From Paenibacillus pabuli (lineage in GTDB: Bacteria; Bacillota; Bacilli; Paenibacillales; Paenibacillaceae), in the NCBI RefSeq assembly GCF_039831995.1, contig NZ_JBDOIO010000003.1, forward strand, positions 3,286,001 through 3,350,000: a stretch of DNA of 64,000 nt, read 5' to 3'. Both the position numbers and the translations under genes were made by a program. The first letter of the stretch is position 1, and each line of letters starts with the position of its first letter. Below are positions 1-64,000 of the stretch, piece by piece. The notes under the pieces were generated by a model that did no database searches, was not told where the DNA came from, and saw only the letters and a program-made list of their open reading frames with translations.

Positions 1-489
1 CGTTTCCACGCTGTACGGATATCCATATAAAATGTCCTTGAACGTAACGGCCTTCAGCGCATTTTCGCTGGTGTTCGCTACCGTCTCTGCCTCAAATATA
101 TCGTTTGGCAAAATGAGCCCTGCCTCTGAAGCGCTTCCAATCTTGTCATGCGGGAATACGACCACATCTGCTGCGAGTCCTGCCGGACCGTCCGTTGTCA
201 GCTTGGTAACCTGATCGGTAGGAGGCAGCTCCTCCATCTTCACGGTTACACCATACTTTTCCTCAAACAGCCTGGCTCTCTCCTCTACAAAACTCTGTTG
301 GTTCTTATCTTCCCAAATAACCAGTGTTGCCCCTTCTTCCGGCTGAAGATTTTCGGCTGTCAGCTCGACAACTTCCTCCGTATTCTCCGTCCCTCCCGCT
401 GCCGGAGTGGTCGTTCCGCCTCCAGCCGAACATGCGGCGAGCGTAAAAGCCATGATGACGGACAATGTTGCCCCTTGCCATTTTCTCAT
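1..489 (-). CDS. Maltose/maltodextrin-type ABC transporter substrate-binding lipoprotein (N-terminal part, cut by window edge)
   Basis: Only the first 163 codons are inside the window. The start ATG (487-489) follows a GGGGACATTTAC-type RBS region. The N terminus reads MRKWQGATLSVIMAFTLAAC, a lipoprotein signal peptide with lipobox LAAC, so Cys20 is the predicted lipidation site. The mature part continues with a Gly/Thr linker and then a MalE-like start of lobe 1 (EGATLVIWEDKN, then a GPAGLAADVVVFPHDKIG stretch typical of maltose/cyclodextrin binding proteins). Role: captures malto-oligosaccharides at the membrane for an ABC importer whose permease genes would lie beyond position 1. It is divergent from a LacI regulator with two operator palindromes between them, which suggests sugar induction. 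Substrate is inferred from family resemblance only. Confidence 0.85.
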   Translation of the reverse strand, partial: MRKWQGATLSVIMAFTLAACSAGGGTTTPAAGGTENTEEVVELTAENLQPEEGATLVIWEDKNQQSFVEERARLFEEKYGVTVKMEELPPTDQVTKLTTDGPAGLAADVVVFPHDKIGSASEAGLILPNDIFEAETVANTSENALKAVTFKDILYGYPYSVET

Positions 490-586
490 GTAAATGTCCC
501 CTTTCCTCTGTTTGGTCCAATACGTCTCGCGCTTTTCACCCTTTGTTGTACGAGTTATGACGGTTTTGCAATCCATGTTCGCTTTT

Positions 587-602
587 GCACAAACGTTTGC
601 TC
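587..602. promoter_or_regulatory. LacI-family operator, copy 1
   Basis: Contains the perfect 10-bp palindrome CAAACGTTTG (590-599) in the context GCACAAACGTTTGCTC, with the central CG typical of LacI/GalR operators. It lies about 100 bp upstream of the binding-protein start on the minus strand. The centre is 138 bp from copy 2, close to 13 helical turns, so looping between them is possible. Operator role is inferred. Confidence 0.6.
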
Positions 603-724
603 AAATGGAAGACAAGGTTACTTTTAAGGTATGTATTCAGGGAGAAATGGTCTAAGATGCGGGTAAAATCCACTTATGTAAGCGCTACAACAACAATCAC
701 ATCATACAATATAAGACTTTCTTT

Positions 725-740
725 GCACAAACGTTTGCAC
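725..740. promoter_or_regulatory. LacI-family operator, copy 2
   Basis: GCACAAACGTTTGCAC: the same 10-bp palindrome (728-737), here with matching GCAC flanks. It sits between the binding-protein gene and the LacI gene. The rest of the 444-bp gap (490-933) is AT-rich and shows no other gene or hairpin that I can support. Confidence 0.6.
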
Positions 741-933
741 AAGCCATATTTGTTCAATTTCATCCATTTTTCTTGTTCTAACGCCAGTAATTTCCTGTTT
801 GCTTGATCTGTCTGCTTCTTCCTTATTTTTACTTCTCCTGCATCCCCCATGCTGCAGTTTGCAATTGATTTATCGAATCCATTGCATTACCATAGGAGCA
901 TGTTGAAATGATGGATCAGAAGGGATTTTTTAC

Positions 934-1968
934 ATGATTACGATCAAAGATATTGCCAAAATGGCGGGTGTCTCCCCTTCTACAGTTTCACGGGTGATTT
1001 CCAACCATCCCAGAATCAGCACCGAGACGTCTCTCAAAGTGAAGCGAATTATGAAAGAACTGAATTACCATCCCAATATCATGGCCAAAAGCCTTGTATC
1101 CAAGACGACTCAAACCCTTGGTATTATGCTTCCGCGTCCTGCAGAAGAGCTGTTTCAAAACTACTTTTTCGGAGAACTGCTGCGAGGAATTATTACGCAT
1201 GCCACCCGCATGAATTATGAACTGCTGCTGACCACCGAAACGTCCTCAGACAATGAACTGCATGCCATTTCCCGTCTGGTTCATGGCCGAAGAGTGGATG
1301 GTATTCTGCTGCTCGGCTCCAAACGGGACGATCCGATCATCTCCTTTTTGGAAGAGGAAAAGTTCCCTTTCGTACTGATCGGACGCAGCGAGGCTCATCC
1401 GAACGCACCTATGGTCGATAACGATAATGTGCAGACCGCTTATGATGCAACCCAGCATATCATCGCCCAAGGACATACGCGAATCGGATTCGTCAGCGGT
1501 CCGCCGGACATTACGTTATCGCATGACCGGATGCAGGGATATCAAAAGGCGCTTGCCGGAGCAGGACTTCATACCAATAATGACTGGATTGTGGAAGGTG
1601 AATTCCTACAGGAGAGCGGATTCCGAGCCATGTCGCTGTTTATGTCCCTCCCGGATAGACCTACCGCGATTGTAGTTATTGATGACAATGTTGCTTTTGG
1701 CGTATTGAGAGCTCTTGCCGAACTTGGTTACCGCGTACCTGAAGACATCAGCGTGGTCAGCTTTAACAACATTGCCCTATCGGAACTGGCTTCTCCGCCG
1801 CTGAGCTCCATCGATATTGGAACCTACCAGCTTGGTTATACTGCCGTTCAAGTGCTGCTAAAAATTCTGAACAGGGAAACCCTGCCTCAGAATCCGGTCA
1901 TTATTCCGCATCGATTAATTGTGCGTGAATCTTCTCTCTTTTCGAAGTCTAAACCGGCCTCCATTTAA
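934..1968 (+). CDS. LacI/GalR-family transcriptional regulator
   Basis: 344 residues, normal length for the family. Residues 1-56 form the LacI HTH and hinge helix (MITIKDIAKMAGVSPSTVSRV...). Residues ~60-335 are the periplasmic-binding-protein-like sensor with the usual VDGILLLG and DDNVAFG elements and the C-terminal VIIPHRLIVRESS. The ATG at 934 follows AGAAGGGA; nearby ATGs at 908 and 911 are out of frame. It is divergent from a MalE-like gene, and three copies of CAAACGTTTG lie around it, so it probably controls maltodextrin uptake, as MalR-type regulators do. The third palindrome just after its stop may add a looping contact. Ligand not determinable from sequence. Confidence 0.9.
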   Translation: MITIKDIAKMAGVSPSTVSRVISNHPRISTETSLKVKRIMKELNYHPNIMAKSLVSKTTQTLGIMLPRPAEELFQNYFFGELLRGIITHATRMNYELLLTTETSSDNELHAISRLVHGRRVDGILLLGSKRDDPIISFLEEEKFPFVLIGRSEAHPNAPMVDNDNVQTAYDATQHIIAQGHTRIGFVSGPPDITLSHDRMQGYQKALAGAGLHTNNDWIVEGEFLQESGFRAMSLFMSLPDRPTAIVVIDDNVAFGVLRALAELGYRVPEDISVVSFNNIALSELASPPLSSIDIGTYQLGYTAVQVLLKILNRETLPQNPVIIPHRLIVRESSLFSKSKPASI

Positions 1969-1994
1969 ACGATTTTTGAGATTTATTGCAGTAA

Positions 1995-2008
1995 TGCAAA
2001 CGTTTGTC
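1995..2008. promoter_or_regulatory. LacI-family operator, copy 3 (downstream of the regulator gene)
   Basis: TGCAAACGTTTGTC contains CAAACGTTTG (1997-2006) for a third time, 29 bp after the LacI stop codon. No start codon with an RBS follows on the plus strand before the convergent SDR gene, so the site does not sit at an obvious promoter. Binding is inferred from identity with the other two copies. Confidence 0.45.
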
Positions 2009-2050
2009 CTATTCCTTGAAATAACTATAGGTAGTAGCGATGGAAGGCAG

Positions 2051-2080
2051 CAAAAAAGAAGCCGCAGTATGCGGCTTCTC
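2051..2080 (-). terminator. Intrinsic terminator after the SDR gene
   Basis: Stem GAAGCCGCA / TGCGGCTTC with a 3-nt loop (2058-2078). Read on the minus strand it is followed by TCTTTTTTG. It lies 40 bp beyond the SDR stop codon. On the plus strand the stem has no T-run, so it serves mainly the minus gene. Confidence 0.8.
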
Positions 2081-2119
2081 GTTTACATATCATTATTCGA
2101 TTTTCATTCCATGGATGAA

Positions 2120-2878
2120 TTAATAGGAATTCCAGCCTGAGTCAGCTTCAATCACGGTTCCGTTCACGAAGCTGGACTCGTCCGAGCCGAGGAACAGGGC
2201 TACCTTGGCAATCTCTTCACTTGTTCCTATGCGTGGGTTGATCGCCATGCCCAGCTGTTGTCTCGACGCGCCGAATTGGCTGATCCCTGCCATGGAGGAA
2301 CCGATATTCGTCGCTACCCCACCCGGAGCGATGGCGTTGCAGCGAATGCCCTGCTCTGCATACATAAACCCTGTATTTTTGGTGAGCCCAACTACAGCAT
2401 GCTTCGATGCCGTATATGCCGCTCCCGCACGTCCACCATGCAATCCGCCTGCCGAAGCAACGTTAACAATGACGCCGTTTTGCTTCTCCTGGAAGATCGG
2501 CAGCACTTTACGCGTTGTACGCATGACACTCGTGGTATTCACCGCAAAGAGTCGCTCCCACTTCTCATCCGTGACCTCTGCAGCCGGCTCCATGCCATCC
2601 ATAATCCCTGCGTTGTTCACCAGAATGTCTACTGTACCGTACGCGCTCACCGTAGTATCAATCAGGTTTTGCACATCTTCTTCTTTGGCCACATTAGCCA
2701 GAACCACGATGGCTTCCCCGCCTTGGGCTTTGATCTCATTTACAACTGTCTGTGCGGATTCCTCGTTAATGTCCGATACAACCACCTTCGCTCCCTCTTG
2801 CGCATATAGCGTGGCGATTGCTTTTCCCATACCTGAACCTGCTCCTGTAACAACAGCTACTTTATCTTGAAGTTTCAT
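2120..2878 (-). CDS. SDR-family NAD(P)-dependent oxidoreductase
   Basis: 252 residues, classical short-chain dehydrogenase size. The cofactor motif TGAGSGMG is at 11-18 and NNAG at 88-91. Catalytic Ser142, Tyr155 and Lys159 (YTASK) are all present. The C terminus has the usual NGTVIEADSGW strand. RBS GGAGGATACATGAG precedes the ATG. A 3-oxoacyl-ACP reductase/glucose dehydrogenase-like fold is certain; the substrate is not. It is divergent from a TetR repressor and has a dyad just downstream of its predicted promoter, so it is probably the repressor's target, perhaps induced by a small xenobiotic or aldehyde. Confidence 0.9.
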   Translation of the reverse strand: MKLQDKVAVVTGAGSGMGKAIATLYAQEGAKVVVSDINEESAQTVVNEIKAQGGEAIVVLANVAKEEDVQNLIDTTVSAYGTVDILVNNAGIMDGMEPAAEVTDEKWERLFAVNTTSVMRTTRKVLPIFQEKQNGVIVNVASAGGLHGGRAGAAYTASKHAVVGLTKNTGFMYAEQGIRCNAIAPGGVATNIGSSMAGISQFGASRQQLGMAINPRIGTSEEIAKVALFLGSDESSFVNGTVIEADSGWNSY

Positions 2879-2914
2879 CTCATGTATCCTCCTTTGTGTA
2901 TTCGTTTACAATAA

Positions 2915-2978
2915 GTTAACAAACAAATGTTCATTAACTCCTATCCTTAGTATAATAAGTCATAGCATTCTGGTTCAA
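2915..2978 (-). promoter_or_regulatory. SDR promoter and candidate TetR operator
   Basis: On the minus strand TTGAAC (2973-2978) and TATACT (2949-2954) are 18 bp apart. Just downstream of the expected transcription start lies an imperfect dyad (2915-2938) with GTTAA/TTAAC ends; 9 of 12 half-site positions are symmetric. Position and symmetry fit repression by the divergent TetR protein. Not tested. Confidence 0.4.
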
Positions 2979-3070
2979 TCAGTAAAAGCTTGCCCTTTTG
3001 TACGTTAATAAACACATTGGAACATAAATGTACTTTTACTCTAAATAGGCGATTCCCAGGAGGACTCTAC

Positions 3071-3664
3071 ATGTCTGATAATCCCAATTCAATGGATAGA
3101 AGAATCAAAAAGTCAAAAGCTGCACTGAAGGATGCACTCATCCATTTAATGCAAGAGCATCCCTTTAAGGAGATATCCATTACGGACATTGTACAGCGGG
3201 CTGATCTGAATCGCGGTACTTTCTACAGACATTATCAGTACAAGGAAGACCTGTTTAACGAAATCATCGATGATGTGATACAGGATCTGGTGACTTCTTT
3301 TCGCAAACCCTATCAGGGGTTGAAAGAGTTCGAGGTTGGTCTGATGCCCTCTTCGGCAATCACCATATTTGAGCATGTGCACCAGCATGCACAATTCTAC
3401 ACGCTGGTTGTGAAATCCGAGGCTTCTTCCAACTTTCAGCGCATGATCTGTGATGTTCTTCGGGATCTCTCCTTACAGGATCTGAATCAGATCTTCCCGC
3501 AGCACATCAACCCTGAACTGCTGGCAAGCTACCAGTCTCATGCGATATTCGGCATGATCTTGGAGTGGATCAGACAGGATTTCAAGCATACCCCCGCCTA
3601 CATGGCCGAGGAGTTGTTCAAGATCATTCATTACAGGCCTGACAATGTCGTGTTGAAAGACTGA
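3071..3664 (+). CDS. TetR/AcrR-family transcriptional regulator
   Basis: 197 residues from ATG 3071, which follows AGGAGG (3059-3064) by 6 nt. The open frame reaches back to 2990, but nothing there has an RBS. The N-terminal HTH is typical: ALKDALIHLMQEHPFKEIS, then ITDIVQRADLNRGTFYRHY and a YKEDLF helix, the form found in the Firmicute TetR group with a C-terminal TetR_C_8-like sensor. Divergent from the SDR gene, it most likely represses that gene and itself through the shared 192-bp region. Inducer unknown. Confidence 0.88.
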   Translation: MSDNPNSMDRRIKKSKAALKDALIHLMQEHPFKEISITDIVQRADLNRGTFYRHYQYKEDLFNEIIDDVIQDLVTSFRKPYQGLKEFEVGLMPSSAITIFEHVHQHAQFYTLVVKSEASSNFQRMICDVLRDLSLQDLNQIFPQHINPELLASYQSHAIFGMILEWIRQDFKHTPAYMAEELFKIIHYRPDNVVLKD

Positions 3665-3820
3665 AAATTATTAACGTTATATTTCCCTATAGTATGGGGA
3701 TCGAGAAGAATTTCGAGGAAACTTCACAACCAAAATAATGTAAATACATTCCTGTAATTTCTGGTATTTATATGTTAGGTTATCCAATGGAATACAAACA
3801 AAAGGAGGATGACATTACAT

Positions 3821-4354
3821 TTGAAGAAGTCGTGGATTATATCATTGATTACCAGTTTTGTTTTGATTGGCGGAGCGCTTCTCTCTCCAGCCACTTCTGC
3901 CCATGCAGCCAAAGAAGCAACATCTACATATTCAGATCAGAGTTATGAAGAATTTAAAGAGTACACTACTCAGTTATTTGCTCTTGAAACTTATGAGGCC
4001 AAAGCCTTTACCGCTTTGGAAAGCATCGACACCCAGGTAACTTCAACGAATCGCAAGTCCATGTATCTTAAACTTACAAATACCGTAATCCCCAATTATA
4101 CGAAATTGGTATCCAAGGCAAAACAAATCAAGCCTACCAACCCACAACTCAAGAAAATCCACGCCACATTTATCAAGGCAAGCTACACTCAGCTTGAAGG
4201 GTACCTATTGTACCAAAAGGCAGTATCCACGAACAAAGTGAATTACACGCTGCTAAAACAGGGCAACGCCAAAGTAACCACCGCTGAGCTTCTAATGGAC
4301 CAATGCGAGCAGCAACTGTACGCTTATGCAAGAAGTTTGGGGTATGACAGTTAG
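3821..4354 (+). CDS. Secreted protein of unknown function
   Basis: Chosen start is TTG 3821, giving MKKSWIISLITSFVLIGG and a clean signal peptide ending SAHA-AKE. The ATG at 3809 abuts AAAGGAGG (3801-3808) with no spacing and would put an extra MTLH in front; the TTG is 12 nt from the RBS. 177 residues. The mature part is a mostly helical Lys- and Thr-rich domain (ESIDTQVTSTNRKSMYLKL, QLKKIHATFIKASYTQLEGY), without cysteines apart from one near the end. No family recognised. It stands alone between the TetR gene and a terminator. Confidence 0.75.
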   Translation: MKKSWIISLITSFVLIGGALLSPATSAHAAKEATSTYSDQSYEEFKEYTTQLFALETYEAKAFTALESIDTQVTSTNRKSMYLKLTNTVIPNYTKLVSKAKQIKPTNPQLKKIHATFIKASYTQLEGYLLYQKAVSTNKVNYTLLKQGNAKVTTAELLMDQCEQQLYAYARSLGYDS

Positions 4355-4375
4355 TACCGATCTTCATAGAAGTCC

Positions 4376-4420
4376 AAAAAGCGACCATTCCCTATGCTTC
4401 ATGGAGAACGGTCGCTTCTT
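4376..4420. terminator. Bidirectional terminator between the secreted protein gene and telA
   Basis: GCGACC (4381-4386) pairs with GGTCGC (4410-4415), with further pairing inside. AAAAA stands before the stem and a T-rich tract follows it. It can end both the plus gene at 4354 and, read on the minus strand, the telA operon. Confidence 0.7.
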
Positions 4421-4473
4421 CTACTTATACAATTAAGATAACAATCAAACACGTCATTTTTTCACTCTTTTGA

Positions 4474-5613
4474 TCATAACCCCAGCTTCTGCCCCTTCTC
4501 CAAGCGCTGGATCTGCTGCTCACCGGTATCCGCGAGTTCACGGAACTGGTTAATCGTCTCCCGCATCCGCGGTAGTGCCTCCTGCTTATATACACTGATG
4601 GAATCCAGTGCGGACAGCACATCCGTGAACGCCTGCTTCATCGTATCGACCGATATGCTGGCATCATACGCCTGCTTTTGAATCGCAACCCCTTGATCCT
4701 TCAGCATTTTGGACGTGCCTGCAATCAGGTCATTGGTCGTCTGATTGAGCAACTCGATCTTCTGCAAAACAATCTTCTGATTGTACAGTGCACTGGCAAC
4801 GGTAACGGCAATTTTCAATGCCGAGATCGTCACATTTTTGGCCCGGTCGACTCCGCGGATCAATTCCTTGTTGTTACGGATGACTACCTCAATCGCCATG
4901 ATGCCCTGCTGGTTCACGACCAGCATCTGCTGCAGATCCATGACGCGCTGACGCAGCGGGAACAGTACCTCTTCCGTAATAAACCGGACCTTCTCCGGGT
5001 CCTCATTCCGAACCTTCGCTGCTTCAATCTGTCCGTCGATCGACTCATCCATGAGCACGCCGAGCTGGATTTCCTTTTGCAGTCGTTTGGTCAATTCCCT
5101 AAGCGTCTGCTGCTCGATCTCCAGAGTCGTATTATCATTGCGCAATGTCGCCCTGCCTTTGTCCAGAGAAGTCACGATATCGGCAATGACCGCATCAGCC
5201 TTCTGGTATTTGAGAAAATAAGCCCGCAGCGGATTGAACAATTTGCCAAGAAATCCGGTCTTGGCGAAATCGACCACGCTGGGATCGAGATCCTTCAATT
5301 GCATGTGCAGCTCGGTTAAGCCTTTGGCGACCTGACCACCCTCGTCTCCCGTCTTGGACAGATGTCCAACTGAGACTTGAAGCAGCGCGTTTTTCTCCGA
5401 GGAGGACCTCATCGTGTTCATGCCAAAGCCTTCAATGGACTGTAAAATCTCCTGGCGCTTATCCAGTGATTCCAGATCCAGCGACATGATCATCTCCACG
5501 TTGGCGTTCGCCACCTGCTGCAGTTCCGCGACCTCGGCCGGGACGGGCTTCACCTCTTCCTCTATGACCTTCTGAATCTCCTTCTGGCTGGGTATTTCCA
5601 TCGAAAACGACAT
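4474..5613 (-). CDS. telA: TelA/YaaN-family 'toxic anion resistance' protein
   Basis: 379 residues, almost entirely helical and charged with no signal peptide, matching the TelA family (B. subtilis YaaN, tellurite-resistance-associated). Typical stretches are the FLGKLFNPLRAYFLKYQ region, VRFITEEVLFPLRQRVMDLQQ and the conserved NKELIRGVDRAKNVTISAL segment. RBS AAGGGGGAG precedes the ATG. It is the last gene of a three-gene minus-strand set (xpaC, vWA/SBP gene, telA), in the same partnership as xpaC-yaaN of B. subtilis. The family's molecular role is unsettled; resistance to tellurite and to cell-envelope agents has been reported for members. Cytoplasmic. Confidence 0.88.
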   Translation of the reverse strand: MSFSMEIPSQKEIQKVIEEEVKPVPAEVAELQQVANANVEMIMSLDLESLDKRQEILQSIEGFGMNTMRSSSEKNALLQVSVGHLSKTGDEGGQVAKGLTELHMQLKDLDPSVVDFAKTGFLGKLFNPLRAYFLKYQKADAVIADIVTSLDKGRATLRNDNTTLEIEQQTLRELTKRLQKEIQLGVLMDESIDGQIEAAKVRNEDPEKVRFITEEVLFPLRQRVMDLQQMLVVNQQGIMAIEVVIRNNKELIRGVDRAKNVTISALKIAVTVASALYNQKIVLQKIELLNQTTNDLIAGTSKMLKDQGVAIQKQAYDASISVDTMKQAFTDVLSALDSISVYKQEALPRMRETINQFRELADTGEQQIQRLEKGQKLGL

Positions 5614-5704
5614 CCAAACTCCCCCTTAAATTACACGTTTTATAAATGTACTAACGATGATTACACTCGGCCACTACGAATGCAGTACCATCTTCCGATC
5701 GCTG

Positions 5705-5756
5705 TTATCCCCAGATTTCTTGATCTCCCTTTTTCAGGGTAGTAATCCGGGGATAA
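5705..5756 (-). repeat. Long inverted repeat in the vWA-telA intercistronic gap
   Basis: Left arm TTATCCCCAGATT (5705-5717) and right arm AATCCGGGGATAA (5744-5756) pair at 12 of 13 positions. A second stem CCCT/AGGG (5727-5730 with 5736-5739) sits inside. There is no T-tract, so it is not an ordinary terminator. It lies in the 229-bp gap between the vWA gene and telA and may be an mRNA processing or stability element. Confidence 0.6.
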
Positions 5757-5842
5757 AGGCGAACGCTATGCTTCTTCAGATTGGTTCTGCACTCTCCGTT
5801 TTCGTGTGAATTTGAAATACATTAACTATATAAATTACTTAT

Positions 5843-7531
5843 TTACATCTGCACGTTAAACAGGTTTCCGATCTTGTACACGACATCGTCGGTATCGGCA
5901 TTGATGCTGGCCGCTTCGTTAATGCTGGAGATGCTCTCCAAGGCCTTGATGTCTGCGTTGTATCCGATCGTATAGATCGGCACTTGGTAGGTCTCGACCA
6001 GTTCGCGTATATCCTTCAGTGTATGTCCCTCATTGGTCTCTCCATCACTCAGGACGAAAATCAGCGGTTTCACGTTCGGTTCAGCCGCCATATAGTCCTC
6101 CAGCAACTTCATGGCTACCACGATTCCATCAAAGGTCGCCGTACCGCCGCCTGCTTGCAAACTATCCACAGACCCGACGAACATGGACTGCTGGTTGGTA
6201 TCATACTTCGCAATCGGCAGGTTCACGGTTACACCGCTGGAATAAGACACAAGCCCAATGCTATTGTCGGTGCCCAGATATTTCTGCCCTTTGCGGAGGG
6301 ACTCCTTCAGCCGATTCAGCGGTTCCCCGTCCATGCTTCCGGACACGTCGGTTACGAATACGGCAGCAATGGGTTTACTGCCGTTCTTTTTCTCTTTCCA
6401 TACTTTTTGTGCGGACAACAGTGTACCCCCATCAACGGTCGCCAGCTCGGACTTGTAATCCTGCAAACCATTGAATCCGAATTCCTCTGCCGACTGCTGG
6501 TATTTCTCTTGGGTAACAAATTCAGAGAACTTCTCGATGATCTCCTGCTTGTTTTGCGGCAGCTGTCCCAGTGCATACAGCGGGCTGTCATGTCTTACGC
6601 CAAACGGGGTGAAGACATATCCGCTTTTCAGATCGGCGGTATTGACATAGGTTTGATATTCGAGAACAAAGGCATCCAATCGGCCCGACTTCGCGGCTTC
6701 ACGCATCTGAATGGTTGTGGAAGCGGTAAAGGGTACATTGGCCTGAAATTTCTCGAAACCTTCAATGGCTTTCTCGCCCAGCGGATTGGAGCTGTCGTAC
6801 GTATTCAACGCTGTAACCAGAAAGTTAAGTCCTGTGGAGCTGGCAAATGGATCGGTATATCCCATCGCCAGTTCATTGTTGGCAATCGCTTCGGTCACCG
6901 TTTTGACGTTCACGGAGCCGTACGTGTCGACGAGGGAGTCATATTTGGCTTTGGAGATTACGATGCCGGGGACGTTGCCCACGAGCCTTTCGGATACCTT
7001 CTCCGTCTTCACCCCGCTTGCGGCTACCATTTCGCCCCACAGTTCATTGGAAGGCGTGTATGCATCAGGTACATATTTGCCGGATTTGATATAATCGGCT
7101 GCCGTACCGGAAGCGATATTGCGGATTTTCACCGATACTGGCTGACCGCCCACCGTTATATTCGCCTTGTTGAATTCTTCACTGACCTCGGTTAACCAGC
7201 CGTCCGCCCCAGTGCCCGATTTCTCAATGGATGAGAATATCTCTACATACTCATTCGTGGTATTCTCAACGGTAATCGGGAACTTGGAGATATCCGGCAG
7301 GGACTCTGCCACATCGACCGGATCCAGATCGATCTGTCCCTTCACGGGTTCAGCCGTTGCTGGTGCAATATCTGCATATAATTTGCCTAATTCTTTGCCT
7401 GCGTTCTCTGTCGTCACCTGTGTACTGGACTTGCCGAAGTTCGATGTCAATGTGATCCCTGCATAGACCAATCCGAACACGAGCACCAGCGTCACAATCG
7501 ATATGATAAAAAACTTCCCTTTCTTCGCCAT
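5843..7531 (-). CDS. Membrane-anchored substrate-binding-like plus vWA-domain protein
   Basis: 562 residues. An N-terminal membrane anchor (FFIISIVTLVLVFGLVYAGI, residues 8-27) is followed by a bacterial solute-binding-type domain (~85-355, with TAADYIKSGKYVPDAYTPSN and MGYTDPFASSTG). A C-terminal von Willebrand A domain (~385-560) has an intact MIDAS DVSGS (395-399) and LSDGETNEG. The vWA domain implies Mg-dependent protein contact outside the cell; ligand binding by the SBP part is inferred. It starts 12 nt after the xpaC stop, RBS GAGGGG, and precedes telA. Co-transcription with both suggests a single envelope-stress complex. Confidence 0.85.
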   Translation of the reverse strand: MAKKGKFFIISIVTLVLVFGLVYAGITLTSNFGKSSTQVTTENAGKELGKLYADIAPATAEPVKGQIDLDPVDVAESLPDISKFPITVENTTNEYVEIFSSIEKSGTGADGWLTEVSEEFNKANITVGGQPVSVKIRNIASGTAADYIKSGKYVPDAYTPSNELWGEMVAASGVKTEKVSERLVGNVPGIVISKAKYDSLVDTYGSVNVKTVTEAIANNELAMGYTDPFASSTGLNFLVTALNTYDSSNPLGEKAIEGFEKFQANVPFTASTTIQMREAAKSGRLDAFVLEYQTYVNTADLKSGYVFTPFGVRHDSPLYALGQLPQNKQEIIEKFSEFVTQEKYQQSAEEFGFNGLQDYKSELATVDGGTLLSAQKVWKEKKNGSKPIAAVFVTDVSGSMDGEPLNRLKESLRKGQKYLGTDNSIGLVSYSSGVTVNLPIAKYDTNQQSMFVGSVDSLQAGGGTATFDGIVVAMKLLEDYMAAEPNVKPLIFVLSDGETNEGHTLKDIRELVETYQVPIYTIGYNADIKALESISSINEAASINADTDDVVYKIGNLFNVQM

Positions 7532-7543
7532 AAACGCAACCCC

Positions 7544-8275
7544 TCACTGTCTGTATAATTTGGTGTGCTTGATTAACTGATCAATGTCTTGCATACAGGG
7601 CATCTGTTCGATATCCCCGGCTTCAAAACTGTCCAGTCGTGAAATCTCCAGCAGCAGCTGGTCGAGTTTGAGCAGTATTTCTTCATTGGTATGGAGCGAA
7701 TCCTTCACATAGGATAAATAGTCGTTATATACTTTGGTTTTTTCCTGGAATAATTTTGGCGGAATCTTGGAGGATTTGGATTTCATCAGGGCGGCATATT
7801 CGGCTTCATCGAACACATGGAGTCTGTTCAGCACGCTTCGAATGTTGAGATACAGCAGCTTCTCCACTTCAAGCGTGACGGAGGCAAATTTCTTATAACT
7901 AAGCTCCCCCGGATCGAACCGCTGGTTCAGCACGTTCAGGAGCGTCTCTTTCTTTTTCTTCATCCGGCTCAATTGGGACAATCCCAGCGTAATATCTTCT
8001 TCCAGCACTTTAATGCGTCTGTAAAAGGATAGAGCTTCTACATAATCTTCATGCGTTTCGATCTGCTTGACGGGCAAGACTACAGGCTGTTTAAACAGCA
8101 GGGTGTAACTTCCGTAAAATAGGACCATCACACTTCCGAACAGCATGGTGACGGACAGTGCAGTGGAGAAGGCTCCACCACCGAAGCCAAGCCCGATGAA
8201 GCCTGGTGAAAATAACAAAATATTGAGGACAACAACGCCGAAGATCAGGCCTAGCCATTTTATGTATTTGGTCAT
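7544..8275 (-). CDS. xpaC: XpaC-like membrane protein (5-bromo-4-chloroindolyl phosphate hydrolysis family)
   Basis: 243 residues. Two hydrophobic segments at the N terminus (WLGLIFGVVVLNILLFSPGF and the stretch through FSTALSVTMLFGSVMVLFYG) are followed by a long helical cytoplasmic part with a KVLEEDITLGLSQLSRMKKKKE coiled coil. This is the shape of XpaC, whose gene precedes the telA homologue yaaN in B. subtilis. Strong RBS AAAGGAGGTCAG. First gene of the xpaC-vWA-telA set. The family name comes from an old phenotype in which hydrolysis of the X-P substrate rises; no catalytic motif is visible here. Confidence 0.75.
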   Translation of the reverse strand: MTKYIKWLGLIFGVVVLNILLFSPGFIGLGFGGGAFSTALSVTMLFGSVMVLFYGSYTLLFKQPVVLPVKQIETHEDYVEALSFYRRIKVLEEDITLGLSQLSRMKKKKETLLNVLNQRFDPGELSYKKFASVTLEVEKLLYLNIRSVLNRLHVFDEAEYAALMKSKSSKIPPKLFQEKTKVYNDYLSYVKDSLHTNEEILLKLDQLLLEISRLDSFEAGDIEQMPCMQDIDQLIKHTKLYRQ

Positions 8276-8730
8276 CGTAATCCACTGACCTCCTTTCTCG
8301 CTATATGACGGATCAATTGTCGATATTTCCCACTAGCGTATATCACTCATTGTACATGATGCAGCCCCGATTCGGTCGAAGAATATGGATATTCCTAATA
8401 TACGTGACGCCAGCTTATCCCATTTCATCGATACAGGGACATGTGGACGGATTTTTGACGGCTCACTATTGAACCGATTTACGACGGAGGAGACAAACGA
8501 AAATATCCGTTAACGGAAAAAGAAAGATTTACAGGTAATACGTGGAATCCAGAGGTTACGTGTCATTTTTTATATAGGACGAGCCGAAAAAGCAACCAAA
8601 AATACTCCGGGCACAGGGCACCGGAGTAACTTAAATTTTATTCTTCTATTCCAGCCTGAACAGCTGATGAAAGGGTATGACTTTGTCCTCATTATACCAT
8701 TGTGTTAGCTGATTTCCATGCTCTGCCCGT
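8276..8730. other. 455-bp gene-free stretch with a terminator for the GH127 gene
   Basis: Holds the xpaC promoter side (about 8285-8400) and, at 8598-8628, a terminator on the minus strand: TACTCCGG (8603-8610) pairs perfectly with CCGGAGTA (8621-8628), followed on that strand by ATTTTT. It lies ~100 bp beyond the GH127 stop. Between 8400 and 8595 I see no ORF with an RBS and no repeat. Confidence 0.65.
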
Positions 8731-11052
8731 TTATGAGATCACAAAGTTTGGCTTGCTTCGGGTTGTCCGCACCTCTACGACTTTCCCTGCGCACCCACGA
8801 TCACCAATGGCCTGGAACGTAACTGTCACACTCTCCTTACCAGAGGTAACAGCCTGAGGAATATCATAGGTCGCATAGAACACTTCACCGATCTTGTTCA
8901 TATGGATTCGCTGCTCACCGACCACGGTTCCATCCACCACAAGGTTGAATACTCTGTCATACCTCGTTCCTTCACGTTCAAACGGTGAATGATCCCCGCC
9001 CCAGTAACCGACGCACAACACATTGGTACCAGAACCATCCACGGCCAGCCGGTAACTGAAATAGGCTTCGCTGACACCAAAAGCTTCGCGCCACATATGC
9101 AGCCTATTACGGCTATCCGTGTATGAACCATTGTGATGTTCTGCTCGGCAGTTGCTATCCAGATGATGCCCGATCTCGTCCTGCTGACCGTCTGGCTGCA
9201 CCCTGTCGATCGTAATCGCATTCAGTTCCTTCTCCAGTGCATCGCCTTCATCGTTGAACGGCCAATAGACCGTATAAAACTCATGATGCACATCGTAGAA
9301 CGGAACCAGCTTCACGGCTTCACCCGTAGACGTCACATCCTTGCTAAGCTCAAAGGTTAACGTCCCCTTATCCACCACCTTGATCCATTCCCGCACATCT
9401 TCCTGCTCCGTCCAAATCACAGGAACGGGTGCTGTCTTCGGATTCAGAGCTGTCTCATCCACGATGGTATCCTCCGGCAGCCCTTCGCTTCCCAGTGCGC
9501 CCGCGAGCACAATGGGTCCATACAGGAAGGCGACTTTGTGGGTATCATCCCTGGACGTGTATCGGCTCAGCGACATTGGCAGGGTGATGGTCACGACATC
9601 CCCGGCAGACCAAGTGCGCTGGATGGAGAGATAGCCGGCTTCCATCCGTGTATACGGATATGCCGTATCCCCGTTGACGGTTGCCGTCATTGGCTCCTGC
9701 AGCCATGAGGGCACGCGTAGTCTTAGATTGGCCGAGGCATGGCCTCCGGTAATCGTCAGGGTTACCTTTTCCGAATAAGGAAAGTCGGTTTCAAGCTTCA
9801 GGGATAGTCCCTGTGACGTCCAGTTCAGCCCCGATGCGATATACAGGTTCACATACAGGTCCTGTTCATCTTCGAAGTAGATGGCCTCCGCATATTTGCC
9901 CGGGTTCTCCATGCCTGAGCCTGTGCAGCACCACCATGCGGTATCGTGTGTCCCGTAGATTTTGTAATGACCCTGGAGGGTTGAAGCAAAGTACGTTTTG
10001 TTGCCTGTATCGGGGTCCTGCGTACCCAGAATGTGGTTATAGATAGCGTTCTCATAATAGTCCATGTAGGCACTGTCCGGGTTCCAGGTAAACAGCTGTT
10101 TCGTCAGATGCATCATGTTGTGGGTACAGCAGCTCTCCCCGGTTTTGATGCCGAGACTCTCCATGCCCTTCGCTTCATAATGCTCCGCGATGCTCGTGGC
10201 GCCAAACACATAGGAGCGATGATGAATCGTTGTGTCCCAGAAAAACTCCGCCGCCGTCCGGTAGCTCTCATGCGAATGATCCTGATTGTAAATCTCGGCT
10301 GCACCGATCACTTTCGGAATTTGGGTATTCGCGTGTTTGCCCTGAAGGTCATCCCGTTCTTGCTCCAAGGGCTCAAGGATCATGTGGTGGGTGAACCGGT
10401 TAGCGGTCTCAAGATATACGGATTTTCCCGTTATGCCGTACAACTGGGCGAACACTTCATTCATGCCGCCATGCTCACACTGGAGCATCGTCTGTACCTG
10501 CTCCTCTGTCATGCCACTCATGCCTGTCACAGCCCAATCAGCGAACCGGGTAACCACATCCAGGGCGAGCTGGTTGCCCGTGAGTTTGTAAGCATCAATG
10601 AGGCCGCGATAAATTTTGTGCACGCTGTACCATGGAACCCAGAATCCGTTGATATCAAAACTGCCGATGCGCTCGGCCCGAAATGCCGCGTCGAAGGCTT
10701 CCTCGGTCAAACCGCCGATATATCCGCTGCCTGTTGCCTTCTGTATTCCTGCAAGCTCGGTGACGGCATAATCCAATGTTTGTTTGAGCGTCTCATTCCC
10801 TGTCGCCTGATAGGTCACTGCCAGAGCAGACAGATAGTGCCCCAGGGAATGTCCACTGATCGTCCGTGCTTCCCAGCCAGCATACCGCTCCTTCCTCGCC
10901 GTTAACCCGTGTGCTTCATAACACGGAGCCAGAAACCGATCAATATCCAGCGATAACAGGTAACGTTCCCCGACCTCCTGAGACGTTTGGAAAACCCCGT
11001 TTAATAGCTGCACGTGCTCCGGACCCAAAAATCCCCGTTTCGTTTCGATCAT
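8731..11052 (-). CDS. GH127 beta-L-arabinofuranosidase-type glycoside hydrolase
   Basis: 773 residues. The alpha/alpha-barrel has the GH127 (former DUF1680) landmarks GHYLSALAV, GYIGG, WVPWYSVHKI and HGGMNE. The Zn/thiolate catalytic set of the family is visible: Glu306 and Cys308 (TGESCCTH) and the Cys375-Cys376 pair (WWCCTGSGMENPGK), one of which is the nucleophile by analogy with HypBA1. Residues ~600-773 form an extra C-terminal beta domain. No signal peptide, so it is cytoplasmic and acts on imported oligosaccharides. RBS GAGGAGGAG. It is divergent from an AraC regulator that probably induces it. Other GH127 specificities, such as arabinopyranose-like substrates, cannot be excluded. Confidence 0.9.
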   Translation of the reverse strand: MIETKRGFLGPEHVQLLNGVFQTSQEVGERYLLSLDIDRFLAPCYEAHGLTARKERYAGWEARTISGHSLGHYLSALAVTYQATGNETLKQTLDYAVTELAGIQKATGSGYIGGLTEEAFDAAFRAERIGSFDINGFWVPWYSVHKIYRGLIDAYKLTGNQLALDVVTRFADWAVTGMSGMTEEQVQTMLQCEHGGMNEVFAQLYGITGKSVYLETANRFTHHMILEPLEQERDDLQGKHANTQIPKVIGAAEIYNQDHSHESYRTAAEFFWDTTIHHRSYVFGATSIAEHYEAKGMESLGIKTGESCCTHNMMHLTKQLFTWNPDSAYMDYYENAIYNHILGTQDPDTGNKTYFASTLQGHYKIYGTHDTAWWCCTGSGMENPGKYAEAIYFEDEQDLYVNLYIASGLNWTSQGLSLKLETDFPYSEKVTLTITGGHASANLRLRVPSWLQEPMTATVNGDTAYPYTRMEAGYLSIQRTWSAGDVVTITLPMSLSRYTSRDDTHKVAFLYGPIVLAGALGSEGLPEDTIVDETALNPKTAPVPVIWTEQEDVREWIKVVDKGTLTFELSKDVTSTGEAVKLVPFYDVHHEFYTVYWPFNDEGDALEKELNAITIDRVQPDGQQDEIGHHLDSNCRAEHHNGSYTDSRNRLHMWREAFGVSEAYFSYRLAVDGSGTNVLCVGYWGGDHSPFEREGTRYDRVFNLVVDGTVVGEQRIHMNKIGEVFYATYDIPQAVTSGKESVTVTFQAIGDRGCAGKVVEVRTTRSKPNFVIS

Positions 11053-11254
11053 GACCTATGCTCCTCCTCATTATGTACAGAATGTTATAGTTCCTGATAT
11101 CTTTCCGGCATCATACGAGAGGGTAAAATCCGTTCTACCCACCAACTGCTTCATAACCCCAAATTCATACAAACCCTTGAATATCCACATATTATCAAAT
11201 AAAATACAACTACATCAGACTCATAATCCAAGAAAAGGTGGATAAATCCGTCTT

Positions 11255-12022
11255 ATGCAGAAGCCACTCGAATTTTACCTGTGCGGCAAGTTCATCACGG
11301 AAGGCAATTGGACACACATGAAACGGATCATGCCTGTGCATGAGATCATTTTGATGCTGGAGGGAGAAATGTACATTGCGGAGGAGGAGCGGCATTACGT
11401 GGTTCGCGCCAATGATCTGCTGTTTCTGAGAGCCGGCCATACCCATTACGGATATCAAGTCAGCGATGCTCCTGTCAGCTTTTACTGGGTTCACTATGAC
11501 ACCTTGGCTGAAGGGTTCGATCGTTATCCTACACATGCGACTATCCCGGTACCCTCTACGGCCAATCAGCTGTTCAAGCAGCTGCTGCATGTCTCCTCCT
11601 TCTCCACCGAAGAGGCAAATGCTGCACTTTTCCTGCTGTTAAAAGAATTGGAACGCAATACGGAGGCTGGTTATCGCCCTCATAATGCGGTTGTTGACCA
11701 TATTTGCAAGTGGGTTGGTATTCATCTCCATACCGATATAACAGTAGGCAAGATTGCGGAGCACTTTAATTTTAACAAGGATTATATCTCCAAAATGGTA
11801 AAACGCGAGAAGGGCATTGGGCTGAAAACCTACATCCTTACCGAGCGAATTAACCGGGCCAAACAGCTGCTGCTCAATACCAATGCCAGTGTTAAGGAAA
11901 TAGCCGGGCAATGCGGATTCTCGGATTACAAACTGTTCCTGCGCATGTTCAAGCAGTACGAAGGCAGTACGCCAACAGAATATCGCAATAACCTATATTC
12001 CACTCAGCTCAATCGTTTATAA
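11255..12022 (+). CDS. AraC-family transcriptional regulator
   Basis: 255 residues. Residues ~10-90 are a cupin-type sugar-sensing domain (HMKRIMPVHEIILMLEGEMY, LLFLRAGHTHYGY). Residues ~155-250 are two AraC HTHs (ITVGKIAEHFNFNKDYISKM and ASVKEIAGQCGFSDYKLFLR, ending GSTPTEYRNN). RBS-like AAAGGTGG lies 13 nt before the ATG. The divergent 200-bp spacer to the GH127 gene contains a short GGGTA/TACCC dyad (about 11109-11130). It most probably activates the GH127 gene in response to an arabinose-containing ligand, which is inference. Confidence 0.88.
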   Translation: MQKPLEFYLCGKFITEGNWTHMKRIMPVHEIILMLEGEMYIAEEERHYVVRANDLLFLRAGHTHYGYQVSDAPVSFYWVHYDTLAEGFDRYPTHATIPVPSTANQLFKQLLHVSSFSTEEANAALFLLLKELERNTEAGYRPHNAVVDHICKWVGIHLHTDITVGKIAEHFNFNKDYISKMVKREKGIGLKTYILTERINRAKQLLLNTNASVKEIAGQCGFSDYKLFLRMFKQYEGSTPTEYRNNLYSTQLNRL

Positions 12023-12181
12023 TCAATGGATTAGTACGAAATCATAAGATTGTCGCATAGACTGACTCATAGAAATTCATGCGTATTCTATAGAATATTT
12101 TGATTATTCCGATAAATTTAGTTGTGTTAAGATGTGGAATAACTGTATTTCATCCACCCCATTTAAGAAGGAGAAATTGCA

Positions 12182-12694
12182 ATGACGACAACGGCAGTCA
12201 CGATTCAACCCGCTTCAGAAGCTGATCATAAAGGGATTGTAGATATCCTCATTGCAAGTTATGCAGAGTACAAGGATACCTTTCAGGATCAACAACGTTG
12301 GGTAGCCTATGTGAAAGACATCGAGGAATCACTGGACAATCCCTACCTCACACAATTGTGGGTCGCCAAAGTGGACGACCAGATTGTAGGGACCGTGCAA
12401 TTGTTCGAAACTGCACATAATGCCTATCCCAATTTTGAACTCCCGATTGATTATCCGTTCATTCGCCTGCTTGGCGTGGATCCTGCGTGGCGGGGTCACG
12501 GTATTGCCCGGGAGCTCCTTCGTCAGTGTGTTGCATCCGCCAAGGACATGGGCAAAAATACGGTGTATCTGTTCACGGGCGGGCAGATGACGAATGCCAT
12601 CCGTTTATATGAACGTTTTGGCTTTGTGGAGGATGAAGAATTCAGTACACGCAGCAGTGGGGGAAACGCCATCTGTTATCGTTACGATTCATGA
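12182..12694 (+). CDS. GNAT-family N-acetyltransferase
   Basis: 170 residues with the GNAT fold: beta4 (IRLLGVDPAWRGHGIARELLRQC) carrying the acetyl-CoA pyrophosphate loop RGHGIA, then NTVYLFTGGQM and IRLYERFGF near the end. RBS AAGGAGAAATTGCA precedes the ATG. Single gene, no partner. Substrate unknown; the family acetylates amines on small molecules or proteins. Confidence 0.85.
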   Translation: MTTTAVTIQPASEADHKGIVDILIASYAEYKDTFQDQQRWVAYVKDIEESLDNPYLTQLWVAKVDDQIVGTVQLFETAHNAYPNFELPIDYPFIRLLGVDPAWRGHGIARELLRQCVASAKDMGKNTVYLFTGGQMTNAIRLYERFGFVEDEEFSTRSSGGNAICYRYDS

Positions 12695-12761
12695 TTCATA
12701 TGAGAACACATGCTATTAAGCGCAAGCTATAAACTTCAGTTCAATTGAAGTGATAAAGATG

Positions 12762-12793
12762 AAAAAAAGGCCACTCATCCGAGTGGCCTTTAC
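12762..12793. terminator. Bidirectional terminator
   Basis: Stem AGGCCACTC / GAGTGGCCT (12769-12789) with a 4-nt loop. It has seven A before the stem and TTTA after. It serves the convergent GNAT gene and bdhA. Confidence 0.85.
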
Positions 12794-12825
12794 TATTGGA
12801 AGATGCAGCAATGTAATACTGCTTA

Positions 12826-13869
12826 TTAACCGCCGATCTCCACCAAAATTTTCGCATGGCTCTTGTCGCTCATCAGCAGTTCCAGTCCTTCTTCCACGAT
12901 GTTATCCAGTTTGATTTTCTTCGTGATGACCTGTTTCACATCGAGTGCTCCTTCAGCAATGAGGGAGATGACTTCAGGGAAAATATGACGATATGCCAAT
13001 GTGGCCGTCAGGTTCGCTTCCTTCACCAGAAGATCGAAGAAGTTCACCTGCAGTGGGTTAGGGATGGCTGCAATCACAACCACTTCTCCGCCTTTTTTGA
13101 CTACCGCTACAGCACTATCCATCGTAGGTTGTACACCTGCTGCTTCATAGGCGACATCAATTCCGCCAGATTGCTCCAGGATGACTTCCGTTGCATTCAC
13201 TTTGGCACTGTTCACTGGAATTGCTCCCAGTTTAGCTGCCAGGTTCAGGCGTTCCTCGAACACGTCAACTGCATAGATCGTGGAAGCTCCTGTCGCTTTT
13301 GCAGATAGAATGGTCAGCAGTCCAATTGGGCCTGCACCATACACAGCTACCTTCTGTCCCACTTTCAGCTTGCTGTGGCGAACGGCATGGAAGGCTACCG
13401 CTGTAGGCTCAACAAGTGCTCCTTCTTCAAAGGAAACATTGTCTGGCAATGGGTGTACCATATAAGCCTCAACAACAACATACTCCGCAAAACCACCATC
13501 CCCATTCAAACCTACGAAACCAAATTCAGTACACTGATTATAGCGTCCCTGGATACAGTATTCGCATTTGCCACAATGATACAATGGCTCCACCACAACA
13601 CGGTCTCCTACGCTGATACCGCTTACATCACTTCCCAATTCACTGACCGTTCCGGCGAACTCATGTCCCAATGTCAATGGTGCCTTCTGACCGGAGAGCG
13701 GATGATTTTCACCTTCTTGAATCCCTACACCATGGTGATAAGCATGCAAGTCACTGCCGCAGATCCCCGCATATTCCACTTTAATTTTGACTTGTCCGGA
13801 TCCAGCAACCGGAACTTCACGTTCTTCCACTCGAACATCTTTATGGCCGTACCATACTGCTGCTTTCAT
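12826..13869 (-). CDS. bdhA: Zn-dependent 2,3-butanediol dehydrogenase (MDR family)
   Basis: 347 residues from ATG 13869 (MKAAVWYGHKDVRV), which follows AAAAGGGGATGG. Upstream in-frame codons reach 13932 without an RBS. Catalytic zinc ligands are in GICGSDLH and GHEFAG. A structural zinc loop CGKCEYCIQGRYNQC is present. The Rossmann motif is GAGPIG and the C terminus ITKKIKLDNIVEEGLELL aligns closely with B. subtilis BdhA. Reaction: NAD-dependent interconversion of acetoin/diacetyl and 2,3-butanediol. Divergent from a LysR regulator with a dyad in the short spacer. A related sorbitol/threonine dehydrogenase is the main alternative. Confidence 0.8.
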   Translation of the reverse strand: MKAAVWYGHKDVRVEEREVPVAGSGQVKIKVEYAGICGSDLHAYHHGVGIQEGENHPLSGQKAPLTLGHEFAGTVSELGSDVSGISVGDRVVVEPLYHCGKCEYCIQGRYNQCTEFGFVGLNGDGGFAEYVVVEAYMVHPLPDNVSFEEGALVEPTAVAFHAVRHSKLKVGQKVAVYGAGPIGLLTILSAKATGASTIYAVDVFEERLNLAAKLGAIPVNSAKVNATEVILEQSGGIDVAYEAAGVQPTMDSAVAVVKKGGEVVVIAAIPNPLQVNFFDLLVKEANLTATLAYRHIFPEVISLIAEGALDVKQVITKKIKLDNIVEEGLELLMSDKSHAKILVEIGG

Positions 13870-13952
13870 GAAAATCCATCCCCTTTTATTGAGCTTATAA
13901 ATAGCTTGTCTATGTATTATATCGCCGTTCACTTATTATTCATATTTATAGA

Positions 13953-13972
13953 TACTAATGTTAATATTAGTA
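13953..13972. promoter_or_regulatory. Candidate LysR operator
   Basis: TACTAAT and ATTAGTA (7-bp perfect arms) are separated by 6 bp in the region between bdhA and the divergent LysR gene. Arm length, AT content and location fit a LysR-type recognition site. Inferred only. Confidence 0.5.
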
Positions 13973-14000
13973 GAAGTAATGTTAAAACGGAGATGAGCCC

Positions 14001-14912
14001 ATGAATCTGGAACAGCTTGAATATGTCGTTGAAATTGCCAAAACCCAATCGTTCTCCGCCGCTTCGGAGCACCTTCACGTTACCCAATCGGCCATCAGTC
14101 AGTCTATCCATCGTCTGGAAAAGGAGCTTGGCCTGATCCTGTTCGAACGTTCCCGTCAGGGGACCCACCCTACACCGGAGGGCAAACAGTTTATTGCCAA
14201 GGCACTGGACATTTTGCAGCGGGTTGATGAATTGAAATCGCTGAATGTGGAAGCATCCTGCCTGACAGGCGACCTGCATGTAGCGACTTTTCCCAGTGTC
14301 ATGCACTATCTTGTCCAGACCACTGCCGATATGAAACGGGAGCATCCTCTACTGAACATTTCCATTGAAGAGAAAGGTTCCATGGAGATTATTGAAGATA
14401 TCCGGAACAACAAGGCACACCTTGGCTTCATCGCCATCTACACGAAACAGCTGCGTGAATTCGACGGACTGCATTTCAGCCCAATGTATTCCGGTAAACT
14501 GGTTGTAGGCACCCATCACCAGTCTGATCTGGCCAAGCTGAATCGGGTGACGCCTGATCAACTGAAGGAGCATTCCCTTGCGCTGTACCGCGATGGCTTC
14601 ATTGAAGATTTCATTAAGGATTTCACATACGATTATGGGGCATTATCCATCCTCTTCAAGACCAACAATTCGGAAGCGATCAACACGGTGCTTAGAAACA
14701 ACATAGCAGCCAGCATCGGTCACGACTTCTCTTTCTACCAGAATACATTATGGAAAGAAGGTCTTGTGAAGATGATCGAGATTGCCTCCATCGACCAGCC
14801 CAAGATGCAAATCGGCTTCGTACAGACCGAGTCCAAGGAGGTTGCCGTAGCCGCAGAACGATTTGCCCAAAAGTTCAGACAGGCGATCGAGCTGGATTAT
14901 TTGAAAAGTTAA
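14001..14912 (+). CDS. LysR-family transcriptional regulator
   Basis: 303 residues. N-terminal winged HTH MNLEQLEYVVEIAKTQSFSA, then AASEHLHVTQSAISQSIHRL and EKELGLILFERS, all standard. The effector domain (~90-295) includes GDLHVATFPSVMHY. It is divergent from bdhA, so it is the probable activator of that gene, in the manner of AlsR control of acetoin metabolism; the ligand is unproven. No genes for acetolactate synthase or decarboxylase are nearby. Confidence 0.9.
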   Translation: MNLEQLEYVVEIAKTQSFSAASEHLHVTQSAISQSIHRLEKELGLILFERSRQGTHPTPEGKQFIAKALDILQRVDELKSLNVEASCLTGDLHVATFPSVMHYLVQTTADMKREHPLLNISIEEKGSMEIIEDIRNNKAHLGFIAIYTKQLREFDGLHFSPMYSGKLVVGTHHQSDLAKLNRVTPDQLKEHSLALYRDGFIEDFIKDFTYDYGALSILFKTNNSEAINTVLRNNIAASIGHDFSFYQNTLWKEGLVKMIEIASIDQPKMQIGFVQTESKEVAVAAERFAQKFRQAIELDYLKS

Positions 14913-15040
14913 GTTCTTTTAATTTTAATAAGAATTCGCATCATTACTCAGGGCCAAACCAAACAAAAAGGTACACCACACACTGGGGATGATCCACTTC
15001 AACTCCTCCAGCAGCATGGGTACCTTCTCTTATGTGATGC

Positions 15041-15226
15041 CTACACTTTTACTTTTCTCACGGCTTCGCTCATCTCATTGGTTTGCTGCTCCAGCATCAG
15101 GCGGTAGATGTCATCGGAGTGATCCGAAACCCCGGATGAAATCTGAAAAATGATATCCACCGATGCTGCAGCCTCTTCCGATCCTGCATATCTGTACCTC
15201 AGTAGGGAAGAAAAACTCCCCTTCAT
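15041..15226 (-). CDS. Small protein translationally coupled to the prohibitin gene
   Basis: 61 residues starting MKGSFSSLLRYRYAG, acidic in the middle (SDHSDDIYRLM) and ending EAVRKVKV. The ATG directly follows the TAA of the prohibitin gene (TAAATG), and AGAGGT inside that gene's last codons serves as RBS. Tight coupling is the main evidence that it is real. No family recognised; no membrane segment. It may be a cytoplasmic partner of the SPFH protein. Confidence 0.6.
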   Translation of the reverse strand: MKGSFSSLLRYRYAGSEEAAASVDIIFQISSGVSDHSDDIYRLMLEQQTNEMSEAVRKVKV

Positions 15227-16090
15227 TTATTTTACCTCTTCTGTCTTTGCAGCTGCAGTTGGTAACTGAATCATTGGTGTATTGGATCCACTGACATATG
15301 GCAGCACACCATCCCACTTCTTAATCGTTTCGTATTGAACAAGTTGGCTTGTAAGTGATTGTTGAAGCTCTTTATTTGCTTTGGCTTGACCTTCTGCTTC
15401 GATCAATAGTTTGTCTGCGTTACCTTGTGCTTCCACACGTTTCCGTTCTGCCTCTTTCTTCGCAATTTCAAGCTCAGTCGTTTTACGTTCCAGCTCTTGA
15501 GATGCCTCAACCCGTTTATCTATGGCTTCTTGGGTTTTCGCATCTGGTTGAGGAACACCAACGGTCACATTGGATACAATGAATCCTAGCTCTTTGACAT
15601 CGTCTGCGAAACGTTGTTGAACGTCTACGCCAGCCTCAGATGATTTTTCGCCATATACATCAATTACAGTAAATTTAGAAATACCTTTCCGGGCAGCATC
15701 ACGAAAACGTGTTTTCAGATATGTATCTTCAATTTCTTGAATGCTAATGGGTCCAAAGGTATTGAAGATCGAAGACACTTGGCTTGGTTCTACTTGATAG
15801 TTGTAAGCAAAATCGATTGTGATGTTTTTTCCGTCAGACGTAGCAATCTGTATATCTTTGTATTCAACGGTTTGAATTCTAATTGGATATTTGGTTACCT
15901 TATCAAAAGCACCAACCAACTTCCATCCCTGACTCAGCGTATTATCTTTTACGCCCCCATTTGGTGAATAGACAACGCCAACATAACCGTTAGGAATTCG
16001 TGTCACAAAAAAGCTTACCAATACTACCCCCACAATAATCACTAAAGCTACTGAAATGGCTCCTACCTTAAACGTCTTTAGATTCTTCAT
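15227..16090 (-). CDS. Prohibitin/SPFH-domain membrane protein
   Basis: 287 residues. One N-terminal transmembrane segment (VGAISVALVIIVGVVLVSFFV, ~9-29), then the SPFH/prohibitin domain (RIPNGYVGVVYSPNGGV to ~200). A coiled-coil tail follows, rich in ELERKTTELEIAKKEAERKR, ending in a Lys/Glu-rich tip. SPFH proteins form membrane scaffolds of lipid microdomains. It overlaps the upstream small membrane protein gene by 23 bp and is followed without a gap by a 61-codon gene, so three genes form one operon on the minus strand. Confidence 0.88.
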   Translation of the reverse strand: MKNLKTFKVGAISVALVIIVGVVLVSFFVTRIPNGYVGVVYSPNGGVKDNTLSQGWKLVGAFDKVTKYPIRIQTVEYKDIQIATSDGKNITIDFAYNYQVEPSQVSSIFNTFGPISIQEIEDTYLKTRFRDAARKGISKFTVIDVYGEKSSEAGVDVQQRFADDVKELGFIVSNVTVGVPQPDAKTQEAIDKRVEASQELERKTTELEIAKKEAERKRVEAQGNADKLLIEAEGQAKANKELQQSLTSQLVQYETIKKWDGVLPYVSGSNTPMIQLPTAAAKTEEVK

Positions 16091-16226
16091 TTACATTCTC
16101 CTCTTGTTTGAATTTGTTGTATCTTTTCAACACTCTTCTACCTACCATATTGAATAGCGGGAACATTAATGACCATAGAATAAAAGCTAAGATAAAGACT
16201 AAAATCATTCCCCCAATGAATGGCAT
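16068..16226 (-). CDS. Small single-pass membrane protein, first gene of the prohibitin operon
   Basis: 52 residues from ATG 16226 (MPFIGGMILVFILAFILWSL), 7 nt after GGGAGGA. A longer frame to 16289 lacks an RBS. One transmembrane helix (~6-27) is followed by a basic patch (GRRVLKRYNKFKQEE) and an acidic tail. The end overlaps the start of the prohibitin gene. A DUF4834-like small SPFH companion is possible, but I cannot name the family. Confidence 0.65.
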   Translation of the reverse strand: MPFIGGMILVFILAFILWSLMFPLFNMVGRRVLKRYNKFKQEENVNEESKDV

Positions 16227-16726
16227 ACTCGTCCTCCCTCTATGGTTGTATTCAACACAAACTTCATCATCACGTAGCAACTCACACATTTAGAATTACA
16301 CTTCTGCTTAAACTCTCCCCCTGCTAATCCTTCGTAACCAAACTTTATTAAAAAATGTTATTACATCCGTCTCTCCCTTCTCCTAATCGTTAACTAAAAT
16401 ATTTAATTCTTCTAATTATATACTTCTATTTTCATATCTGGTTTCAATGATCTCTAAATGCTTCTTGCTGGCCAAGGATCTCCGCCTCCCTTTTCAACAT
16501 AGAAAAGCACATGAAAGAGCAAGCCCACGTTGCCGCCTAATCTCGACTCTCTGAGCTCATTCCTTTGCACATAAAAAAAATCCCGGCATTAAAGCCGAGA
16601 TGTTTGGTCCAGTGCAGCTCGATGACCAACTCCCGTTGGATCTGACAAAATTTCTTCGTTAAATAATTCAGGGGTTAAAATGTTAAGTTGATTCAATAGG
16701 CATCAAATTCTCTAGAGAAAACTGAT
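16227..16726. other. 500-bp gene-free stretch, AT-rich, ending in repeat copy A
   Basis: 16227-16545 is the promoter side of the prohibitin operon and is visibly AT-rich; I see no ORF with an RBS. 16549-16611 is the first copy of a direct repeat with a terminator, described separately. 16612-16726 lies between the terminator and the stop of the next minus gene and holds nothing I can name. Confidence 0.5.
16549..16611 (-). repeat. Direct repeat copy A with intrinsic terminator
   Basis: About 63 bp that recur at 19639-19702. The shared core is CATTCCTTTGCACATAAAAA plus three more A (16558-16580). Next to it is a hairpin with TCCCGGC/GCCGAGA arms. On the minus strand the hairpin is followed by T8, so it ends the small-gene run starting at 17059. 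Similarity extends beyond the hairpin to CTCTGAG on one side and GGTCCA on the other, more than a terminator needs. Confidence 0.75.
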
Positions 16727-17059
16727 CTACCATTCTAACTCTTCGAGCAAATTTATAATCATTTTTTGATCAAATTCACTGAGCGATTGATAACTAGATA
16801 GCTCAGAAGGCGCTTTTCCTAATTTTATCAGAGTAGCTATTGCAAGGTCTCCCACTTTATAATAACCTAGTAACTTATCTGAGGATCCCCTTCTAGACGA
16901 TAGCTCCTCCAACTTTCTCTGCATGCTATTAGTGTCTAATTTTTCTTTGCCTATATAAGTCATTACATGATACAGAACGATTGGATTCTGCTCATTTAGT
17001 AATTGTTGTAACTCTTCAACTGAACATTTTCCTTCTTCGATTTTATTAATTAAATTCAT
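16727..17059 (-). CDS. Small helical protein of the toxin island, possible immunity protein
   Basis: 110 residues (MNLINKIEEGKCSVEEL...), entirely helical by appearance with a HEAT-like GYYKVGDLAIATLIKLG segment and an acidic C terminus (NLLEELEW). No signal peptide or membrane segment. It sits downstream of a WXG100 toxin gene, a candidate immunity gene and a broken gene, and is the last gene before terminator copy A. Position and size suggest a cytoplasmic immunity or adaptor role. The family is not recognised. Confidence 0.6.
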   Translation of the reverse strand: MNLINKIEEGKCSVEELQQLLNEQNPIVLYHVMTYIGKEKLDTNSMQRKLEELSSRRGSSDKLLGYYKVGDLAIATLIKLGKAPSELSSYQSLSEFDQKMIINLLEELEW

Positions 17060-17078
17060 TTATGATCACCCATCTAGT

Positions 17079-17673
17079 TTATTTTAAGTGACTAGTTAAC
17101 GTTTTTCTTTCTCTTAAATAATTCTCAAATAGAGTATTGGCAATGTCATTCCGACCCAACTCTTCGGCTATTTTGATTTCTCTCATAATATGCATTCATT
17201 TCCATTTTAACACGATTTATTGTTTGAAAATGATAACTCATACCCGGAAATCCCTTATTCATATCGTCTAGATAATGTGTATATTCAGCTTGTCCAAATC
17301 CATATTTAAAGCTGACTTCATCAACTCATAACTTTTTTGCAAATTTAGGTTTATAACCACATAAGCATAATTATCGACCAGTTCCGCAGATGAAACATCC
17401 CATAGTCTGAGAACCATTTGATCGACTCTTGGTCTTAGATTAGATTCTAACAATTCGTGAGTATAGACCTTTCTATCAGCTAATTCTGATAACGTTTCTA
17501 AAACATCTATGCTGTCCAAATCATCAGTGTTTTCAATTAAATCCAAGTAAGCATTAAAGTACTTATTTAATGTTTCCTTCTACATTACATCAGGTAAGTT
17601 TTTAAAGTCCTAAAGTTTCATACTTACCCTTGCAAGCCATAATTAAAATATCCTCAATCGAACTAGTCAGACT
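17079..17673 (-). pseudogene. Remnant of a ~190-residue gene with several frameshifts and a nonsense codon
   Basis: Four coherent protein pieces follow each other in changing frames: SIEDILIMACKGKYETLG; then DFKNLPDVM, a TAG, and KETLNKYFNAYLDLIENTDD... to NMDLDK (includes the 92-codon ORF 17268-17546); then GQAEYTHYLDDMNKGFPG... to MEMNAYY; then EIKIAEELGRNDIANTLFEN to a TAA at 17079-17081. That means at least three frameshifts plus one in-frame stop. An RBS-like AAAGGAGG lies upstream near 17690. It reads as a decayed second immunity-type gene of the toxin island; family unknown. Confidence 0.7.
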
Positions 17674-17746
17674 AAACCTCCTTTATTCATTATTTTCATC
17701 TTTCTTTGTGTAAGGCAACCATCATCTAATCATGACATTAAATTCA

Positions 17747-18037
17747 TTAAGACTTGTCTGTATACACTTCTGAGTTAAGGGGAATTTCAGATTGGTTGAT
17801 TGATCTACCAACACAGATACCAATGCTTTTCTTATTCATTAATGAACTTGAGATTTGTATTGAAACCACTTCTATTGAAAATTCTTTTTTATCAGGTGTT
17901 CTAATAACAATACGATTATCGATGCGATTTTTTATTTGATCATGGCTGAGATCATCAAGTTCAGGATTGATCCCCACTAAAATAGTGCCATATTCCAATG
18001 ATTCAAAAACATCTCCAACATTCATCAATTTATACAT
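17747..18037 (-). CDS. Candidate immunity protein for the adjacent WXG100 toxin
   Basis: 96 residues from ATG 18037 (MYKLMNVGDVFESLEYGTIL), which follows AAAGGAG. A longer frame to 18106 would overlap the toxin gene and lacks an RBS. A small soluble acidic protein with alternating beta strands (EFSIEVVSIQISSSL, SIGICVGRSI). It begins 13 nt after the toxin stop codon, the usual place for a cognate immunity gene. No family recognised; the assignment rests on position. Confidence 0.65.
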   Translation of the reverse strand: MYKLMNVGDVFESLEYGTILVGINPELDDLSHDQIKNRIDNRIVIRTPDKKEFSIEVVSIQISSSLMNKKSIGICVGRSINQSEIPLNSEVYTDKS

Positions 18038-18050
18038 ACTAATCTCCTTT

Positions 18051-19439
18051 CTATCTATGTTGAATATAAAGTTCATTCTTGACATCTCGTACACGGAGAT
18101 TTGCATTTTTTAATCTCGTAATTGCATCTCTTAATAGTGTTATTCTCTCTACAGAATTTAACTCGGGAGCAAATCTCGCTGCTCTTATGCTGGCTTGAGC
18201 TTCGTCTAAAGCAAAATTCCGTGTATACGTATTATCATCAAGATTATATAGTTCAAAGGCTCTTCCGCTTTTAAACGCTTCATAATGTCCAATAATTTCA
18301 TGAGCTACAGTAGCTCTACCCGAAACACGTGCGTTGGCACTCAATGTGCCAATTCCATGGGACTCTGCAGGTAGAACGTCTGTATTGATATACAGTCTGT
18401 CATACATCATTCCGGTATTCCAATGTTCTCGAAACACTATATTCTCTTCTGGGAAACCTAATCTTTTAGAGTAATTAACCAGTTCGGTTTTCTGGGCATC
18501 TGTTAATTCTAGTTCGTTCCTCAAACCGTCTGAAGATATCTGACGATGATCCCCTTTTCCTATTTCCTTTTCCTTCTCCAGAAACTCGGAGAATCCAGAT
18601 GATTCTCTCGCCTTTTTACTCTCGGCAATATTGTCCAATACTCGAATGCGGGGATCCTGAAAGCCATTAAATCCACCCGTCATTTGTCCTGTACCCGATG
18701 GACGTGTGAACGAATTTATTTTCGCGCCCCCTCCTGAAGATGTCAGTAGATTATGCGGTTTGATCATAGAAGAGGCATATCCGGTACCAACCATCAGCCC
18801 TCCCATACCAATCATATTCGCCCAGTGTTCGCTGGACCAGGCATTGGTTGGCATAGTAGCCTCCCTAATCGTGCCGTGAATACCGAATGTAAGCCAGTTT
18901 GCTGTATCATTGGGGGAGTTAAATGCTTTATCCGCCCGGTCTACATATCCCTGAACCAGTCCACTCGGGATACCAAACGTCCAGTAATCCAGGAATCCCC
19001 CTACACTATCATAACGTTTTTGATATCGATCGTCCGCAGATTGCATAAATGCACGACCCAACTCAGCCAAGCTGTCAGCTGATTTTTGGAATGCATTACG
19101 GTTGTCCGTCGCCGGAGCCCTACATTCATCCGGCGGTGGGGGTGCACACCTCGAATCATAAGATTGCACTGCTTGCTGATCTGCAAGTCTGAATTTTTCT
19201 GCATGTCCTTCGAGTTCTTTCGAAATCGACTGAGATAATGAAACAAAGTTATCCATTATCTTTTGGGCAACCACAAAATCAACGTAAAACTTTTCCTTTG
19301 TGCTTCCATCCCACTGTCTTTCGATCTCGAATAAATGTTGTTTCAGGATACTATTCATCTGAAAAACCTGGCTCTGTGCGACTGCAAATTGTTTAGAAAC
19401 AGATGATAATTGTTCAGGTGTTACCTTTATCGTTGTCAT
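18051..19439 (-). CDS. WXG100-type polymorphic toxin with pre-toxin linker and zincin-like C-terminal domain
   Basis: 462 residues. 1-95: WXG100/ESX helical hairpin with the turn motif WDG (43-45), the export signal for a type VII (Ess/Yuk) system. 96-110: Pro/Cys-rich linker. ~140-225: pre-toxin region with two WxTFGI repeats (152-157 and 182-187) and a GMGGLMVGTG hydrophobic run. ~300-462: toxin tip carrying HEIIGH (380-385) and DEAQAS (412-417), read as a zincin-like metallopeptidase site of the HExxGH kind seen in polyvalent phage proteins. RBS ACGAGGT. Followed by a candidate immunity gene. Peptidase activity is inferred from two motifs; no type VII secretion genes are in the window. Confidence 0.82.
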   Translation of the reverse strand: MTTIKVTPEQLSSVSKQFAVAQSQVFQMNSILKQHLFEIERQWDGSTKEKFYVDFVVAQKIMDNFVSLSQSISKELEGHAEKFRLADQQAVQSYDSRCAPPPPDECRAPATDNRNAFQKSADSLAELGRAFMQSADDRYQKRYDSVGGFLDYWTFGIPSGLVQGYVDRADKAFNSPNDTANWLTFGIHGTIREATMPTNAWSSEHWANMIGMGGLMVGTGYASSMIKPHNLLTSSGGGAKINSFTRPSGTGQMTGGFNGFQDPRIRVLDNIAESKKARESSGFSEFLEKEKEIGKGDHRQISSDGLRNELELTDAQKTELVNYSKRLGFPEENIVFREHWNTGMMYDRLYINTDVLPAESHGIGTLSANARVSGRATVAHEIIGHYEAFKSGRAFELYNLDDNTYTRNFALDEAQASIRAARFAPELNSVERITLLRDAITRLKNANLRVRDVKNELYIQHR

Positions 19440-19638
19440 ATGATACCTCGTTCGAAATATGTATTACGTTGTTATAAGAATACGGCAGGCACGAAATATT
19501 GAATTGATTCAAATATATACACTTGGCCTTCTATTATAAAATGGAACAAAATTATTTCGTAGCGACTGCTGGTTTATTTACATAGTTCGTATTACCCCCA
19601 ATATCTCCCAAATGTAACATATCATATCTTCCCTTATA

Positions 19639-19702
19639 CTCTGAGTCCATTCCTTTGCACATAAAAAAAACATCCCGGCATAAATGCCGAGATGTTGGTC
19701 CA
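19639..19702 (-). repeat. Direct repeat copy B with intrinsic terminator
   Basis: Second copy of the 16549-16611 repeat. The hairpin here has a stronger stem, CATCCCGGCAT / ATGCCGAGATG, followed on the minus strand by T8. It ends the permease transcript coming from 21100. The two copies bracket the toxin island exactly. Confidence 0.75.
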
Positions 19703-19747
19703 TTTAGCGATCCATACCTCTACTCTTCAATCATACTTTTGCTAACC

Positions 19748-21100
19748 TTAAACTTCCTGTCCATTCGACTTCCTGAACCGGATCAGGGACCAGATAATCA
19801 ATACGGCAAGGACACCGAGGCAGATACTGATACTGAATCGATTGCCCTCATCGAATATGAACATCACCGCAATTACACCAAGCGCCAGTACGGCCAGTCC
19901 GGTTACGTAAGGGAATCCCCAGACTTTGAATGTCGGTGTGACCGGGTATCTCTTCCGTAATTTTAACTGGGAAGTGGCAATGCAGATCCATACAAGCATC
20001 ACGACAAACCCAGGCACTGCGAGCAATACGCGGAACAATTGATCCTGAGCGAACAGTCCAAGCATCGAGCCTCCGAGCAAAATGACGGAACAGACCAAGA
20101 GCGTATTCACCGGACTGCCGCTCCGATTGGTTTTGGACAGTGCTTTTGGAGCCTCACCACCCACCGCCATGGAATGAAGCATCCGGGATGCGCCGTAGAT
20201 GCCGGAATTGGCAGCAGATAGAACGGCAGTCACCAGAATAAAGTTCATAATATGCGCTGCACCAGGTAAACCTGTGGAAGCCAGCACTTGTACAAACGGG
20301 CTGCTTTCCGGCCCGATCTCATTCCATGGAATCAGACCACAGATGATGAGAATCGGCAGCGTGAAGAACAAAATAATTCGGAGCATGAAATTGCCCACAA
20401 TTTTCGGCATGACCTTGTCCGCATTTTCCGTCTCCGTCAGTGTCAGACCAATGAGTTCTGAGCCTCCATACGAGAACATGACGACAAGCAGCGCGGAGAA
20501 GATCGATGACCAACCATTCGGGAGGAAACCTCCGGCATGTGTGTAATTTTGCAGATAAGGTGTGTTATCACTTGGAATAATGCCAAAGATCAATGCGGCA
20601 CCCAGGATGATAAAAATAATGATCATGGCTATCTTGATGCCTGCCAGCCAAAATTCAAACTCCCCGAACACCCCAACACTCAGCAGATTGACGAGTATAA
20701 TAAATACCGCGCACGCCAGACTCAGCATCCATAACGGCACTTCCGTAAACCAATATTGCAAGAAGCTCCCCGCAGCAATTACCTCAATGACACACACGGA
20801 TAACCATAGGAAGCAGTACATCCACCCCATTACAAAGGATACCCTGCTGCCAAAGGCTTCTTGCACGAAGTCTTTCATGTTTTTGTTTTTATAGACGGTA
20901 GCCATCTCCGCCATCGCTGCCATTACAACCAGCAGTAATAGTCCAGCAAAAATGTACGTTAAAATAACACCCGGACCTGCGAGTCCAATCGTTTCGGCAC
21001 TGCCTTTAAAAATTCCGGTTCCAATGACACCGCCCATGGCCATGAAGCTGATGTGTCTTGGTTTAAGCTTTTTCTGTAATGTTCCTTCTGTCTGAGCCAA
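19748..21100 (-). CDS. Amino-acid permease (APC superfamily, AAT type)
   Basis: 450 residues from TTG 21100, 7 nt after AGGAGG (21105-21110); a frame extension to 21124 would bury that RBS. About 12 transmembrane helices. TM1 carries the APC signature FMAMGGVIGTGIFKGSAETI. TM3 MGWMYCFLWLSV and TM6 FSYGGSELIGLTLTETENA are as in AnsP/GabP/LysP-type H+ symporters. TM8 AANSGIYGASRML is also typical. Substrate cannot be told from sequence. Single gene ended by terminator copy B. Confidence 0.88.
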   Translation of the reverse strand: MAQTEGTLQKKLKPRHISFMAMGGVIGTGIFKGSAETIGLAGPGVILTYIFAGLLLLVVMAAMAEMATVYKNKNMKDFVQEAFGSRVSFVMGWMYCFLWLSVCVIEVIAAGSFLQYWFTEVPLWMLSLACAVFIILVNLLSVGVFGEFEFWLAGIKIAMIIIFIILGAALIFGIIPSDNTPYLQNYTHAGGFLPNGWSSIFSALLVVMFSYGGSELIGLTLTETENADKVMPKIVGNFMLRIILFFTLPILIICGLIPWNEIGPESSPFVQVLASTGLPGAAHIMNFILVTAVLSAANSGIYGASRMLHSMAVGGEAPKALSKTNRSGSPVNTLLVCSVILLGGSMLGLFAQDQLFRVLLAVPGFVVMLVWICIATSQLKLRKRYPVTPTFKVWGFPYVTGLAVLALGVIAVMFIFDEGNRFSISICLGVLAVLIIWSLIRFRKSNGQEV

Positions 21101-21313
21101 TTCAAGTCCTCCTGATGTCAACAACGTCTGTAATCTTCTCTCAAGCTTTTATAACATAATTTCCAGTATACCCTATTGTTCATGCCTCAGCACAGAGATT
21201 CGTTATGGCAAATTCATTCAATTCATACGGCCACGCCAAAAAACCAGAACCCTGCGAAGGCAGAATCCTGGTTGATTACCCTTTTGTAAATGAAATTGAA
21301 ACAACGAGGAGGA

Positions 21314-21781
21314 CTATTCGAGCGGTGATAACTCCTTCGTCATAAATGCACTATTCGGGTCCAATATATAATCTGCAAAAGGCTCGCAGTATTCGAATCC
21401 AAAGTCTTCATACATCCGGCGTGCCGGGATAAACGAATCCATCGATCCGGTCTCCAGGCTAATGCGTTTGTATCCCCGACTTCTGGCAACCTCAATGATG
21501 TGAGTCAGGATTTGTCTCGCTACGCCTTTTCGAAGATGGGCCTTGGCTGTACGCATCGATTTCAGTTCGGCATGCTCAGCGCTCAATTCCTTCATGGCCC
21601 CACATCCCAGCAATTCTTCACCTTCCCATGCGCACCAGAATGTAATCTCAGGTTTCTTCAACCCATCCAGATCCAATGCATGAATGCTTTCCGGCGGCGA
21701 ATCTTCGGCCATACCAAGCAAATGTTCTGCGATTAACCCCTTAACCTGATCCCCACTCAAATCATCCACTCTGATCTCCAT
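21314..21781 (-). CDS. GNAT-family N-acetyltransferase
   Basis: 155 residues from ATG 21781 (MEIRVDDLSGDQV), preceded by GGCAGGAG. The open frame goes back to 21802. GNAT core: ELKSMRTAKAHLRKGVARQILTH with the CoA loop RKGVA, LETGSMDSFIPARRMYEDFGF, and the end MTKEL. Resembles the YhbS/PA4026-like group that acts on small amines. Single gene. Confidence 0.85.
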   Translation of the reverse strand: MEIRVDDLSGDQVKGLIAEHLLGMAEDSPPESIHALDLDGLKKPEITFWCAWEGEELLGCGAMKELSAEHAELKSMRTAKAHLRKGVARQILTHIIEVARSRGYKRISLETGSMDSFIPARRMYEDFGFEYCEPFADYILDPNSAFMTKELSPLE

Positions 21782-22035
21782 AACAACCACTCCTGCCAAC
21801 AATTTTGGTGTATTCCATCGCTGTTTTTAAACTTTATGATTTCATCTTACTACCGTGGCAGGTTTACTGACAAGAGATTAAGAAAACCCACTGAAAAGTG
21901 TATTGTGATCCCCTAAAATTTCCAGTATGATGGGGCTATCTGATTTTCCAAAGGGGCGAAGATATTGAGCCAACCATACAGTTCATTTTCGTACTGAGGT
22001 GAAGCGAGCTTCATTTATCTTCAAAGGAGACCAAC

Positions 22036-22608
22036 ATGACACTGACAACGGACAACCTGTTTTATAGCAAACGATTGAAAATGACACCTCCACGTGAGGA
22101 AGACGTGCAGACAATGCTGCAATGGAATGAAGATCCGGAGTATCTTCGTAATGTGGATACCGATATTGCCATTCCCTATTCGGAGAAACAACTGGAAGAT
22201 GAGGGGGAAACGAAAAACAAAGAAGTGTACTTCAGGCTTCGAACACATGAGGAAGATACACTAATCGGTTTTGTTGTCATTCACAGCATTGAATGGAACA
22301 ACCGCTGCGGACAGCTCGCCATCGGCATTGGACTTGCCGAACATCGCAACAAAGGGTATGGAACAGAAGCGTTGAATCTGATTTTGCGATATGCCTTCCA
22401 TGAGATGAACCTCGATCGTGTGGGGCTGGACGTCATTTCGTATAACGCAAAAGGGATTCGTGCCTATGAGAAGGCCGGTTTTCAGTTGGAAGGACGAGCG
22501 CGCGAAGCAGTTTACCGTGATGGACGGCGTTATGACCGCCTGATGATGGGCATTCTGAAGCCGGAGTGGGAAGCACTTAATCCAATACAAATGGAGGATG
22601 AACAATAA
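22036..22608 (+). CDS. GNAT-family N-acetyltransferase, RimJ/RimL-like
   Basis: 190 residues. N-terminal YSKRLKMTPPREEDVQTML is the RimL-type start. The CoA-binding segment is EHRNKGYGTEALNLILRYAF, then NLDRVGLDVISYNAKGIRAYEKAGF. RBS AAAGGAGACCAAC. Its TAA overlaps the ATG of the next gene (TAATG), so the two are translated together. Substrate unknown. Confidence 0.87.
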   Translation: MTLTTDNLFYSKRLKMTPPREEDVQTMLQWNEDPEYLRNVDTDIAIPYSEKQLEDEGETKNKEVYFRLRTHEEDTLIGFVVIHSIEWNNRCGQLAIGIGLAEHRNKGYGTEALNLILRYAFHEMNLDRVGLDVISYNAKGIRAYEKAGFQLEGRAREAVYRDGRRYDRLMMGILKPEWEALNPIQMEDEQ

Positions 22609-22955
22609 TGGCCTTGAATACAGAAGTCACGGAGTTTATCGAACAGATCTCAACCCCCTGGCAAATCGCCGTAGCAGGACAATTACGCCAGCTCGTGCAC
22701 GATTCCATTCCGGACGCGCAGGAGCGCATACAATACAAGAAGCCTCACTTCCTGAAGAACGGCAAATATGCCGCCGTCATCTCCCCTTCCAAACAGGCGG
22801 TGTCCTTCACCATTTTTAATTCGGCTGCTCTTGATCTACCCGATGGAGTATTTGAAGGACCAGCGGAACGCAAAACGATCAAGATCAAGGAAAAGGATAC
22901 ACCGGATTACGAATGGCTCGCTGGTCTGGTGACACAGGCATCTGCAGAATTGTAG
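22608..22955 (+). CDS. DUF1801 (YdhG-like) domain protein
   Basis: 115 residues with the DUF1801 pattern: TPWQIAVAGQLRQLVHDSIP, then the ERIQYKKPHFLKNGKYAAVI core, and FFNSAALDL-like strand followed by a basic TIKIKEKDT. One-nucleotide overlap with the preceding GNAT gene. Members have been linked to iron handling in bacilli (the Fra group), but that is not shown for this branch. Cytoplasmic. Confidence 0.82.
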   Translation: MALNTEVTEFIEQISTPWQIAVAGQLRQLVHDSIPDAQERIQYKKPHFLKNGKYAAVISPSKQAVSFTIFNSAALDLPDGVFEGPAERKTIKIKEKDTPDYEWLAGLVTQASAEL

Positions 22956-23324
22956 AAGGATGTACAATTGAGGGCTGTAATTGATCAGATTTATTTAGCG
23001 GGCGAGATCTAATTCCTACACGTGAGCGTCAGCTTGATTCTTTCTTTAATTTGAAAAACGCAAGAAAACGAAGATAACAAAAAAACAGGTCAATCATGGT
23101 AGTATCTGACCATAATGGACCTGTTCTATGTAACGGAATAGCATTATTTATTTAGGATATAAGATTAAAGCCTTAACGTAAATACAACCGAAATGACGAA
23201 ATCATTATACGGGTAATACCATGAGTAATATGTGTTATTTGTTCAATAATGGTTTCATCAGGCACTGGGTAGCACCACTGTAGAAAAACCTTGAGAGGCG
23301 AGAAGCCAATCAGAGTTCGACTCC
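22956..23324. other. 369-bp gene-free stretch with a minus-strand terminator
   Basis: At 23078-23125 a hairpin with ACAGGTC (23085-23091) and GACCTGT (23118-23124) arms, plus inner ATGGT/ACCAT pairing, is followed on the minus strand by seven T. It is the likely end of the gene at 23325-23555. The stretch 23210-23324 contains a GTTCGACTC that mimics a tRNA T-arm but no complete cloverleaf. Confidence 0.6.
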
Positions 23325-23555
23325 TCAGGATTCAAATGTCATTTTCTCAGGAAATACACCGCCCTCCTTAACTAGACATCTGGCCATTCTTTGAGCCGCT
23401 CTTTCAAAGTAAAATTGATTTGAATGATCTGTGTTGTTAATTGATTCTAATTCGGAAAACATTCTAGTTCCTTTGTTTAATTCAATCTTTCCCATTATCT
23501 CTTCTTTTGGGCCGAATCGATAAATCACAACTGATTCATCCTCATAGTCTTTCAA
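23325..23555 (-). CDS. Small hypothetical protein, possibly N-terminally truncated
   Basis: 76 residues from TTG 23555 (MKDYEDESVVIYRFGPKEEI). The reading stays open another seven codons upstream (TGAFVLLL) to a TAA, with no ATG or GTG. GGGAG lies 14 nt before the TTG, a poor distance. The protein has alternating strands, then a helix QFYFERAAQRMARCLVKEGG. I do not recognise the family. It may be a real small gene with a TTG start or the tail of a gene that lost its beginning. Confidence 0.5.
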   Translation of the reverse strand: MKDYEDESVVIYRFGPKEEIMGKIELNKGTRMFSELESINNTDHSNQFYFERAAQRMARCLVKEGGVFPEKMTFES

Positions 23556-23673
23556 GAGTAAGACAAAAGCTCCCGTTTAAACCACCTCTACTCTATTTCC
23601 CACAGACGGCCTTACCTGACAGTAGGCATGAGCATTTTTTAGTTTGTCAAAATATACCTTCAAACCAATCTAG

Positions 23674-24978
23674 TTAAGATTGCTGATACGTCACCGCAGT
23701 CATCTGACACGGCTCACATAGAAACATATAATACATACCCTCGCCATACTCCTCGATCTGTGCCCAGTCTACCTGCCCAACCGCCTTCATAGTTGTGGAG
23801 CAGCAGGGACAGACCGGATACGCTGCATCCTGAACCCATCCGGGATGACCGCCAATCTGGGATAGTGAAGGTTCCATGGCCCACTCACTGCCATGGAAGG
23901 CCTGACGGGGCTCTGTCGCAATGTAGAATGAATCACCAGCATCCGGGTCAGGTTCGAGCGAATTTTCGGGATCAATGTCATCCATTCCTACTGGCATGAC
24001 ATTGTGAGAACTCCAGAAGGGCTCCCCTGCTGAGCTTGTCTCCATATAGACCACACCGTAGCAGCTGCAGTTGATGCAAGTTCGAATCTGCAGCTTTTCG
24101 GCTTGCCAGGAAACATTCTGCAAGGCCGGATGCCTCACATCCAGAGCAACCAAGTTGGTTAAAGCGGTTCCACACCATGGACAACTGCTGGAACTTGTTT
24201 GAAGCATTTGAATGGGTACGCCGCTTGAAGGCGCAATTGTTCCAACCTTTGCATCACCTTTATATAATGAATAACTTGGGCTGATAAACAATTCTCTCCG
24301 CTTCCCGTCCTTGGTGAGTTCCCACCCGGCTTGGAAGGTGTATTGCTCTGGTTTTACATATAATTGATCTGCCCAGGCCGGCGGAGACTGCTTCCATTGC
24401 CAGAACTGCTCAACAACTACCTCATCGCCGATATAGGCTAACATAATCAGGATATGGTTTCGATTCTCGTCATCGTTGTGCACCTGCTTCAAGAGCTGAT
24501 CCCGCACGTTCGCTGAAGCACTTTTATATAGAATCGCAGGATAGTAGATCTCCTGCTCCAACAACTCGGGAATCTGTGCAGCGAGCGAGATATCATGGTA
24601 ACAGACCAGATACAGCAGAATGTCTTTGCCGGTATCCGTATCATCGGTACGAATCAACTCCATCGCATAGTCTGCCGTCGCTTCCTGCTGCTCCGCAGAC
24701 AGTGACAGGTAGACTTGCTCTTGGGAACGTTCATAAGGCACATAGTGAATTAATGGATCGCGTACATGAGGTGTATGCATGATTTTCAGAATCTCCACCG
24801 GGTCATGCACTCCTTCATACAAATTCACGTCCCGTCGATTCGCTTCAATGTATTTCCGGCGTTCCTCCCGCTCCATCTCCTGCTTGCAGGGCATACAGTA
24901 CCCACCTGTCTTGGCCGCGGTTGCCGGTAAAATCGTATTGGTGCATCCTTCACGGATACACGGAATGCGTTCTGTCAT
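23674..24978 (-). CDS. Zn-ribbon and DUF1963-like cytoplasmic protein
   Basis: 434 residues. The N terminus has CIREGC...CMPC, a small zinc knuckle (residues 6-31). Middle part is helical. ~260-310 holds CPWCGTAL ... CINCSC, a second zinc ribbon. The C-terminal ~80 residues have QIGGHPGWVQDAAYPVCPCC and MYYMFLCEPC, the layout of DUF1963/YwqG-type proteins. RBS AAGGAGG. The role of the family is unknown. Single gene between two minus-strand genes of unrelated type. Confidence 0.75.
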   Translation of the reverse strand: MTERIPCIREGCTNTILPATAAKTGGYCMPCKQEMEREERRKYIEANRRDVNLYEGVHDPVEILKIMHTPHVRDPLIHYVPYERSQEQVYLSLSAEQQEATADYAMELIRTDDTDTGKDILLYLVCYHDISLAAQIPELLEQEIYYPAILYKSASANVRDQLLKQVHNDDENRNHILIMLAYIGDEVVVEQFWQWKQSPPAWADQLYVKPEQYTFQAGWELTKDGKRRELFISPSYSLYKGDAKVGTIAPSSGVPIQMLQTSSSSCPWCGTALTNLVALDVRHPALQNVSWQAEKLQIRTCINCSCYGVVYMETSSAGEPFWSSHNVMPVGMDDIDPENSLEPDPDAGDSFYIATEPRQAFHGSEWAMEPSLSQIGGHPGWVQDAAYPVCPCCSTTMKAVGQVDWAQIEEYGEGMYYMFLCEPCQMTAVTYQQS

Positions 24979-25080
24979 TCCTTTGTACCTCCTTGCCGTC
25001 TGATCGATATACCCCCGAGTATATCATAGGAAAATCATGGGATGTACTGGCTCTTCTCAGACGGATCTTCGCCTCATGTG

Positions 25081-25108
25081 AAAAAGCACGCCACAATTTG
25101 TGGCGTGC
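25081..25108 (-). terminator. Terminator after the alanyl-tRNA editing gene
   Basis: GCACGCCAC pairs with GTGGCGTGC (25086-25108). Five T follow on the minus strand. It lies 44 bp beyond the stop of the minus gene. Confidence 0.85.
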
Positions 25109-25151
25109 CGCTCCTTACAGATATCGCTTCGTCCCGAAGCCACAATTCATC

Positions 25152-26327
25152 TTAGTGATGTCCCAGCTGGTCCTTGGTAAATTCATAAAAGGCTAAGGCA
25201 TCTTCACTGCTGGCAAAGCCTGCCTGAGCCATTCTGTCACTGCCCCCGCCCTTGCCCTGGTAGGCTCCGAGATTGCCCTTGAAGAATGGACCGCAAGACC
25301 ACTCCGGCGGCTGCCCGTTCTGGGCCAGAACGACCTTGGCCTCCGAGATGCTGGCAAAGAGCACGATGCCCTCATGATCTTCCGTCAGCTTGGTCGCCAA
25401 GCTCTGCATGTCCTTGAGGGATTTGTCCTCGAATACCTGGGCAATAACCAAACCTTCCCGTGCAGATAGGAGTTCCTGTGCATAATACGTATCATTGGTC
25501 GATTTGACCGTACTCAGCTCGGATAGAAGCTGTTTCTGGTCTGTTTCCATTTTATCGATACGATCAAGTAGCTCTTCCCTGCTGGTTTTTAATTTCACCG
25601 AAATGCCGTTTAACACCTGCTGTGCTGCCGTGAATTCGTTTAATGCTCGGAATCCACATTTGAAATAGATGCGCGTGCCACCTTTAACCTTCTCCGTTTT
25701 CAGCACCTTAAGAATGCCGATCTCGCCTGTTGCCGCCACATGCGTGCCGCCACAAGCATTGTATTCCACACCCTCCATCTCGACAATACGGATGTCCTCT
25801 GTCACAGTAGGCTGCTTCACGAGCGGCAGACGCGCTGCTTCCTCCGCAGTAACCCAGGAGCTGCTAATGCGGGCATTGCGGTAAATCTGGCGGTTCACTT
25901 CTTGCTCAATGGCTGTCAATTGATCCGCTCCCAGTTCTGCGGCTACATCAATCGTTGCATATTCGGTTCCCAGATGGAAACTGAGCGTCATCGCATCAGC
26001 CAGCTTCAGCGTGATCGCTGACAACAGATGCTGCCCTGTGTGATGCTGCATGTGATCGAATCTGCGCTCCCAGTCAATCTCGCAGTGAACCTCCTTCTGC
26101 TCAGGCGCCTGATCGACTTTATGCCATACCTCGCCATCTTCGATGTTTACATCAAGAACAGCGATACCTCCGATTCGGCCCAGGTCACAGGGTTGTCCAC
26201 CCCCATGCGGATAAAATGCCGTCTCCGCAAGTGTGATATATTTACCGTCTTCCTTGTCCGCTCTACCCGTAATTTGTGTATGCCAATCCCGCGTGTATGC
26301 GGAGTCGTAATATAACTTTTGTGTCAT
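25152..26327 (-). CDS. Alanyl-tRNA editing protein (AlaX-L type, DHHA1 tail)
   Basis: 391 residues. It lacks the aminoacylation domain of AlaRS but keeps the editing domain: His96 and His100 (HHTGQH) and CGGTH (192-196), the four zinc ligands that hydrolyse Ser-tRNA(Ala) or Gly-tRNA(Ala). A coiled coil (~240-290) and a DHHA1 C-terminal domain with GNLGAYQGKGGGSDRMAQAG follow, as in the long AlaX class. RBS CAGGATC is modest. Role: trans-editing of mischarged tRNA(Ala) in the cytoplasm. Stand-alone gene. Confidence 0.9.
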   Translation of the reverse strand: MTQKLYYDSAYTRDWHTQITGRADKEDGKYITLAETAFYPHGGGQPCDLGRIGGIAVLDVNIEDGEVWHKVDQAPEQKEVHCEIDWERRFDHMQHHTGQHLLSAITLKLADAMTLSFHLGTEYATIDVAAELGADQLTAIEQEVNRQIYRNARISSSWVTAEEAARLPLVKQPTVTEDIRIVEMEGVEYNACGGTHVAATGEIGILKVLKTEKVKGGTRIYFKCGFRALNEFTAAQQVLNGISVKLKTSREELLDRIDKMETDQKQLLSELSTVKSTNDTYYAQELLSAREGLVIAQVFEDKSLKDMQSLATKLTEDHEGIVLFASISEAKVVLAQNGQPPEWSCGPFFKGNLGAYQGKGGGSDRMAQAGFASSEDALAFYEFTKDQLGHH

Positions 26328-26460
26328 TAACTGATCCTGATCCCTTCTCGTTCAATTTGAGTGCTGATCCATACACATTCCTAAGTATCTGTTCTCCAGA
26401 TTACACTATTTGGCATGAGGACACCAAATTTCTGCCCTGCTGCTATAGCTTCTTAAACCA

Positions 26461-26500
26461 AAAAGACCACTCTGTAACCAAACTACAGAGTGGTCTTTCT
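26461..26500. terminator. Strong bidirectional terminator between alaX-like gene and the dha operon
   Basis: Perfect 15-bp stem AAAGACCACTCTGTA / TACAGAGTGGTCTTT (26462-26476 and 26484-26498) with a 7-nt loop. It ends the dihydroxyacetone kinase operon on the minus strand. The rest of the gap 26328-26634 shows nothing else beyond the promoter side of the editing gene. Confidence 0.85.
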
Positions 26501-26634
26501 TCCCTCACCTCCATTGGACAAAACGTTGGAAAGGTTGTGAAACATGATTACACTGGAACGTAGACGCTAACTAAACAGCTACCAAAAGTATGGCCTGCCA
26601 TCGGAGTGATCAAACGACCACTGGCATTCCCTAT

Positions 26635-28404
26635 TTATTTCATTGACTCAGAGAGCTCTGTGAAAATAACTCCTAGTGCGTATGCACCAGCATCCGGATA
26701 CCCCAGACTGCGGTCTCCAACCGTACCTGCGCGGCCCATGCGAGCCACGATGTCTTCAGTTTTCTTCGCACCTTCGACTGCCGCTTGCGCCCCTTTGGCA
26801 AATGCGGTTTTGAAGTCATCACCTGCATTTGCACTTTGTGTCCAGGAATCAGCACAAGGTACGAGTGCATCAATCAGCGTCTTGTCACCCACAACTGCGC
26901 CGCGTCCGAAGGAACGCTCACCCGTGGATTGAATGCCTTGCACGGCTGCTTGCATCATTTCGGCAAATTCGGATACCGTCAGCTGCTGTTTATCTCCTAC
27001 AGCTTTGCCCGCTGCGCGGAATGCCGAACCCCAGATTGGACCGGATGCCCCGCCGCAATACTCCATAATAACGAGTGAGCATGCATCCAAGAACGAACCG
27101 ATATCCTTCTTCTCTTCGCTGATAATATGATTCCATTCGCGTTTCAGCTGACGGAAGCCCTTTGCCACGCTCATCCCGAAGTCGCCGTCCCCTGCATGAG
27201 AATCCAGTTCACAGAACGGTACCTCGTTCTTGATGATGATCTCACCCATCTTATCGATCAGGTACACGATATTGTCCAGGGAGAATTGGTTGTTGTTAAT
27301 CACTGCTGCGGATGCAGGTGTCTCCACTTCGTAGGAAACCGGAGCTTCTTCACCTACAACCGCTTCAAGTGCTTCGGAGTATGCTGCTTGTGAAGCCGGA
27401 GGACCGGAAACCTTGAATGCAGGTGTATCACTTTCCTTATATAACAACGACTTGAGCTCATCATCCAGCTTCAGGAGTGTCAGTGATGCGCCAGCCATAT
27501 CGATGCTGGTCATGTAATTGCCAACAAAAGTGGTAGCGACATGAAGACCCGAATGGCTTGCCAGCTCGCGCTGAACGGAGTTGTTAAGCAGGTACAATTC
27601 CTGCAGTGGAGTTGCGCCAAAACCGTTCACAAGAACAGCAATCTCTGCGGATGTGTCGCCATCCAGCTTCATGTCTGCCAGCAGTGCTTCAACCATGCGG
27701 CCCGCCAGCTCATCAGCAGAAACAATCTTCTCGCGACGAATACCTGGTTCACCATGGATGCCTACGCCGAACTCCATCTCATCGTCCGCAATTTCGAACG
27801 TTGGGGTCCCTTTGGCAGGCACGGTGCAGGACGTAAATCCAAAACCAATGCTGTGTACGTTCTGGGCTGCCTTCTCGGCCACCAACTTCACCTCTGCCAG
27901 ACTGCGCCCTTCTTCAGCTGCAGCTCCGGCAATTTTATGCACCAGAACCGTTCCGGCTACGCCGCGGCGTCCTACGGTGTACAGACTGTCCTGTACAGCA
28001 ATGTCGTCCTCAACACGCACATACTGTACGTCGATACCGTCTTCCTCCGCCAGATGGGCAGCATTCTTGAAATTCATCATGTCACCGCTATAGTTCTTGA
28101 TGATCAAGAGTGTCCCCTTATTGCTGGCCGTTGCCTTAATTGCCTGGTACACCTGAATCTGGGAAGGAGATGCAAATACATCTCCACATACCGCAGCATC
28201 CAGCATGCCTTTCCCCACATAACCAGCATGAGCCGGTTCATGGCCACTGCCGCCGCCGCTGATGAGGCTGACTTTGTCTGCATTAATCTCTCTACGTTTG
28301 ATGACTTTATACTTTTTCAAAAATTCCAGCTCCGGGTGCGCCAGCGCAATCCCGTTGCACATTTCCATCACGACATTTTCAGCTTGATTGATAATTTTCT
28401 TCAT
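26635..28404 (-). CDS. dhaK: Dihydroxyacetone kinase, fused DhaK-DhaL (ATP-dependent)
   Basis: 589 residues. DhaK part (1-~335) has the GGGSGHEPAHAGYVGKGML loop and His217 in GIHGEPG, the residue that binds dihydroxyacetone covalently. DhaL part (~375-589) has the Mg-ATP aspartates in DSHAGDGDFG (401-410) and CGGASGPIWG. A single-chain kinase of this kind uses ATP rather than PTS phosphate, as in Citrobacter. The ATG shares one base with the gldA stop (TAATG). Together with gldA it converts glycerol to dihydroxyacetone phosphate. Confidence 0.93.
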   Translation of the reverse strand: MKKIINQAENVVMEMCNGIALAHPELEFLKKYKVIKRREINADKVSLISGGGSGHEPAHAGYVGKGMLDAAVCGDVFASPSQIQVYQAIKATASNKGTLLIIKNYSGDMMNFKNAAHLAEEDGIDVQYVRVEDDIAVQDSLYTVGRRGVAGTVLVHKIAGAAAEEGRSLAEVKLVAEKAAQNVHSIGFGFTSCTVPAKGTPTFEIADDEMEFGVGIHGEPGIRREKIVSADELAGRMVEALLADMKLDGDTSAEIAVLVNGFGATPLQELYLLNNSVQRELASHSGLHVATTFVGNYMTSIDMAGASLTLLKLDDELKSLLYKESDTPAFKVSGPPASQAAYSEALEAVVGEEAPVSYEVETPASAAVINNNQFSLDNIVYLIDKMGEIIIKNEVPFCELDSHAGDGDFGMSVAKGFRQLKREWNHIISEEKKDIGSFLDACSLVIMEYCGGASGPIWGSAFRAAGKAVGDKQQLTVSEFAEMMQAAVQGIQSTGERSFGRGAVVGDKTLIDALVPCADSWTQSANAGDDFKTAFAKGAQAAVEGAKKTEDIVARMGRAGTVGDRSLGYPDAGAYALGVIFTELSESMK

Positions 28405-29543
28405 TACTTTGCCTCCCGGCGAGCTTTGTATTCCCGTCCCATACGGTCAGCCGCTGCAATGGCAGCAGCCACTTCAGGAACAGTGATCGGAAATGGCATG
28501 GCGTGAATGGATTCTTCCGGAATACAAGCGATCTCTGCAACTTTCAACAACTCTTCTTGACTAATCGTATCTACACCGATATCCGCCAAGCTTACAGGCA
28601 GTCCCACGGCGAGACAGAAGTCCATGACTTCATGCAGCTCTTCGGTTGGTGCATTTTCAAGGACGAGCTGGGCAATCGTACCGAATGATACTTTTTCACC
28701 GTGGAAGAAGTGATGTGTACCCTCCAGAACCGTCAATCCGTTGTGAATGGCATGTGCTGCAGCCAGACCGCCACTTTCAAATCCAAGACCGGACAACAGA
28801 ATGTTCGTCTCAACGATATTTTCCAGCGCTTGAGTTACGACGTTGCTGTCGCTGGCTACTTTTGCTTTCGCCCCGTCCGTCAGCAGCATTTCATAACATA
28901 ATTTTGCCAGTGCTAGTGCTGCATTCGTACCTACAGCCGATGGAGTATATCCTTCGCGGGAACCCATAGGCAGACTTGCGTTTACACGGGAATACGATTT
29001 TGCTGTTGCTCTTGCTTCGAAGTAGGTAGAGAGCGCATCTCCCATACCGGATACGAGAAAACGTGTTGGAGCGTTGGCAATTACGGTTGTATCCACAAGA
29101 ACGACACTTGGGCTTTGTTTGAAATAAGCGTAGTCGTCAAAAGAACCATCCGGTGTGTACAATACCGCAGAGTGACTTGTTGGTGCATCTGTTGCAGCAA
29201 TCGTTGGGCAGATGATCAGTGCTTCGCCTTCCGCTACGCATTTGGCTGCATCAATGGCTTTGCCGCCTCCGAGACCGATGGTGCAGGTGCATCCTTTTTC
29301 CTTCGCGATCTCTTGTAGACGCGCCACCTCCTCACGGGAACATTCCCCTCTAAAACCGCTTTCAACAAAGGTAATATTGAACTTCTCTGCTGTTGCATCC
29401 AGCTTCGTCTTCACGCGTTGTACATCATCCGGATGTGCAATCAACAAGGCGGAATCTCCGAAGGATTTCACAAAGTAACCAAGGTTCAACAATTCATCTT
29501 CGCCTTGCACGTATTTCGTTGGACTGATAAATGCTTTTCTCAT
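28404..29543 (-). CDS. gldA: Glycerol dehydrogenase
   Basis: 379 residues of the iron/zinc alcohol dehydrogenase superfamily, GldA branch. Visible are the NAD loop GLGGGKAIDAAK, PTIAATDAPTSHSAV, and metal ligands in GMGDALSTYFEA (Asp), GGLAAAHAIHNGLT (His) and THHFFHGEKV (His). RBS TAGGAGG. First gene of the gldA-dhaK pair; glycerol is oxidised by NAD to dihydroxyacetone, which the next gene product phosphorylates. Divergent from a PocR-type regulator. Confidence 0.93.
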   Translation of the reverse strand: MRKAFISPTKYVQGEDELLNLGYFVKSFGDSALLIAHPDDVQRVKTKLDATAEKFNITFVESGFRGECSREEVARLQEIAKEKGCTCTIGLGGGKAIDAAKCVAEGEALIICPTIAATDAPTSHSAVLYTPDGSFDDYAYFKQSPSVVLVDTTVIANAPTRFLVSGMGDALSTYFEARATAKSYSRVNASLPMGSREGYTPSAVGTNAALALAKLCYEMLLTDGAKAKVASDSNVVTQALENIVETNILLSGLGFESGGLAAAHAIHNGLTVLEGTHHFFHGEKVSFGTIAQLVLENAPTEELHEVMDFCLAVGLPVSLADIGVDTISQEELLKVAEIACIPEESIHAMPFPITVPEVAAAIAAADRMGREYKARREAK

Positions 29544-29859
29544 AAGGGTAAATGCCTCCTAAAGGATAGTTTGTATGAAAGTTAGAGTTAATGCATCAAA
29601 TTTTAATGATTCACAATTAACCTAAATATATCTCATGGATGCGAGTGATACATTGGACTTTGATAACAAATTATTATAATTTGCAATCGTAATTTTTTGC
29701 TTTTTGCTGAAATCATGGTATCTTATTGTCATTGGATCGTTGAATGTTGAATGTTGACATCCTCTTACATTACCCGTTCGCATCTCATTCTAATATGTAC
29801 AACTTGCTAACTTTTCACGGCTCAGAGCCGGCAATCCGGTTTGTATGGAGGTTCACCCC
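29544..29859. promoter_or_regulatory. 316-bp divergent control region of gldA-dhaK and its regulator
   Basis: Contains both promoters. GTTGAAT occurs twice in tandem and a third time as GTTGACA (29739-29759), ending in a TTGACA hexamer (29754-29759); no good -10 stands 17 bp later. An AT-rich tract (29670-29700) lies in the middle. No cre site of good quality was seen. Confidence 0.4.
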
Positions 29860-30900
29860 ATGATTAAAGAATATTTGCATATTAATAAAATTCTCGATCT
29901 GAATAAATGGAAGCGTCTACAGGATTCACTGGCTAATGTAACCAAACTGGCCATCCTGACCGTCGACTACAAAGGCATTCCGGTGACCAGCCACAGCAGC
30001 TGCCAAGCGTTCTGCCAAAATGTACGCAAAGACCCCGAACTGCTTCCCTACTGCCAAAAATGTGATTCTCGCGGCGGCCTGGAAGCGGTTCGGTTGAATG
30101 AACCCTATGTTTACTTGTGTCATTTTAATATTATTGATATCGCCATTCCCATCACGATTGATGGGAAATACATTGGGGCCGTACTGGCAGGGCAAGTTAA
30201 ACTTGCAGATCCCGATAAAGGCACTGATCTGGAACAGATCGTCTCTTCCAAAAACGTGCCTATGCATGAAGCGAAGCTGCAGGAACTCCAGGACGATTAT
30301 GACCAACTGCCCGTAATGACGTATGAAGAGATCGTCAAAATTTCCAATATGCTGTCCCTGCTCTGCAACTATATCGTAGAGGAAGCTCTCAATAAAAATT
30401 TGCTGGTGGAGATGTTCGAGAAGGCTTCCGGGTCTCCGGAATCCGTTAATCTGTCCACGATTCTTCCTGGCTATTCCATTCGTAATATTGAATCCATCAA
30501 AAAGGAAATGACCAATGCGATTGCGGATGCGTATCTCAAAAACAGCCCAAGCGATAATGCATGCACCAGCCCGGCGTTACAGCCTGCTTTTGAATATATT
30601 CACAGTCACAAGAGTGAACAGGTTACTTTGAAACACATGGCAGATCTATGCCACCTTAGCCCAAGCTATTTCAGCAGACTGTTTGCCAAGGAAACGGGTG
30701 AGAATTTCACAACCTATCTGGCCAAGCTCAAAATCAAGTGGGCCAAGCAGTTGCTGGAGGTGACCGACATGCCGATCTCACAGATTAGTGATGAGCTGGG
30801 CTTTAACGAATCGGGGTATTTTATTAAAATTTTCAAAAAATTCGAAGAAATTACGCCTGCCCTCTATCGTAAATACATTCAAGAGCAGTCTGTCAAATAA
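29860..30900 (+). CDS. PocR-sensor AraC-family regulator of the glycerol/dihydroxyacetone operon
   Basis: 346 residues from ATG 29860, 8 nt after TGGAGG; an ATG at 29845 overlaps that RBS. Residues ~10-175 form a PocR domain with its cysteine set (SSCQAFCQNV, YCQKCDSRGG, YLCHFNIIDIAIPI) and GAVLAGQVKL. Residues ~245-345 form the AraC DNA-binding domain (TLKHMADLCHLSPSYFSRLF, PISQISDELGFNESGYF). PocR domains sense small diols such as 1,3-propanediol or glycerol derivatives in known systems. Divergent from gldA-dhaK, which it probably activates. Confidence 0.88.
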   Translation: MIKEYLHINKILDLNKWKRLQDSLANVTKLAILTVDYKGIPVTSHSSCQAFCQNVRKDPELLPYCQKCDSRGGLEAVRLNEPYVYLCHFNIIDIAIPITIDGKYIGAVLAGQVKLADPDKGTDLEQIVSSKNVPMHEAKLQELQDDYDQLPVMTYEEIVKISNMLSLLCNYIVEEALNKNLLVEMFEKASGSPESVNLSTILPGYSIRNIESIKKEMTNAIADAYLKNSPSDNACTSPALQPAFEYIHSHKSEQVTLKHMADLCHLSPSYFSRLFAKETGENFTTYLAKLKIKWAKQLLEVTDMPISQISDELGFNESGYFIKIFKKFEEITPALYRKYIQEQSVK

Positions 30901-31374
30901 CTATTTCATCTGTTCCTGAACCCAGATCGCAGACTCAGCCAGCATCTCCATTAGTCCGTTAAAGTGAGGAGCCACCTCTTGAAATGGATAATCTCCTGCA
31001 TAATCGTGGATGAGCATTAGTACCTTACCCGTGTTCTGTTCAAGAACAGCAATGCTCCCTTCTCCAAAGCCGCCAATCGGGAACGGGTTCAGCTCTTCAG
31101 ACAGGTCATATTCTTTCTTATATTCACGGTACGCCTCTACAAATGCAGGGTATGCCCAGTCCAATTCTTTAGTGGAATAAAGAGCAGGATCACCGAAGTT
31201 ACAGGCGCCATAATATAGCAAAAGATCCCTGTATGCTTCGGGAAGATGAACGTTGTACTTTTTCTCAAAATCAGCTATTGCCTGCTCCGTTTCCGGAGTA
31301 CAGCTTCTGCCCATTACGGTCTGATACGCCTGATCCAAAAGAGTTCGAATCGGTTCAAGAGCCTTAGATTCCAC
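30901..31374 (-). CDS. SMI1/KNR4 (SUKH) family protein
   Basis: 157 residues from GTG 31374, 7 nt after GGAGGAGG; the open frame goes to 31431 but no RBS is there. SUKH core: TEQAIADFEKKYNVHLPEAY, RDLLLYYGACNFGD, then NPFPIGGFGEGSIAVLEQNTGKV and a C-terminal helix. SUKH proteins are commonly immunity proteins against polymorphic toxins, though some act alone. No toxin gene is next to it. Its stop codon directly abuts that of the convergent PocR regulator. Confidence 0.82.
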   Translation of the reverse strand: MESKALEPIRTLLDQAYQTVMGRSCTPETEQAIADFEKKYNVHLPEAYRDLLLYYGACNFGDPALYSTKELDWAYPAFVEAYREYKKEYDLSEELNPFPIGGFGEGSIAVLEQNTGKVLMLIHDYAGDYPFQEVAPHFNGLMEMLAESAIWVQEQMK

Positions 31375-31440
31375 GAAACATCCTCCTCCATAAGTGAGAT
31401 AGAGTCTTCCAAATGATCTGGATATGAGCATAGTTACTGA

Positions 31441-32130
31441 CTAGAGGTCCTCTATGTAACTGACTTCTGAGGGTATCAAATCACCATTGTACGCCCTGAA
31501 TTCAACTTCAATCGTACCTGTATACGTGCCGGGAGAAACTTGCACCGGGATTTCGGCAATCAGCTTGTTGTCCGAAACCCGGCACCTCAGAATACGACCA
31601 ATACTCGCCTCGTCAAACCACATTCCCGCATCTTCAGCAGGATAAGAATAGACATACTCTTTACCTGCAATGTTCATCGTGTATTCAACCGTTGCCTGGT
31701 GTTCCTTGTAGATCGAAGACAACGAATTCTGAGCTTTCGCTATCGGATCCCCGACGTGGATTTCGGTCCAATCTTCTTGTAGCACATGAATGGATGAGCC
31801 CCGCGCCCCAGTACCTTTTCCAGTCGTAAGTATAATGATCACTTCGTCCTGACCTTTGCCATCTATATTGGCGGTAACCACTTCCGGGTAATAAGCTGGT
31901 TCGCTGATGTTTTCCCATGGAAATAATTTCGTTTGGTTGTTCCATATGACTGTAATTCCGGAGTACATCCCTTGAACAGGTTTGGTTGTTGCGCTTAATG
32001 TAATGTCTTGTTGATTTTCTTGGATCTCGGCCAATACAATTCGTTCTTGATTCGGAACAGGAAGAGAACCCGGTAAAGCAATGATTGCTGCACAGATCAG
32101 TTTTGGTATGAACCACATGCTTATCATCAA
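31441..32130 (-). CDS. Secreted protein of unknown function
   Basis: 229 residues. Signal peptide MMISMWFIPKLICAAIIALP followed by a beta-rich exported part with VVTANIDGKGQDEVIIILTT, similar to one FG-GAP-like blade. A central region (GKEYVYSYPAEDAGMWF) and a strand-rich C terminus (SPGTYTGTIEVEFRAYNGDL) follow. RBS GTGAGG. Same direction as the SUKH gene, 66 bp upstream of it, so co-transcription is possible. Family not recognised. Confidence 0.72.
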   Translation of the reverse strand: MMISMWFIPKLICAAIIALPGSLPVPNQERIVLAEIQENQQDITLSATTKPVQGMYSGITVIWNNQTKLFPWENISEPAYYPEVVTANIDGKGQDEVIIILTTGKGTGARGSSIHVLQEDWTEIHVGDPIAKAQNSLSSIYKEHQATVEYTMNIAGKEYVYSYPAEDAGMWFDEASIGRILRCRVSDNKLIAEIPVQVSPGTYTGTIEVEFRAYNGDLIPSEVSYIEDL

Positions 32131-32210
32131 ACCTCACTTTGCTATTCATAGGAATTGAGTTTCGCAACTCTCTATTAATAACAGTGCTCAGTTCAATTTA
32201 GTTTGCTAAA

Positions 32211-33092
32211 TTAAATCTCATTTCCCTTCTTTGTTTCTGGCCTGGTTGTCATCATCTCCAGCAAGCCACGTAATGCGGCCGATAGATGTTCACTTCGGGG
32301 ATGTACAAGCCCCACTTCCAATCTACAGTATGGCTCTGGCAAAGATATCACTGAAACTTCTCCTCTTATTTCAGCTTGGATAACGGAAGAACGTGGGAGT
32401 AAGGATATCCCCATTCCGGCAGATACACCACTTAGTATCGTGTTCAGTGTTCCAAACTCCATTACATTGAGCTTATGAACACCACAGCTATTTAGATAAG
32501 CTTCAGCTTGGGTTCTGTGCGTACACCCGATCTCAAAGAACAACATCGGTTTACCTAATACTTCGGTCATCTGATACAAGCCGGGTTCCGCGATTAGAAC
32601 CAGTTCCTCATCATACACCTTGATATAGTTCAGTTCAGGATGATCAATTGGCCCATAGACTAAGGCTCCTTGCAATTCATACTGCATGACCCTCTGATTC
32701 AGCTCATGGGTCCCTCCTGTGACAAGTGAAGCCTGTACCTCTGGATAACAGGAATGGTATTTAGCCAGGAATGGAGCAAGGAAGCTGGAGGCCGCTGTCT
32801 CAATGGAACCTAAACGAAGCTTTCCTGCAGGTTTACTTCCTATTTGAGTCGACAATTCTGCTTCATGCAACAAATCCAGTATTTTATCTGCATACCCGAG
32901 CAAATGATCTCCAGCAGGCGTGAGTACCATTCCCCGGTTCGTGCGATGAAAAAGTGGAACTTGAAGTTGACTTTCCAGCTGTTGGATCCGCGTTGTAACA
33001 TTGGACTGCACATAATTCAGTGCCAATGCTGCTTTACTAATACTTCCCTCTCGAGCAACTGTCCGAAATATTTTTAGATCTCCTGCATCCAC
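32211..33092 (-). CDS. LysR-family transcriptional regulator
   Basis: 293 residues from GTG 33092 (MDAGDLKIFRTVAREGSISK), 7 nt after CAGGTG; the frame continues to 33137 without an RBS and that extension is unlike LysR N termini. HTH ALNYVQSNVTTRIQQLESQL and PLFHRTNRGM. The effector domain has RLGSIETAASSFL and GVSAGMGISLLPRS. Divergent from an MDR oxidoreductase gene, which it probably controls. CzcR/YwqM-like group. Confidence 0.88.
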   Translation of the reverse strand: MDAGDLKIFRTVAREGSISKAALALNYVQSNVTTRIQQLESQLQVPLFHRTNRGMVLTPAGDHLLGYADKILDLLHEAELSTQIGSKPAGKLRLGSIETAASSFLAPFLAKYHSCYPEVQASLVTGGTHELNQRVMQYELQGALVYGPIDHPELNYIKVYDEELVLIAEPGLYQMTEVLGKPMLFFEIGCTHRTQAEAYLNSCGVHKLNVMEFGTLNTILSGVSAGMGISLLPRSSVIQAEIRGEVSVISLPEPYCRLEVGLVHPRSEHLSAALRGLLEMMTTRPETKKGNEI

Positions 33093-33227
33093 GATAATCA
33101 CCTGCTTACTAGCTATTGTTTTTATTGATACCCACATTCATTTTTGTTCATTTTACGTGAAACCACCCCAACTGTACAATGAGGTTCAATCATGACCTTT
33201 AATTACATCAACGGGAGGAATAACATT

Positions 33228-34217
33228 ATGAAAGCTATTATACATTCAGGCCGCAGTGGCCTCGAAGGTATTCAATTTACAGGATCTACAAGTCAAGCAC
33301 CTGGGTATGGCGAAGTCAAAATCCAGTTAAAATCAGCGGGTCTCAACCACCGCGATCTCTTCATCATGGCAGGTCGCACAACCCATGACGCTCCGCTCAT
33401 TCCAGGCTCCGATGGGGCTGGTATAATAGTAGAAACTGGCGAAGGAGTAACTCACCCTTCTGTAGGTGATGAAGTCATTATTCATCCAACTCTGGGTTGG
33501 AAGTGTGCAGCAGATGTGCCTATTGTGCCCGAGATTGTAGGGGGACCAACGGATGGAACACTTGCACAGTACATTACTATCCCTGCCGAAAATGCATTAC
33601 CTAAACCCTCTCATCTAACATGGGAAGAAGCAGGGGTGTTACCCTTATCGGCATTGACGGCCTATCGTGCGTTATTCACCCGTGGCGGTCTGCAGCAAGG
33701 AGAACATGTTCTAATTCCCGGCATTGGCGGTGGTGTAGCGACCTGTGCCCTTCTCATGGCGGTATCAGCCGGAGCCAAGGTAACGGTAACCTCAAGGAGC
33801 GAATTTAAGCGACAAGAAGCTATTCAATTGGGAGCTGTACAAGCATTCGGAAGTCATGAGGATTGGAGTCAGCATAACGAACTTGACCCTGTGGATCTGA
33901 TTTTAGATAGCATCGGACAGGCACTATTTCCCCAATATTTTAATATGATCCGGCCCGGTGGCCGGATCGTGATGTATGGCGCAAGCTCTGGAGATGATCT
34001 GACTATTCCGATTCGATCCATCTTCTTCCCTCAAGTTAGCCTAATCGGCACTTCCATGGGAAGCCATGAAGAGTTTGTCCAGATGCTGCAATGGGTAGAA
34101 GATCATAATATCCATCCTGTAATCGATAGTGTGCATCCGATACAGGATACAGCGAAGGCATTTGAACGTATGGAAAAGGGAGAGCAGTTTGGCAATCTTG
34201 CTATACGGATCGAGTGA
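33228..34217 (+). CDS. MDR-superfamily zinc-independent oxidoreductase
   Basis: 329 residues from ATG 33228 (MKAIIHSGRSGLEG) after GGGAGGA; a frame extension to 33192 has no RBS. GroES-like part with GLNHRDLFIMAGR and PGSDGAG. Rossmann part with GIGGGVATCALLMA replacing the usual AGxGGVG. It lacks the catalytic Cys and the structural Cys loop, so probably an NADPH:quinone/enone reductase like B. subtilis YogA rather than an alcohol dehydrogenase. Divergent from the LysR gene. Confidence 0.82.
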   Translation: MKAIIHSGRSGLEGIQFTGSTSQAPGYGEVKIQLKSAGLNHRDLFIMAGRTTHDAPLIPGSDGAGIIVETGEGVTHPSVGDEVIIHPTLGWKCAADVPIVPEIVGGPTDGTLAQYITIPAENALPKPSHLTWEEAGVLPLSALTAYRALFTRGGLQQGEHVLIPGIGGGVATCALLMAVSAGAKVTVTSRSEFKRQEAIQLGAVQAFGSHEDWSQHNELDPVDLILDSIGQALFPQYFNMIRPGGRIVMYGASSGDDLTIPIRSIFFPQVSLIGTSMGSHEEFVQMLQWVEDHNIHPVIDSVHPIQDTAKAFERMEKGEQFGNLAIRIE

Positions 34218-34252
34218 TTACTTACATTATGAATGATTCAGGAGGTTTTGTT

Positions 34253-34471
34253 ATGTCCGACCATGGACAATTGGTAGAACGGGTTCGCAAGCTGATGAAT
34301 GCCGAAGGAACTGAAGCGGAACTGGATGATATGCTGACCGAGCTGCAGCTGCAGTTGCCTTATGCGGAGATCAGTAATCTGATTTTCTGGGATGATCGGG
34401 ACCTGACCCCCGAACAGATTGTGGAAGAAGCACTGGCTGCTCGTCCCATCCAGCTTCCACCCCAATCCTAG
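34253..34471 (+). CDS. Colicin/pyocin-type bacteriocin immunity protein (Im-like)
   Basis: 72 residues from ATG 34253, 7 nt after AGGAGG; the frame is open from 34214 but without an RBS. MSDHGQLVERVRKLMNAEGT and the rest align with E-colicin immunity proteins: helix 1, NAEGTEAELDD for helix 2, then EISNLIFWDDRDLTPEQIV matching the SDLIYYP...SPSGIV segment that binds DNase colicins. First of three plus-strand genes that look co-transcribed. No DNase toxin gene is near, so its target is unknown. Confidence 0.75.
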   Translation: MSDHGQLVERVRKLMNAEGTEAELDDMLTELQLQLPYAEISNLIFWDDRDLTPEQIVEEALAARPIQLPPQS

Positions 34472-34492
34472 CTTCATTCAGGAGGTGAACGA

Positions 34493-35023
34493 TTGACTAT
34501 GTCTGATATCAAATACAACAACATTAACGACAATGAACAGCCTGATTTTGACGAAGTCAGCGGAGAAGAACAGTTACATTCTCTCCGTAATCTGGTCGAG
34601 TTAACAGATCATCATCTTACTCGGCAAGTTCTCGCTATCGGCATGAATGCTCACGAAGAAGATCTGGTACGCATCGAAGCCTGGCGCGCCCTTGGGTTGG
34701 CAAGCTCCTCTGGGCTGCTGGATGGCATCCTACATGCTGCCGCGCAGCTTGTTCGTGATTCGGACGAAGATGAGGATGTACAAAACTATGCCTTGCAGAC
34801 GCTAGCCTTATTGCCCGTGACCGAAGCCGAGATTCAATTGGCTCTGGAGGTTTTGGAGAGGAATGCTTACATCTTGGTCAAGGGAGCCGCCTTCGCTGTT
34901 CTTGCTGCACATCAACACGTTGCCGGTGCTCGATCTGCGTTAGAGTCGCTTCAATCCGATCCCGATTTCGGCCCTTCTGCGAAGCGGGTATTACAATCGA
35001 ACCAAGGAAGTGATAGTGAATGA
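34493..35023 (+). CDS. HEAT-like repeat protein of the immunity cassette
   Basis: 176 residues from TTG 34493, exactly 7 nt after AGGAGG (34480-34485); an ATG lies 6 nt later. An acidic N-terminal tail precedes about four helical pairs of HEAT type (LTRQVLAIGMNAHEEDLVRI, EAWRALGLASSSGLLDGIL, VQNYALQTLALLPVTEAEI, LVKGAAFAVLAAHQHVAGAR). 21 bp after the Im-like gene and overlapping the next gene by 4 nt. Probable protein-binding scaffold; specific role unknown. Confidence 0.7.
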   Translation: MTMSDIKYNNINDNEQPDFDEVSGEEQLHSLRNLVELTDHHLTRQVLAIGMNAHEEDLVRIEAWRALGLASSSGLLDGILHAAAQLVRDSDEDEDVQNYALQTLALLPVTEAEIQLALEVLERNAYILVKGAAFAVLAAHQHVAGARSALESLQSDPDFGPSAKRVLQSNQGSDSE

Positions 35024-35430
35024 GCAAACATGATCCTTCTTCACATGAACACGAAGCTTATAAGAACACAGGTCAGTCCAATGAAGAATCGGGAGAACAT
35101 GCCGTGAAGCCTGTCTACCTGACCCAAGGTGAGATCAATGCTTTGCAGAAGGCCATCATGTTCCTTAAATTTGAGTGCGAAGAAACCGACTCCCTGCTAT
35201 ATGCAGGTAGCCCTCTGCTGAACAGTGTGCTGGAAAAGGTGCGGGATGCACATGATTATGCCGAGTACACCAAAGACTTCCACTCCCGACCCAATGAATA
35301 TGCTGAGCGTTTCATGAGAGCCAAACTGGAGCGTTCCTACGCAGAAGAACTGGCACCGCGTGATCGAACAGCAGAACAGAAGGCTGAGATTCTCAGTTCC
35401 TGCATGTACCCTTATCCAGTGAAGTCGTAA
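35020..35430 (+). CDS. Hypothetical protein, third gene of the immunity cassette
   Basis: 136 residues. Starts within the stop of the HEAT gene (ATGA overlap). N-terminal 30 residues are polar and probably disordered (SSHEHEAYKNTGQSNEESGE). The rest is helical (LTQGEINALQKAIMFLKFEC, then HDYAEYTKDFHSRPNEYAER). No membrane segment or known motif. The overlap indicates translation together with the HEAT protein, so the two may form a complex. Family not recognised. Confidence 0.7.
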   Translation: MSKHDPSSHEHEAYKNTGQSNEESGEHAVKPVYLTQGEINALQKAIMFLKFECEETDSLLYAGSPLLNSVLEKVRDAHDYAEYTKDFHSRPNEYAERFMRAKLERSYAEELAPRDRTAEQKAEILSSCMYPYPVKS

Positions 35431-35569
35431 CCATCATATTTTGAGGTGCCACATGATCCGAAATGGAAATGTTTAGCGGAGCTGCTGATGTGGTAGTTAA
35501 ACTCATACCACCCTTCTTCCAAATTTTCGTTATAATGTAAGCATTACACCGAGAAACGGGAGGCGAATT

Positions 35570-36358
35570 ATGGAAACTGAAGGTTTACGCAACGTTGAAC
35601 AACTAGCCTTGAAGAAGCACAAGATTTACAAACAAAGTTTGATCCGGTACCTTGCACGCTCCATGCTGGCGAGCATGTTTATCGGATTTGGCGTAATCGT
35701 GGCATTTAAGACAGGTAATTTCTTTTATATGGAGCAGTCCCCATTTACATACCCTATGGCCGCACTTACGTTCGGAGCAGCCATTATTCTGATTGCCTAC
35801 GGCGGGGGTGACCTCTTTACCGGGAATACGTTCTATTACACGTACGCTGCACTCAGGAAGAAGCTGCGCTGGTTCGAAGTGGTGAAGCTGTGGATTGCCA
35901 GTTACAGCGGAAACCTGATGGGCGCGGCTGTCTTCGCTCTATTAATCTATCTGACGGGATTATTCGATTCGTCTCAGGTCAATGGATTTCTGCTAAGTGT
36001 GGTGGAGCACAAAATGGAGGCACCGGCGATGCAGCTCTTTTTCCGGGGGATTCTGTGTAACTGGCTCGTATGTCTGGCGTTTTTCGTGCCGATGTTCATG
36101 AAGGAGAACGGCGCCAAAATGTTCGCCATGATGCTCTTTGTCTTCTGTTTTTTCATCTCGGGTTATGAACACAGCGTAGCCAATATGTGTACGTTTGCGA
36201 TCGCGCTTGTGCTGAATCATCCGGGAACGATCTCGTTTGGCGGAGTTATCCATAACCTGGTCCCGGTAACCCTCGGTAATCTGGTTGGGGGCGTGCTGCT
36301 GATGGGCTTCATGTATTATGCGGTAAACAAACCATTTCTCGATGATGAGACACACTAA
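35570..36358 (+). CDS. Formate/nitrite transporter (FNT) family channel
   Basis: 262 residues with about six transmembrane helices. FNT landmarks: MLASMFIGFGVIVAF, GGGDLFTGNTFYYTYA in the first half, and FFISGYEHSVANMCTFAIAL in the second, the conserved pore segment with its His. Pentameric channels of this family pass formate, nitrite or hydrosulfide. RBS CGGGAGG. Nitrite is attractive because nitrate assimilation genes are 12 kb away, but nothing here links them directly. Confidence 0.85.
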   Translation: METEGLRNVEQLALKKHKIYKQSLIRYLARSMLASMFIGFGVIVAFKTGNFFYMEQSPFTYPMAALTFGAAIILIAYGGGDLFTGNTFYYTYAALRKKLRWFEVVKLWIASYSGNLMGAAVFALLIYLTGLFDSSQVNGFLLSVVEHKMEAPAMQLFFRGILCNWLVCLAFFVPMFMKENGAKMFAMMLFVFCFFISGYEHSVANMCTFAIALVLNHPGTISFGGVIHNLVPVTLGNLVGGVLLMGFMYYAVNKPFLDDETH

Positions 36359-36366
36359 TGCACAGA

Positions 36367-36411
36367 AAATCCCCCGCAGCCAACCATCTCCTGATGGTGG
36401 TTGCGGGGGAT
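36367..36411. terminator. Strong bidirectional terminator
   Basis: ATCCCCCGCAGCCAACCATC pairs with the complementary arm ending GCGGGGGAT (36369-36411), one mismatch and a 4-nt loop. AAAAT stands before and TTTCTATTT after. It separates the convergent FNT and GNAT genes. Confidence 0.85.
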
Positions 36412-36413
36412 TT

Positions 36414-36854
36414 CTATTTCAACTCCAAATGTAGCAGGGGAAAAGGATTGCCCGAGCCATCCAGCTCGGATCTGCCTGTCTGTACAAACCCCATTCGGGT
36501 ATAAAACCGGGCAGCCCCCTCATTTTGTTCATTCACATCCACTTTGAGATCATTTCCCTTAAGCCCAATGGCATGCGTGACAAGCTTTCGTCCGACACCT
36601 TGTCCATGCTTGTCCACATCTACGAATAACATCTCAATGTGCTTGCCGTCCATTCCAATAAAACCAGCAGGTTCATCCGCTGAGTCCACCGCTTCCCATA
36701 TTTCCATCTCTGACAAGGCTTCGCTCACCACACTCTTATAGAAAAGGATATCCCCCTCTGCAAGAAACGTATGTGTTGCTCTTACAGCACGTTCCCATAT
36801 GGCAACAAGCTTGGCATGATCCTGCTTACGGTATGGTATAAGCATCATTTTCAC
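36414..36854 (-). CDS. GNAT acetyltransferase, YjaB-like
   Basis: 146 residues from GTG 36854, 8 nt after GGGAGG. Sequence follows E. coli YjaB closely: AIWERAVRATHTFLAEGD, EAVDSADEPAGFIGMDGKHI, LFVDVDKHGQGVGRKLVTHA, KVDVNEQNEGAARFYTRMGF, and the end TGRSELDGSGNPFPLLHLEL. CoA loop is GQGVGR. The family's physiological substrate is unknown. Single gene ended by the terminator shared with the FNT gene. Confidence 0.87.
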   Translation of the reverse strand: MKMMLIPYRKQDHAKLVAIWERAVRATHTFLAEGDILFYKSVVSEALSEMEIWEAVDSADEPAGFIGMDGKHIEMLFVDVDKHGQGVGRKLVTHAIGLKGNDLKVDVNEQNEGAARFYTRMGFVQTGRSELDGSGNPFPLLHLELK

Positions 36855-36977
36855 TTCTCACTCCTCCCATAGGATGATTATATTACATAAATACGAGGAG
36901 CAAGTAGAATCGAATGATGCAAAATACTGAAATAGAAGTTGATGTTATGATTGGCTTTATCTACCTTTCATCCTGAC

Positions 36978-38516
36978 TCAGCTATTCGAGCTGACCTCCG
37001 GCTTCCAACGAAACGTGGCAGCGGATTGGGATGGTAGTGTGTATTGAAATGTCTTTCCTTCCATGACGACATGAAAGGCAGCATCTTCGTTCCCTGTGTT
37101 AGCCGCAACGAGCACCATGGTTCCATCCGGATTGCGAAAAGCTACGTTTTTCAGTTCATCCGATTCTTGGGTAGACTCCACTCTTATGGCTCCTGAACGC
37201 ACATAACGACTGACATGTCCAAGCGCATAATACTCGACATTACGAGTCACTTCGCGCGTATCCGGATTAATGGTCACCACCCCCCGACAATTCGTACAGC
37301 CGCCATTGGTCGGTCCGCCTTGCGGATCCAGTGCAATATTCCAGAGCAGTACGCTTGTGGCCCAGTTTCGCGAAGCACCGATCATTAGATTGGACATCTG
37401 CCAGCTTAGATTATCGCCAAACTCAGGACTCCATTCCCCACCACTGCATTCTGTAAAATAGATGTTTTTGTCCGGAAAGCGATCATGCACGTCCGTCATG
37501 GCAGAAGGCTCCCCTGCATAACAATGGAATGCCGAACCATCAATATAGGATGCAGCTGCTTCGTCGCTAAGCACGCTGCCTGTATACTCCACTGCCTGAT
37601 CCCAGTTATGGTCATAACTGATGATTCGCGTGTCCATTCCTGCCTCTTGCATGGCCGGCCCAAGGTAATCCCGGATAAACATGGCCTGTTCTTCGGCTCC
37701 CATACTCATGCTCGGATAGCTAGCCGTGGTGAACTCCGGTTCATTCTGCAGCGTCATTCCATAGATGGGTACACCTTGGGCCTGATAGGCTTCAATATAT
37801 TTTACGAAATAACGTGTGTAAGCTTCATACACTTGAGGATTGCTGTAATCCAGATACCAGCCATTCATGGTCTTCTCGCCGTATTTCATCCAGGCCGGGG
37901 CAGTCCATGGTGTGCCCATAACCTTGATGTCCGGCTTCAGTCCAACGATCTGTCTCAGCATATCCACAACTTCCCGATCTTTGTCGATCGAAAAGTGCTC
38001 CATATCATAATCCGTACCCGATTCGATATCATTATACGTATAACTTGATGGTTTCCCTGATGTATCCACCGAATAATCGGAGGCACCGATGGTATGACGC
38101 ACCATATCCAGATTCAAGCCTTCCGTGGTATACAGCTCCTGAAGTAACTGTACTCGCTGTTCTGGCGGAAGCTGGTTGATCAAGTAGGTGGACGAGCCTG
38201 TCATGGCGGCACCGAACCCATCCATGGTCTGATACGTTTGGGACGGATCAATAATTATAGTGTAATCTGAATCTGCGTCGGAATCATTCGCCTCCGATGT
38301 ATTCCAGGAAATCGGCTGCTGCGGTTCCAATAAATGCTGCTGATCTCCGGTTGTCAGCCATACTTCAGCTGTTGCGGGTTTCTTCTCTACTGGTGGCGGA
38401 ATGGCATCCTCTTCGGTGTGGCATGTCATCCGCCATACGCCGAAACCAGCCACAATGCATACACCGAGCGACAGGATGATCCATGCTGTTCTCCTCTCTC
38501 TCCAACGTGACTTCAT
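36978..38516 (-). CDS. GH30-family secreted glucanase/glucosylceramidase-type hydrolase
   Basis: 512 residues. N-terminal membrane segment (TAWIILSLGVCIVAGFGVW, ~10-28) followed by a Pro/Lys linker. The GH30 (beta/alpha)8 barrel starts at QTMDGFGAAMTGSS. Acid/base Glu259 is in LQNEPEF and nucleophile Glu356 in FTECSGGEW. The C-terminal strands form the side beta domain. RBS GGAGAGGAG. Exported or membrane-anchored. Likely cleaves beta-1,6- or beta-1,3-linked glucan, with the GH3 enzyme encoded just upstream on the same strand trimming the products; exact subfamily not determined. Confidence 0.88.
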   Translation of the reverse strand: MKSRWRERRTAWIILSLGVCIVAGFGVWRMTCHTEEDAIPPPVEKKPATAEVWLTTGDQQHLLEPQQPISWNTSEANDSDADSDYTIIIDPSQTYQTMDGFGAAMTGSSTYLINQLPPEQRVQLLQELYTTEGLNLDMVRHTIGASDYSVDTSGKPSSYTYNDIESGTDYDMEHFSIDKDREVVDMLRQIVGLKPDIKVMGTPWTAPAWMKYGEKTMNGWYLDYSNPQVYEAYTRYFVKYIEAYQAQGVPIYGMTLQNEPEFTTASYPSMSMGAEEQAMFIRDYLGPAMQEAGMDTRIISYDHNWDQAVEYTGSVLSDEAAASYIDGSAFHCYAGEPSAMTDVHDRFPDKNIYFTECSGGEWSPEFGDNLSWQMSNLMIGASRNWATSVLLWNIALDPQGGPTNGGCTNCRGVVTINPDTREVTRNVEYYALGHVSRYVRSGAIRVESTQESDELKNVAFRNPDGTMVLVAANTGNEDAAFHVVMEGKTFQYTLPSQSAATFRWKPEVSSNS

Positions 38517-38544
38517 CTCATCTCACGCTCCTCTCCAGGTGTGG

Positions 38545-38576
38545 AAAAAGCCGCGGCCCATTGGCCACGACTTTTT
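38545..38576 (-). terminator. Terminator or attenuator between GH3 and GH30 genes
   Basis: A hairpin with a GGCC/GGCC inner stem and an AAAAAG/CTTTTT outer part (two mismatches), followed on the minus strand by CTTTTTC. It lies in the 71-bp gap between the GH3 stop and the GH30 start, so GH30 may be expressed only by read-through or from its own weak promoter. Confidence 0.6.
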
Positions 38577-38587
38577 GCTTCTTCCTT

Positions 38588-41299
38588 TTATTTACCGGAC
38601 TTGCTTCCGATATTCACACTGCCTGTCAGACGAATATCATCCGATGCACTGCCGACATAAATAGATACCTTACCCTTAGGCATTACCCATTCATGTGACT
38701 TTTCATCCCAATAGGACAGTGCACTGCGATCCAGTTTGATTTTAACGCGCTGCTGTTTGCCTGCCTTCAGATCGACTTTGGCCCAGCCAGCTAGTTGTTT
38801 TTCCGGTGTTTCCACACTCGTTGGCAGATTGCCTACGTACACTTGTACAACTTCTGCACCTGAAACTTTACCCGTATTGCGCAGGTTCAGGGACACTTCT
38901 ACGGTAGCATCGTCGCCTTTACCTGTATTCTTCACGTGCAGGTTACGGTAGTCAAAATCGGTATAAGACAGACCGTGTCCAAACGCGAACGCCGGTGTCA
39001 TGCCTTCTTTGTCATACCCTTTGTAGCCTACAAAGATTCCTTCGGAGTAAGTACCCACGCCATTCACACCCGGGAATTGTTCCGCAGTGGATACTGGTGT
39101 TTGCGAATCATCTGCCGGGAACGTCACTGGCAATTTACCCGATGGGTTCACATCACCGAACAGAACACGGGCTACGGCATTACCTTGTTCCTGACCTGCA
39201 TACCAGGCTTGAACAATGGATGGTACTTCTTTTTGCCAGGAATCCATTTCCACGGCACGACCACTCATCTGTACAACAATCGTCTTCGGATTCGCTGCTG
39301 CAACCTTACGGATCAACTGCTCCTGGTTGTTCGGCAGTTCCAGATCGGAACGGTCCACATAACCTTCACTGTCATACGTGCGTGTCACGACAACGGCAAC
39401 ATCCGATTTTTTGGCCAGCTCGACGGCTTTTTGCATTTTGGCATCCACCGCATCTTCAGGCGCTTCCCAGCCGAAACGGACTTGGGCACCCATATCATGA
39501 CTGGTCTGTACCGGGAAATCAGTACGGTATTCAATCTTAATGTTGTGGGACTCGCCTTCTTTTAACGTAATTGCTTTCTTCGTTGTGCTCAGCGTTTCAC
39601 CCTGATTGTCTACGAGCAGCTGATCATCCACGTACAATTTCGCAGATCCCAGACTGGTCAGAGACAATTGGTAGTCACCCGTTTTGGGAGCTGTAATGGA
39701 ACCCGTCCAACGTGCAGACATTTTACTGTTGAATTTCGTTGGTGTAACCGGAAGCTTGGATGACTGGGCGTTGAACCCTTCATAGTTATAAAATCCAAGA
39801 TTCATGTTGACCTGATTGTCTGTACGAACCAGAGAAGGGTCACCTTCCATGTTCGTGTTGGTCCAGTATTCGGCACGCAGACCGTATTCCGCTTTGTCCG
39901 TACCATAGTTCTGCTCGCTCTTCTCGGCATTTGCCGGGGACAGGAGAGTAGATGGTACAGCGGATGGTCCGTTAAATGCATCCCCTGCGGAGATTGGATC
40001 CGTTCCGGCTGCATACTTCACTTCCACGCCATTGCCTGCACGGTTGCGAATCCCTTCGAGCGGACTCACTGTATATGTCGGATTAACGAGACTGCTGCCT
40101 CCACCTGCTGCAGAAGCAGTGTCTGCATCCGGTCCAATGACGGCAATGGAATTCAGTTCTTTCTTCGACAGAGGCAGAACGTTATCGTTATTTTGCAGCA
40201 GCACCATGCTCTGCTCTGCAATTTCGCGTGCTTGCTTGCCATCTGCCTTTGCATTGATTTGCGTATTGGTTACAGGGTTATCGAACAGCCCTTTCTCAAA
40301 CATTTGGAGCAGAATGCGACGGACCTTCTCATCAATGGTCTGCTCGCTGACTTCACCTTTGTTTACGGCTTCCAGCAGCTGCGTTCCCCATTTGCCATAA
40401 GGCTCCCCTGGTGTTTCCAGATCCAGACCCGCGTTAGCCGATTTCGCTGTACTGAAATTGGCACCGTAGTCACTCATGACGAAACCTTCGAAGCCAAACT
40501 GATCCTTGAGCAGATCCGTCAGCATCTCCTTGTTCTCACAAGCATATGTACCGTTCACCTGGTTAAATGAACACATTGCTGAACCGAGATCCGCTTTTTC
40601 GACCATGGCCTGGAACGGACGTGCATAGACTTCCTGAATGGCACGTTCACTGGCTGTTGCATTCGTGGTGAAACGCTCTGTTTCCTGATTGTTCAGGATG
40701 TAGTGCTTCGCCGTTGCTATAACAGGGTTGCTTTGAATCCCGTTAACGTACGCTGCACCCATGCCGGAAGCCAGCAACGGATCCTCACCCATAGATTCGA
40801 AGTTGCGTGATCCCCATGGTGTACGTGCAATATCCAGCCCAGGGCCAAGTACCACATTATGTGTTGTATTATGCGCTTCCTGCCCGATCAGATCACCATA
40901 TTGCTTGGCAAGATCCGTATCCCAGGATGCTGCCAGCGCGATTGGTGCAGGCAGTGCCGTGGACTTTTTGTCCTGAACATCCGGGTTCGCGACACGTACC
41001 CCTGCGGGTCCATCCGCCATCTGTAATGCCGGAATGCCAAGGCGCTCCAATCCATCATTATAGAAACCATAATAGTTATTTACTTTACCGGTAACGAATC
41101 CGATTTTCTCCTCCAGCGTCATCGCTTTGAGCAGCAGCTCGGTACGTTCCTCCGCAGATAATGACTTGTTCATCCAAGGGCGATCTGCCCCGGATTCTGC
41201 CTCTGCGGCGAAGGCGTGTAACGGCATGGCCGCAACCGCCACGATGATTAACAGCATAAACCATCGTTTGAGGAAAATCAGGTTGAGTCTTCTGTTCAT
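38588..41299 (-). CDS. Secreted GH3 beta-glucosidase with PA14 domain
   Basis: 903 residues from ATG 41299 (MNRRLNLIFLKRWFMLLIIV) after AAGGAGAG; the open frame extends to 41401 without an RBS. Signal peptide ends near HAFAA. GH3 barrel with GLERLGIPALQMADGPAGVR, KHYILNNQE and the nucleophile Asp277 in GFVMSDYGA. A PA14 sugar-binding insert occupies ~473-616. The second GH3 domain and a C-terminal FnIII-like domain ending VSIYVGSASDDIRL follow. PA14 inserts of this kind narrow the pocket in beta-glucosidases. Secreted; probably works with the GH30 enzyme. Confidence 0.9.
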   Translation of the reverse strand: MNRRLNLIFLKRWFMLLIIVAVAAMPLHAFAAEAESGADRPWMNKSLSAEERTELLLKAMTLEEKIGFVTGKVNNYYGFYNDGLERLGIPALQMADGPAGVRVANPDVQDKKSTALPAPIALAASWDTDLAKQYGDLIGQEAHNTTHNVVLGPGLDIARTPWGSRNFESMGEDPLLASGMGAAYVNGIQSNPVIATAKHYILNNQETERFTTNATASERAIQEVYARPFQAMVEKADLGSAMCSFNQVNGTYACENKEMLTDLLKDQFGFEGFVMSDYGANFSTAKSANAGLDLETPGEPYGKWGTQLLEAVNKGEVSEQTIDEKVRRILLQMFEKGLFDNPVTNTQINAKADGKQAREIAEQSMVLLQNNDNVLPLSKKELNSIAVIGPDADTASAAGGGSSLVNPTYTVSPLEGIRNRAGNGVEVKYAAGTDPISAGDAFNGPSAVPSTLLSPANAEKSEQNYGTDKAEYGLRAEYWTNTNMEGDPSLVRTDNQVNMNLGFYNYEGFNAQSSKLPVTPTKFNSKMSARWTGSITAPKTGDYQLSLTSLGSAKLYVDDQLLVDNQGETLSTTKKAITLKEGESHNIKIEYRTDFPVQTSHDMGAQVRFGWEAPEDAVDAKMQKAVELAKKSDVAVVVTRTYDSEGYVDRSDLELPNNQEQLIRKVAAANPKTIVVQMSGRAVEMDSWQKEVPSIVQAWYAGQEQGNAVARVLFGDVNPSGKLPVTFPADDSQTPVSTAEQFPGVNGVGTYSEGIFVGYKGYDKEGMTPAFAFGHGLSYTDFDYRNLHVKNTGKGDDATVEVSLNLRNTGKVSGAEVVQVYVGNLPTSVETPEKQLAGWAKVDLKAGKQQRVKIKLDRSALSYWDEKSHEWVMPKGKVSIYVGSASDDIRLTGSVNIGSKSGK

Positions 41300-41942
41300 G
41301 TTTGTAAGCTCTCCTTCTCTCTTGATCATTTTTCTTGCACACATCGTTGGATACATGTATACAAGGGAATGCAAACTGGCTTGTCCCAGCCCTTCAAGCA
41401 TTCAGGCAGCCCTGCACATCACTACGAAAAGTGCGGCTCGACAAGCGAGCGAGCAATTTCGCTTCCTTACGATAGCTGACCTTGAGACCAATTGCATCCC
41501 CTTAAATTTGGAAATGGAGCCGAATGGAGCGAATTAGTTCTTAGGTATGATGTGTTGTTAAGTTCGGATAACATCGTATGAAAACGGGTTAATTACATTT
41601 TTGTAACTAAAGTCATACAAAACATTCACTTTTAAAAACAGTCGTTATGTCCCACACCCGAGATAACAATTTATTCAATTAATTATCAGATTAAGGAATT
41701 TCGTCGGAACACTTGGGCCCAAAGTCTTTTTGAAAACGGATGCACTGTACGCCTTCATTACACATGGAAAATAAAAAGCAACCGAAGTCCCTTTTAACAG
41801 GTACCCCGGCTGCTATTTCTTCATTACGCACTGCAAATCGTGTCGCATTTTTCTAGTGGAACTTACTTAAATCATACATCCATGCCTACTGACCGTACTC
41901 GATCTGTCCTAACCTCATCTTGCCTGCGATCTCGAGCTCATT
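41300..41942. other. 643-bp gene-free stretch upstream of GH3
   Basis: Contains the dyad TTGGATACATGTATACAA (41347-41364), a perfect ATACATGTAT palindrome with TTG/CAA flanks, 48 bp upstream of the GH3 start and a candidate operator. Contains also, at 41773-41814, a minus-strand terminator for the 1656-residue gene: AGCAACCG / CGGCTGCT arms (7 of 8 pairs) followed by TTTTTATTTT. 41400-41770 has no ORF with an RBS. Confidence 0.55.
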
Positions 41943-44900
41943 CTAGCTCTTCAGCTGTGCCAGAATTTGTGGATCCTTGATCTTCTTATCTTCTGCAAGC
42001 AGCATAATTTTGGATAAAATCTCAGCTGTTCTTGGATCTTCGTCCAAGAATGGCAGGAAAATTCTTCCCCGATGCTGGCTATGCACAGGTACGATATAAA
42101 GCGCAGCTGTTGCCTGCTTAAACACATTGCCACTGCCGAGATGAACGGCATATTCACCGAGTTCACCTTCGATCCGTGCGTAATTGCCATCAAGTCGTAC
42201 ATTGTTTATTTTGAGTAGTCGCAGTGATTCATTGACGATAACATGACGCATTTCGATCGTTGTCAGGCTGGCTTCCGGATCAACCCCGCCCACATGCGCA
42301 ACACTGACCACCAGATCGACATCACGCATGACCTCTGAGAAGAAGATCGGCGGTACTTCTTTCAAAGCTACAGGTTTATACGTTTTGCGGTCATAGAATT
42401 GTACCGTCTCCAGCGTGGGTGCCTCCGTATCTGCCGGAGAGAACCAGTCTGCCATGGCATACAAATTGGCAATCAGGTTATGCTCATAGCTGACCTTCTG
42501 CAAGCCTTCCTCATAACTGACTGTCCACTGACGACCTTTAAGCAGGGCAACAGTCTTCTTCGGTTGAATCTGGTACCCGGCATATCGTCGTGATACGGTT
42601 CCATTCGCGAGCTCATCCTCATTGGGAAGATACAGCTCACGGAAGACCTGTTTGAACGGCTGACGTTCCTGACGAGTGAACAGATCCCGTTGGAATTCGC
42701 TCCACGTCCCGCTGCGGAACAATTGCAGCGGATGTGCAATCACCAGTGTATCCTGCTCCTCCAATGCATGCGTGGCACGATGTTCGCCAGGTACAATCAG
42801 GCAAGCAGATTCCGCATCGAAATACCCCAAACGGTCACCTGATTGGAATACCAACGTACGAATCAGCGGTCGAATGACCGGATTTTGCATGAGGCTCGCA
42901 ACTTCCCCCACGGTAAAGGAAGTCTCTGCTGTCATGGAACGCTCCAGTTCCAGTTTTGCCCGGCGATACTGCTGGACCAGATCCCCTTTTAATTCCTTCA
43001 ACTCTGTAATGTATCCATCTTTCTTGAACCGTGCAGGTACCGATTTGAGTGTCTTCCCTTTACTTACAAGAACCAACTCGGATTGACCATCCTCATCAAT
43101 GACCAATTGTGCTGTCGTTGTCTCATCCAGGGCCTTCGGTTCAAAATAGGATTTCATCTCATCCAGCTTGCTCGCTTCCATGTTCCAGATCAGCCGGGTG
43201 ACGTCCGTATATCCTGCATTGCGGGCCAGGTTGCCAAGAGCAATCTGCGCGGCGGCACCTTCACTCGCACGACGCTGGGCTCCGAATTCCTTGCTCTCAT
43301 GCAGGAACTTCTGAATGAAGTCATAACGTTCGCGCAGATCCTGTTCCTGCTGTGCCTGGAATGGAATCAAACTGTACGTAAGCAGATGGTCCTTATTGCG
43401 CTTCTCTTGCACCGATTGACGCATATCTTCCAGACGAAGCTTCCCTAACGCTGCATCCGCGAACAACTGGGATCTGCGGTGGTTTGCTCCACCAGATATA
43501 TATTTGGCGCAATCATATAACAGATTGAACCGTTCCTCACCGACAGCTGCATAAGCTTCCTCGAACCAGGCAATATCAAATGCTCCGTCGTTGAATTCCT
43601 GCGGCGATATCGGTGAATAGTGAGCGACGATGGTTTCCTTTTCAGCTGTAAAACGTTCATTAATATGGGCATGGAAGTACCACGCTGCACTGCGGAGTCC
43701 TTCCCATCCCAAATGCTTCGATACGATTTCCATCCACTGCGGTGCGTACATGGCCGCTTCCAACAACTTTTTCTCTTGAATCGGGTATTGCTCAAGCCAT
43801 TGCCCCAGGAGCTTCGCATCCTCACCCTCACGTGGATGGCAGACTTGAATCAGATGACTGAATGTCTCCTTGCGTGTTGTGTTATCCCCGTAGCTGTAAA
43901 TATAGCCTCGTACAAACGTATCCTTATCCATGGCTGAGACAAGATGCACCCAATGTTCCATGCCTTCCATTCGTTCAAACTTCATTGCCAGTGTGCTGAC
44001 TTCCGTGGAAAGCTCGCCTCGTGTCAGTTCGATCTCCAAAATTCGTTCAACGACGGTATTGCGCAGCTCTACCAGTTCCGGATCATCGGAGATACCTTCC
44101 GTCCGTGTCGACGTCAACTCACGAATGAATGCAAAGCGATCCCCACCGGTTAGCAACTGACGATACATGGTCTGATCATCAATCAAACGCAATTTGAATG
44201 CCCGCAGGTAATCTTCGAATGATAACAGGGAGAAACGCTGTGTATTACCCACAAGGTTGATAAACTGATAAGCCGTTTGGAAAAACCGTTGGAAACTGGC
44301 ATCATCGTATATTCTGCTTCTTACCAGGTAGTTCCACCGTTCCGTCAGAATATGAAGCATTCCGGTTTCCTTCTCCAGTTGATCGTCCGGCATGCTTGCG
44401 ATAATGGAAGCCCACGTCTTCTCCGCTATCTCGAACGTATCTGCCGGGTTGCTGTCTTTGAACGCTGCTGCGATCAATTCAGCAACCTGATCCTTATAGG
44501 TCAGCGAAGCCGCAATCTGCTTCAGTTCTTCCATATAGGAAAGAGGATATGTCTGTTCGGCAAAGGACTTGCGCCAGCCTTCCAATAACGGAATTTTGTT
44601 TAATTCGTTATAATCATATTGATCGTGATAATAGCTGTAATGTTCATTTAAGCTGCCGCTCAATGTGCTGAATTGCAACACAAAAAATAGCTGCATCAGT
44701 TCCAAGCTGTTCAGATCACTCTGCGCAACGTACGCTTCCCAAACTTCATGGAGAGGGTATTGCTCCATCTCTTTCATCTTATTCCGTTCCGTATAGGAGA
44801 CCATGGAGCGCAGAGTCGCTCCAATCAAGAGCGTTTCTCGGTAGCCCGCATAATACTCCACCTCATACTCTTGATCCCTGTGTTGATGAACCAGAGCATC

Positions 44901-46913
44901 TAATCCTTCCATAAACGGTTTGGCCTTCTCCAGGGAAAGGGTGAAGATATCCTTCGGACTGAAACCACTAAAATCACGTTTCTCTTGCAGCAATGGCTCC
45001 TCCCGGGAAGGATTGAAAAGGCCAAAACCGTTCGAAGCGGTATACCGGCTGGCCTCCTCTGTCAGCTTGTCCAGCAGCTTTTGCTCCTTCGCGGTAGGCT
45101 TTTGGATCAGTCTGGCTAATGGCTGTAATTGCTCGTGCTGATCTGCACGTCCCGAATCTGCCGATATTTCGGTCAACAGTTCAAGTGCGCCCAGACGCTG
45201 CAATTCATTCTTCGCCTTCAGCAAGCGTTCCAGTGAAACCGTTAGTTGATCCACAGGTTGCAGCAAAAGAACCTGAATGACCTTCTGGCGAAGCGATCCG
45301 GTCTTCAGTTTGAGCAAAGCCTCCATCTGCTTCATCTCTTCGGTGGTCAGCTCAAGTTTCTTCACTTTGGCAAGAGCACTCTCCCGGTTGCTCATGCTTT
45401 TGTCGGATAGACTCTCGAACACAAACTGTCTTTGTACATTGTTTTCGGGCTGCTGAACGAACTGGGATAACAGCTCGCCTCGAAGTTCCGGGCTCAGCAT
45501 GTCCTTGATTGCAATGACTTCTCCGATCCAATCGGGGTCCATATCATACGCAGCCAGATAGAGCATTTTTTTGACTACATCATTTCGTTCAATCCGGAAA
45601 TGGACATGTTCAAGAACGCCAGATGGCCCACCTTCCCCTCCCTGGGGAATGCGGTCCAGCAGCTGCTTGAACTGATCGAAGTCATGACGCCGTGTTGCCT
45701 TGTCTTCAAAGATAGGCAGTGGCGAAATGTGGATACTGCGCTGATTCTCTCCATTCTCGAAGTGCCAGTTATGCATGTACATGGCATCATAGTTCTGGAT
45801 AATCCAGTGCATCAGCTCCAGATCCTGCACATCCAAATAGCGACGGGCAATGCTTAGCCGCAGCTCACGATTCTGACTGTTCGCAAGCACATATTGAGCA
45901 ACAATCTTCTGATACATCTGACCATGATCCATAATACGGATCAATTTGTCATTGAGATGATCCTCTTCAATAACTGCCGTTGCCCACAGACTGATAAATA
46001 TCTTATTGGCATTCGAATCCTGCTCCCAAGCTTCGCGAACGGCTGCGTCCGTCAATGCGTCATAAGCTTGCTCAATCAACTGTGCCGCAACGCGCGTGTT
46101 GGCCGCTTCAATACCGAGCCCTGTCCATACGGCTAACGCTCTAACCACTGAACTGAAACGAATCAGATTGTGATCGATAATTACTTTTAATATGTATATA
46201 AATGCTTCAATGGTGCCTTCATCCATCCGTTCAACGATACTCTGGCGCAGACCCTCCTGCAGCCTTGCTGCCACTAGCAGTTCACCCACCATGTGGTACG
46301 CTTCTGCCTGGTCACTCATGAATATACCTTTGATCATCTCGCCAGTAAGCAGCGCCGACTGATTGTCGCCATATATGATATCGTGCAACGCCTGCTTTAT
46401 ATCCCCGTTCTGATGGTCCAGTTCATAAGCGATGCAATCCGAAAGCACGGATCGGATCTCATACAAATGATCGAACTTGTATTCACGAACAGATACATAC
46501 TCGTCCAGGGAAAATTGCCGCATCTCCATGCGCAGCAGTCCAATGAGTTTACGAATCACCTGTCCAATATGCTGCTCAGGATCGGCAGTTCGAAACGGAC
46601 GGCGTTCGTACATGATGCTGTATGGGTATTTTGTGGCGCGGTCAGCAATGTAACGGAATCGTTCCACCAACCGTTCGTTCGCCAGCTGCCCAAGCACATT
46701 CAGCAAAGGTTCGAATAGGGGTTTTCCCGTTGCGGCAGCCTGTTTTTGAAGGATTTCCTCTGTAATTAAATATGCCTTTTCATCTCCGCGCAAATACGTG
46801 GATTCAGCCATCTCCACCACATATCCTGCAAGCTCCTGCCAGATCCCCTTCAATGACGCTGCCCTTTCCTGCAAGCCGTTAATATACACCTGTTCGTTAT
46901 CGTTCTGATTCAT
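41943..46913 (-). CDS. Giant DUF5724/DUF4132-type protein (MolR/YehI-like)
   Basis: 1656 residues, no signal peptide or membrane helix. Mostly helical and HEAT-like for the first ~1200 residues (for example KVKKLELTTEEMKQMEALLK, SLERLLKAKNELQRLGALEL). The C-terminal ~250 residues contain the DUF4132-type segment: QRDLFTRQERQPFKQVFREL, YLPNEDELANGTVSRRYAGY and WTVSYEEGLQKVSYEHNLIA, ending with an EMRHVIVNESLRLLKINNVR strand-helix unit. E. coli YehI (once called MolR) is the best-known relative; that operon also encodes MoxR and vWA proteins. RBS GAGGAG. It starts 22 bp after a small ubiquitin-fold-like gene, so the two are probably partners. Function unknown. Confidence 0.82.
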   Translation of the reverse strand: MNQNDNEQVYINGLQERAASLKGIWQELAGYVVEMAESTYLRGDEKAYLITEEILQKQAAATGKPLFEPLLNVLGQLANERLVERFRYIADRATKYPYSIMYERRPFRTADPEQHIGQVIRKLIGLLRMEMRQFSLDEYVSVREYKFDHLYEIRSVLSDCIAYELDHQNGDIKQALHDIIYGDNQSALLTGEMIKGIFMSDQAEAYHMVGELLVAARLQEGLRQSIVERMDEGTIEAFIYILKVIIDHNLIRFSSVVRALAVWTGLGIEAANTRVAAQLIEQAYDALTDAAVREAWEQDSNANKIFISLWATAVIEEDHLNDKLIRIMDHGQMYQKIVAQYVLANSQNRELRLSIARRYLDVQDLELMHWIIQNYDAMYMHNWHFENGENQRSIHISPLPIFEDKATRRHDFDQFKQLLDRIPQGGEGGPSGVLEHVHFRIERNDVVKKMLYLAAYDMDPDWIGEVIAIKDMLSPELRGELLSQFVQQPENNVQRQFVFESLSDKSMSNRESALAKVKKLELTTEEMKQMEALLKLKTGSLRQKVIQVLLLQPVDQLTVSLERLLKAKNELQRLGALELLTEISADSGRADQHEQLQPLARLIQKPTAKEQKLLDKLTEEASRYTASNGFGLFNPSREEPLLQEKRDFSGFSPKDIFTLSLEKAKPFMEGLDALVHQHRDQEYEVEYYAGYRETLLIGATLRSMVSYTERNKMKEMEQYPLHEVWEAYVAQSDLNSLELMQLFFVLQFSTLSGSLNEHYSYYHDQYDYNELNKIPLLEGWRKSFAEQTYPLSYMEELKQIAASLTYKDQVAELIAAAFKDSNPADTFEIAEKTWASIIASMPDDQLEKETGMLHILTERWNYLVRSRIYDDASFQRFFQTAYQFINLVGNTQRFSLLSFEDYLRAFKLRLIDDQTMYRQLLTGGDRFAFIRELTSTRTEGISDDPELVELRNTVVERILEIELTRGELSTEVSTLAMKFERMEGMEHWVHLVSAMDKDTFVRGYIYSYGDNTTRKETFSHLIQVCHPREGEDAKLLGQWLEQYPIQEKKLLEAAMYAPQWMEIVSKHLGWEGLRSAAWYFHAHINERFTAEKETIVAHYSPISPQEFNDGAFDIAWFEEAYAAVGEERFNLLYDCAKYISGGANHRRSQLFADAALGKLRLEDMRQSVQEKRNKDHLLTYSLIPFQAQQEQDLRERYDFIQKFLHESKEFGAQRRASEGAAAQIALGNLARNAGYTDVTRLIWNMEASKLDEMKSYFEPKALDETTTAQLVIDEDGQSELVLVSKGKTLKSVPARFKKDGYITELKELKGDLVQQYRRAKLELERSMTAETSFTVGEVASLMQNPVIRPLIRTLVFQSGDRLGYFDAESACLIVPGEHRATHALEEQDTLVIAHPLQLFRSGTWSEFQRDLFTRQERQPFKQVFRELYLPNEDELANGTVSRRYAGYQIQPKKTVALLKGRQWTVSYEEGLQKVSYEHNLIANLYAMADWFSPADTEAPTLETVQFYDRKTYKPVALKEVPPIFFSEVMRDVDLVVSVAHVGGVDPEASLTTIEMRHVIVNESLRLLKINNVRLDGNYARIEGELGEYAVHLGSGNVFKQATAALYIVPVHSQHRGRIFLPFLDEDPRTAEILSKIMLLAEDKKIKDPQILAQLKS

Positions 46914-46935
46914 CCAATCTCCTCCTCATCGTAAA

Positions 46936-47355
46936 CTACCACAACCGCCCGGCAAGCATGGTAAACCGGATAAACACCAATTCGTCATCTTCCCGCAACT
47001 CCAGTGGTGCATCAAGTTCGGACATTTCCTCATCATTGAGGAACACTTTGTATAGTCCATCTTCATGAGCTAACATTGCCGTTTGGACCGCATGCTCCAG
47101 ATCGGGGATCTCCTCATTGTACACCGCACCAAAACCTACTTTTCCAGATGATCCCTTAAGTTCAATATCCTCAGGCATCAGATAAGTGAGCCACGCTGCA
47201 CTGTTTATCTTGTCCTGAAGAGCGTTCACCTGCACGTGTACCATATATTCGATCAGCTCTCGTAACGTTCCGGTTGTTTCCGGAAGTTCTGTCTTTTGCT
47301 TGGCAAGTGCAGGCTTGCGTTTGCCCAGGCTTTTGACGGTGACCCACACGTTCAT
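46936..47355 (-). CDS. Small protein with MoaD/ubiquitin-like (beta-grasp) appearance, partner of the DUF4132 protein
   Basis: 139 residues, RBS GGGAGGGG. The N-terminal part MNVWVTVKSLGKRKPALAKQ continues with ELPETTGTLRELIEYMV, resembling beta1-beta2-alpha1 of MoaD/ThiS. The end KVFLNDEEMSELDAPLELRE, then DDELVFIRFTMLAGRLW, resembles the last strands of a beta-grasp fold (VNGEE..D..L.DGDEV.F). About 60 residues are inserted between. It ends AGRLW rather than GG, so conjugation would need processing or is absent. First gene of the pair with the 1656-residue protein. Fold assignment is by eye. Confidence 0.6.
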   Translation of the reverse strand: MNVWVTVKSLGKRKPALAKQKTELPETTGTLRELIEYMVHVQVNALQDKINSAAWLTYLMPEDIELKGSSGKVGFGAVYNEEIPDLEHAVQTAMLAHEDGLYKVFLNDEEMSELDAPLELREDDELVFIRFTMLAGRLW

Positions 47356-47538
47356 GATGTCCCCTCCCTTCTTCTATATGAACTGACTAATCGCGTCTCA
47401 GCCAGCCTGATAAAAAAATAAAAATACGTACACATGTACCCCTTATTAGCATCATAAACAATATCCTATCCACAATCATGGGCCATATCTCACGTTTACC
47501 TGAAACCTGCGAACTATTGCACCCCAACGTACTTACGC

Positions 47539-47579
47539 AAAAAAGCCGGGTTGTTCCAATAACCTTGGAACTTCCCAGC
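47539..47579 (-). terminator. Terminator after nasC
   Basis: On the minus strand GCTGGG-AA-GTTCCAA pairs with TTGGAAC-AA-CCCGGC around a 5-nt loop and is followed by TTTTTT. It lies about 50 bp beyond the nasC stop. The rest of 47356-47631 holds only the promoter side of the small upstream gene. Confidence 0.8.
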
Positions 47580-47631
47580 CACTTCAGCAGCCAACCAGAC
47601 CTGATTTGTGTTAACAAAATATATTATTGAT

Positions 47632-49764
47632 TCATCTGACCACTCGCATGGAACGAATCGTGACAGCCGCCGTTTTGAAGCCTGGCATACGGCAGTAAGG
47701 ATCCAGATCAGGCCTTGTCGCCCGATTGACGTTCTGAATACCACCCCAATGCATTGGTACAAACAACGTGTCTTCACGAATGTTTTCCTTGATGCGGGCA
47801 CGAACCGTGAAGCTCCCATGCAGGGATTGAATCTCGACCCACTCGCCGTCCATAATTCGATTACGCGCAGCTGTAGCCGGATGAAGTTCAACAAAATTTT
47901 CTAATTCACGAGCTTCCAGGGTTGGGCTCCGATGGGTTTGTACGCCGGTCAGATAGTGAGGAAGCACGCGGCCATTGGTCAGGATCAAGGGGAATTCCCG
48001 AGAGGTGTCCTGCCAACCCACACTTAACTCACTCGTAAAGGTAGCCCTGCCGTCCTCATGGGCAAACCGATCACTGAACAGCAACCCTTCACCCCCATCC
48101 TCCAGAGAAGCACAGGGCCAATAGATCCCTTTTTCTCTCCGCAGACGCTCATAGGTCATTCCATAGTAATCCGCAACCCCGCCCCGGCTGGCCAGTCTGA
48201 GTTCATTGAAGATGTCCTCGGCACATTCATATTGAAAATAAGGAGCTTTGCCAAGACCGCCAGCAATGGAGCATAGAATATCCCAATCATGACGGGTTTC
48301 TCCTGGTGCCGGTCTACCCTGTTCACGTAACAGAACCCGGCCCTCCAGATTGGTCAGTGTACCTTCGTTCTCCAAATAAGCCGTGACCGGAAGCACCACA
48401 TCAGCCATCTTTGCCGTCTCGGACAGAAACATATCCGCCACGACCAGAAAATCCAGCTTGCGGAGGCCCTCCTCTACCAGGCGTACATTGGGATTGGACA
48501 CGACCGGATTGGAGCCCATCACAAGCAGCGCACGGATCTCCTGTTCATGAACCCGCTCCATCATTTCGTAGGCGGAGACGCCTTTTCCCGGCAAGGTTTC
48601 GGGCGCCACGCCCCAGATGGATGCTACATATGCACGGTCCTGCGCATTCTCTATGGAACGATATCCCGGCAGCTGATCGGCCTTCTGCCCATGCTCTCTT
48701 CCGCCCTGTCCGTTTCCCTGTCCCGTAATCGCACCGTACCCACAGCCTGGTCTGCCAATTTTTCCGGTCGCCAGTACCAGGTTAAGAAAATGACGGACAG
48801 CGAGATGTCCATCCGTTTGCTGCTCCACTCCGCGCGCAGTCATGATCATGCCTGTCTCCGCCTGGCCATAGGCCATTGCGGCCTGACGGATCATGGACAA
48901 GGCCACCCCGCATTGTACTGCGGATTGTTCCAGGTCTATCTCGCTCAGGGCATTCCGCAAACTTTCATACCCTTGGGTTCTTGCATTAACAAAATGCTCA
49001 TTCACCAGCCCGGCTTCCATAATGATCTTCAGCATGATGTTCGCAAGCAGTGCATCCATACCCGGCTTAACCTGCAAATGAAGGTCGGCGATCGCTGCAG
49101 TAGCTGTCTTGCGTGGATCAATAACGATGATATATGCACCATTCTCCTTCGCCTGGTTGAAATAAGGCAGCAGGGTTGGCTGGCACTCTGCAACGTTGGT
49201 CCCTGCAAGCACTATACATTGGGCCCGCGGAATGTCGGACAGACGGAACGTCAGCCCCCGATCCATGCCAAACACTTTACTTCCTGCCGAGGCAGCGGCA
49301 GACATACAGAAGCGTCCGTTATAATCAATGTATCGTGTCCCTAAGGCAACCCTCGCAAATTTACCCAGCAAATAGGCCGTTTCATTCGTCAGGGAACCCC
49401 CTCCATATACACCAATTACATCTGCACCGTATTGATCCTGAAGACTGATAAAACGTCTTGCAATAAGCTCAGAGACTTCATGCCATGATGAAGGTACCAG
49501 TTCACCATCCTGACGAATGAGAGGTTGCAGGAGCCGCTGCCCACTGAGTGCATGCTGATGTGCATTCATGCCTTTGACGCACAATCTTCCCTGTGAGGCT
49601 TCATTAGGCACTCCTTCCACCGTGTATGTGGCACGGCGTTCACCGGCAATGGGCCCTGCAACTTCCTCGACGGTCATTTTGCACTGTACGCTGCAATACG
49701 GGCATTGTGTCTCCCGTACATGCAGTTTTGAAGCAGACGAACTGTGTTCAGTTGATGTCTTCAT
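47632..49764 (-). CDS. nasC: Assimilatory nitrate reductase catalytic subunit
   Basis: About 710 residues from ATG 49764 (MKTSTEHSSSASKLHV). In-frame GTG 49779 and TTG 49800 are other possible starts; the TTG would overlap the nasB stop. Molybdopterin oxidoreductase fold with a [4Fe-4S] site at Cys21, 24, 28 and 62 (CPYCSVQC ... GRLCVKG). Further landmarks are NGRFCMSAAASAGSKVFG, GTNVAECQP, TARGVEQQTDGH and GSNPVVSNPN. The C-terminal lobe has ILTNGRVLPHYLTG and the end HWGGIQNVN. Reduces nitrate to nitrite in the cytoplasm with electrons from NasB. Genes for nitrite reductase are not adjacent. Confidence 0.92.
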   Translation of the reverse strand: MKTSTEHSSSASKLHVRETQCPYCSVQCKMTVEEVAGPIAGERRATYTVEGVPNEASQGRLCVKGMNAHQHALSGQRLLQPLIRQDGELVPSSWHEVSELIARRFISLQDQYGADVIGVYGGGSLTNETAYLLGKFARVALGTRYIDYNGRFCMSAAASAGSKVFGMDRGLTFRLSDIPRAQCIVLAGTNVAECQPTLLPYFNQAKENGAYIIVIDPRKTATAAIADLHLQVKPGMDALLANIMLKIIMEAGLVNEHFVNARTQGYESLRNALSEIDLEQSAVQCGVALSMIRQAAMAYGQAETGMIMTARGVEQQTDGHLAVRHFLNLVLATGKIGRPGCGYGAITGQGNGQGGREHGQKADQLPGYRSIENAQDRAYVASIWGVAPETLPGKGVSAYEMMERVHEQEIRALLVMGSNPVVSNPNVRLVEEGLRKLDFLVVADMFLSETAKMADVVLPVTAYLENEGTLTNLEGRVLLREQGRPAPGETRHDWDILCSIAGGLGKAPYFQYECAEDIFNELRLASRGGVADYYGMTYERLRREKGIYWPCASLEDGGEGLLFSDRFAHEDGRATFTSELSVGWQDTSREFPLILTNGRVLPHYLTGVQTHRSPTLEARELENFVELHPATAARNRIMDGEWVEIQSLHGSFTVRARIKENIREDTLFVPMHWGGIQNVNRATRPDLDPYCRMPGFKTAAVTIRSMRVVR

Positions 49765-49796
49765 TCCCCTCTTCACTCCCTTCCCTGCCTTTTCGA

Positions 49797-51920
49797 TCAA
49801 GTAAGAGTCACTTCACTTACGGTTCTGCCCGCCAGCACGTTCTGGAATGGTTGATCCAGCAGGTTCTCGCGGATCGATATGAATCCCATTCGCTCTACCC
49901 ATGCCCAGAGGGGTTCATCATACCAGGCCGTCCGGCGATACCACTCCAGGCATGCCGAGATAAGTCGTTCAGCATCTTCTTCCGCCTCGGCAAGTCCGAG
50001 AAGCCCCCCCTCTTTTACCGGAAGGGCTGCATGACCCCCCGCGTAAATTTCCCAGCCAGCGGGAGATTCCTGCAAACCGATATCCTGCACAACCGGGCTT
50101 ACCCAGGAGCTTGCTCCACCCGACATGGCCACCCTCACAGAAGCGGGCATCTCTGCATTCATCCACCTGAACCGAAGTTCCTCTGCCATTGCTTTGAACT
50201 TCATATCATCGGCATGAACCTCGATACCTGTAACAGCCCCCCGCAAGGTATCATTCCGGTTTCCAGCCCGATCTGGCTGCTGCATATTCATCCATTTTCC
50301 GGATATCTTCAAATAATAACGAAGTGCTGGTTGGCAGATATGGCAGCCTTCTTCTGTTCTCCAGTCCAGCCTTTGCATGATTCTTCTCATTCCATCTCCC
50401 TCCGACACCAGATCGAGCGCTTCTTTCAGCGAGGCATGACTCAGATCCGTACAGCTGCAAATGGGCCATTCTGCCGTTTTCGCTTCCATTGCTGTTCCGC
50501 TTGCACTACCGCCGTTTTTCTGAAGATGCAGGGTATGCTTCACCAGTGCCGCCACCATCGGTCGGCATCCGCCGCAGGAACCGGAGGCTTTGGTATGCTC
50601 TTTAACCTGCTCAGCAGTCTGCAGCCCCTTGTCCTGTATAGCTCTCATGATCGTCACTTTGCTAACATGGTTACATGCGCAGACCGTCTCCAGATCAGGC
50701 AATGCAGCTGCAGCCATCTCTGCTGGATTCGTCCCTTCCTCGCGCGGAGCGAGTTCCTCAACGCTTGCCCCCCGCTGAACGAGTCCCAACAGGCTCGCAC
50801 TCTCTGTCGTATCCCCGAACAGGATCGCTCCGCTTACGAACCCTTCCTTCATTAATACTTTTTTATACGTTCCGCGAATGCCATCAAGCATCTGTACAGC
50901 CGTCTGCATATCTTCTCCGCTAATATTTCCGGCCGAGAACACGTCAACGCCAGAGACCTTCAGTTGGGAATATGGAATAGAACCCTTATACTCTGTTGTC
51001 TCCTGTCCACATAAAAAACGTGCAAGTACCTTACCCTGCTCATACAGGGGAGCGACCAGACCATAACTGATCCCCCGATGTTCGGCACATTCACCGACAG
51101 CATAAACATCCGGTACGCTGGTACGCATATAATCGTCAACCACGATCGCCCGATTGGTCCTGATTCCGCTCCGCCTGGCCACGTCGACATTGGGGCGAAT
51201 GCCCACGGCAACAACGACTACCTGTGCTTCAAGCTTGGTTCCATCTGTAAATTGAAGTCCCTGAACCTGGGACCGGCCCATGATCTTCTGTGTGTTTTTG
51301 GCTAACAGGAACGACATGCCCTGAGCTTCCAGCTCGTGCTGAAGCATGGTCGCTGCCTGCAGATCCAATTGTCGGTTCATAATATAAGGTGCGTTATGGA
51401 CCACAACTGCTTCCATTCCCAAATGCAGCAGCCCTCGGGCAGCTTCAAGTCCAAGCAATCCGCCACCAATAACGGCTGCCTTACGATGTACTTTGGAATA
51501 ATCAGACATACGCGTGCAGTCATCTATCGTGCGGAAGGACATCACCCTCTCTTTATCCACGCCAGGAATAGGCGGAATAAACGGGGCAGAGCCTGTGGCC
51601 AGGATTAGAATATCGTAGGAATCCTTCATCCCGGATAACGTTTCAATCGTTTTGGACTGAGTATGAATCTTGTGGACCATCTCTCCCGCACACAGCCGGA
51701 TGCCATGCTCCTCATACCAGCTCCAGTCGTTAATAATAATGTCCTGCAGATCGTGTTCACCCTGTAAAACTTTGGATAACATGATCCGATTGTAATTGGG
51801 ACGTGGTTCATTTCCATAGATGACAATCTCATAGGTATCCGGAGATACTGCAATAATCTCTTCCACACACCTAACACCTGCCATCCCGTTTCCGATAACG
51901 ACCAGTCTCTTCTTGCTCAT
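49797..51920 (-). CDS. nasB: Assimilatory nitrate reductase electron-transfer subunit (NirB-like flavoprotein)
   Basis: 707 residues from ATG 51920 (MSKKRLVVIGNGMAGVRCVE) after CAGGGGGC; the frame stays open to 52025, inside the leader. FAD/NAD part with GNGMAG and GGGLLGLEAARG. Two BFD-like [2Fe-2S] modules have CACN...GSCGGC and CSCT...GCHIC. A C-terminal stretch resembles the sulfite/nitrite reductase ferredoxin half-domain without the siroheme cysteines. Order and length match B. subtilis NasB closely. It passes electrons from NADH to NasC. Transcribed with nasC from a GlnR-box promoter and a leader with a terminator. Confidence 0.92.
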   Translation of the reverse strand: MSKKRLVVIGNGMAGVRCVEEIIAVSPDTYEIVIYGNEPRPNYNRIMLSKVLQGEHDLQDIIINDWSWYEEHGIRLCAGEMVHKIHTQSKTIETLSGMKDSYDILILATGSAPFIPPIPGVDKERVMSFRTIDDCTRMSDYSKVHRKAAVIGGGLLGLEAARGLLHLGMEAVVVHNAPYIMNRQLDLQAATMLQHELEAQGMSFLLAKNTQKIMGRSQVQGLQFTDGTKLEAQVVVVAVGIRPNVDVARRSGIRTNRAIVVDDYMRTSVPDVYAVGECAEHRGISYGLVAPLYEQGKVLARFLCGQETTEYKGSIPYSQLKVSGVDVFSAGNISGEDMQTAVQMLDGIRGTYKKVLMKEGFVSGAILFGDTTESASLLGLVQRGASVEELAPREEGTNPAEMAAAALPDLETVCACNHVSKVTIMRAIQDKGLQTAEQVKEHTKASGSCGGCRPMVAALVKHTLHLQKNGGSASGTAMEAKTAEWPICSCTDLSHASLKEALDLVSEGDGMRRIMQRLDWRTEEGCHICQPALRYYLKISGKWMNMQQPDRAGNRNDTLRGAVTGIEVHADDMKFKAMAEELRFRWMNAEMPASVRVAMSGGASSWVSPVVQDIGLQESPAGWEIYAGGHAALPVKEGGLLGLAEAEEDAERLISACLEWYRRTAWYDEPLWAWVERMGFISIRENLLDQPFQNVLAGRTVSEVTLT

Positions 51921-51965
51921 GGGCTGCCCCCTGTCTCTGTTACATGTTGAATTAAAAGTAAACAG

Positions 51966-51996
51966 AAAAATCCCTTCTCCATGAATCGGAAAAGGG
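51966..51996 (-). terminator. Intrinsic terminator in the nasB leader
   Basis: On the minus strand CCCTTTTCC pairs with GGAGAAGGG (one G-U) around a 7-nt loop, followed by ATTTTTCTG. It stands ~45 bp before the nasB start and after the hexaloop hairpin 52011-52036, so it can act as an attenuator relieved by antitermination. Confidence 0.75.
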
Positions 51997-52010
51997 CACC
52001 GTTGCCTCCG

Positions 52011-52036
52011 GAAATCACACGCCATTGTGTGATTTC
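52011..52036 (-). promoter_or_regulatory. ANTAR-type hexaloop hairpin in the nasB leader
   Basis: Perfect 10-bp stem GAAATCACAC / GTGTGATTTC with hexaloop AATGGC on the minus strand. A at loop position 1 and G at position 4 are the bases known to be recognised by ANTAR-domain antiterminators. A terminator follows 14 nt later. A weak GATT/AATC stem upstream could be the first hairpin of the usual pair, but it would lie before the predicted transcription start. Confidence 0.6.
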
Positions 52037-52047
52037 ATATTAGATTC

Positions 52048-52087
52048 AGATTACGGCAATCCATAGTTAATGTCAACAAAATTAACA
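52048..52087 (-). promoter_or_regulatory. nasB promoter with GlnR/TnrA box
   Basis: TTGACA (52071-52076) and TAATCT (52048-52053) are 17 bp apart on the minus strand. The -35 is the 3' half of TGTTAATTTTGTTGACA (52071-52087), a perfect match to TGTNA-N7-TNACA. Overlap with the -35 predicts repression by GlnR when nitrogen is plentiful, or TnrA control. Confidence 0.65.
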
Positions 52088-52132
52088 CATAAATCTGGAT
52101 AACGAATCAAAATGATTTATTTCAAAATTTAA

Positions 52133-52172
52133 TGTTATTTTTCTTGACATAAATAAATTCTCTTTTTATAAT
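52133..52172 (+). promoter_or_regulatory. nasA promoter with GlnR/TnrA box
   Basis: Consensus sigma-A promoter: TTGACA (52144-52149), 17 bp, TATAAT (52167-52172). The -35 is the 3' half of TGTTATTTTTCTTGACA (52133-52149), again a perfect TGTNA-N7-TNACA box. The arrangement mirrors that of the nasB promoter. Confidence 0.75.
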
Positions 52173-52182
52173 TTGAATCAAA

Positions 52183-52232
52183 ATCACCGTGCTGTGATCA
52201 AATCAGGTGCAGGACACAATGACGTGTCCTGC
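52183..52232 (+). ncRNA. Two-hairpin ANTAR-type leader element of nasA
   Basis: First hairpin: ATCAC / GTGAT with hexaloop CGTGCT (52183-52198). Linker of 10 nt. Second hairpin: perfect 9-bp stem GCAGGACAC / GTGTCCTGC with hexaloop AATGAC (52209-52232). The second loop has the ANTAR-contact bases A1 and G4; the first has only G4. The predicted transcript would begin at about 52179, directly before the first hairpin. A terminator follows 12 nt after. Confidence 0.65.
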
Positions 52233-52244
52233 CTGCCGGCAATG

Positions 52245-52288
52245 AGGCCGCAAATCGTTCATGATCTGGACGAATTGCGGCCTTTTTC
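52245..52288 (+). terminator. Intrinsic terminator in the nasA leader
   Basis: AGGCCGCAA pairs with TTGCGGCCT and further inward (TCGT/ACGA, one mismatch between), followed by TTTTTC. It stands 58 bp before the nasA start codon, so nasA expression needs read-through. Fits an ANTAR antitermination switch with the two hairpins before it. Confidence 0.85.
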
Positions 52289-52346
52289 TGCCCGAACTGC
52301 ACAGAGACAGGTTAAGATTATTCAATTGGATGAGGAGCGATGCTGA

Positions 52347-53579
52347 ATGATGGAGAGCAAAAGTTTTTGGAAGAGCGGGCATAAGCCCAGTCTCTTCGGG
52401 GCATTTCTGTATTTTGACATCAGTTTTATGATCTGGGGCATGCTTGGTCCGCTTGCGGTTGTTATTGCAATGGACTACCCGATGACCCCTCTGGAGAAAG
52501 CCAACCTGGTGGCACTGCCCATCCTTGGCGGCTCCATTCTTAGACTTGTCCTTGGCTTTATGTCTGATTATATCGGTCCAAAACTCACGGCGCAGATCGG
52601 AATGGGAGTAACACTTGTTCCCTTACTGCTAGGCTGGCTGTGGGTTGACTCGCTTAGCCAGTTATACGTTGTTGCTCTTCTGCTTGGTGTCGCCGGTGCT
52701 TCCTTTGCCGCTGCCCTTCCACTTGCGGGTCAATGGTATCCCAAGGAGCATCAAGGACTGGCTATGGGAATCGCCGGAGCAGGGAATAGTGGGACAGTGC
52801 TCGCTACCCTTTTTGCCAACCGACTGGCTACTCATTTCGGCAGCTGGGAAGTCGTTTTCGGACTCGCTATCATTCCAATCGTGGTCGTTTTCATCCTTTT
52901 CTCCATCTTTGCCCGTAACAGTCCTAACCGACCAGCACCGAAGAAGCTATCTGAATACGGCACCTTGCTGAAACAAAGGGATGCCTGGGTATTCTGTGCA
53001 TTTTATTGTGTAACCTTTGGCGGTTTCGTCGGGTTGTGCAACTATCTGACCATCTTCTTCAATACCCAATATGGCCTGTCGCCTGTTCGGGCCGCTGACA
53101 TCACAACCTTTTGCGTCATTGCAGGCAGCTTCTTCCGGCCTGTTGGTGGCTACTTGGCAGACAAAATCGGTGGTACGCGAATGCTAACATTCCTCTACAC
53201 GGGGGCCTGCATCATGCTTGTGGGCGTGTCTTTCCTCCCACCTCTTCCCGTTGTGGTCGTGATGTTATTCCTGGGCATGATGTGCCTTGGGGCGGGAAAC
53301 GGTTCCGTGTTCCAGCTGGTTCCGCAGCGATTCGGCAATGAAATCGGTCTGATGACGGGCATTGTCGGCGCGGCAGGAGGTCTGGGCGGATATGCACTCC
53401 CGCTGATTCTCGGTCAATTGTACAGTTCCTATCAGTCCTATACGCCCGGATTCGTAATCCTTAGTCTTATTGCGGCCGCATCCATGCTGCTCGTATTGAT
53501 TATGCAATCCAAATGGCGCGGCCAATGGCTGAAGAAGTCCTTTACGAGCAAAACGGAATCAACATCCCTCTCTTCCTAG
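52347..53579 (+). CDS. nasA: Nitrate/nitrite MFS transporter
   Basis: 410 residues, 12 transmembrane helices, NarK/NasA group of the major facilitator superfamily. The two nitrate-signature segments are visible: AGAGNSGTVLATLFANRLAT in TM5 and GAGNGSVFQLVPQRFGNEIG in TM11 region. Arg residues in GGSILRLVLGFMSDYIG and SFFRPVGGYLADKIGG are the usual substrate ligands. RBS GAGGAG 9 nt before the ATG. Imports nitrate for NasBC, encoded divergently, the same arrangement as in B. subtilis. Confidence 0.92.
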   Translation: MMESKSFWKSGHKPSLFGAFLYFDISFMIWGMLGPLAVVIAMDYPMTPLEKANLVALPILGGSILRLVLGFMSDYIGPKLTAQIGMGVTLVPLLLGWLWVDSLSQLYVVALLLGVAGASFAAALPLAGQWYPKEHQGLAMGIAGAGNSGTVLATLFANRLATHFGSWEVVFGLAIIPIVVVFILFSIFARNSPNRPAPKKLSEYGTLLKQRDAWVFCAFYCVTFGGFVGLCNYLTIFFNTQYGLSPVRAADITTFCVIAGSFFRPVGGYLADKIGGTRMLTFLYTGACIMLVGVSFLPPLPVVVVMLFLGMMCLGAGNGSVFQLVPQRFGNEIGLMTGIVGAAGGLGGYALPLILGQLYSSYQSYTPGFVILSLIAAASMLLVLIMQSKWRGQWLKKSFTSKTESTSLSS

Positions 53580-53610
53580 GCGATCAGGTTCACCCATAGC
53601 ACAACCTGAA

Positions 53611-53650
53611 AAGAGAACAGCACAGCCCTTTGGCTGCTGCTGTTCTCTTG
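53611..53650. terminator. Terminator between nasA and fabF
   Basis: AAGAGAACAGCA pairs with TGCTGTTCTCTT, with AGCC/GGCT inside (53611-53649). On the minus strand TTTTC follows the stem, so fabF is the better-served gene; nasA may use it too. Confidence 0.7.
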
Positions 53651-53653
53651 TTG

Positions 53654-54898
53654 TCAGGATGAATATTTACGAAATACGACAACGGCATTATGTCCGCCAA
53701 AACCGAAAGAATTGGACATTCCGATCTGCATTTCCACCTCTCTGGCTTCATTAGGCACATAATCCAAATCACAGTCCGGGTCCTGCTGCTCCTGATTGAT
53801 GGTTGGTGGAATGAGGCCATGCTGTAAGGTTTGGATCAGTGAAATGGCTTCCGCTCCACCCGCGGCTCCCAACATGTGCCCAGTCATCGATTTGTTAGCC
53901 GTTACGGGAATGCGATAAGCTGCATCACCGAAAAGTTGCTTGATAGCTCTGGTCTCCGATAGGTCTCCCGCTTCGGTACTGGTCGCATGGGCGTTTATCA
54001 CATCGACTTCATGGGGCTCAAGCTTCGCATCAGCAAGAGCCGCTCTCATTGCCAGAAATGCTCCTCGTCCTTCCGGGTGGGTTGCAACCATGTGATAGGC
54101 GTCTGAACTGGCTCCGTATCCCACAATTTCAGCGAGAATATTCGCGTTTCTAGCCAGGGCATGTGATAGAGATTCCACCACCACAATCCCCGCACCTTCT
54201 GCCATAACAAAGCCATCTCTGCCTGCATCGAACGGTCTGCTTGCCTTTTCATAGGTTTCGTTTCTAGTCGATAATGCGGTGGCATTACCGAAGCTGGCCA
54301 GCGAAACTTCCGTTATGGCCGCTTCGGTTCCCCCTGCAATAATGACATCTGCGCCTCCGTCACGAATCAGCCGGAAAGCTTCACCTATGGCTGTATTCCC
54401 GATTGAACAGGCAGTTACAGGGGAAAGGGTCGGACCCCAACATCCGAATTTCATGCTTACCATGGCTGCTGCCATGTTGGAAATCATCATCGGCACAAGG
54501 GTTGGACTCACCCGGCCGGGGCCACGTTCTGACAACAGCTTCCCTTGCTCCATCAATGTTTGAATGCCGCCGATACCGGAACCAATATATACTCCAACCC
54601 GCTCTCTGTCCACTTTCTCCATATCCAGACCCGAATGTACAAGAGCGTCGTCAGCTGCTGCTACAGCGAACTGGCAAAATCGGTCCATACGGCGGGCTTC
54701 CTTGCGTCCGAAGCGGCCCTCTCCGTCAAAATCCCGGACGACACCGGCCATTTTGGTTTTATATGAAGTGGTATCGAAGCTGTCGATTAATGATATTCCT
54801 GATTTCCCTTTCACGAGTCCGTTCCAAAATGTATCTACATCATTCCCCAGCGGCGAGATGATTCCCATACCCGTAATCACAACACGTTCGCGTTCCAT
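53654..54898 (-). CDS. fabF: 3-oxoacyl-[ACP] synthase II
   Basis: 414 residues, normal KAS II length. Catalytic triad Cys164 (VTACSIGNTAIG), His304 (NAHATSTEAGD) and His341 (KSMTGHMLGAAGG) are intact, with the Gly-rich GFGGHNAVVVF end. RBS TAAGGAGG. Elongates acyl-ACP by two carbons. It is not next to acpP or other fab genes, so it may be a second copy of the housekeeping enzyme or serve a special lipid. Divergent from a broken MmyB-type regulator. Confidence 0.92.
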   Translation of the reverse strand: MERERVVITGMGIISPLGNDVDTFWNGLVKGKSGISLIDSFDTTSYKTKMAGVVRDFDGEGRFGRKEARRMDRFCQFAVAAADDALVHSGLDMEKVDRERVGVYIGSGIGGIQTLMEQGKLLSERGPGRVSPTLVPMMISNMAAAMVSMKFGCWGPTLSPVTACSIGNTAIGEAFRLIRDGGADVIIAGGTEAAITEVSLASFGNATALSTRNETYEKASRPFDAGRDGFVMAEGAGIVVVESLSHALARNANILAEIVGYGASSDAYHMVATHPEGRGAFLAMRAALADAKLEPHEVDVINAHATSTEAGDLSETRAIKQLFGDAAYRIPVTANKSMTGHMLGAAGGAEAISLIQTLQHGLIPPTINQEQQDPDCDLDYVPNEAREVEMQIGMSNSFGFGGHNAVVVFRKYSS

Positions 54899-55040
54899 AT
54901 CTTACTCATCCTCCTTAGCCATTTCGTGCTACCCGACTGAACTTCTGCATTTATATTGGCACGTGCAGTATCCTATTACAAGTTGTCAATTATAATAGTA
55001 TAATGACTACCATGATAAAATGAGGTTGGGGTGGAATAAG

Positions 55041-55906
55041 ATGAACCAGGATGTCAGGCTTCAGGCATTATCCGTATTTTTGAAAACACAACGTGCCAAA
55101 ATTGCTCCCGCAGCGGTCGGTTTGCCGGAAGGTACCCGGCGCAGAACACCAGGTTTGAGAAGAGAAGAGGTCGCCCAATTGGCTGGCGTAAGTACGACTT
55201 GGTACACCTGGCTTGAACAGGGAAGGGATATCCAGGTATCTCATTCGGTGCTGGATAACATTGCTTCCGCACTCAAACTGACCCCGGATGAACGCAAGTA
55301 CTTGTTCTCTCTTGCCATGGAGCATTACTCGGAGCTGCATATCCCTGAGGAAGAACCTTACCAGCTCCATCCTTCCCTGCAAAAAATACTGCAGGAGCTC
55401 CAGAATTGTCCACCATCATTTCCGATCGCCGCTGCTACATTGTTGGCTGGAATGAGGCAGCCAGGCATGTCTTCATCGATTTTGAGCAGATTCCTGCGGA
55501 ACAGCGAAATATGATCAGTCTATTATTTGAACGAAAGGAATTTCGGAGACTGGCGGTAAACTGGGAGGATTTTGTCCTCGGATACCTTGCGATCTTCCGT
55601 GCCTATTACGGCCAATATGTCGATGATGAATGGTACAATCTGTTTCTGAATGAAATGATGGATCGATATCCGGAGTTCCAGTCCCTGTGGAAACAAAGCA
55701 GCGTGAGCAGTGCACCAGATGTACTGATTGAATTCAGACATTCCAGAGCCGGCAAAATGTTGTTCGACCTGACCTCGTTACAGGTGCAGGGGAATACCGA
55801 TCTGCGGTGCAGCATCTACACACCAGCACAGGATACGGCCACCGAACGGAAATTGATGCGGCTTATGGAACGGGAGAAAGAACGTCAAGCCAAACCTAAC
55901 GTTTAA
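55041..55906 (+). pseudogene. MmyB-type XRE-family regulator, split by a frameshift
   Basis: First part from ATG 55041 (RBS GGGGTGG): HTH with LKTQRAKIAPAAVGLPEGTR, then TPGLRREEVAQLAGVSTTWY and TWLEQGRDIQVS, the usual start of the family. It runs in frame to QNCP near 55412. The ligand-binding part continues in another frame as TIISDRRCYIVGWNEAARHV through to ENREKERQAKPNV-like end at 55906. Reading TGTCCACC as TGTCCCACC restores one protein of ~288 residues, so one base is missing near 55409-55413. Could be a true mutation or an assembly error. Divergent from fabF. Confidence 0.8.
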
Positions 55907-55930
55907 ACGGCATCCCCATGCAAATAAACG

Positions 55931-55966
55931 AAAAAAAATCCGAGCGGATTCCGCTCGGATCTTTTT
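55931..55966. terminator. Bidirectional terminator
   Basis: ATCCGAGCGG / CCGCTCGGAT (55938-55960) with a 3-nt loop, eight A before and CTTTTT after. It ends the MmyB-type gene and, on the minus strand, the metNIQ operon. Confidence 0.9.
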
Positions 55967-56026
55967 AGTAGATCAGCCAGCCCTTTTCATCGGATACTGA
56001 TCAGATCACTTTATGCATATCAAATG

Positions 56027-56872
56027 TTATTCAAAAGCCGGAATGGCGATGTCCGCATACTTCTCTTCGAAGAAAGCCTTCACTTCTGGTCCTGCCATGC
56101 GTTTGGCCAGCTTCTGAATCGCTTCGGAATCCTTGTTGTCTTCACGTGCAACCAGAGTGATCGCAAAATGGGAGTCATCCTTTTCTGTGAACAATGCATC
56201 CTTCTTCGGTGTAAGTCCCAGCGGGCTTGCATACGCTGGCGTCATGGCAACCAGATCTGCATCATCCAGCATACGGGCCAACATGAGCAGGTCCACTTCC
56301 TGGAACTTAAAGTTCTTCGGATTCTCAATAATGTCCGCTTGTGTTGCGTTGAATCCTACGCCTTCTTTCAGCTTGATCAGACCGTTTTGTTCCATCATGA
56401 CCAATGAACGTCCAATGTTGGAAGGGTCATTGGCAATAGCAACCGTTGCCCCTTCAGGCAGTTCCTCAGTGGATTTATACTTTTTGGAATAGGCGCCGTA
56501 GATCGCGTTGTAGATCGGCTGTACAGCTACCAGATTCGCATTATTGGCTTCGTTAAATTGAGTCATGTAAGGCACATGCTGGAAGAAGTTGGCGTCTACT
56601 TCCTTGTCTTTCAATGCCGTATTCGGTTGAACGTTATCGGAAAGCACGACTACCTCCAAATTCACGCCATCTTCCTTAAGCAGCGGCTTTACAATATCCA
56701 GTACATCCGTCATTGGCGGAATCAATGTGGCCACTTTCAAAGTAACTTCCTGAGTCGCATGGCTGCCTTCATTATTTCCCTCCGCAGCAGGTGTCTCTTC
56801 TTTCTTGCCGCATGCGGACACAACCAGCATGACTGCGAGCAGCATAAGGATCATTTTTGATTTCATTCCCAT
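56027..56872 (-). CDS. metQ: Methionine ABC transporter substrate-binding lipoprotein
   Basis: 281 residues. Lipoprotein signal with lipobox VSAC (MLLAVMLVVSACGKKEE), then a Glu/Ala/Asn linker. NlpA/MetQ fold: VEVVVLSDNVQPN-like region, VDANFFQHVPYMTQFNEANN, ANDPSNIGRSLVMME and ADLVAMTPAYASPLGL. RBS GAAGGGG. Third gene of metN-metI-metQ, 67 bp after metI. Binds methionine, probably including D-Met or its sulfoxide. No S-box was found for the operon. Confidence 0.9.
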   Translation of the reverse strand: MGMKSKMILMLLAVMLVVSACGKKEETPAAEGNNEGSHATQEVTLKVATLIPPMTDVLDIVKPLLKEDGVNLEVVVLSDNVQPNTALKDKEVDANFFQHVPYMTQFNEANNANLVAVQPIYNAIYGAYSKKYKSTEELPEGATVAIANDPSNIGRSLVMMEQNGLIKLKEGVGFNATQADIIENPKNFKFQEVDLLMLARMLDDADLVAMTPAYASPLGLTPKKDALFTEKDDSHFAITLVAREDNKDSEAIQKLAKRMAGPEVKAFFEEKYADIAIPAFE

Positions 56873-56939
56873 TCTAACCCCTTCATCGTGTAATCTGTAA
56901 TGTCCTACTCAATTCTTCTCATCTGTAAACCTTTTTGCC

Positions 56940-57608
56940 TCATGATCTGCGATCCAGCCAGCGGGACAATCTGCTTCCGGTAAACTGGATCATCTGCACC
57001 AGAATGATCATCATGATGATCGTAAATACCATGATCTCCGTCTCGAACCGCTGATATCCGTAACGAATGGCAAAATCGCCTACGCCTCCACCACCGACAA
57101 TCCCCATCACCGTGGAATAGGAGATAAAGCTGATCGTTGCCGTGGTCAGTCCAAGTACGAGACCTGAACGTGCTTCCACATACAAAAATTTCAGCACAAG
57201 CTGCATGGTTGATGCACCCATCGACGATGCAGCCTCAACCACACCTTTGGGCACATCGAGCAGTGCCTGTTCTACTAAGCGGGCATAGTAAGCAATCGCG
57301 ATAACGGAAAGCGGCACGGCCGCCGCCAATGTGCCCATCGCCGTACCCACAATCATCCGCGTGAACGGAATCATGAATACAACCAGCAGCAGAAACGGGA
57401 ACGAACGAATGATATTGACAAGGCTGCCCAGAATCGTGAACAGAGGCCGGTTCTCATACCGTTGTCCTCTTCTGAACAGATACAGCAGCGTACCGAGCGG
57501 AAGCCCGATCAAGACAGCTGCCCCAATCGAGATGCCAACCATGACAAAGGTCTCTCCGATCGCCTTCCATATCTCATCCTGATACTTCAATACGGATTCA
57601 GGTATCAT
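56940..57608 (-). CDS. metI: Methionine ABC transporter permease
   Basis: 222 residues, five transmembrane helices. Typical MetI segments are IGETFVMVGISIGAAVLIGL near the start, NIIRSFPFLLLVVFMIPFTR, and the EAA loop PKGVVEAASSMGASTMQLVL. The end has GGGGVGDFAIRYGYQRFET. The ATG shares a base with the metN stop (TAATG), so translation is coupled. Forms the membrane channel for MetN and MetQ. Confidence 0.92.
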   Translation of the reverse strand: MIPESVLKYQDEIWKAIGETFVMVGISIGAAVLIGLPLGTLLYLFRRGQRYENRPLFTILGSLVNIIRSFPFLLLVVFMIPFTRMIVGTAMGTLAAAVPLSVIAIAYYARLVEQALLDVPKGVVEAASSMGASTMQLVLKFLYVEARSGLVLGLTTATISFISYSTVMGIVGGGGVGDFAIRYGYQRFETEIMVFTIIMMIILVQMIQFTGSRLSRWLDRRS

Positions 57609-58393
57609 TATTCCTTGTCCTCCATTCCCACCGTCGTTGCCTCTTCGCCTGTAAGCAGGGACGTCAGCAAATCCGGCTGCGGTGCGGGAATGCTGCGAAC
57701 TTCGGCTTCCGTTAGTGTGCGGACAATACGCCCTTCCTTCATAATGGAAATCCGGTGGCAGAGTCTTCGCGCAACCTCCATCTCATGCGTAACCAGCACG
57801 ATGGTCACACCCAGTGTCTCATTGACATGGCGCAGCACATCCAGAATACCATTCGTTGTCTGTGGGTCGAGCGAAGACGTCGGTTCATCACAGAGCAATA
57901 CATCAGGCCGGCTCGCAAGAGCCCTCGCAATGGCCACGCGCTGCTTCTGCCCTCCGCTTAACTGAGCAGGATATTGCTTCGCCTTATCCTCAAGACCCAC
58001 AAATCTCAACACCTCAAGTCCGCGTTCTTCCCGTTCTTTCCGGGAAACACCTGCCAGTTCAAGAGGCATGCATACATTGCCAATCACCGTTCGGTTGCTC
58101 AACAGATTGAAGTGCTGAAAAATCATGCCGATGGAACGACGCGCCTGACGAAGACCGCGTTCGCTCATCCGGGTCAGCTGCTGTCCGCCTACGGTTATTT
58201 CACCCGAGTCCGGCTGTTCAAGTCCGTTCAGCATGCGGAGAAGCGTCGATTTGCCTGCACCGCTGGAGCCGATGATACCGTGAATCTCCCCCTGTCCCAC
58301 TTCAAGCGAGACAGAGCTTAACGCCTCGAATCCCTGATCAGCCCGGGACCCGCGTTCGTTATAACGCTTGCTTACGCCGTATAATGAAATCAT
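57608..58393 (-). CDS. metN: Methionine ABC transporter ATP-binding protein, short form
   Basis: 261 residues. Walker A GSSGAGKST (42-50), signature LSGGQKQRVAIARAL, Walker B VLLCDEPTSSLD, and H-loop LVTHEM. RBS GCAGGAGG. Family members are usually ~340 residues and carry a C-terminal NIL domain that binds methionine and inhibits transport. This one stops soon after the ATPase domain (LTSLLTGEEATTVGMEDKE), and the overlap with metI shows the stop is the natural one. So feedback inhibition through NIL is not expected. Confidence 0.9.
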   Translation of the reverse strand: MISLYGVSKRYNERGSRADQGFEALSSVSLEVGQGEIHGIIGSSGAGKSTLLRMLNGLEQPDSGEITVGGQQLTRMSERGLRQARRSIGMIFQHFNLLSNRTVIGNVCMPLELAGVSRKEREERGLEVLRFVGLEDKAKQYPAQLSGGQKQRVAIARALASRPDVLLCDEPTSSLDPQTTNGILDVLRHVNETLGVTIVLVTHEMEVARRLCHRISIMKEGRIVRTLTEAEVRSIPAPQPDLLTSLLTGEEATTVGMEDKE

Positions 58394-58523
58394 GGAGATT
58401 CCTCCTGCGATTAATCATGCATGGTTCTTCGAGAACACATGAAGAAAGCCCGCACAGCCGATAACCGGAGCGCGAGCAATCCTGTTCATTTATAATAAAG
58501 CAACATTCTGTGTGAAACAAGCC

Positions 58524-60809
58524 TTAACGAGAGATATCTGTTATTAAATCGTTTGCAAGATACAAGCTGAATCGCCCGTTCGAGGAACCGATGTATATTT
58601 CATCCCCTACCCGATTCATTGTGCCATTCTTGGCATCCCGATCCCGGTGTTCCGGTGATCCCATGACCACGTCATACACGCGGCCAACCAGCGTACCATC
58701 CTCTTTGTTCATGACCAGAAGATCGTCACCCATGGGTAACAGGAGTTGGTCATGAATGGTCAGGTAACTCCCCTGGTTGGTAGGATATTTCAATGAAGAG
58801 ATCGTATGTTGTGCGTCCCAGCGTGTTTTTCCCGTATTATAATCCAGTGCAGCCGGGTAACCGTTCTTGATCACAACGATTTGATCACCTTCCACAAGCC
58901 CTCGTTCGACCTTGTCGTTTAACGTCCATACTTTCTTATCGTTCCTGGCATCATACAGTGTCGTTGTAAAATCGAAATAATCTCCATAATGGTCACCTTG
59001 CTTATTTTCGCGGATCAACAGCATGCCATCATTCAGGACTTCGAAGCGCTGTCCGTTCCGAGCCTGAAAGTGAGCGAGTTTCTTGCCTGAATTCAGGTCA
59101 ACTAACACCCACTGATCCCCAAGCAGCATCCAACGTTCAGGCTGTGCCTTCGTGAATGGATCAAGCCGGGTTATTCCGTCGAAGTACGGATCATTCTCGA
59201 TATGATCCACAGTAGGCTTACCGGTTTTGATACTCCATACCGTACGACCTGATAGCGGGTCGGCTGCAATCAGTTGATTTTTCTCCCAATACATCACATG
59301 CGGGTCATCTGCCGTCTGGTTGAACAATTGGTATCCGGCACTTAGCTTCTTTGTCCAGAGGGTTTTGCCATTAGAACTGTTCAGCACGGTGATTCGTCCC
59401 TGACTGGAGCCTTCCGCAACCGGGCTATCCACCACCACAACATGTTCCGCAGCTGTAATACCACGAAGTGAAAGTTTGGAGCCGGGTTTGTACTCCCACT
59501 GCACTTTCCCATCCGATAGTTTAATGTGACGTATGCGGTCTTTGTACTCTTGATCTCCCGGAGTATAAGACGTAAAGAGCGTTACACCTTCACGCTTCGT
59601 ATCCACCTGCGCTTGGAGTGCGCCGTAGCCTGCATGGATCTCCCACAAATTTTTTCCGGTATGTCGATCAAGGGCGTATACGGATTTGTCATAATGCATG
59701 CCGCTAAATCCGCCGTCGTCTCCTTTCATCAGAAGCACATCCTCTGTTGCTGCCTGCAAAAAGGGATAATTCAGCTTTCCCTGATTGGTCCATGTTGATT
59801 TCCACGGTAACGTTGAAGGCAGTGTTTTGCCAACAATTTTGGTTGTGAACTGATCGTCGTCCGAACGACTGAAATTCCAATCCGATGGGACCACATTATT
59901 ACGATCATCCACCGGGATGTTCCAGCGTGTTTGCAGGAGCCTTCCCGTCTTGCTGAACGTTACCAGAAACTGTGCATCTTCCCGCTCATACCGCCAGGTC
60001 TGTCCAATGCTCATGGTAACATTGGTTTCATTCAGATTCTGGGAATGCTCTTTCCAATCCGGCTCGCCAAGCCACTGGGCAGCTTGTTTCGAAGTAGTGC
60101 TTTTATTTAATAAGATATCCGTCAGATGACGCACATCTGTTGTAGACATGGAAGCCTGATTCCCGAACCAGCCGTCCGCTACGTTCACGTGCTGCTGCAC
60201 GTCCTTCGCCCTAACCCAGATGATCGCTGGACGGTATACGTTCGACTCTTTGTTCCAGGTCCGAGGGGCAACGGAGACGCCATACCAATCCTTCGTCGCT
60301 GCCACGATTAGTGCATGATCCGTTAGAGAAGCCCCAGAAGGCCAGCTTGTCTGGCTTCCAGGATACAGATACAGCTTACTGCCCGTCCGGAGTGTAAAGT
60401 TCTGCGGAACCAACCTTTTCAGCGTTTGGCTTTCCTTGGATACGTACCATCCGGGTACCCAGAAATTCCCGAACTCGTCATGATTCAATTTGATCCATTC
60501 TCCGCGAACAGTCTGTACTTTCATCTTTTCCCCGCCGGAGGTATGCGTGGATATTCTCATCAGATCAACGGGAACCTTGTGATCAACCGTTTGGGCATAC
60601 ACAGGCAGTCCTTTTCCCAAAGTAACGGTTTCTCCGGCTTTATAGGTTATTGATGTCGATAGGGCTTGTGTAACTGGTTCCGGCACTTGGCCTTCACGGG
60701 CAGCCACATTCAGATCCAGCAGCATGTATCCTGTAACCATCACAGCAGCTACTCCCGTAATGGTGATCCATCTGTAACCCCTTTTGCGCCAGTTCCCGCC
60801 TGTCTTCAC
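58524..60809 (-). CDS. Membrane-anchored PQQ-like beta-propeller protein
   Basis: 761 residues from GTG 60809 after GGAG. One N-terminal membrane segment (WITITGVAAVMVTGYMLLDL, ~14-33). ~60-220: two SH3-like or KOW-type strands regions (KVQTVRGEWIKLNHDEFGNF). ~330-755: repeated propeller blades with YALDRHTGKNLWEIHAGYG, VLNSSNGKTLWTKKLSAGYQ and ALDYNTGKTRWD, the PQQ/YncE-like WD repeat pattern. It faces the outside of the membrane. Enzyme activity is not implied; many such proteins are scaffolds or sensors. Single gene. Confidence 0.8.
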   Translation of the reverse strand: MKTGGNWRKRGYRWITITGVAAVMVTGYMLLDLNVAAREGQVPEPVTQALSTSITYKAGETVTLGKGLPVYAQTVDHKVPVDLMRISTHTSGGEKMKVQTVRGEWIKLNHDEFGNFWVPGWYVSKESQTLKRLVPQNFTLRTGSKLYLYPGSQTSWPSGASLTDHALIVAATKDWYGVSVAPRTWNKESNVYRPAIIWVRAKDVQQHVNVADGWFGNQASMSTTDVRHLTDILLNKSTTSKQAAQWLGEPDWKEHSQNLNETNVTMSIGQTWRYEREDAQFLVTFSKTGRLLQTRWNIPVDDRNNVVPSDWNFSRSDDDQFTTKIVGKTLPSTLPWKSTWTNQGKLNYPFLQAATEDVLLMKGDDGGFSGMHYDKSVYALDRHTGKNLWEIHAGYGALQAQVDTKREGVTLFTSYTPGDQEYKDRIRHIKLSDGKVQWEYKPGSKLSLRGITAAEHVVVVDSPVAEGSSQGRITVLNSSNGKTLWTKKLSAGYQLFNQTADDPHVMYWEKNQLIAADPLSGRTVWSIKTGKPTVDHIENDPYFDGITRLDPFTKAQPERWMLLGDQWVLVDLNSGKKLAHFQARNGQRFEVLNDGMLLIRENKQGDHYGDYFDFTTTLYDARNDKKVWTLNDKVERGLVEGDQIVVIKNGYPAALDYNTGKTRWDAQHTISSLKYPTNQGSYLTIHDQLLLPMGDDLLVMNKEDGTLVGRVYDVVMGSPEHRDRDAKNGTMNRVGDEIYIGSSNGRFSLYLANDLITDISR

Positions 60810-60907
60810 ATCTGTTCACTCCATCCATTTGAAGTTATTTCCATTAAAGACGTTTTGAACAAGGAAAAGTTACGATCCCATCAAAATAAAAAGTTCTGTC
60901 CTGTCCT

Positions 60908-61702
60908 TCATCTGACATCCAGCATTGCCGAGTAATAAGGGAATTCACAGCCTAGCGTGTAAGCCGTAGTAAGGGATGCGATAAAATAAATTACAAAACA
61001 CAGATCTGCCCTGGAATACCCGATCTGGATGTAATATGTCCGGCTTGCGCCATCTGCGAATCCTTTTGCTTCCATGGCGATGGCCATGCGCTCTGCACGC
61101 CGGATGCTCTGCGCGAGCAGGGGAATGGCATATCGCTTCAATGTCGCGTATACATTCCAGTGCGAGACACGCTGCTGCGTGCCGCGAATGCGGATTGCAT
61201 AACGCAGTGTCTGGAATTCGTCCAGCAGAATGGGAATCATGCGCATGGCGGCCAAAAAGCTATAGGCATACTTGGGCGGCAGACGCCATTGCTGCATGAG
61301 TGAATAGAATAGACGAACCGGGCGGGTGGTCAGCCCAAACAATAATCCCGCAGCCGCCATGCTCAGGGAACGGAACCCCAGGTGCAGCCCGCGATAGAAG
61401 CTCTCTTCCGTGATATGTATCAGTCCATATCTGAACCACGTCGTCTCGCCTTTGCCAAACATCATCATGCCTGTCGAAGTGGAGATAAATATCAATAGAA
61501 AAGGCGACGCATAGAGCAGCAACCGATGCCACGGGTGACCCGTCCAGCATAGTAACAGAAGCATTACAGCAGCTACATTGATCATAATGTTCAGATTGTG
61601 AATAAGAATAACGAAGACAAACATCAGGGTCAGAAAAATAACTTTAAGGCCCGGATTCACGGCGTGCAGCCAGGTTTCACGATGAGGAAACGAAAGCTGC
61701 AT
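60908..61702 (-). CDS. ykoC: ECF transporter transmembrane (T) component
   Basis: 264 residues. Several transmembrane helices in the first 130 residues. Two coupling-helix motifs of EcfT are present: AMRMIPILLDEFQTLRYAIR followed by IRG, and RAERMAIAMEAKGFADG. The start overlaps the end of ykoD by 26 bp. It connects the two ATPase domains of YkoD with the S component YkoE. Last gene of ykoE-ykoD-ykoC. Confidence 0.88.
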   Translation of the reverse strand: MQLSFPHRETWLHAVNPGLKVIFLTLMFVFVILIHNLNIMINVAAVMLLLLCWTGHPWHRLLLYASPFLLIFISTSTGMMMFGKGETTWFRYGLIHITEESFYRGLHLGFRSLSMAAAGLLFGLTTRPVRLFYSLMQQWRLPPKYAYSFLAAMRMIPILLDEFQTLRYAIRIRGTQQRVSHWNVYATLKRYAIPLLAQSIRRAERMAIAMEAKGFADGASRTYYIQIGYSRADLCFVIYFIASLTTAYTLGCEFPYYSAMLDVR

Positions 61703-63200
61703 GCGTGACCCTCCCCTCTACTACGGTCCACACTTTAGTACAATATCTGTTCACGATTTCCTGATCATGTGTGACCATGACAATGGCCGTTCCCTCACGA
61801 CGCAGGCGCTCCAGTTGTCCCAGCATGGCAAACGTATTGCGTGCGTCCTGCCCGAATGTGGGCTCATCCAGCAGCAATATCCGCTGTCTGCGAACCAGAG
61901 CGGAAGCTACGCTCAGACGGCGTTTCTGTCCCATCGACAATTGATACGGATGTCGCTCCGACAGCTCCCTAAGTCCAAACTGCTCCAGCATATCGATGGT
62001 CCTGGACCTACGTTCTTCCGCAGTAAGCTCTCCGCCGAGCAAGGAAAATTCCACCTCATCCAAAACCGAATTCGTAACAAATTGAAACTCCGGATTCTGA
62101 AACACGAATGCAATGCGGTCAGCCAGCTCTCTGGTCTTACCGGGCTGTTGTCCTTCAACACGATAATGACCCGTCGTTTTCAGGATATTCATCAAGGAAA
62201 GCAATAATGAACTTTTTCCAGCACCATTAGCTCCAACGATTCCTACCCAATCCCCGTGAAATACCTCAGCTTGATCAATCTGTACAACCGGCGTCTTCCC
62301 TCGCGATCCTGCGAATTGCCTCAATTCGAGTGCTGGATGGGCTAAACCTGATTCTCTGGAATCATCCTCTTCGACTTCTGCGCGATTGCCGGATCCGAAG
62401 GTCACATGCTTAAAGACATCTTGAGAAAATTGCTGCTTCGCTTCCATCTTCCCGGCTCCAACTTCTTCCCATACTCCCGGATACCAGATGCCATACTCTC
62501 TGAGCATATTCCGCTCATTCGCAAACACCTGATCCGCCTGTCCGTCCGCCACAATCTTCCCTTCGGGCGACAGCACGATAATTCGGTCAACCACGTCCAC
62601 AACTTCATTAATTTTGTGTTCCACGATAATGAGCGTCCTGTCTTGTGCAACCTGCTTCACCGTATCCCACACCTGTGTGGTTCCCACATCATCGAGCAGT
62701 GCAGTTGGTTCATCCAGAAACAGGACATCCGGCTCCATGGCAAGGACGGAGGCAATTGCAAGGCGCTGCTTCATCCCCTGGGACATCGATTGAATCAATG
62801 CACGATTATGTTCAAAAGAAAGCCCAACCAATTCTAAATAATGTTGAATCAGCACAGGCATCCGATCTCGGGGGATATTCCGATTTTCAAGTACAAAAGC
62901 AATCTCTTCATCCGTATAGGACATGCAGAATTGGGTATCCGGGTCCTGAAACACAATGCCCGGCTGGATCGGCACCTGGATCTCATCGCATTTCATCGGA
63001 ATTTCCACGGACCGCGGAATCAGGCCGCTCAAAATTTGCAGCAGCGTGGACTTGCCTGAACCACTTGGACCAAGCAGCAGCACTTTTTCCCCTTTACGCA
63101 CGGAGAGAGACAAGCCCTGGAATACCAGGTCCTGCTCTCCCGGGAACTTGCATCTTAGATTGGTAACGCCTACCGCCTGCGAACTCCCTTCTCCGTTCAT
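61677..63200 (-). CDS. ykoD: ECF transporter ATPase with two fused ABC domains
   Basis: 507 residues. Domain 1 (~1-235): Walker A GPSGSGKSTLL, signature SMSQGMKQRLAIASVL, Walker B DVLFLDEPTALLD. A linker (~236-290) follows. Domain 2 (~290-505): GANGAGKSSLL, LSMGQKRRLSVASALV, ILLLDEPTFGQD. Both domains are intact. The ATG comes directly after the TAG of ykoE. Energises uptake by the ykoEDC transporter. Confidence 0.92.
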   Translation of the reverse strand: MNGEGSSQAVGVTNLRCKFPGEQDLVFQGLSLSVRKGEKVLLLGPSGSGKSTLLQILSGLIPRSVEIPMKCDEIQVPIQPGIVFQDPDTQFCMSYTDEEIAFVLENRNIPRDRMPVLIQHYLELVGLSFEHNRALIQSMSQGMKQRLAIASVLAMEPDVLFLDEPTALLDDVGTTQVWDTVKQVAQDRTLIIVEHKINEVVDVVDRIIVLSPEGKIVADGQADQVFANERNMLREYGIWYPGVWEEVGAGKMEAKQQFSQDVFKHVTFGSGNRAEVEEDDSRESGLAHPALELRQFAGSRGKTPVVQIDQAEVFHGDWVGIVGANGAGKSSLLLSLMNILKTTGHYRVEGQQPGKTRELADRIAFVFQNPEFQFVTNSVLDEVEFSLLGGELTAEERRSRTIDMLEQFGLRELSERHPYQLSMGQKRRLSVASALVRRQRILLLDEPTFGQDARNTFAMLGQLERLRREGTAIVMVTHDQEIVNRYCTKVWTVVEGRVTHAAFVSSS

Positions 63201-63794
63201 CTAGTCCAGTGCCTCATAATCCTGCTTGGAGACAGGTCTCAAGGACCGGGTCACACCTGTCAGTTCAAGTGCTTTCGCAAGATAATACGCAAATACACCT
63301 GCAATCAGAATACTCCCAATGAAGCGGAAGCCGATAAACAATGTATAGTTCCACGCTGACAGCGAGTCAATGTAACCATACTGGTAATCGAGCAAAAGCG
63401 AGGCTGCTGCTGCACCGATGGCTGCCAGACAGGTGACGAACAGATTCGTTTTGCGGTACAGAAATGCTGCGAAGAAGATCTCAGCGCCCAGCCCCTGCAA
63501 CAGACCGTATACCAAGGTGGACATTCCCCATTCACTTCCGAGAAAAGCACTTACCGTTGAGGCTGCAACTTCAGCCAGGATGGCCACCCCCGGCTTGCGA
63601 ATGATGACATAGGCGAACGTGCCCGCCATAAACCACATGCCATAGATCATCTGTTCCGCATGCACGCCGAAAGGCTTCATCAGATCATACGTCGGTCCCC
63701 ATATTTTGTAGATGACCCCGAATACGACCGCAATCACGATCGTCACCAAAATATCGGTTAACTTCAATTTGTTGCTGCGCACTGTTGTTAACAT
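63201..63794 (-). CDS. ykoE: ECF transporter S component for thiamin/HMP
   Basis: 197 residues, about five to six transmembrane helices. YkoE family features: VFGVIYKIWGPTYDLMKPFG, MIYGMWFMAGTFAYVIIRKP, EVAASTVSAFLGSEWG and GLLQGLGAEIFFAAF. RBS AAAGGAAG. Gives the transporter its specificity, hydroxymethylpyrimidine or thiamin by analogy with B. subtilis ykoFEDC. A terminator in the 5' leader suggests riboswitch control, but the aptamer was not found inside the window. Confidence 0.87.
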   Translation of the reverse strand: MLTTVRSNKLKLTDILVTIVIAVVFGVIYKIWGPTYDLMKPFGVHAEQMIYGMWFMAGTFAYVIIRKPGVAILAEVAASTVSAFLGSEWGMSTLVYGLLQGLGAEIFFAAFLYRKTNLFVTCLAAIGAAAASLLLDYQYGYIDSLSAWNYTLFIGFRFIGSILIAGVFAYYLAKALELTGVTRSLRPVSKQDYEALD

Positions 63795-64000
63795 GTTCTC
63801 TACTTCCTTTCTCTGTTCCCCTTGAGGTTATGGAATGAAAATAAAAAAAGCCTCCCCGGTTCCGGGAAAGCTTCACGCACAGTGTCAAATATCATGATAT
63901 GAAGTAGCACAGAATAAAATGGACTCCGGTTCAATTCACGAGGCAAGCCTGCTTCCACTCGCATTCCGAGATCAACCGTTCCAGTTTTCATCCACCTAGT
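63795..64000 (-). promoter_or_regulatory. ykoEDC leader with terminator; aptamer probably beyond the window edge
   Basis: At 63843-63873 the minus strand has a 12-bp stem (AAGCTTTCCCGG / CCGGGGAGGCTT, some G-U) with T7 after it, about 50 bp before the ykoE start. Between 63927 and 63978 a three-way-junction shape is possible: CGGTT/AACCG outside, CTCG/CGAG and AGGC/GCCT inside. TPP-riboswitch core bases (CUGAGA, GCGAAGGGA) are not seen here, so a TPP aptamer, if present, begins past 64000. Confidence 0.55.

Follow-up and report, generated by a model that had tools for sequence, protein, structure and literature searches.

The closest described systems are antiterminators of the ANTAR class acting on RNA leaders. 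In the accessible text of PMC3369931, ANTAR targets are described as dual hexaloop hairpins (P1 and P2) that follow an A1/G4 rule, with P2 overlapping a terminator, and ANTAR proteins are tied broadly to nitrogen genes, including those for nitrate/nitrite transporters and nitrite reductase. Later work describes a single hexaloop as the minimal binding unit (accessible part of PMC8934654). Histidine kinases and periplasmic-binding-type sensors are known kinds of ANTAR input.

Like the leaders reported here, the nasF leader bound by NasR in Klebsiella has dual A1/G4 hexaloops with a closing C-G pair before a terminator and serves nitrate assimilation (accessible parts of PMC7496416 and PMC3369931), but NasR is a one-component NIT-ANTAR protein, whereas the Paenibacillus protein looks like a pseudo-receiver type without NIT and goes with three leaders. 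NasS-NasT of Paracoccus and others likewise combines a receiver-like ANTAR protein with an adjoining partner gene in nitrate/nitrite assimilation (PMC3795266, as far as accessible); its partner NasS is NrtA-like and nitrate-binding, whereas the conserved Paenibacillus neighbour is TrpD-like. AmiC-AmiR of Pseudomonas aeruginosa shares a receiver-like domain without a phosphorylation role, joined to ANTAR (accessible part of PMC8934654), but AmiC binds amides and the genes controlled are those for amidase. EutV-EutW of Enterococcus faecalis, from the part of its description available, shares the ANTAR fold, the RNA contacts, a mini-hairpin at the terminator base and control of several leaders, and differs in its kinase-driven true receiver, its ethanolamine genes and its P1-P2 linkers (5-12 nt, against 4, 4 and 8 nt here). 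The main text of PMC3369931 makes no mention of Paenibacillus, and our literature search, with most subscription journals outside its reach, returned no paper on ANTAR-controlled Paenibacillus nitrate genes or on a TrpD2-ANTAR pair ("TrpD2-like" is our working label for the neighbour protein).

Dual-hexaloop leaders of the nitrate and nitrite operons

The window, the whole 64-kb stretch of DNA analysed here, is part of contig C3 of a 6.95-Mb genome and contains the divergent narK/nasA (+) and nasB-nasC (-) operons, with the following features.

47632..49764, - strand: nasC, assimilatory nitrate reductase catalytic subunit (NF047855, 1114.7 bits; cut-off 1100)
49797..51920, - strand: nasB, NirB-like NADH/FAD/BFD electron-transfer subunit with a weak NIR_SIR match
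51965..51996, - strand: intrinsic terminator and U tract of the nasB leader (stem-loop 51996-51972; -12.7 kcal/mol)
51995..52006, - strand: P2 hexaloop mini-hairpin GGC-AACGGT-GCC of the nasB leader, overlapping the terminator
52011..52036, - strand: P1 hexaloop hairpin GAAATCACAC-AATGGC-GTGTGATTTC of the nasB leader
52071..52087, - strand: GlnR/TnrA-type box TGTTAATTTTGTTGACA, overlapping the nasB -35
52133..52149, + strand: GlnR/TnrA-type box TGTTATTTTTCTTGACA, overlapping the narK/nasA -35
52144..52172, + strand: narK/nasA promoter TTGACA-17-TATAAT (12/12 match)
52183..52198, + strand: P0 inverted repeat ATCAC-CGTGCT-GTGAT of the narK/nasA leader (sequence read directly)
52209..52232, + strand: P1 hexaloop hairpin GCAGGACAC-AATGAC-GTGTCCTGC of the narK/nasA leader
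52237..52250, + strand: P2 hexaloop mini-hairpin CGGC-AATGAG-GCCG of the narK/nasA leader, overlapping the terminator
52244..52287, + strand: intrinsic terminator and U tract of the narK/nasA leader (stem-loop about 52244-52284; -26.3 kcal/mol)
52347..53579, + strand: narK/nasA, nitrate/nitrite MFS transporter (TIGR00886, 283.8 bits, under the 311.7 cut-off)

Direct reading of the sequence bore out the claim of an earlier note on this DNA that ANTAR-type hexaloop hairpins precede terminators in both nitrate leaders. The note had seen one clear hairpin on the nasB side; the second one, P2, exists at 52006-51995, and because it had been overlooked the nasB leader was thought possibly incomplete. 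The P2 of the narK/nasA leader had escaped the note as well. Both leaders carry the full ANTAR dual-hexaloop motif, with a P1-P2 linker of CTGC (narK/nasA) or CGGA (nasB) and P2 at the 5' base of the terminator. Since P2 shares the 5' arm of the terminator, the two structures are mutually exclusive in each leader.

A script for two A1/G4 hexaloops with an overlapping terminator gave three hits in the window scoring at least 20, two of which, the narK/nasA and nasB leaders, scored at least 28. Sixty dinucleotide shuffles of the 64 kb gave one hit in total, scoring at least 28, a comparison that measures rarity and is no pre-fixed test because the script was written after the sites were seen. 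An Rfam search of 47000-56000 at E ≤ 1 returned no ANTAR-type family and a single sub-threshold match, to NsiR1.

The genome encodes one ANTAR protein, on contig C5 (L002 8838-9431, - strand, 197 aa), which is its sole PF03861 match (69 bits). The earlier note had suggested looking for a NasT or NIT-ANTAR type; the receiver-like N-terminus agrees with the former, and a NIT domain is missing. Divergent from this gene, and starting some 500-600 bases away, is a nirB-nirD-nirC-cobA operon, whose leader has a promoter TTGACA-17-TATAGT (read by eye), P1 CAGTTAC-AACGGC-GTAGCTG, an 8-nt linker, P2 GGC-AATGAA-GCC and a long terminator. P2 and terminator overlap by 7, 2 and 6 nt in the narK, nasB and nirB leaders, respectively. 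The 4-nt linkers of the first two lie at the edge of the range, since linkers in EutV leaders span 5-12 nt and induction dropped when they had 3 or 14 nt.

A covariance model of 43 positions and 8 pairs, from 70 sequences, had three hits at E ≤ 0.1 in the genome studied, namely the narK/nasA, nasB and nirB leaders; the genome-wide RNA scans used Infernal's stricter filters, which weak sites can escape. The model replaced the pattern CACANNGNCGTG, which was too loose (21 matches in this genome, against 49 for a reversed control). The genome has another nirB-nirD-nirC-like set on C4 (L183 1912-5626; about 920-924 kb), which lies outside the three model sites.

We consider it highly probable that a single ANTAR antitermination regulon comprises narK/nasA, nasB-nasC and the unlinked nirB-nirD-nirC-cobA operon; termination would be the default, read-through would follow a signal and GlnR would act as a gate. 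The model sites and the single ANTAR gene lend good support to the earlier proposal of one antiterminator for import and reduction together, which would extend to nirB-nirD-nirC-cobA. Antitermination itself we infer from the leader sequences, and the signal is probably nitrate/nitrite. With no signal, the terminator would form and transcription would stop; with the signal present, the ANTAR protein would grip the loops, hold P1/P2 and block the terminator, and uptake, nitrate reduction and nitrite reduction would be read through jointly. P2 alone amounts to 3.8-5.8 kcal/mol against 12.7-38.0 kcal/mol for the terminators, a weakness from which it follows that read-through would need the protein. 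A separate gate would act on initiation, with GlnR at the box over each -35. The predicted outcome is a two-input gate on three operons, in which the promoter responds to nitrogen limitation and the leader to nitrate/nitrite, and such a regulon would explain nitrate sensing in Paenibacillus. The RNA logic is ordinary; the regulator's neighbour is unusual.

The TrpD-like neighbour of the regulator gene

The gene that immediately follows the ANTAR gene on its strand, after a gap of 0-15 bases according to which start is used, encodes a 359-aa protein with Glycos_transf_3 domains and the database name anthranilate phosphoribosyltransferase. It resembles TrpD and YbiB (TrpD2 family), whose structures its sequence matches, but it scores under the NCBIfam cut-offs for TrpD (150.4 bits, below 199.05), YbiB (103.2, below 185) and PRK07394 (170.7, below 287). 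The trpE-trpD-trpC genes are on C4, their TrpD scores 416.1 bits, and the TrpD-like gene stands apart from them. The model of a 96% identical relative (pLDDT 88.4, pTM 0.89) has TrpD as its best structure match, with TM 0.76-0.86 among the best 50 matches listed. Of 148 relatives, 145 carry the motif AGPYDGR. The accessible part of PMC10123104 presents YbiB as a protein of an SOS operon that binds nucleic acid and interacts with ObgE.

The TrpD-like protein may sense the signal as the regulator's partner, or it may have an accessory role with siroheme-type reductases. Our own opinion is evenly balanced on the following account: the hairpins are ANTAR sites, the neighbour, perhaps an enzyme, shares the transcript as an accessory of such reductases or of nitrogen metabolism, and the ANTAR protein senses alone or via another partner. 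Genomic context was examined in 20 of the 150 ANTAR genomes of the order outside the genus and in all 16 ANTAR genomes of the class outside the order. TrpD-like loci were examined in 20 of the 29 class genomes that have such a gene outside the order, namely G433 and 19 genomes that lack an ANTAR match. Inside the order the evidence speaks against the accessory account: of the 20 loci fetched from outside the genus, 19 have the two genes adjacent and co-directional, and among in-order genomes of the class sample the 29 with ANTAR are also the 29 with a TrpD-like gene, which none of the 9 lacking ANTAR has. Outside the order it gains ground, as only 10 of 29 sampled TrpD-like genomes have ANTAR (19 have the TrpD-like gene only) and a further 6 have ANTAR without a TrpD-like gene. 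Among the 16 outgroup ANTAR loci, a TrpD-like gene lay beside ANTAR in 5 and elsewhere in the stretch in 2 more; three of the 5 paired loci (L191-L193) contained no motif by the script at a score of at least 21.

Four of the 20 TrpD-like loci are near nas/nir genes (L213, L217, L222, L224; L213 and L224 also have a weak ANTAR match) and four are near a reductase or cobA match (L218, L219, L220, L223). In the nine-query comparison the other 12 had neither type of neighbour, L208 having a short NirD match only. Pfam confirmed NIR_SIR in L218 and L223, the two tested among those four, and a TrpD-like gene beside such a reductase favours an accessory role, as do the APS kinase and CobA match in L218 and, in the accessible part of PMC10161378, an annotated anthranilate phosphoribosyltransferase flanking nrtABCD in freshwater picocyanobacteria. 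The closeness of the predicted model to TrpD enzymes would point the same way.

The alternative is that the pseudo-receiver ANTAR protein has the TrpD-like protein as its signal-sensing partner. We hold this tentatively, as possible and somewhat the less likely of the two: a third kind of ANTAR input module, whose phosphoribosyltransferase fold would hold the antiterminator back in the absence of nitrate, nitrite or a related metabolite, and a unifying regulator of nitrate assimilation in the order. Were it so, many anthranilate phosphoribosyltransferase annotations would be misnamed and the pair would be a new kind of ANTAR switch.

In two loci from other Bacilli (L218 3705-8300 and L223 5115-8657) the TrpD-like gene adjoins a gene for a nitrite/sulphite reductase family protein, and L218 additionally has the APS kinase and CobA match. 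TrpD-like proteins also occur on plasmids, where the named features among the matches listed (40 of 62) are TrpD, YbiB or glycosyl transferase; for an A. baumannii plasmid copy a link to nitrate was rejected, since there was no nitrate-assimilation gene among 16 features. Prochlorococcus nirX is not claimed as a relative, since its family is not described in the accessible literature passages.

The ANTAR protein as a probable pseudo-receiver

Among named relatives, the closest to the ANTAR protein are in Paenibacillus (P. pabuli, 89%). Of its 197 residues, 1-124 have a receiver-like fold; Pfam returned PF03861 only, with no receiver match and no NIT domain. EutV, AmiR and Rv1626 were on top of the structure ranking, with AmiR (1qo0) third. 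The RNA contacts of EutV, in the part of its description available, include R142, K143, K149, E160, Y164, R168, M172 and K147. The first seven align with R145, K146, K152, E163, Y167, R171 and M175, each conserved in 39/39 sequences, so that 7 of the 8 contacts are invariant; K147 is not kept, the aligned residue being M150 in 37 of 39.

Column 57, at the end of strand 3, is where we take receivers to keep their phospho-acceptor Asp, and the position before the invariant Pro107 is presumably where they keep a Lys. Column 57 is His in the protein studied here and in 23 of 39 relatives. An ordinary response regulator phosphorylated by a kinase, as EutV is by EutW, would agree with the receiver-like fold of residues 1-124, with the database name (response regulator) and with the Asp at column 57 in 7 of 39 relatives, but this reading is improbable given the His, the complete lack of Lys before Pro107 (0/39), the missing Pfam receiver match and a neighbouring gene that does not encode a kinase. 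The protein looks like a pseudo-receiver of the AmiR/NasT-like type, probably controlled by a partner protein and not by phosphorylation.

The first candidate for that partner is the product of the adjoining TrpD-like gene. No nasS was found at the ANTAR locus; the genome has four PF13379 hits, the one on the same contig about 287 kb off. A 27.5-bit PF13379 hit on C3, about 18 kb beyond narK, was rejected as a sign of NasS; PF13379 was found in 12 of 14 control genomes and so cannot show NasS.

Conservation of the motif, its co-occurrence with the ANTAR gene and the promoter boxes

The earlier note had named two findings that would speak against it, a genome without an ANTAR gene and relatives that lose the loop bases while keeping the stems; neither was found, as the genome has an ANTAR gene, relatives keep the loops and their stems covary. 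The first alignment and covariance model were built from finder hits requiring A1 and G4, so the loop invariance of that alignment is built in. The test was repeated with the loops free in the pattern and the closing pairs and P2 stem fixed. A1 and G4 were then present in both loops at 52 of 52 narK loci, in 51 of 51 nasB matches (from 50 of 52 loci and one further locus of G067, a genome thus counted twice) and in 57 of 57 nirB-pattern matches in 56 loci, where G014 and G074 are each counted twice and the extra match fits the nasB leader of L091. The other hexaloop positions are variable. All eight loci without a narK or nasB finder hit (L056, L078, L079, L084, L087, L089, L094 and L104) were in the loop-free test, and the leaders of all except L104, whose nasB hit had been assigned to the wrong class, were read by eye; a nasB leader was absent in L078 and L079 only, with no nasB match in the sequence stretch examined there.

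For 70 distinct sequences the share of cells that pair is 98.4%, against 85.8% in shuffles; two-sided changes number 76 (23 in shuffles) and the covariation score is 0.387 (0.125 in shuffles). Three pairs show a two-sided change, no more than in the shuffles (3.0). P1 pairs change on both sides inside single operon classes, nasB pair 5 for example occurring as GC, CG, AT and TA; in narK, 9 of 23 distinct sequences leave P1 pair 5 unpaired. The P2 stems hardly vary and thus provide no covariation evidence.

Among 75 genomes of the genus, 55 have ANTAR, 52 the narK protein and 57 the RNA model. The scan of related genomes with a covariance model, an idea of the earlier note, recovered three sites in 45 of these 57, two in 4, one in 5 and four in 3. 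ANTAR and model occurred together in 54 genomes, ANTAR only in 1 (G063), the model only in 3 (G067, G068 and G015, the last with a marginal hit at E 0.076) and neither in 17; in 296 genomes of the order the figures are 167 with both, 25 with ANTAR only, 2 with the model only (G067, G068) and 102 with neither, all of these counts being non-independent events in related genomes. Motif is present by the script in two (G093, G141) of the 25 genomes, out of 192 ANTAR-bearing ones in the order, that have no model hit. The ANTAR match of G063, a genome without the RNA motif, is weak and partial (L113, G063:C1 1200348-1200443, in a 314-aa frame).

G067 and G068 kept the motif and lost the ANTAR gene. 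In G068 the flanks match the C5 region around a gap that takes the TrpD-like start, the ANTAR gene, the nirB leader and the nirB start; in G067 only the far flank of that region matches, and narK, nasB and nasC are kept. Comparison of the loci thus indicates that both strong exceptions miss the regulator together with nitrite-reductase sequence. The G068 gap lies in L155 and L158 (G068:C1 437531-443875), and the narK and nasB leaders of that genome keep their hexaloops.

That the leaders are plain attenuators or transcription-stop signals with incidental hexaloops is hardly credible: the terminators are strong by themselves, which speaks for it, but the loop bases are fixed, the stems covary in all classes and the motif tracks the ANTAR gene.

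The second input of the proposed regulon would act at the promoter. A TGTNAN7TNACA box overlaps the -35 of all three promoters of this genome (that of nirB read by eye), and two of the three matches in the 64 kb are the narK/nasA and nasB boxes. A box was found up to 130 nt upstream of P1 in 44 of 48 narK, 49 of 49 nasB and 37 of 51 nirB leaders, although some of the nasB and nirB matches are 108-129 nt away and may serve another promoter. ChIP-qPCR in P. polymyxa WLY78 placed GlnR on the nasA, nasD1 and nasD2EF promoters (accessible part of PMC9948412), a study of these promoters in whose accessible text "antitermin" does not occur. Two related loci, L087 and L089, contain the nasA and nasD2 sites printed there; the second of these sites precedes nirB and falls outside TGTNAN7TNACA, which accounts for some misses. 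By analogy, GlnR would gate initiation in this genome too.

A second ANTAR protein, of 183-184 aa, is encoded in six genomes of the genus (G012, G030, G031, G047, G065 and G071; including L120 and L121), all of which have three RNA-model hits each. Just 3' of the predicted transcription start of narK leaders is the P0 site, which forms a hexaloop hairpin in 45 of 52 leaders, its stem exactly ATCAC/GTGAT in 43 of the 45. Over this nearly fixed stem the loop varies (A1 and G4 in 32 of the 45 hexaloops; CGTGCT in this genome), and P0 could serve as a third hexaloop or as an operator in the DNA.
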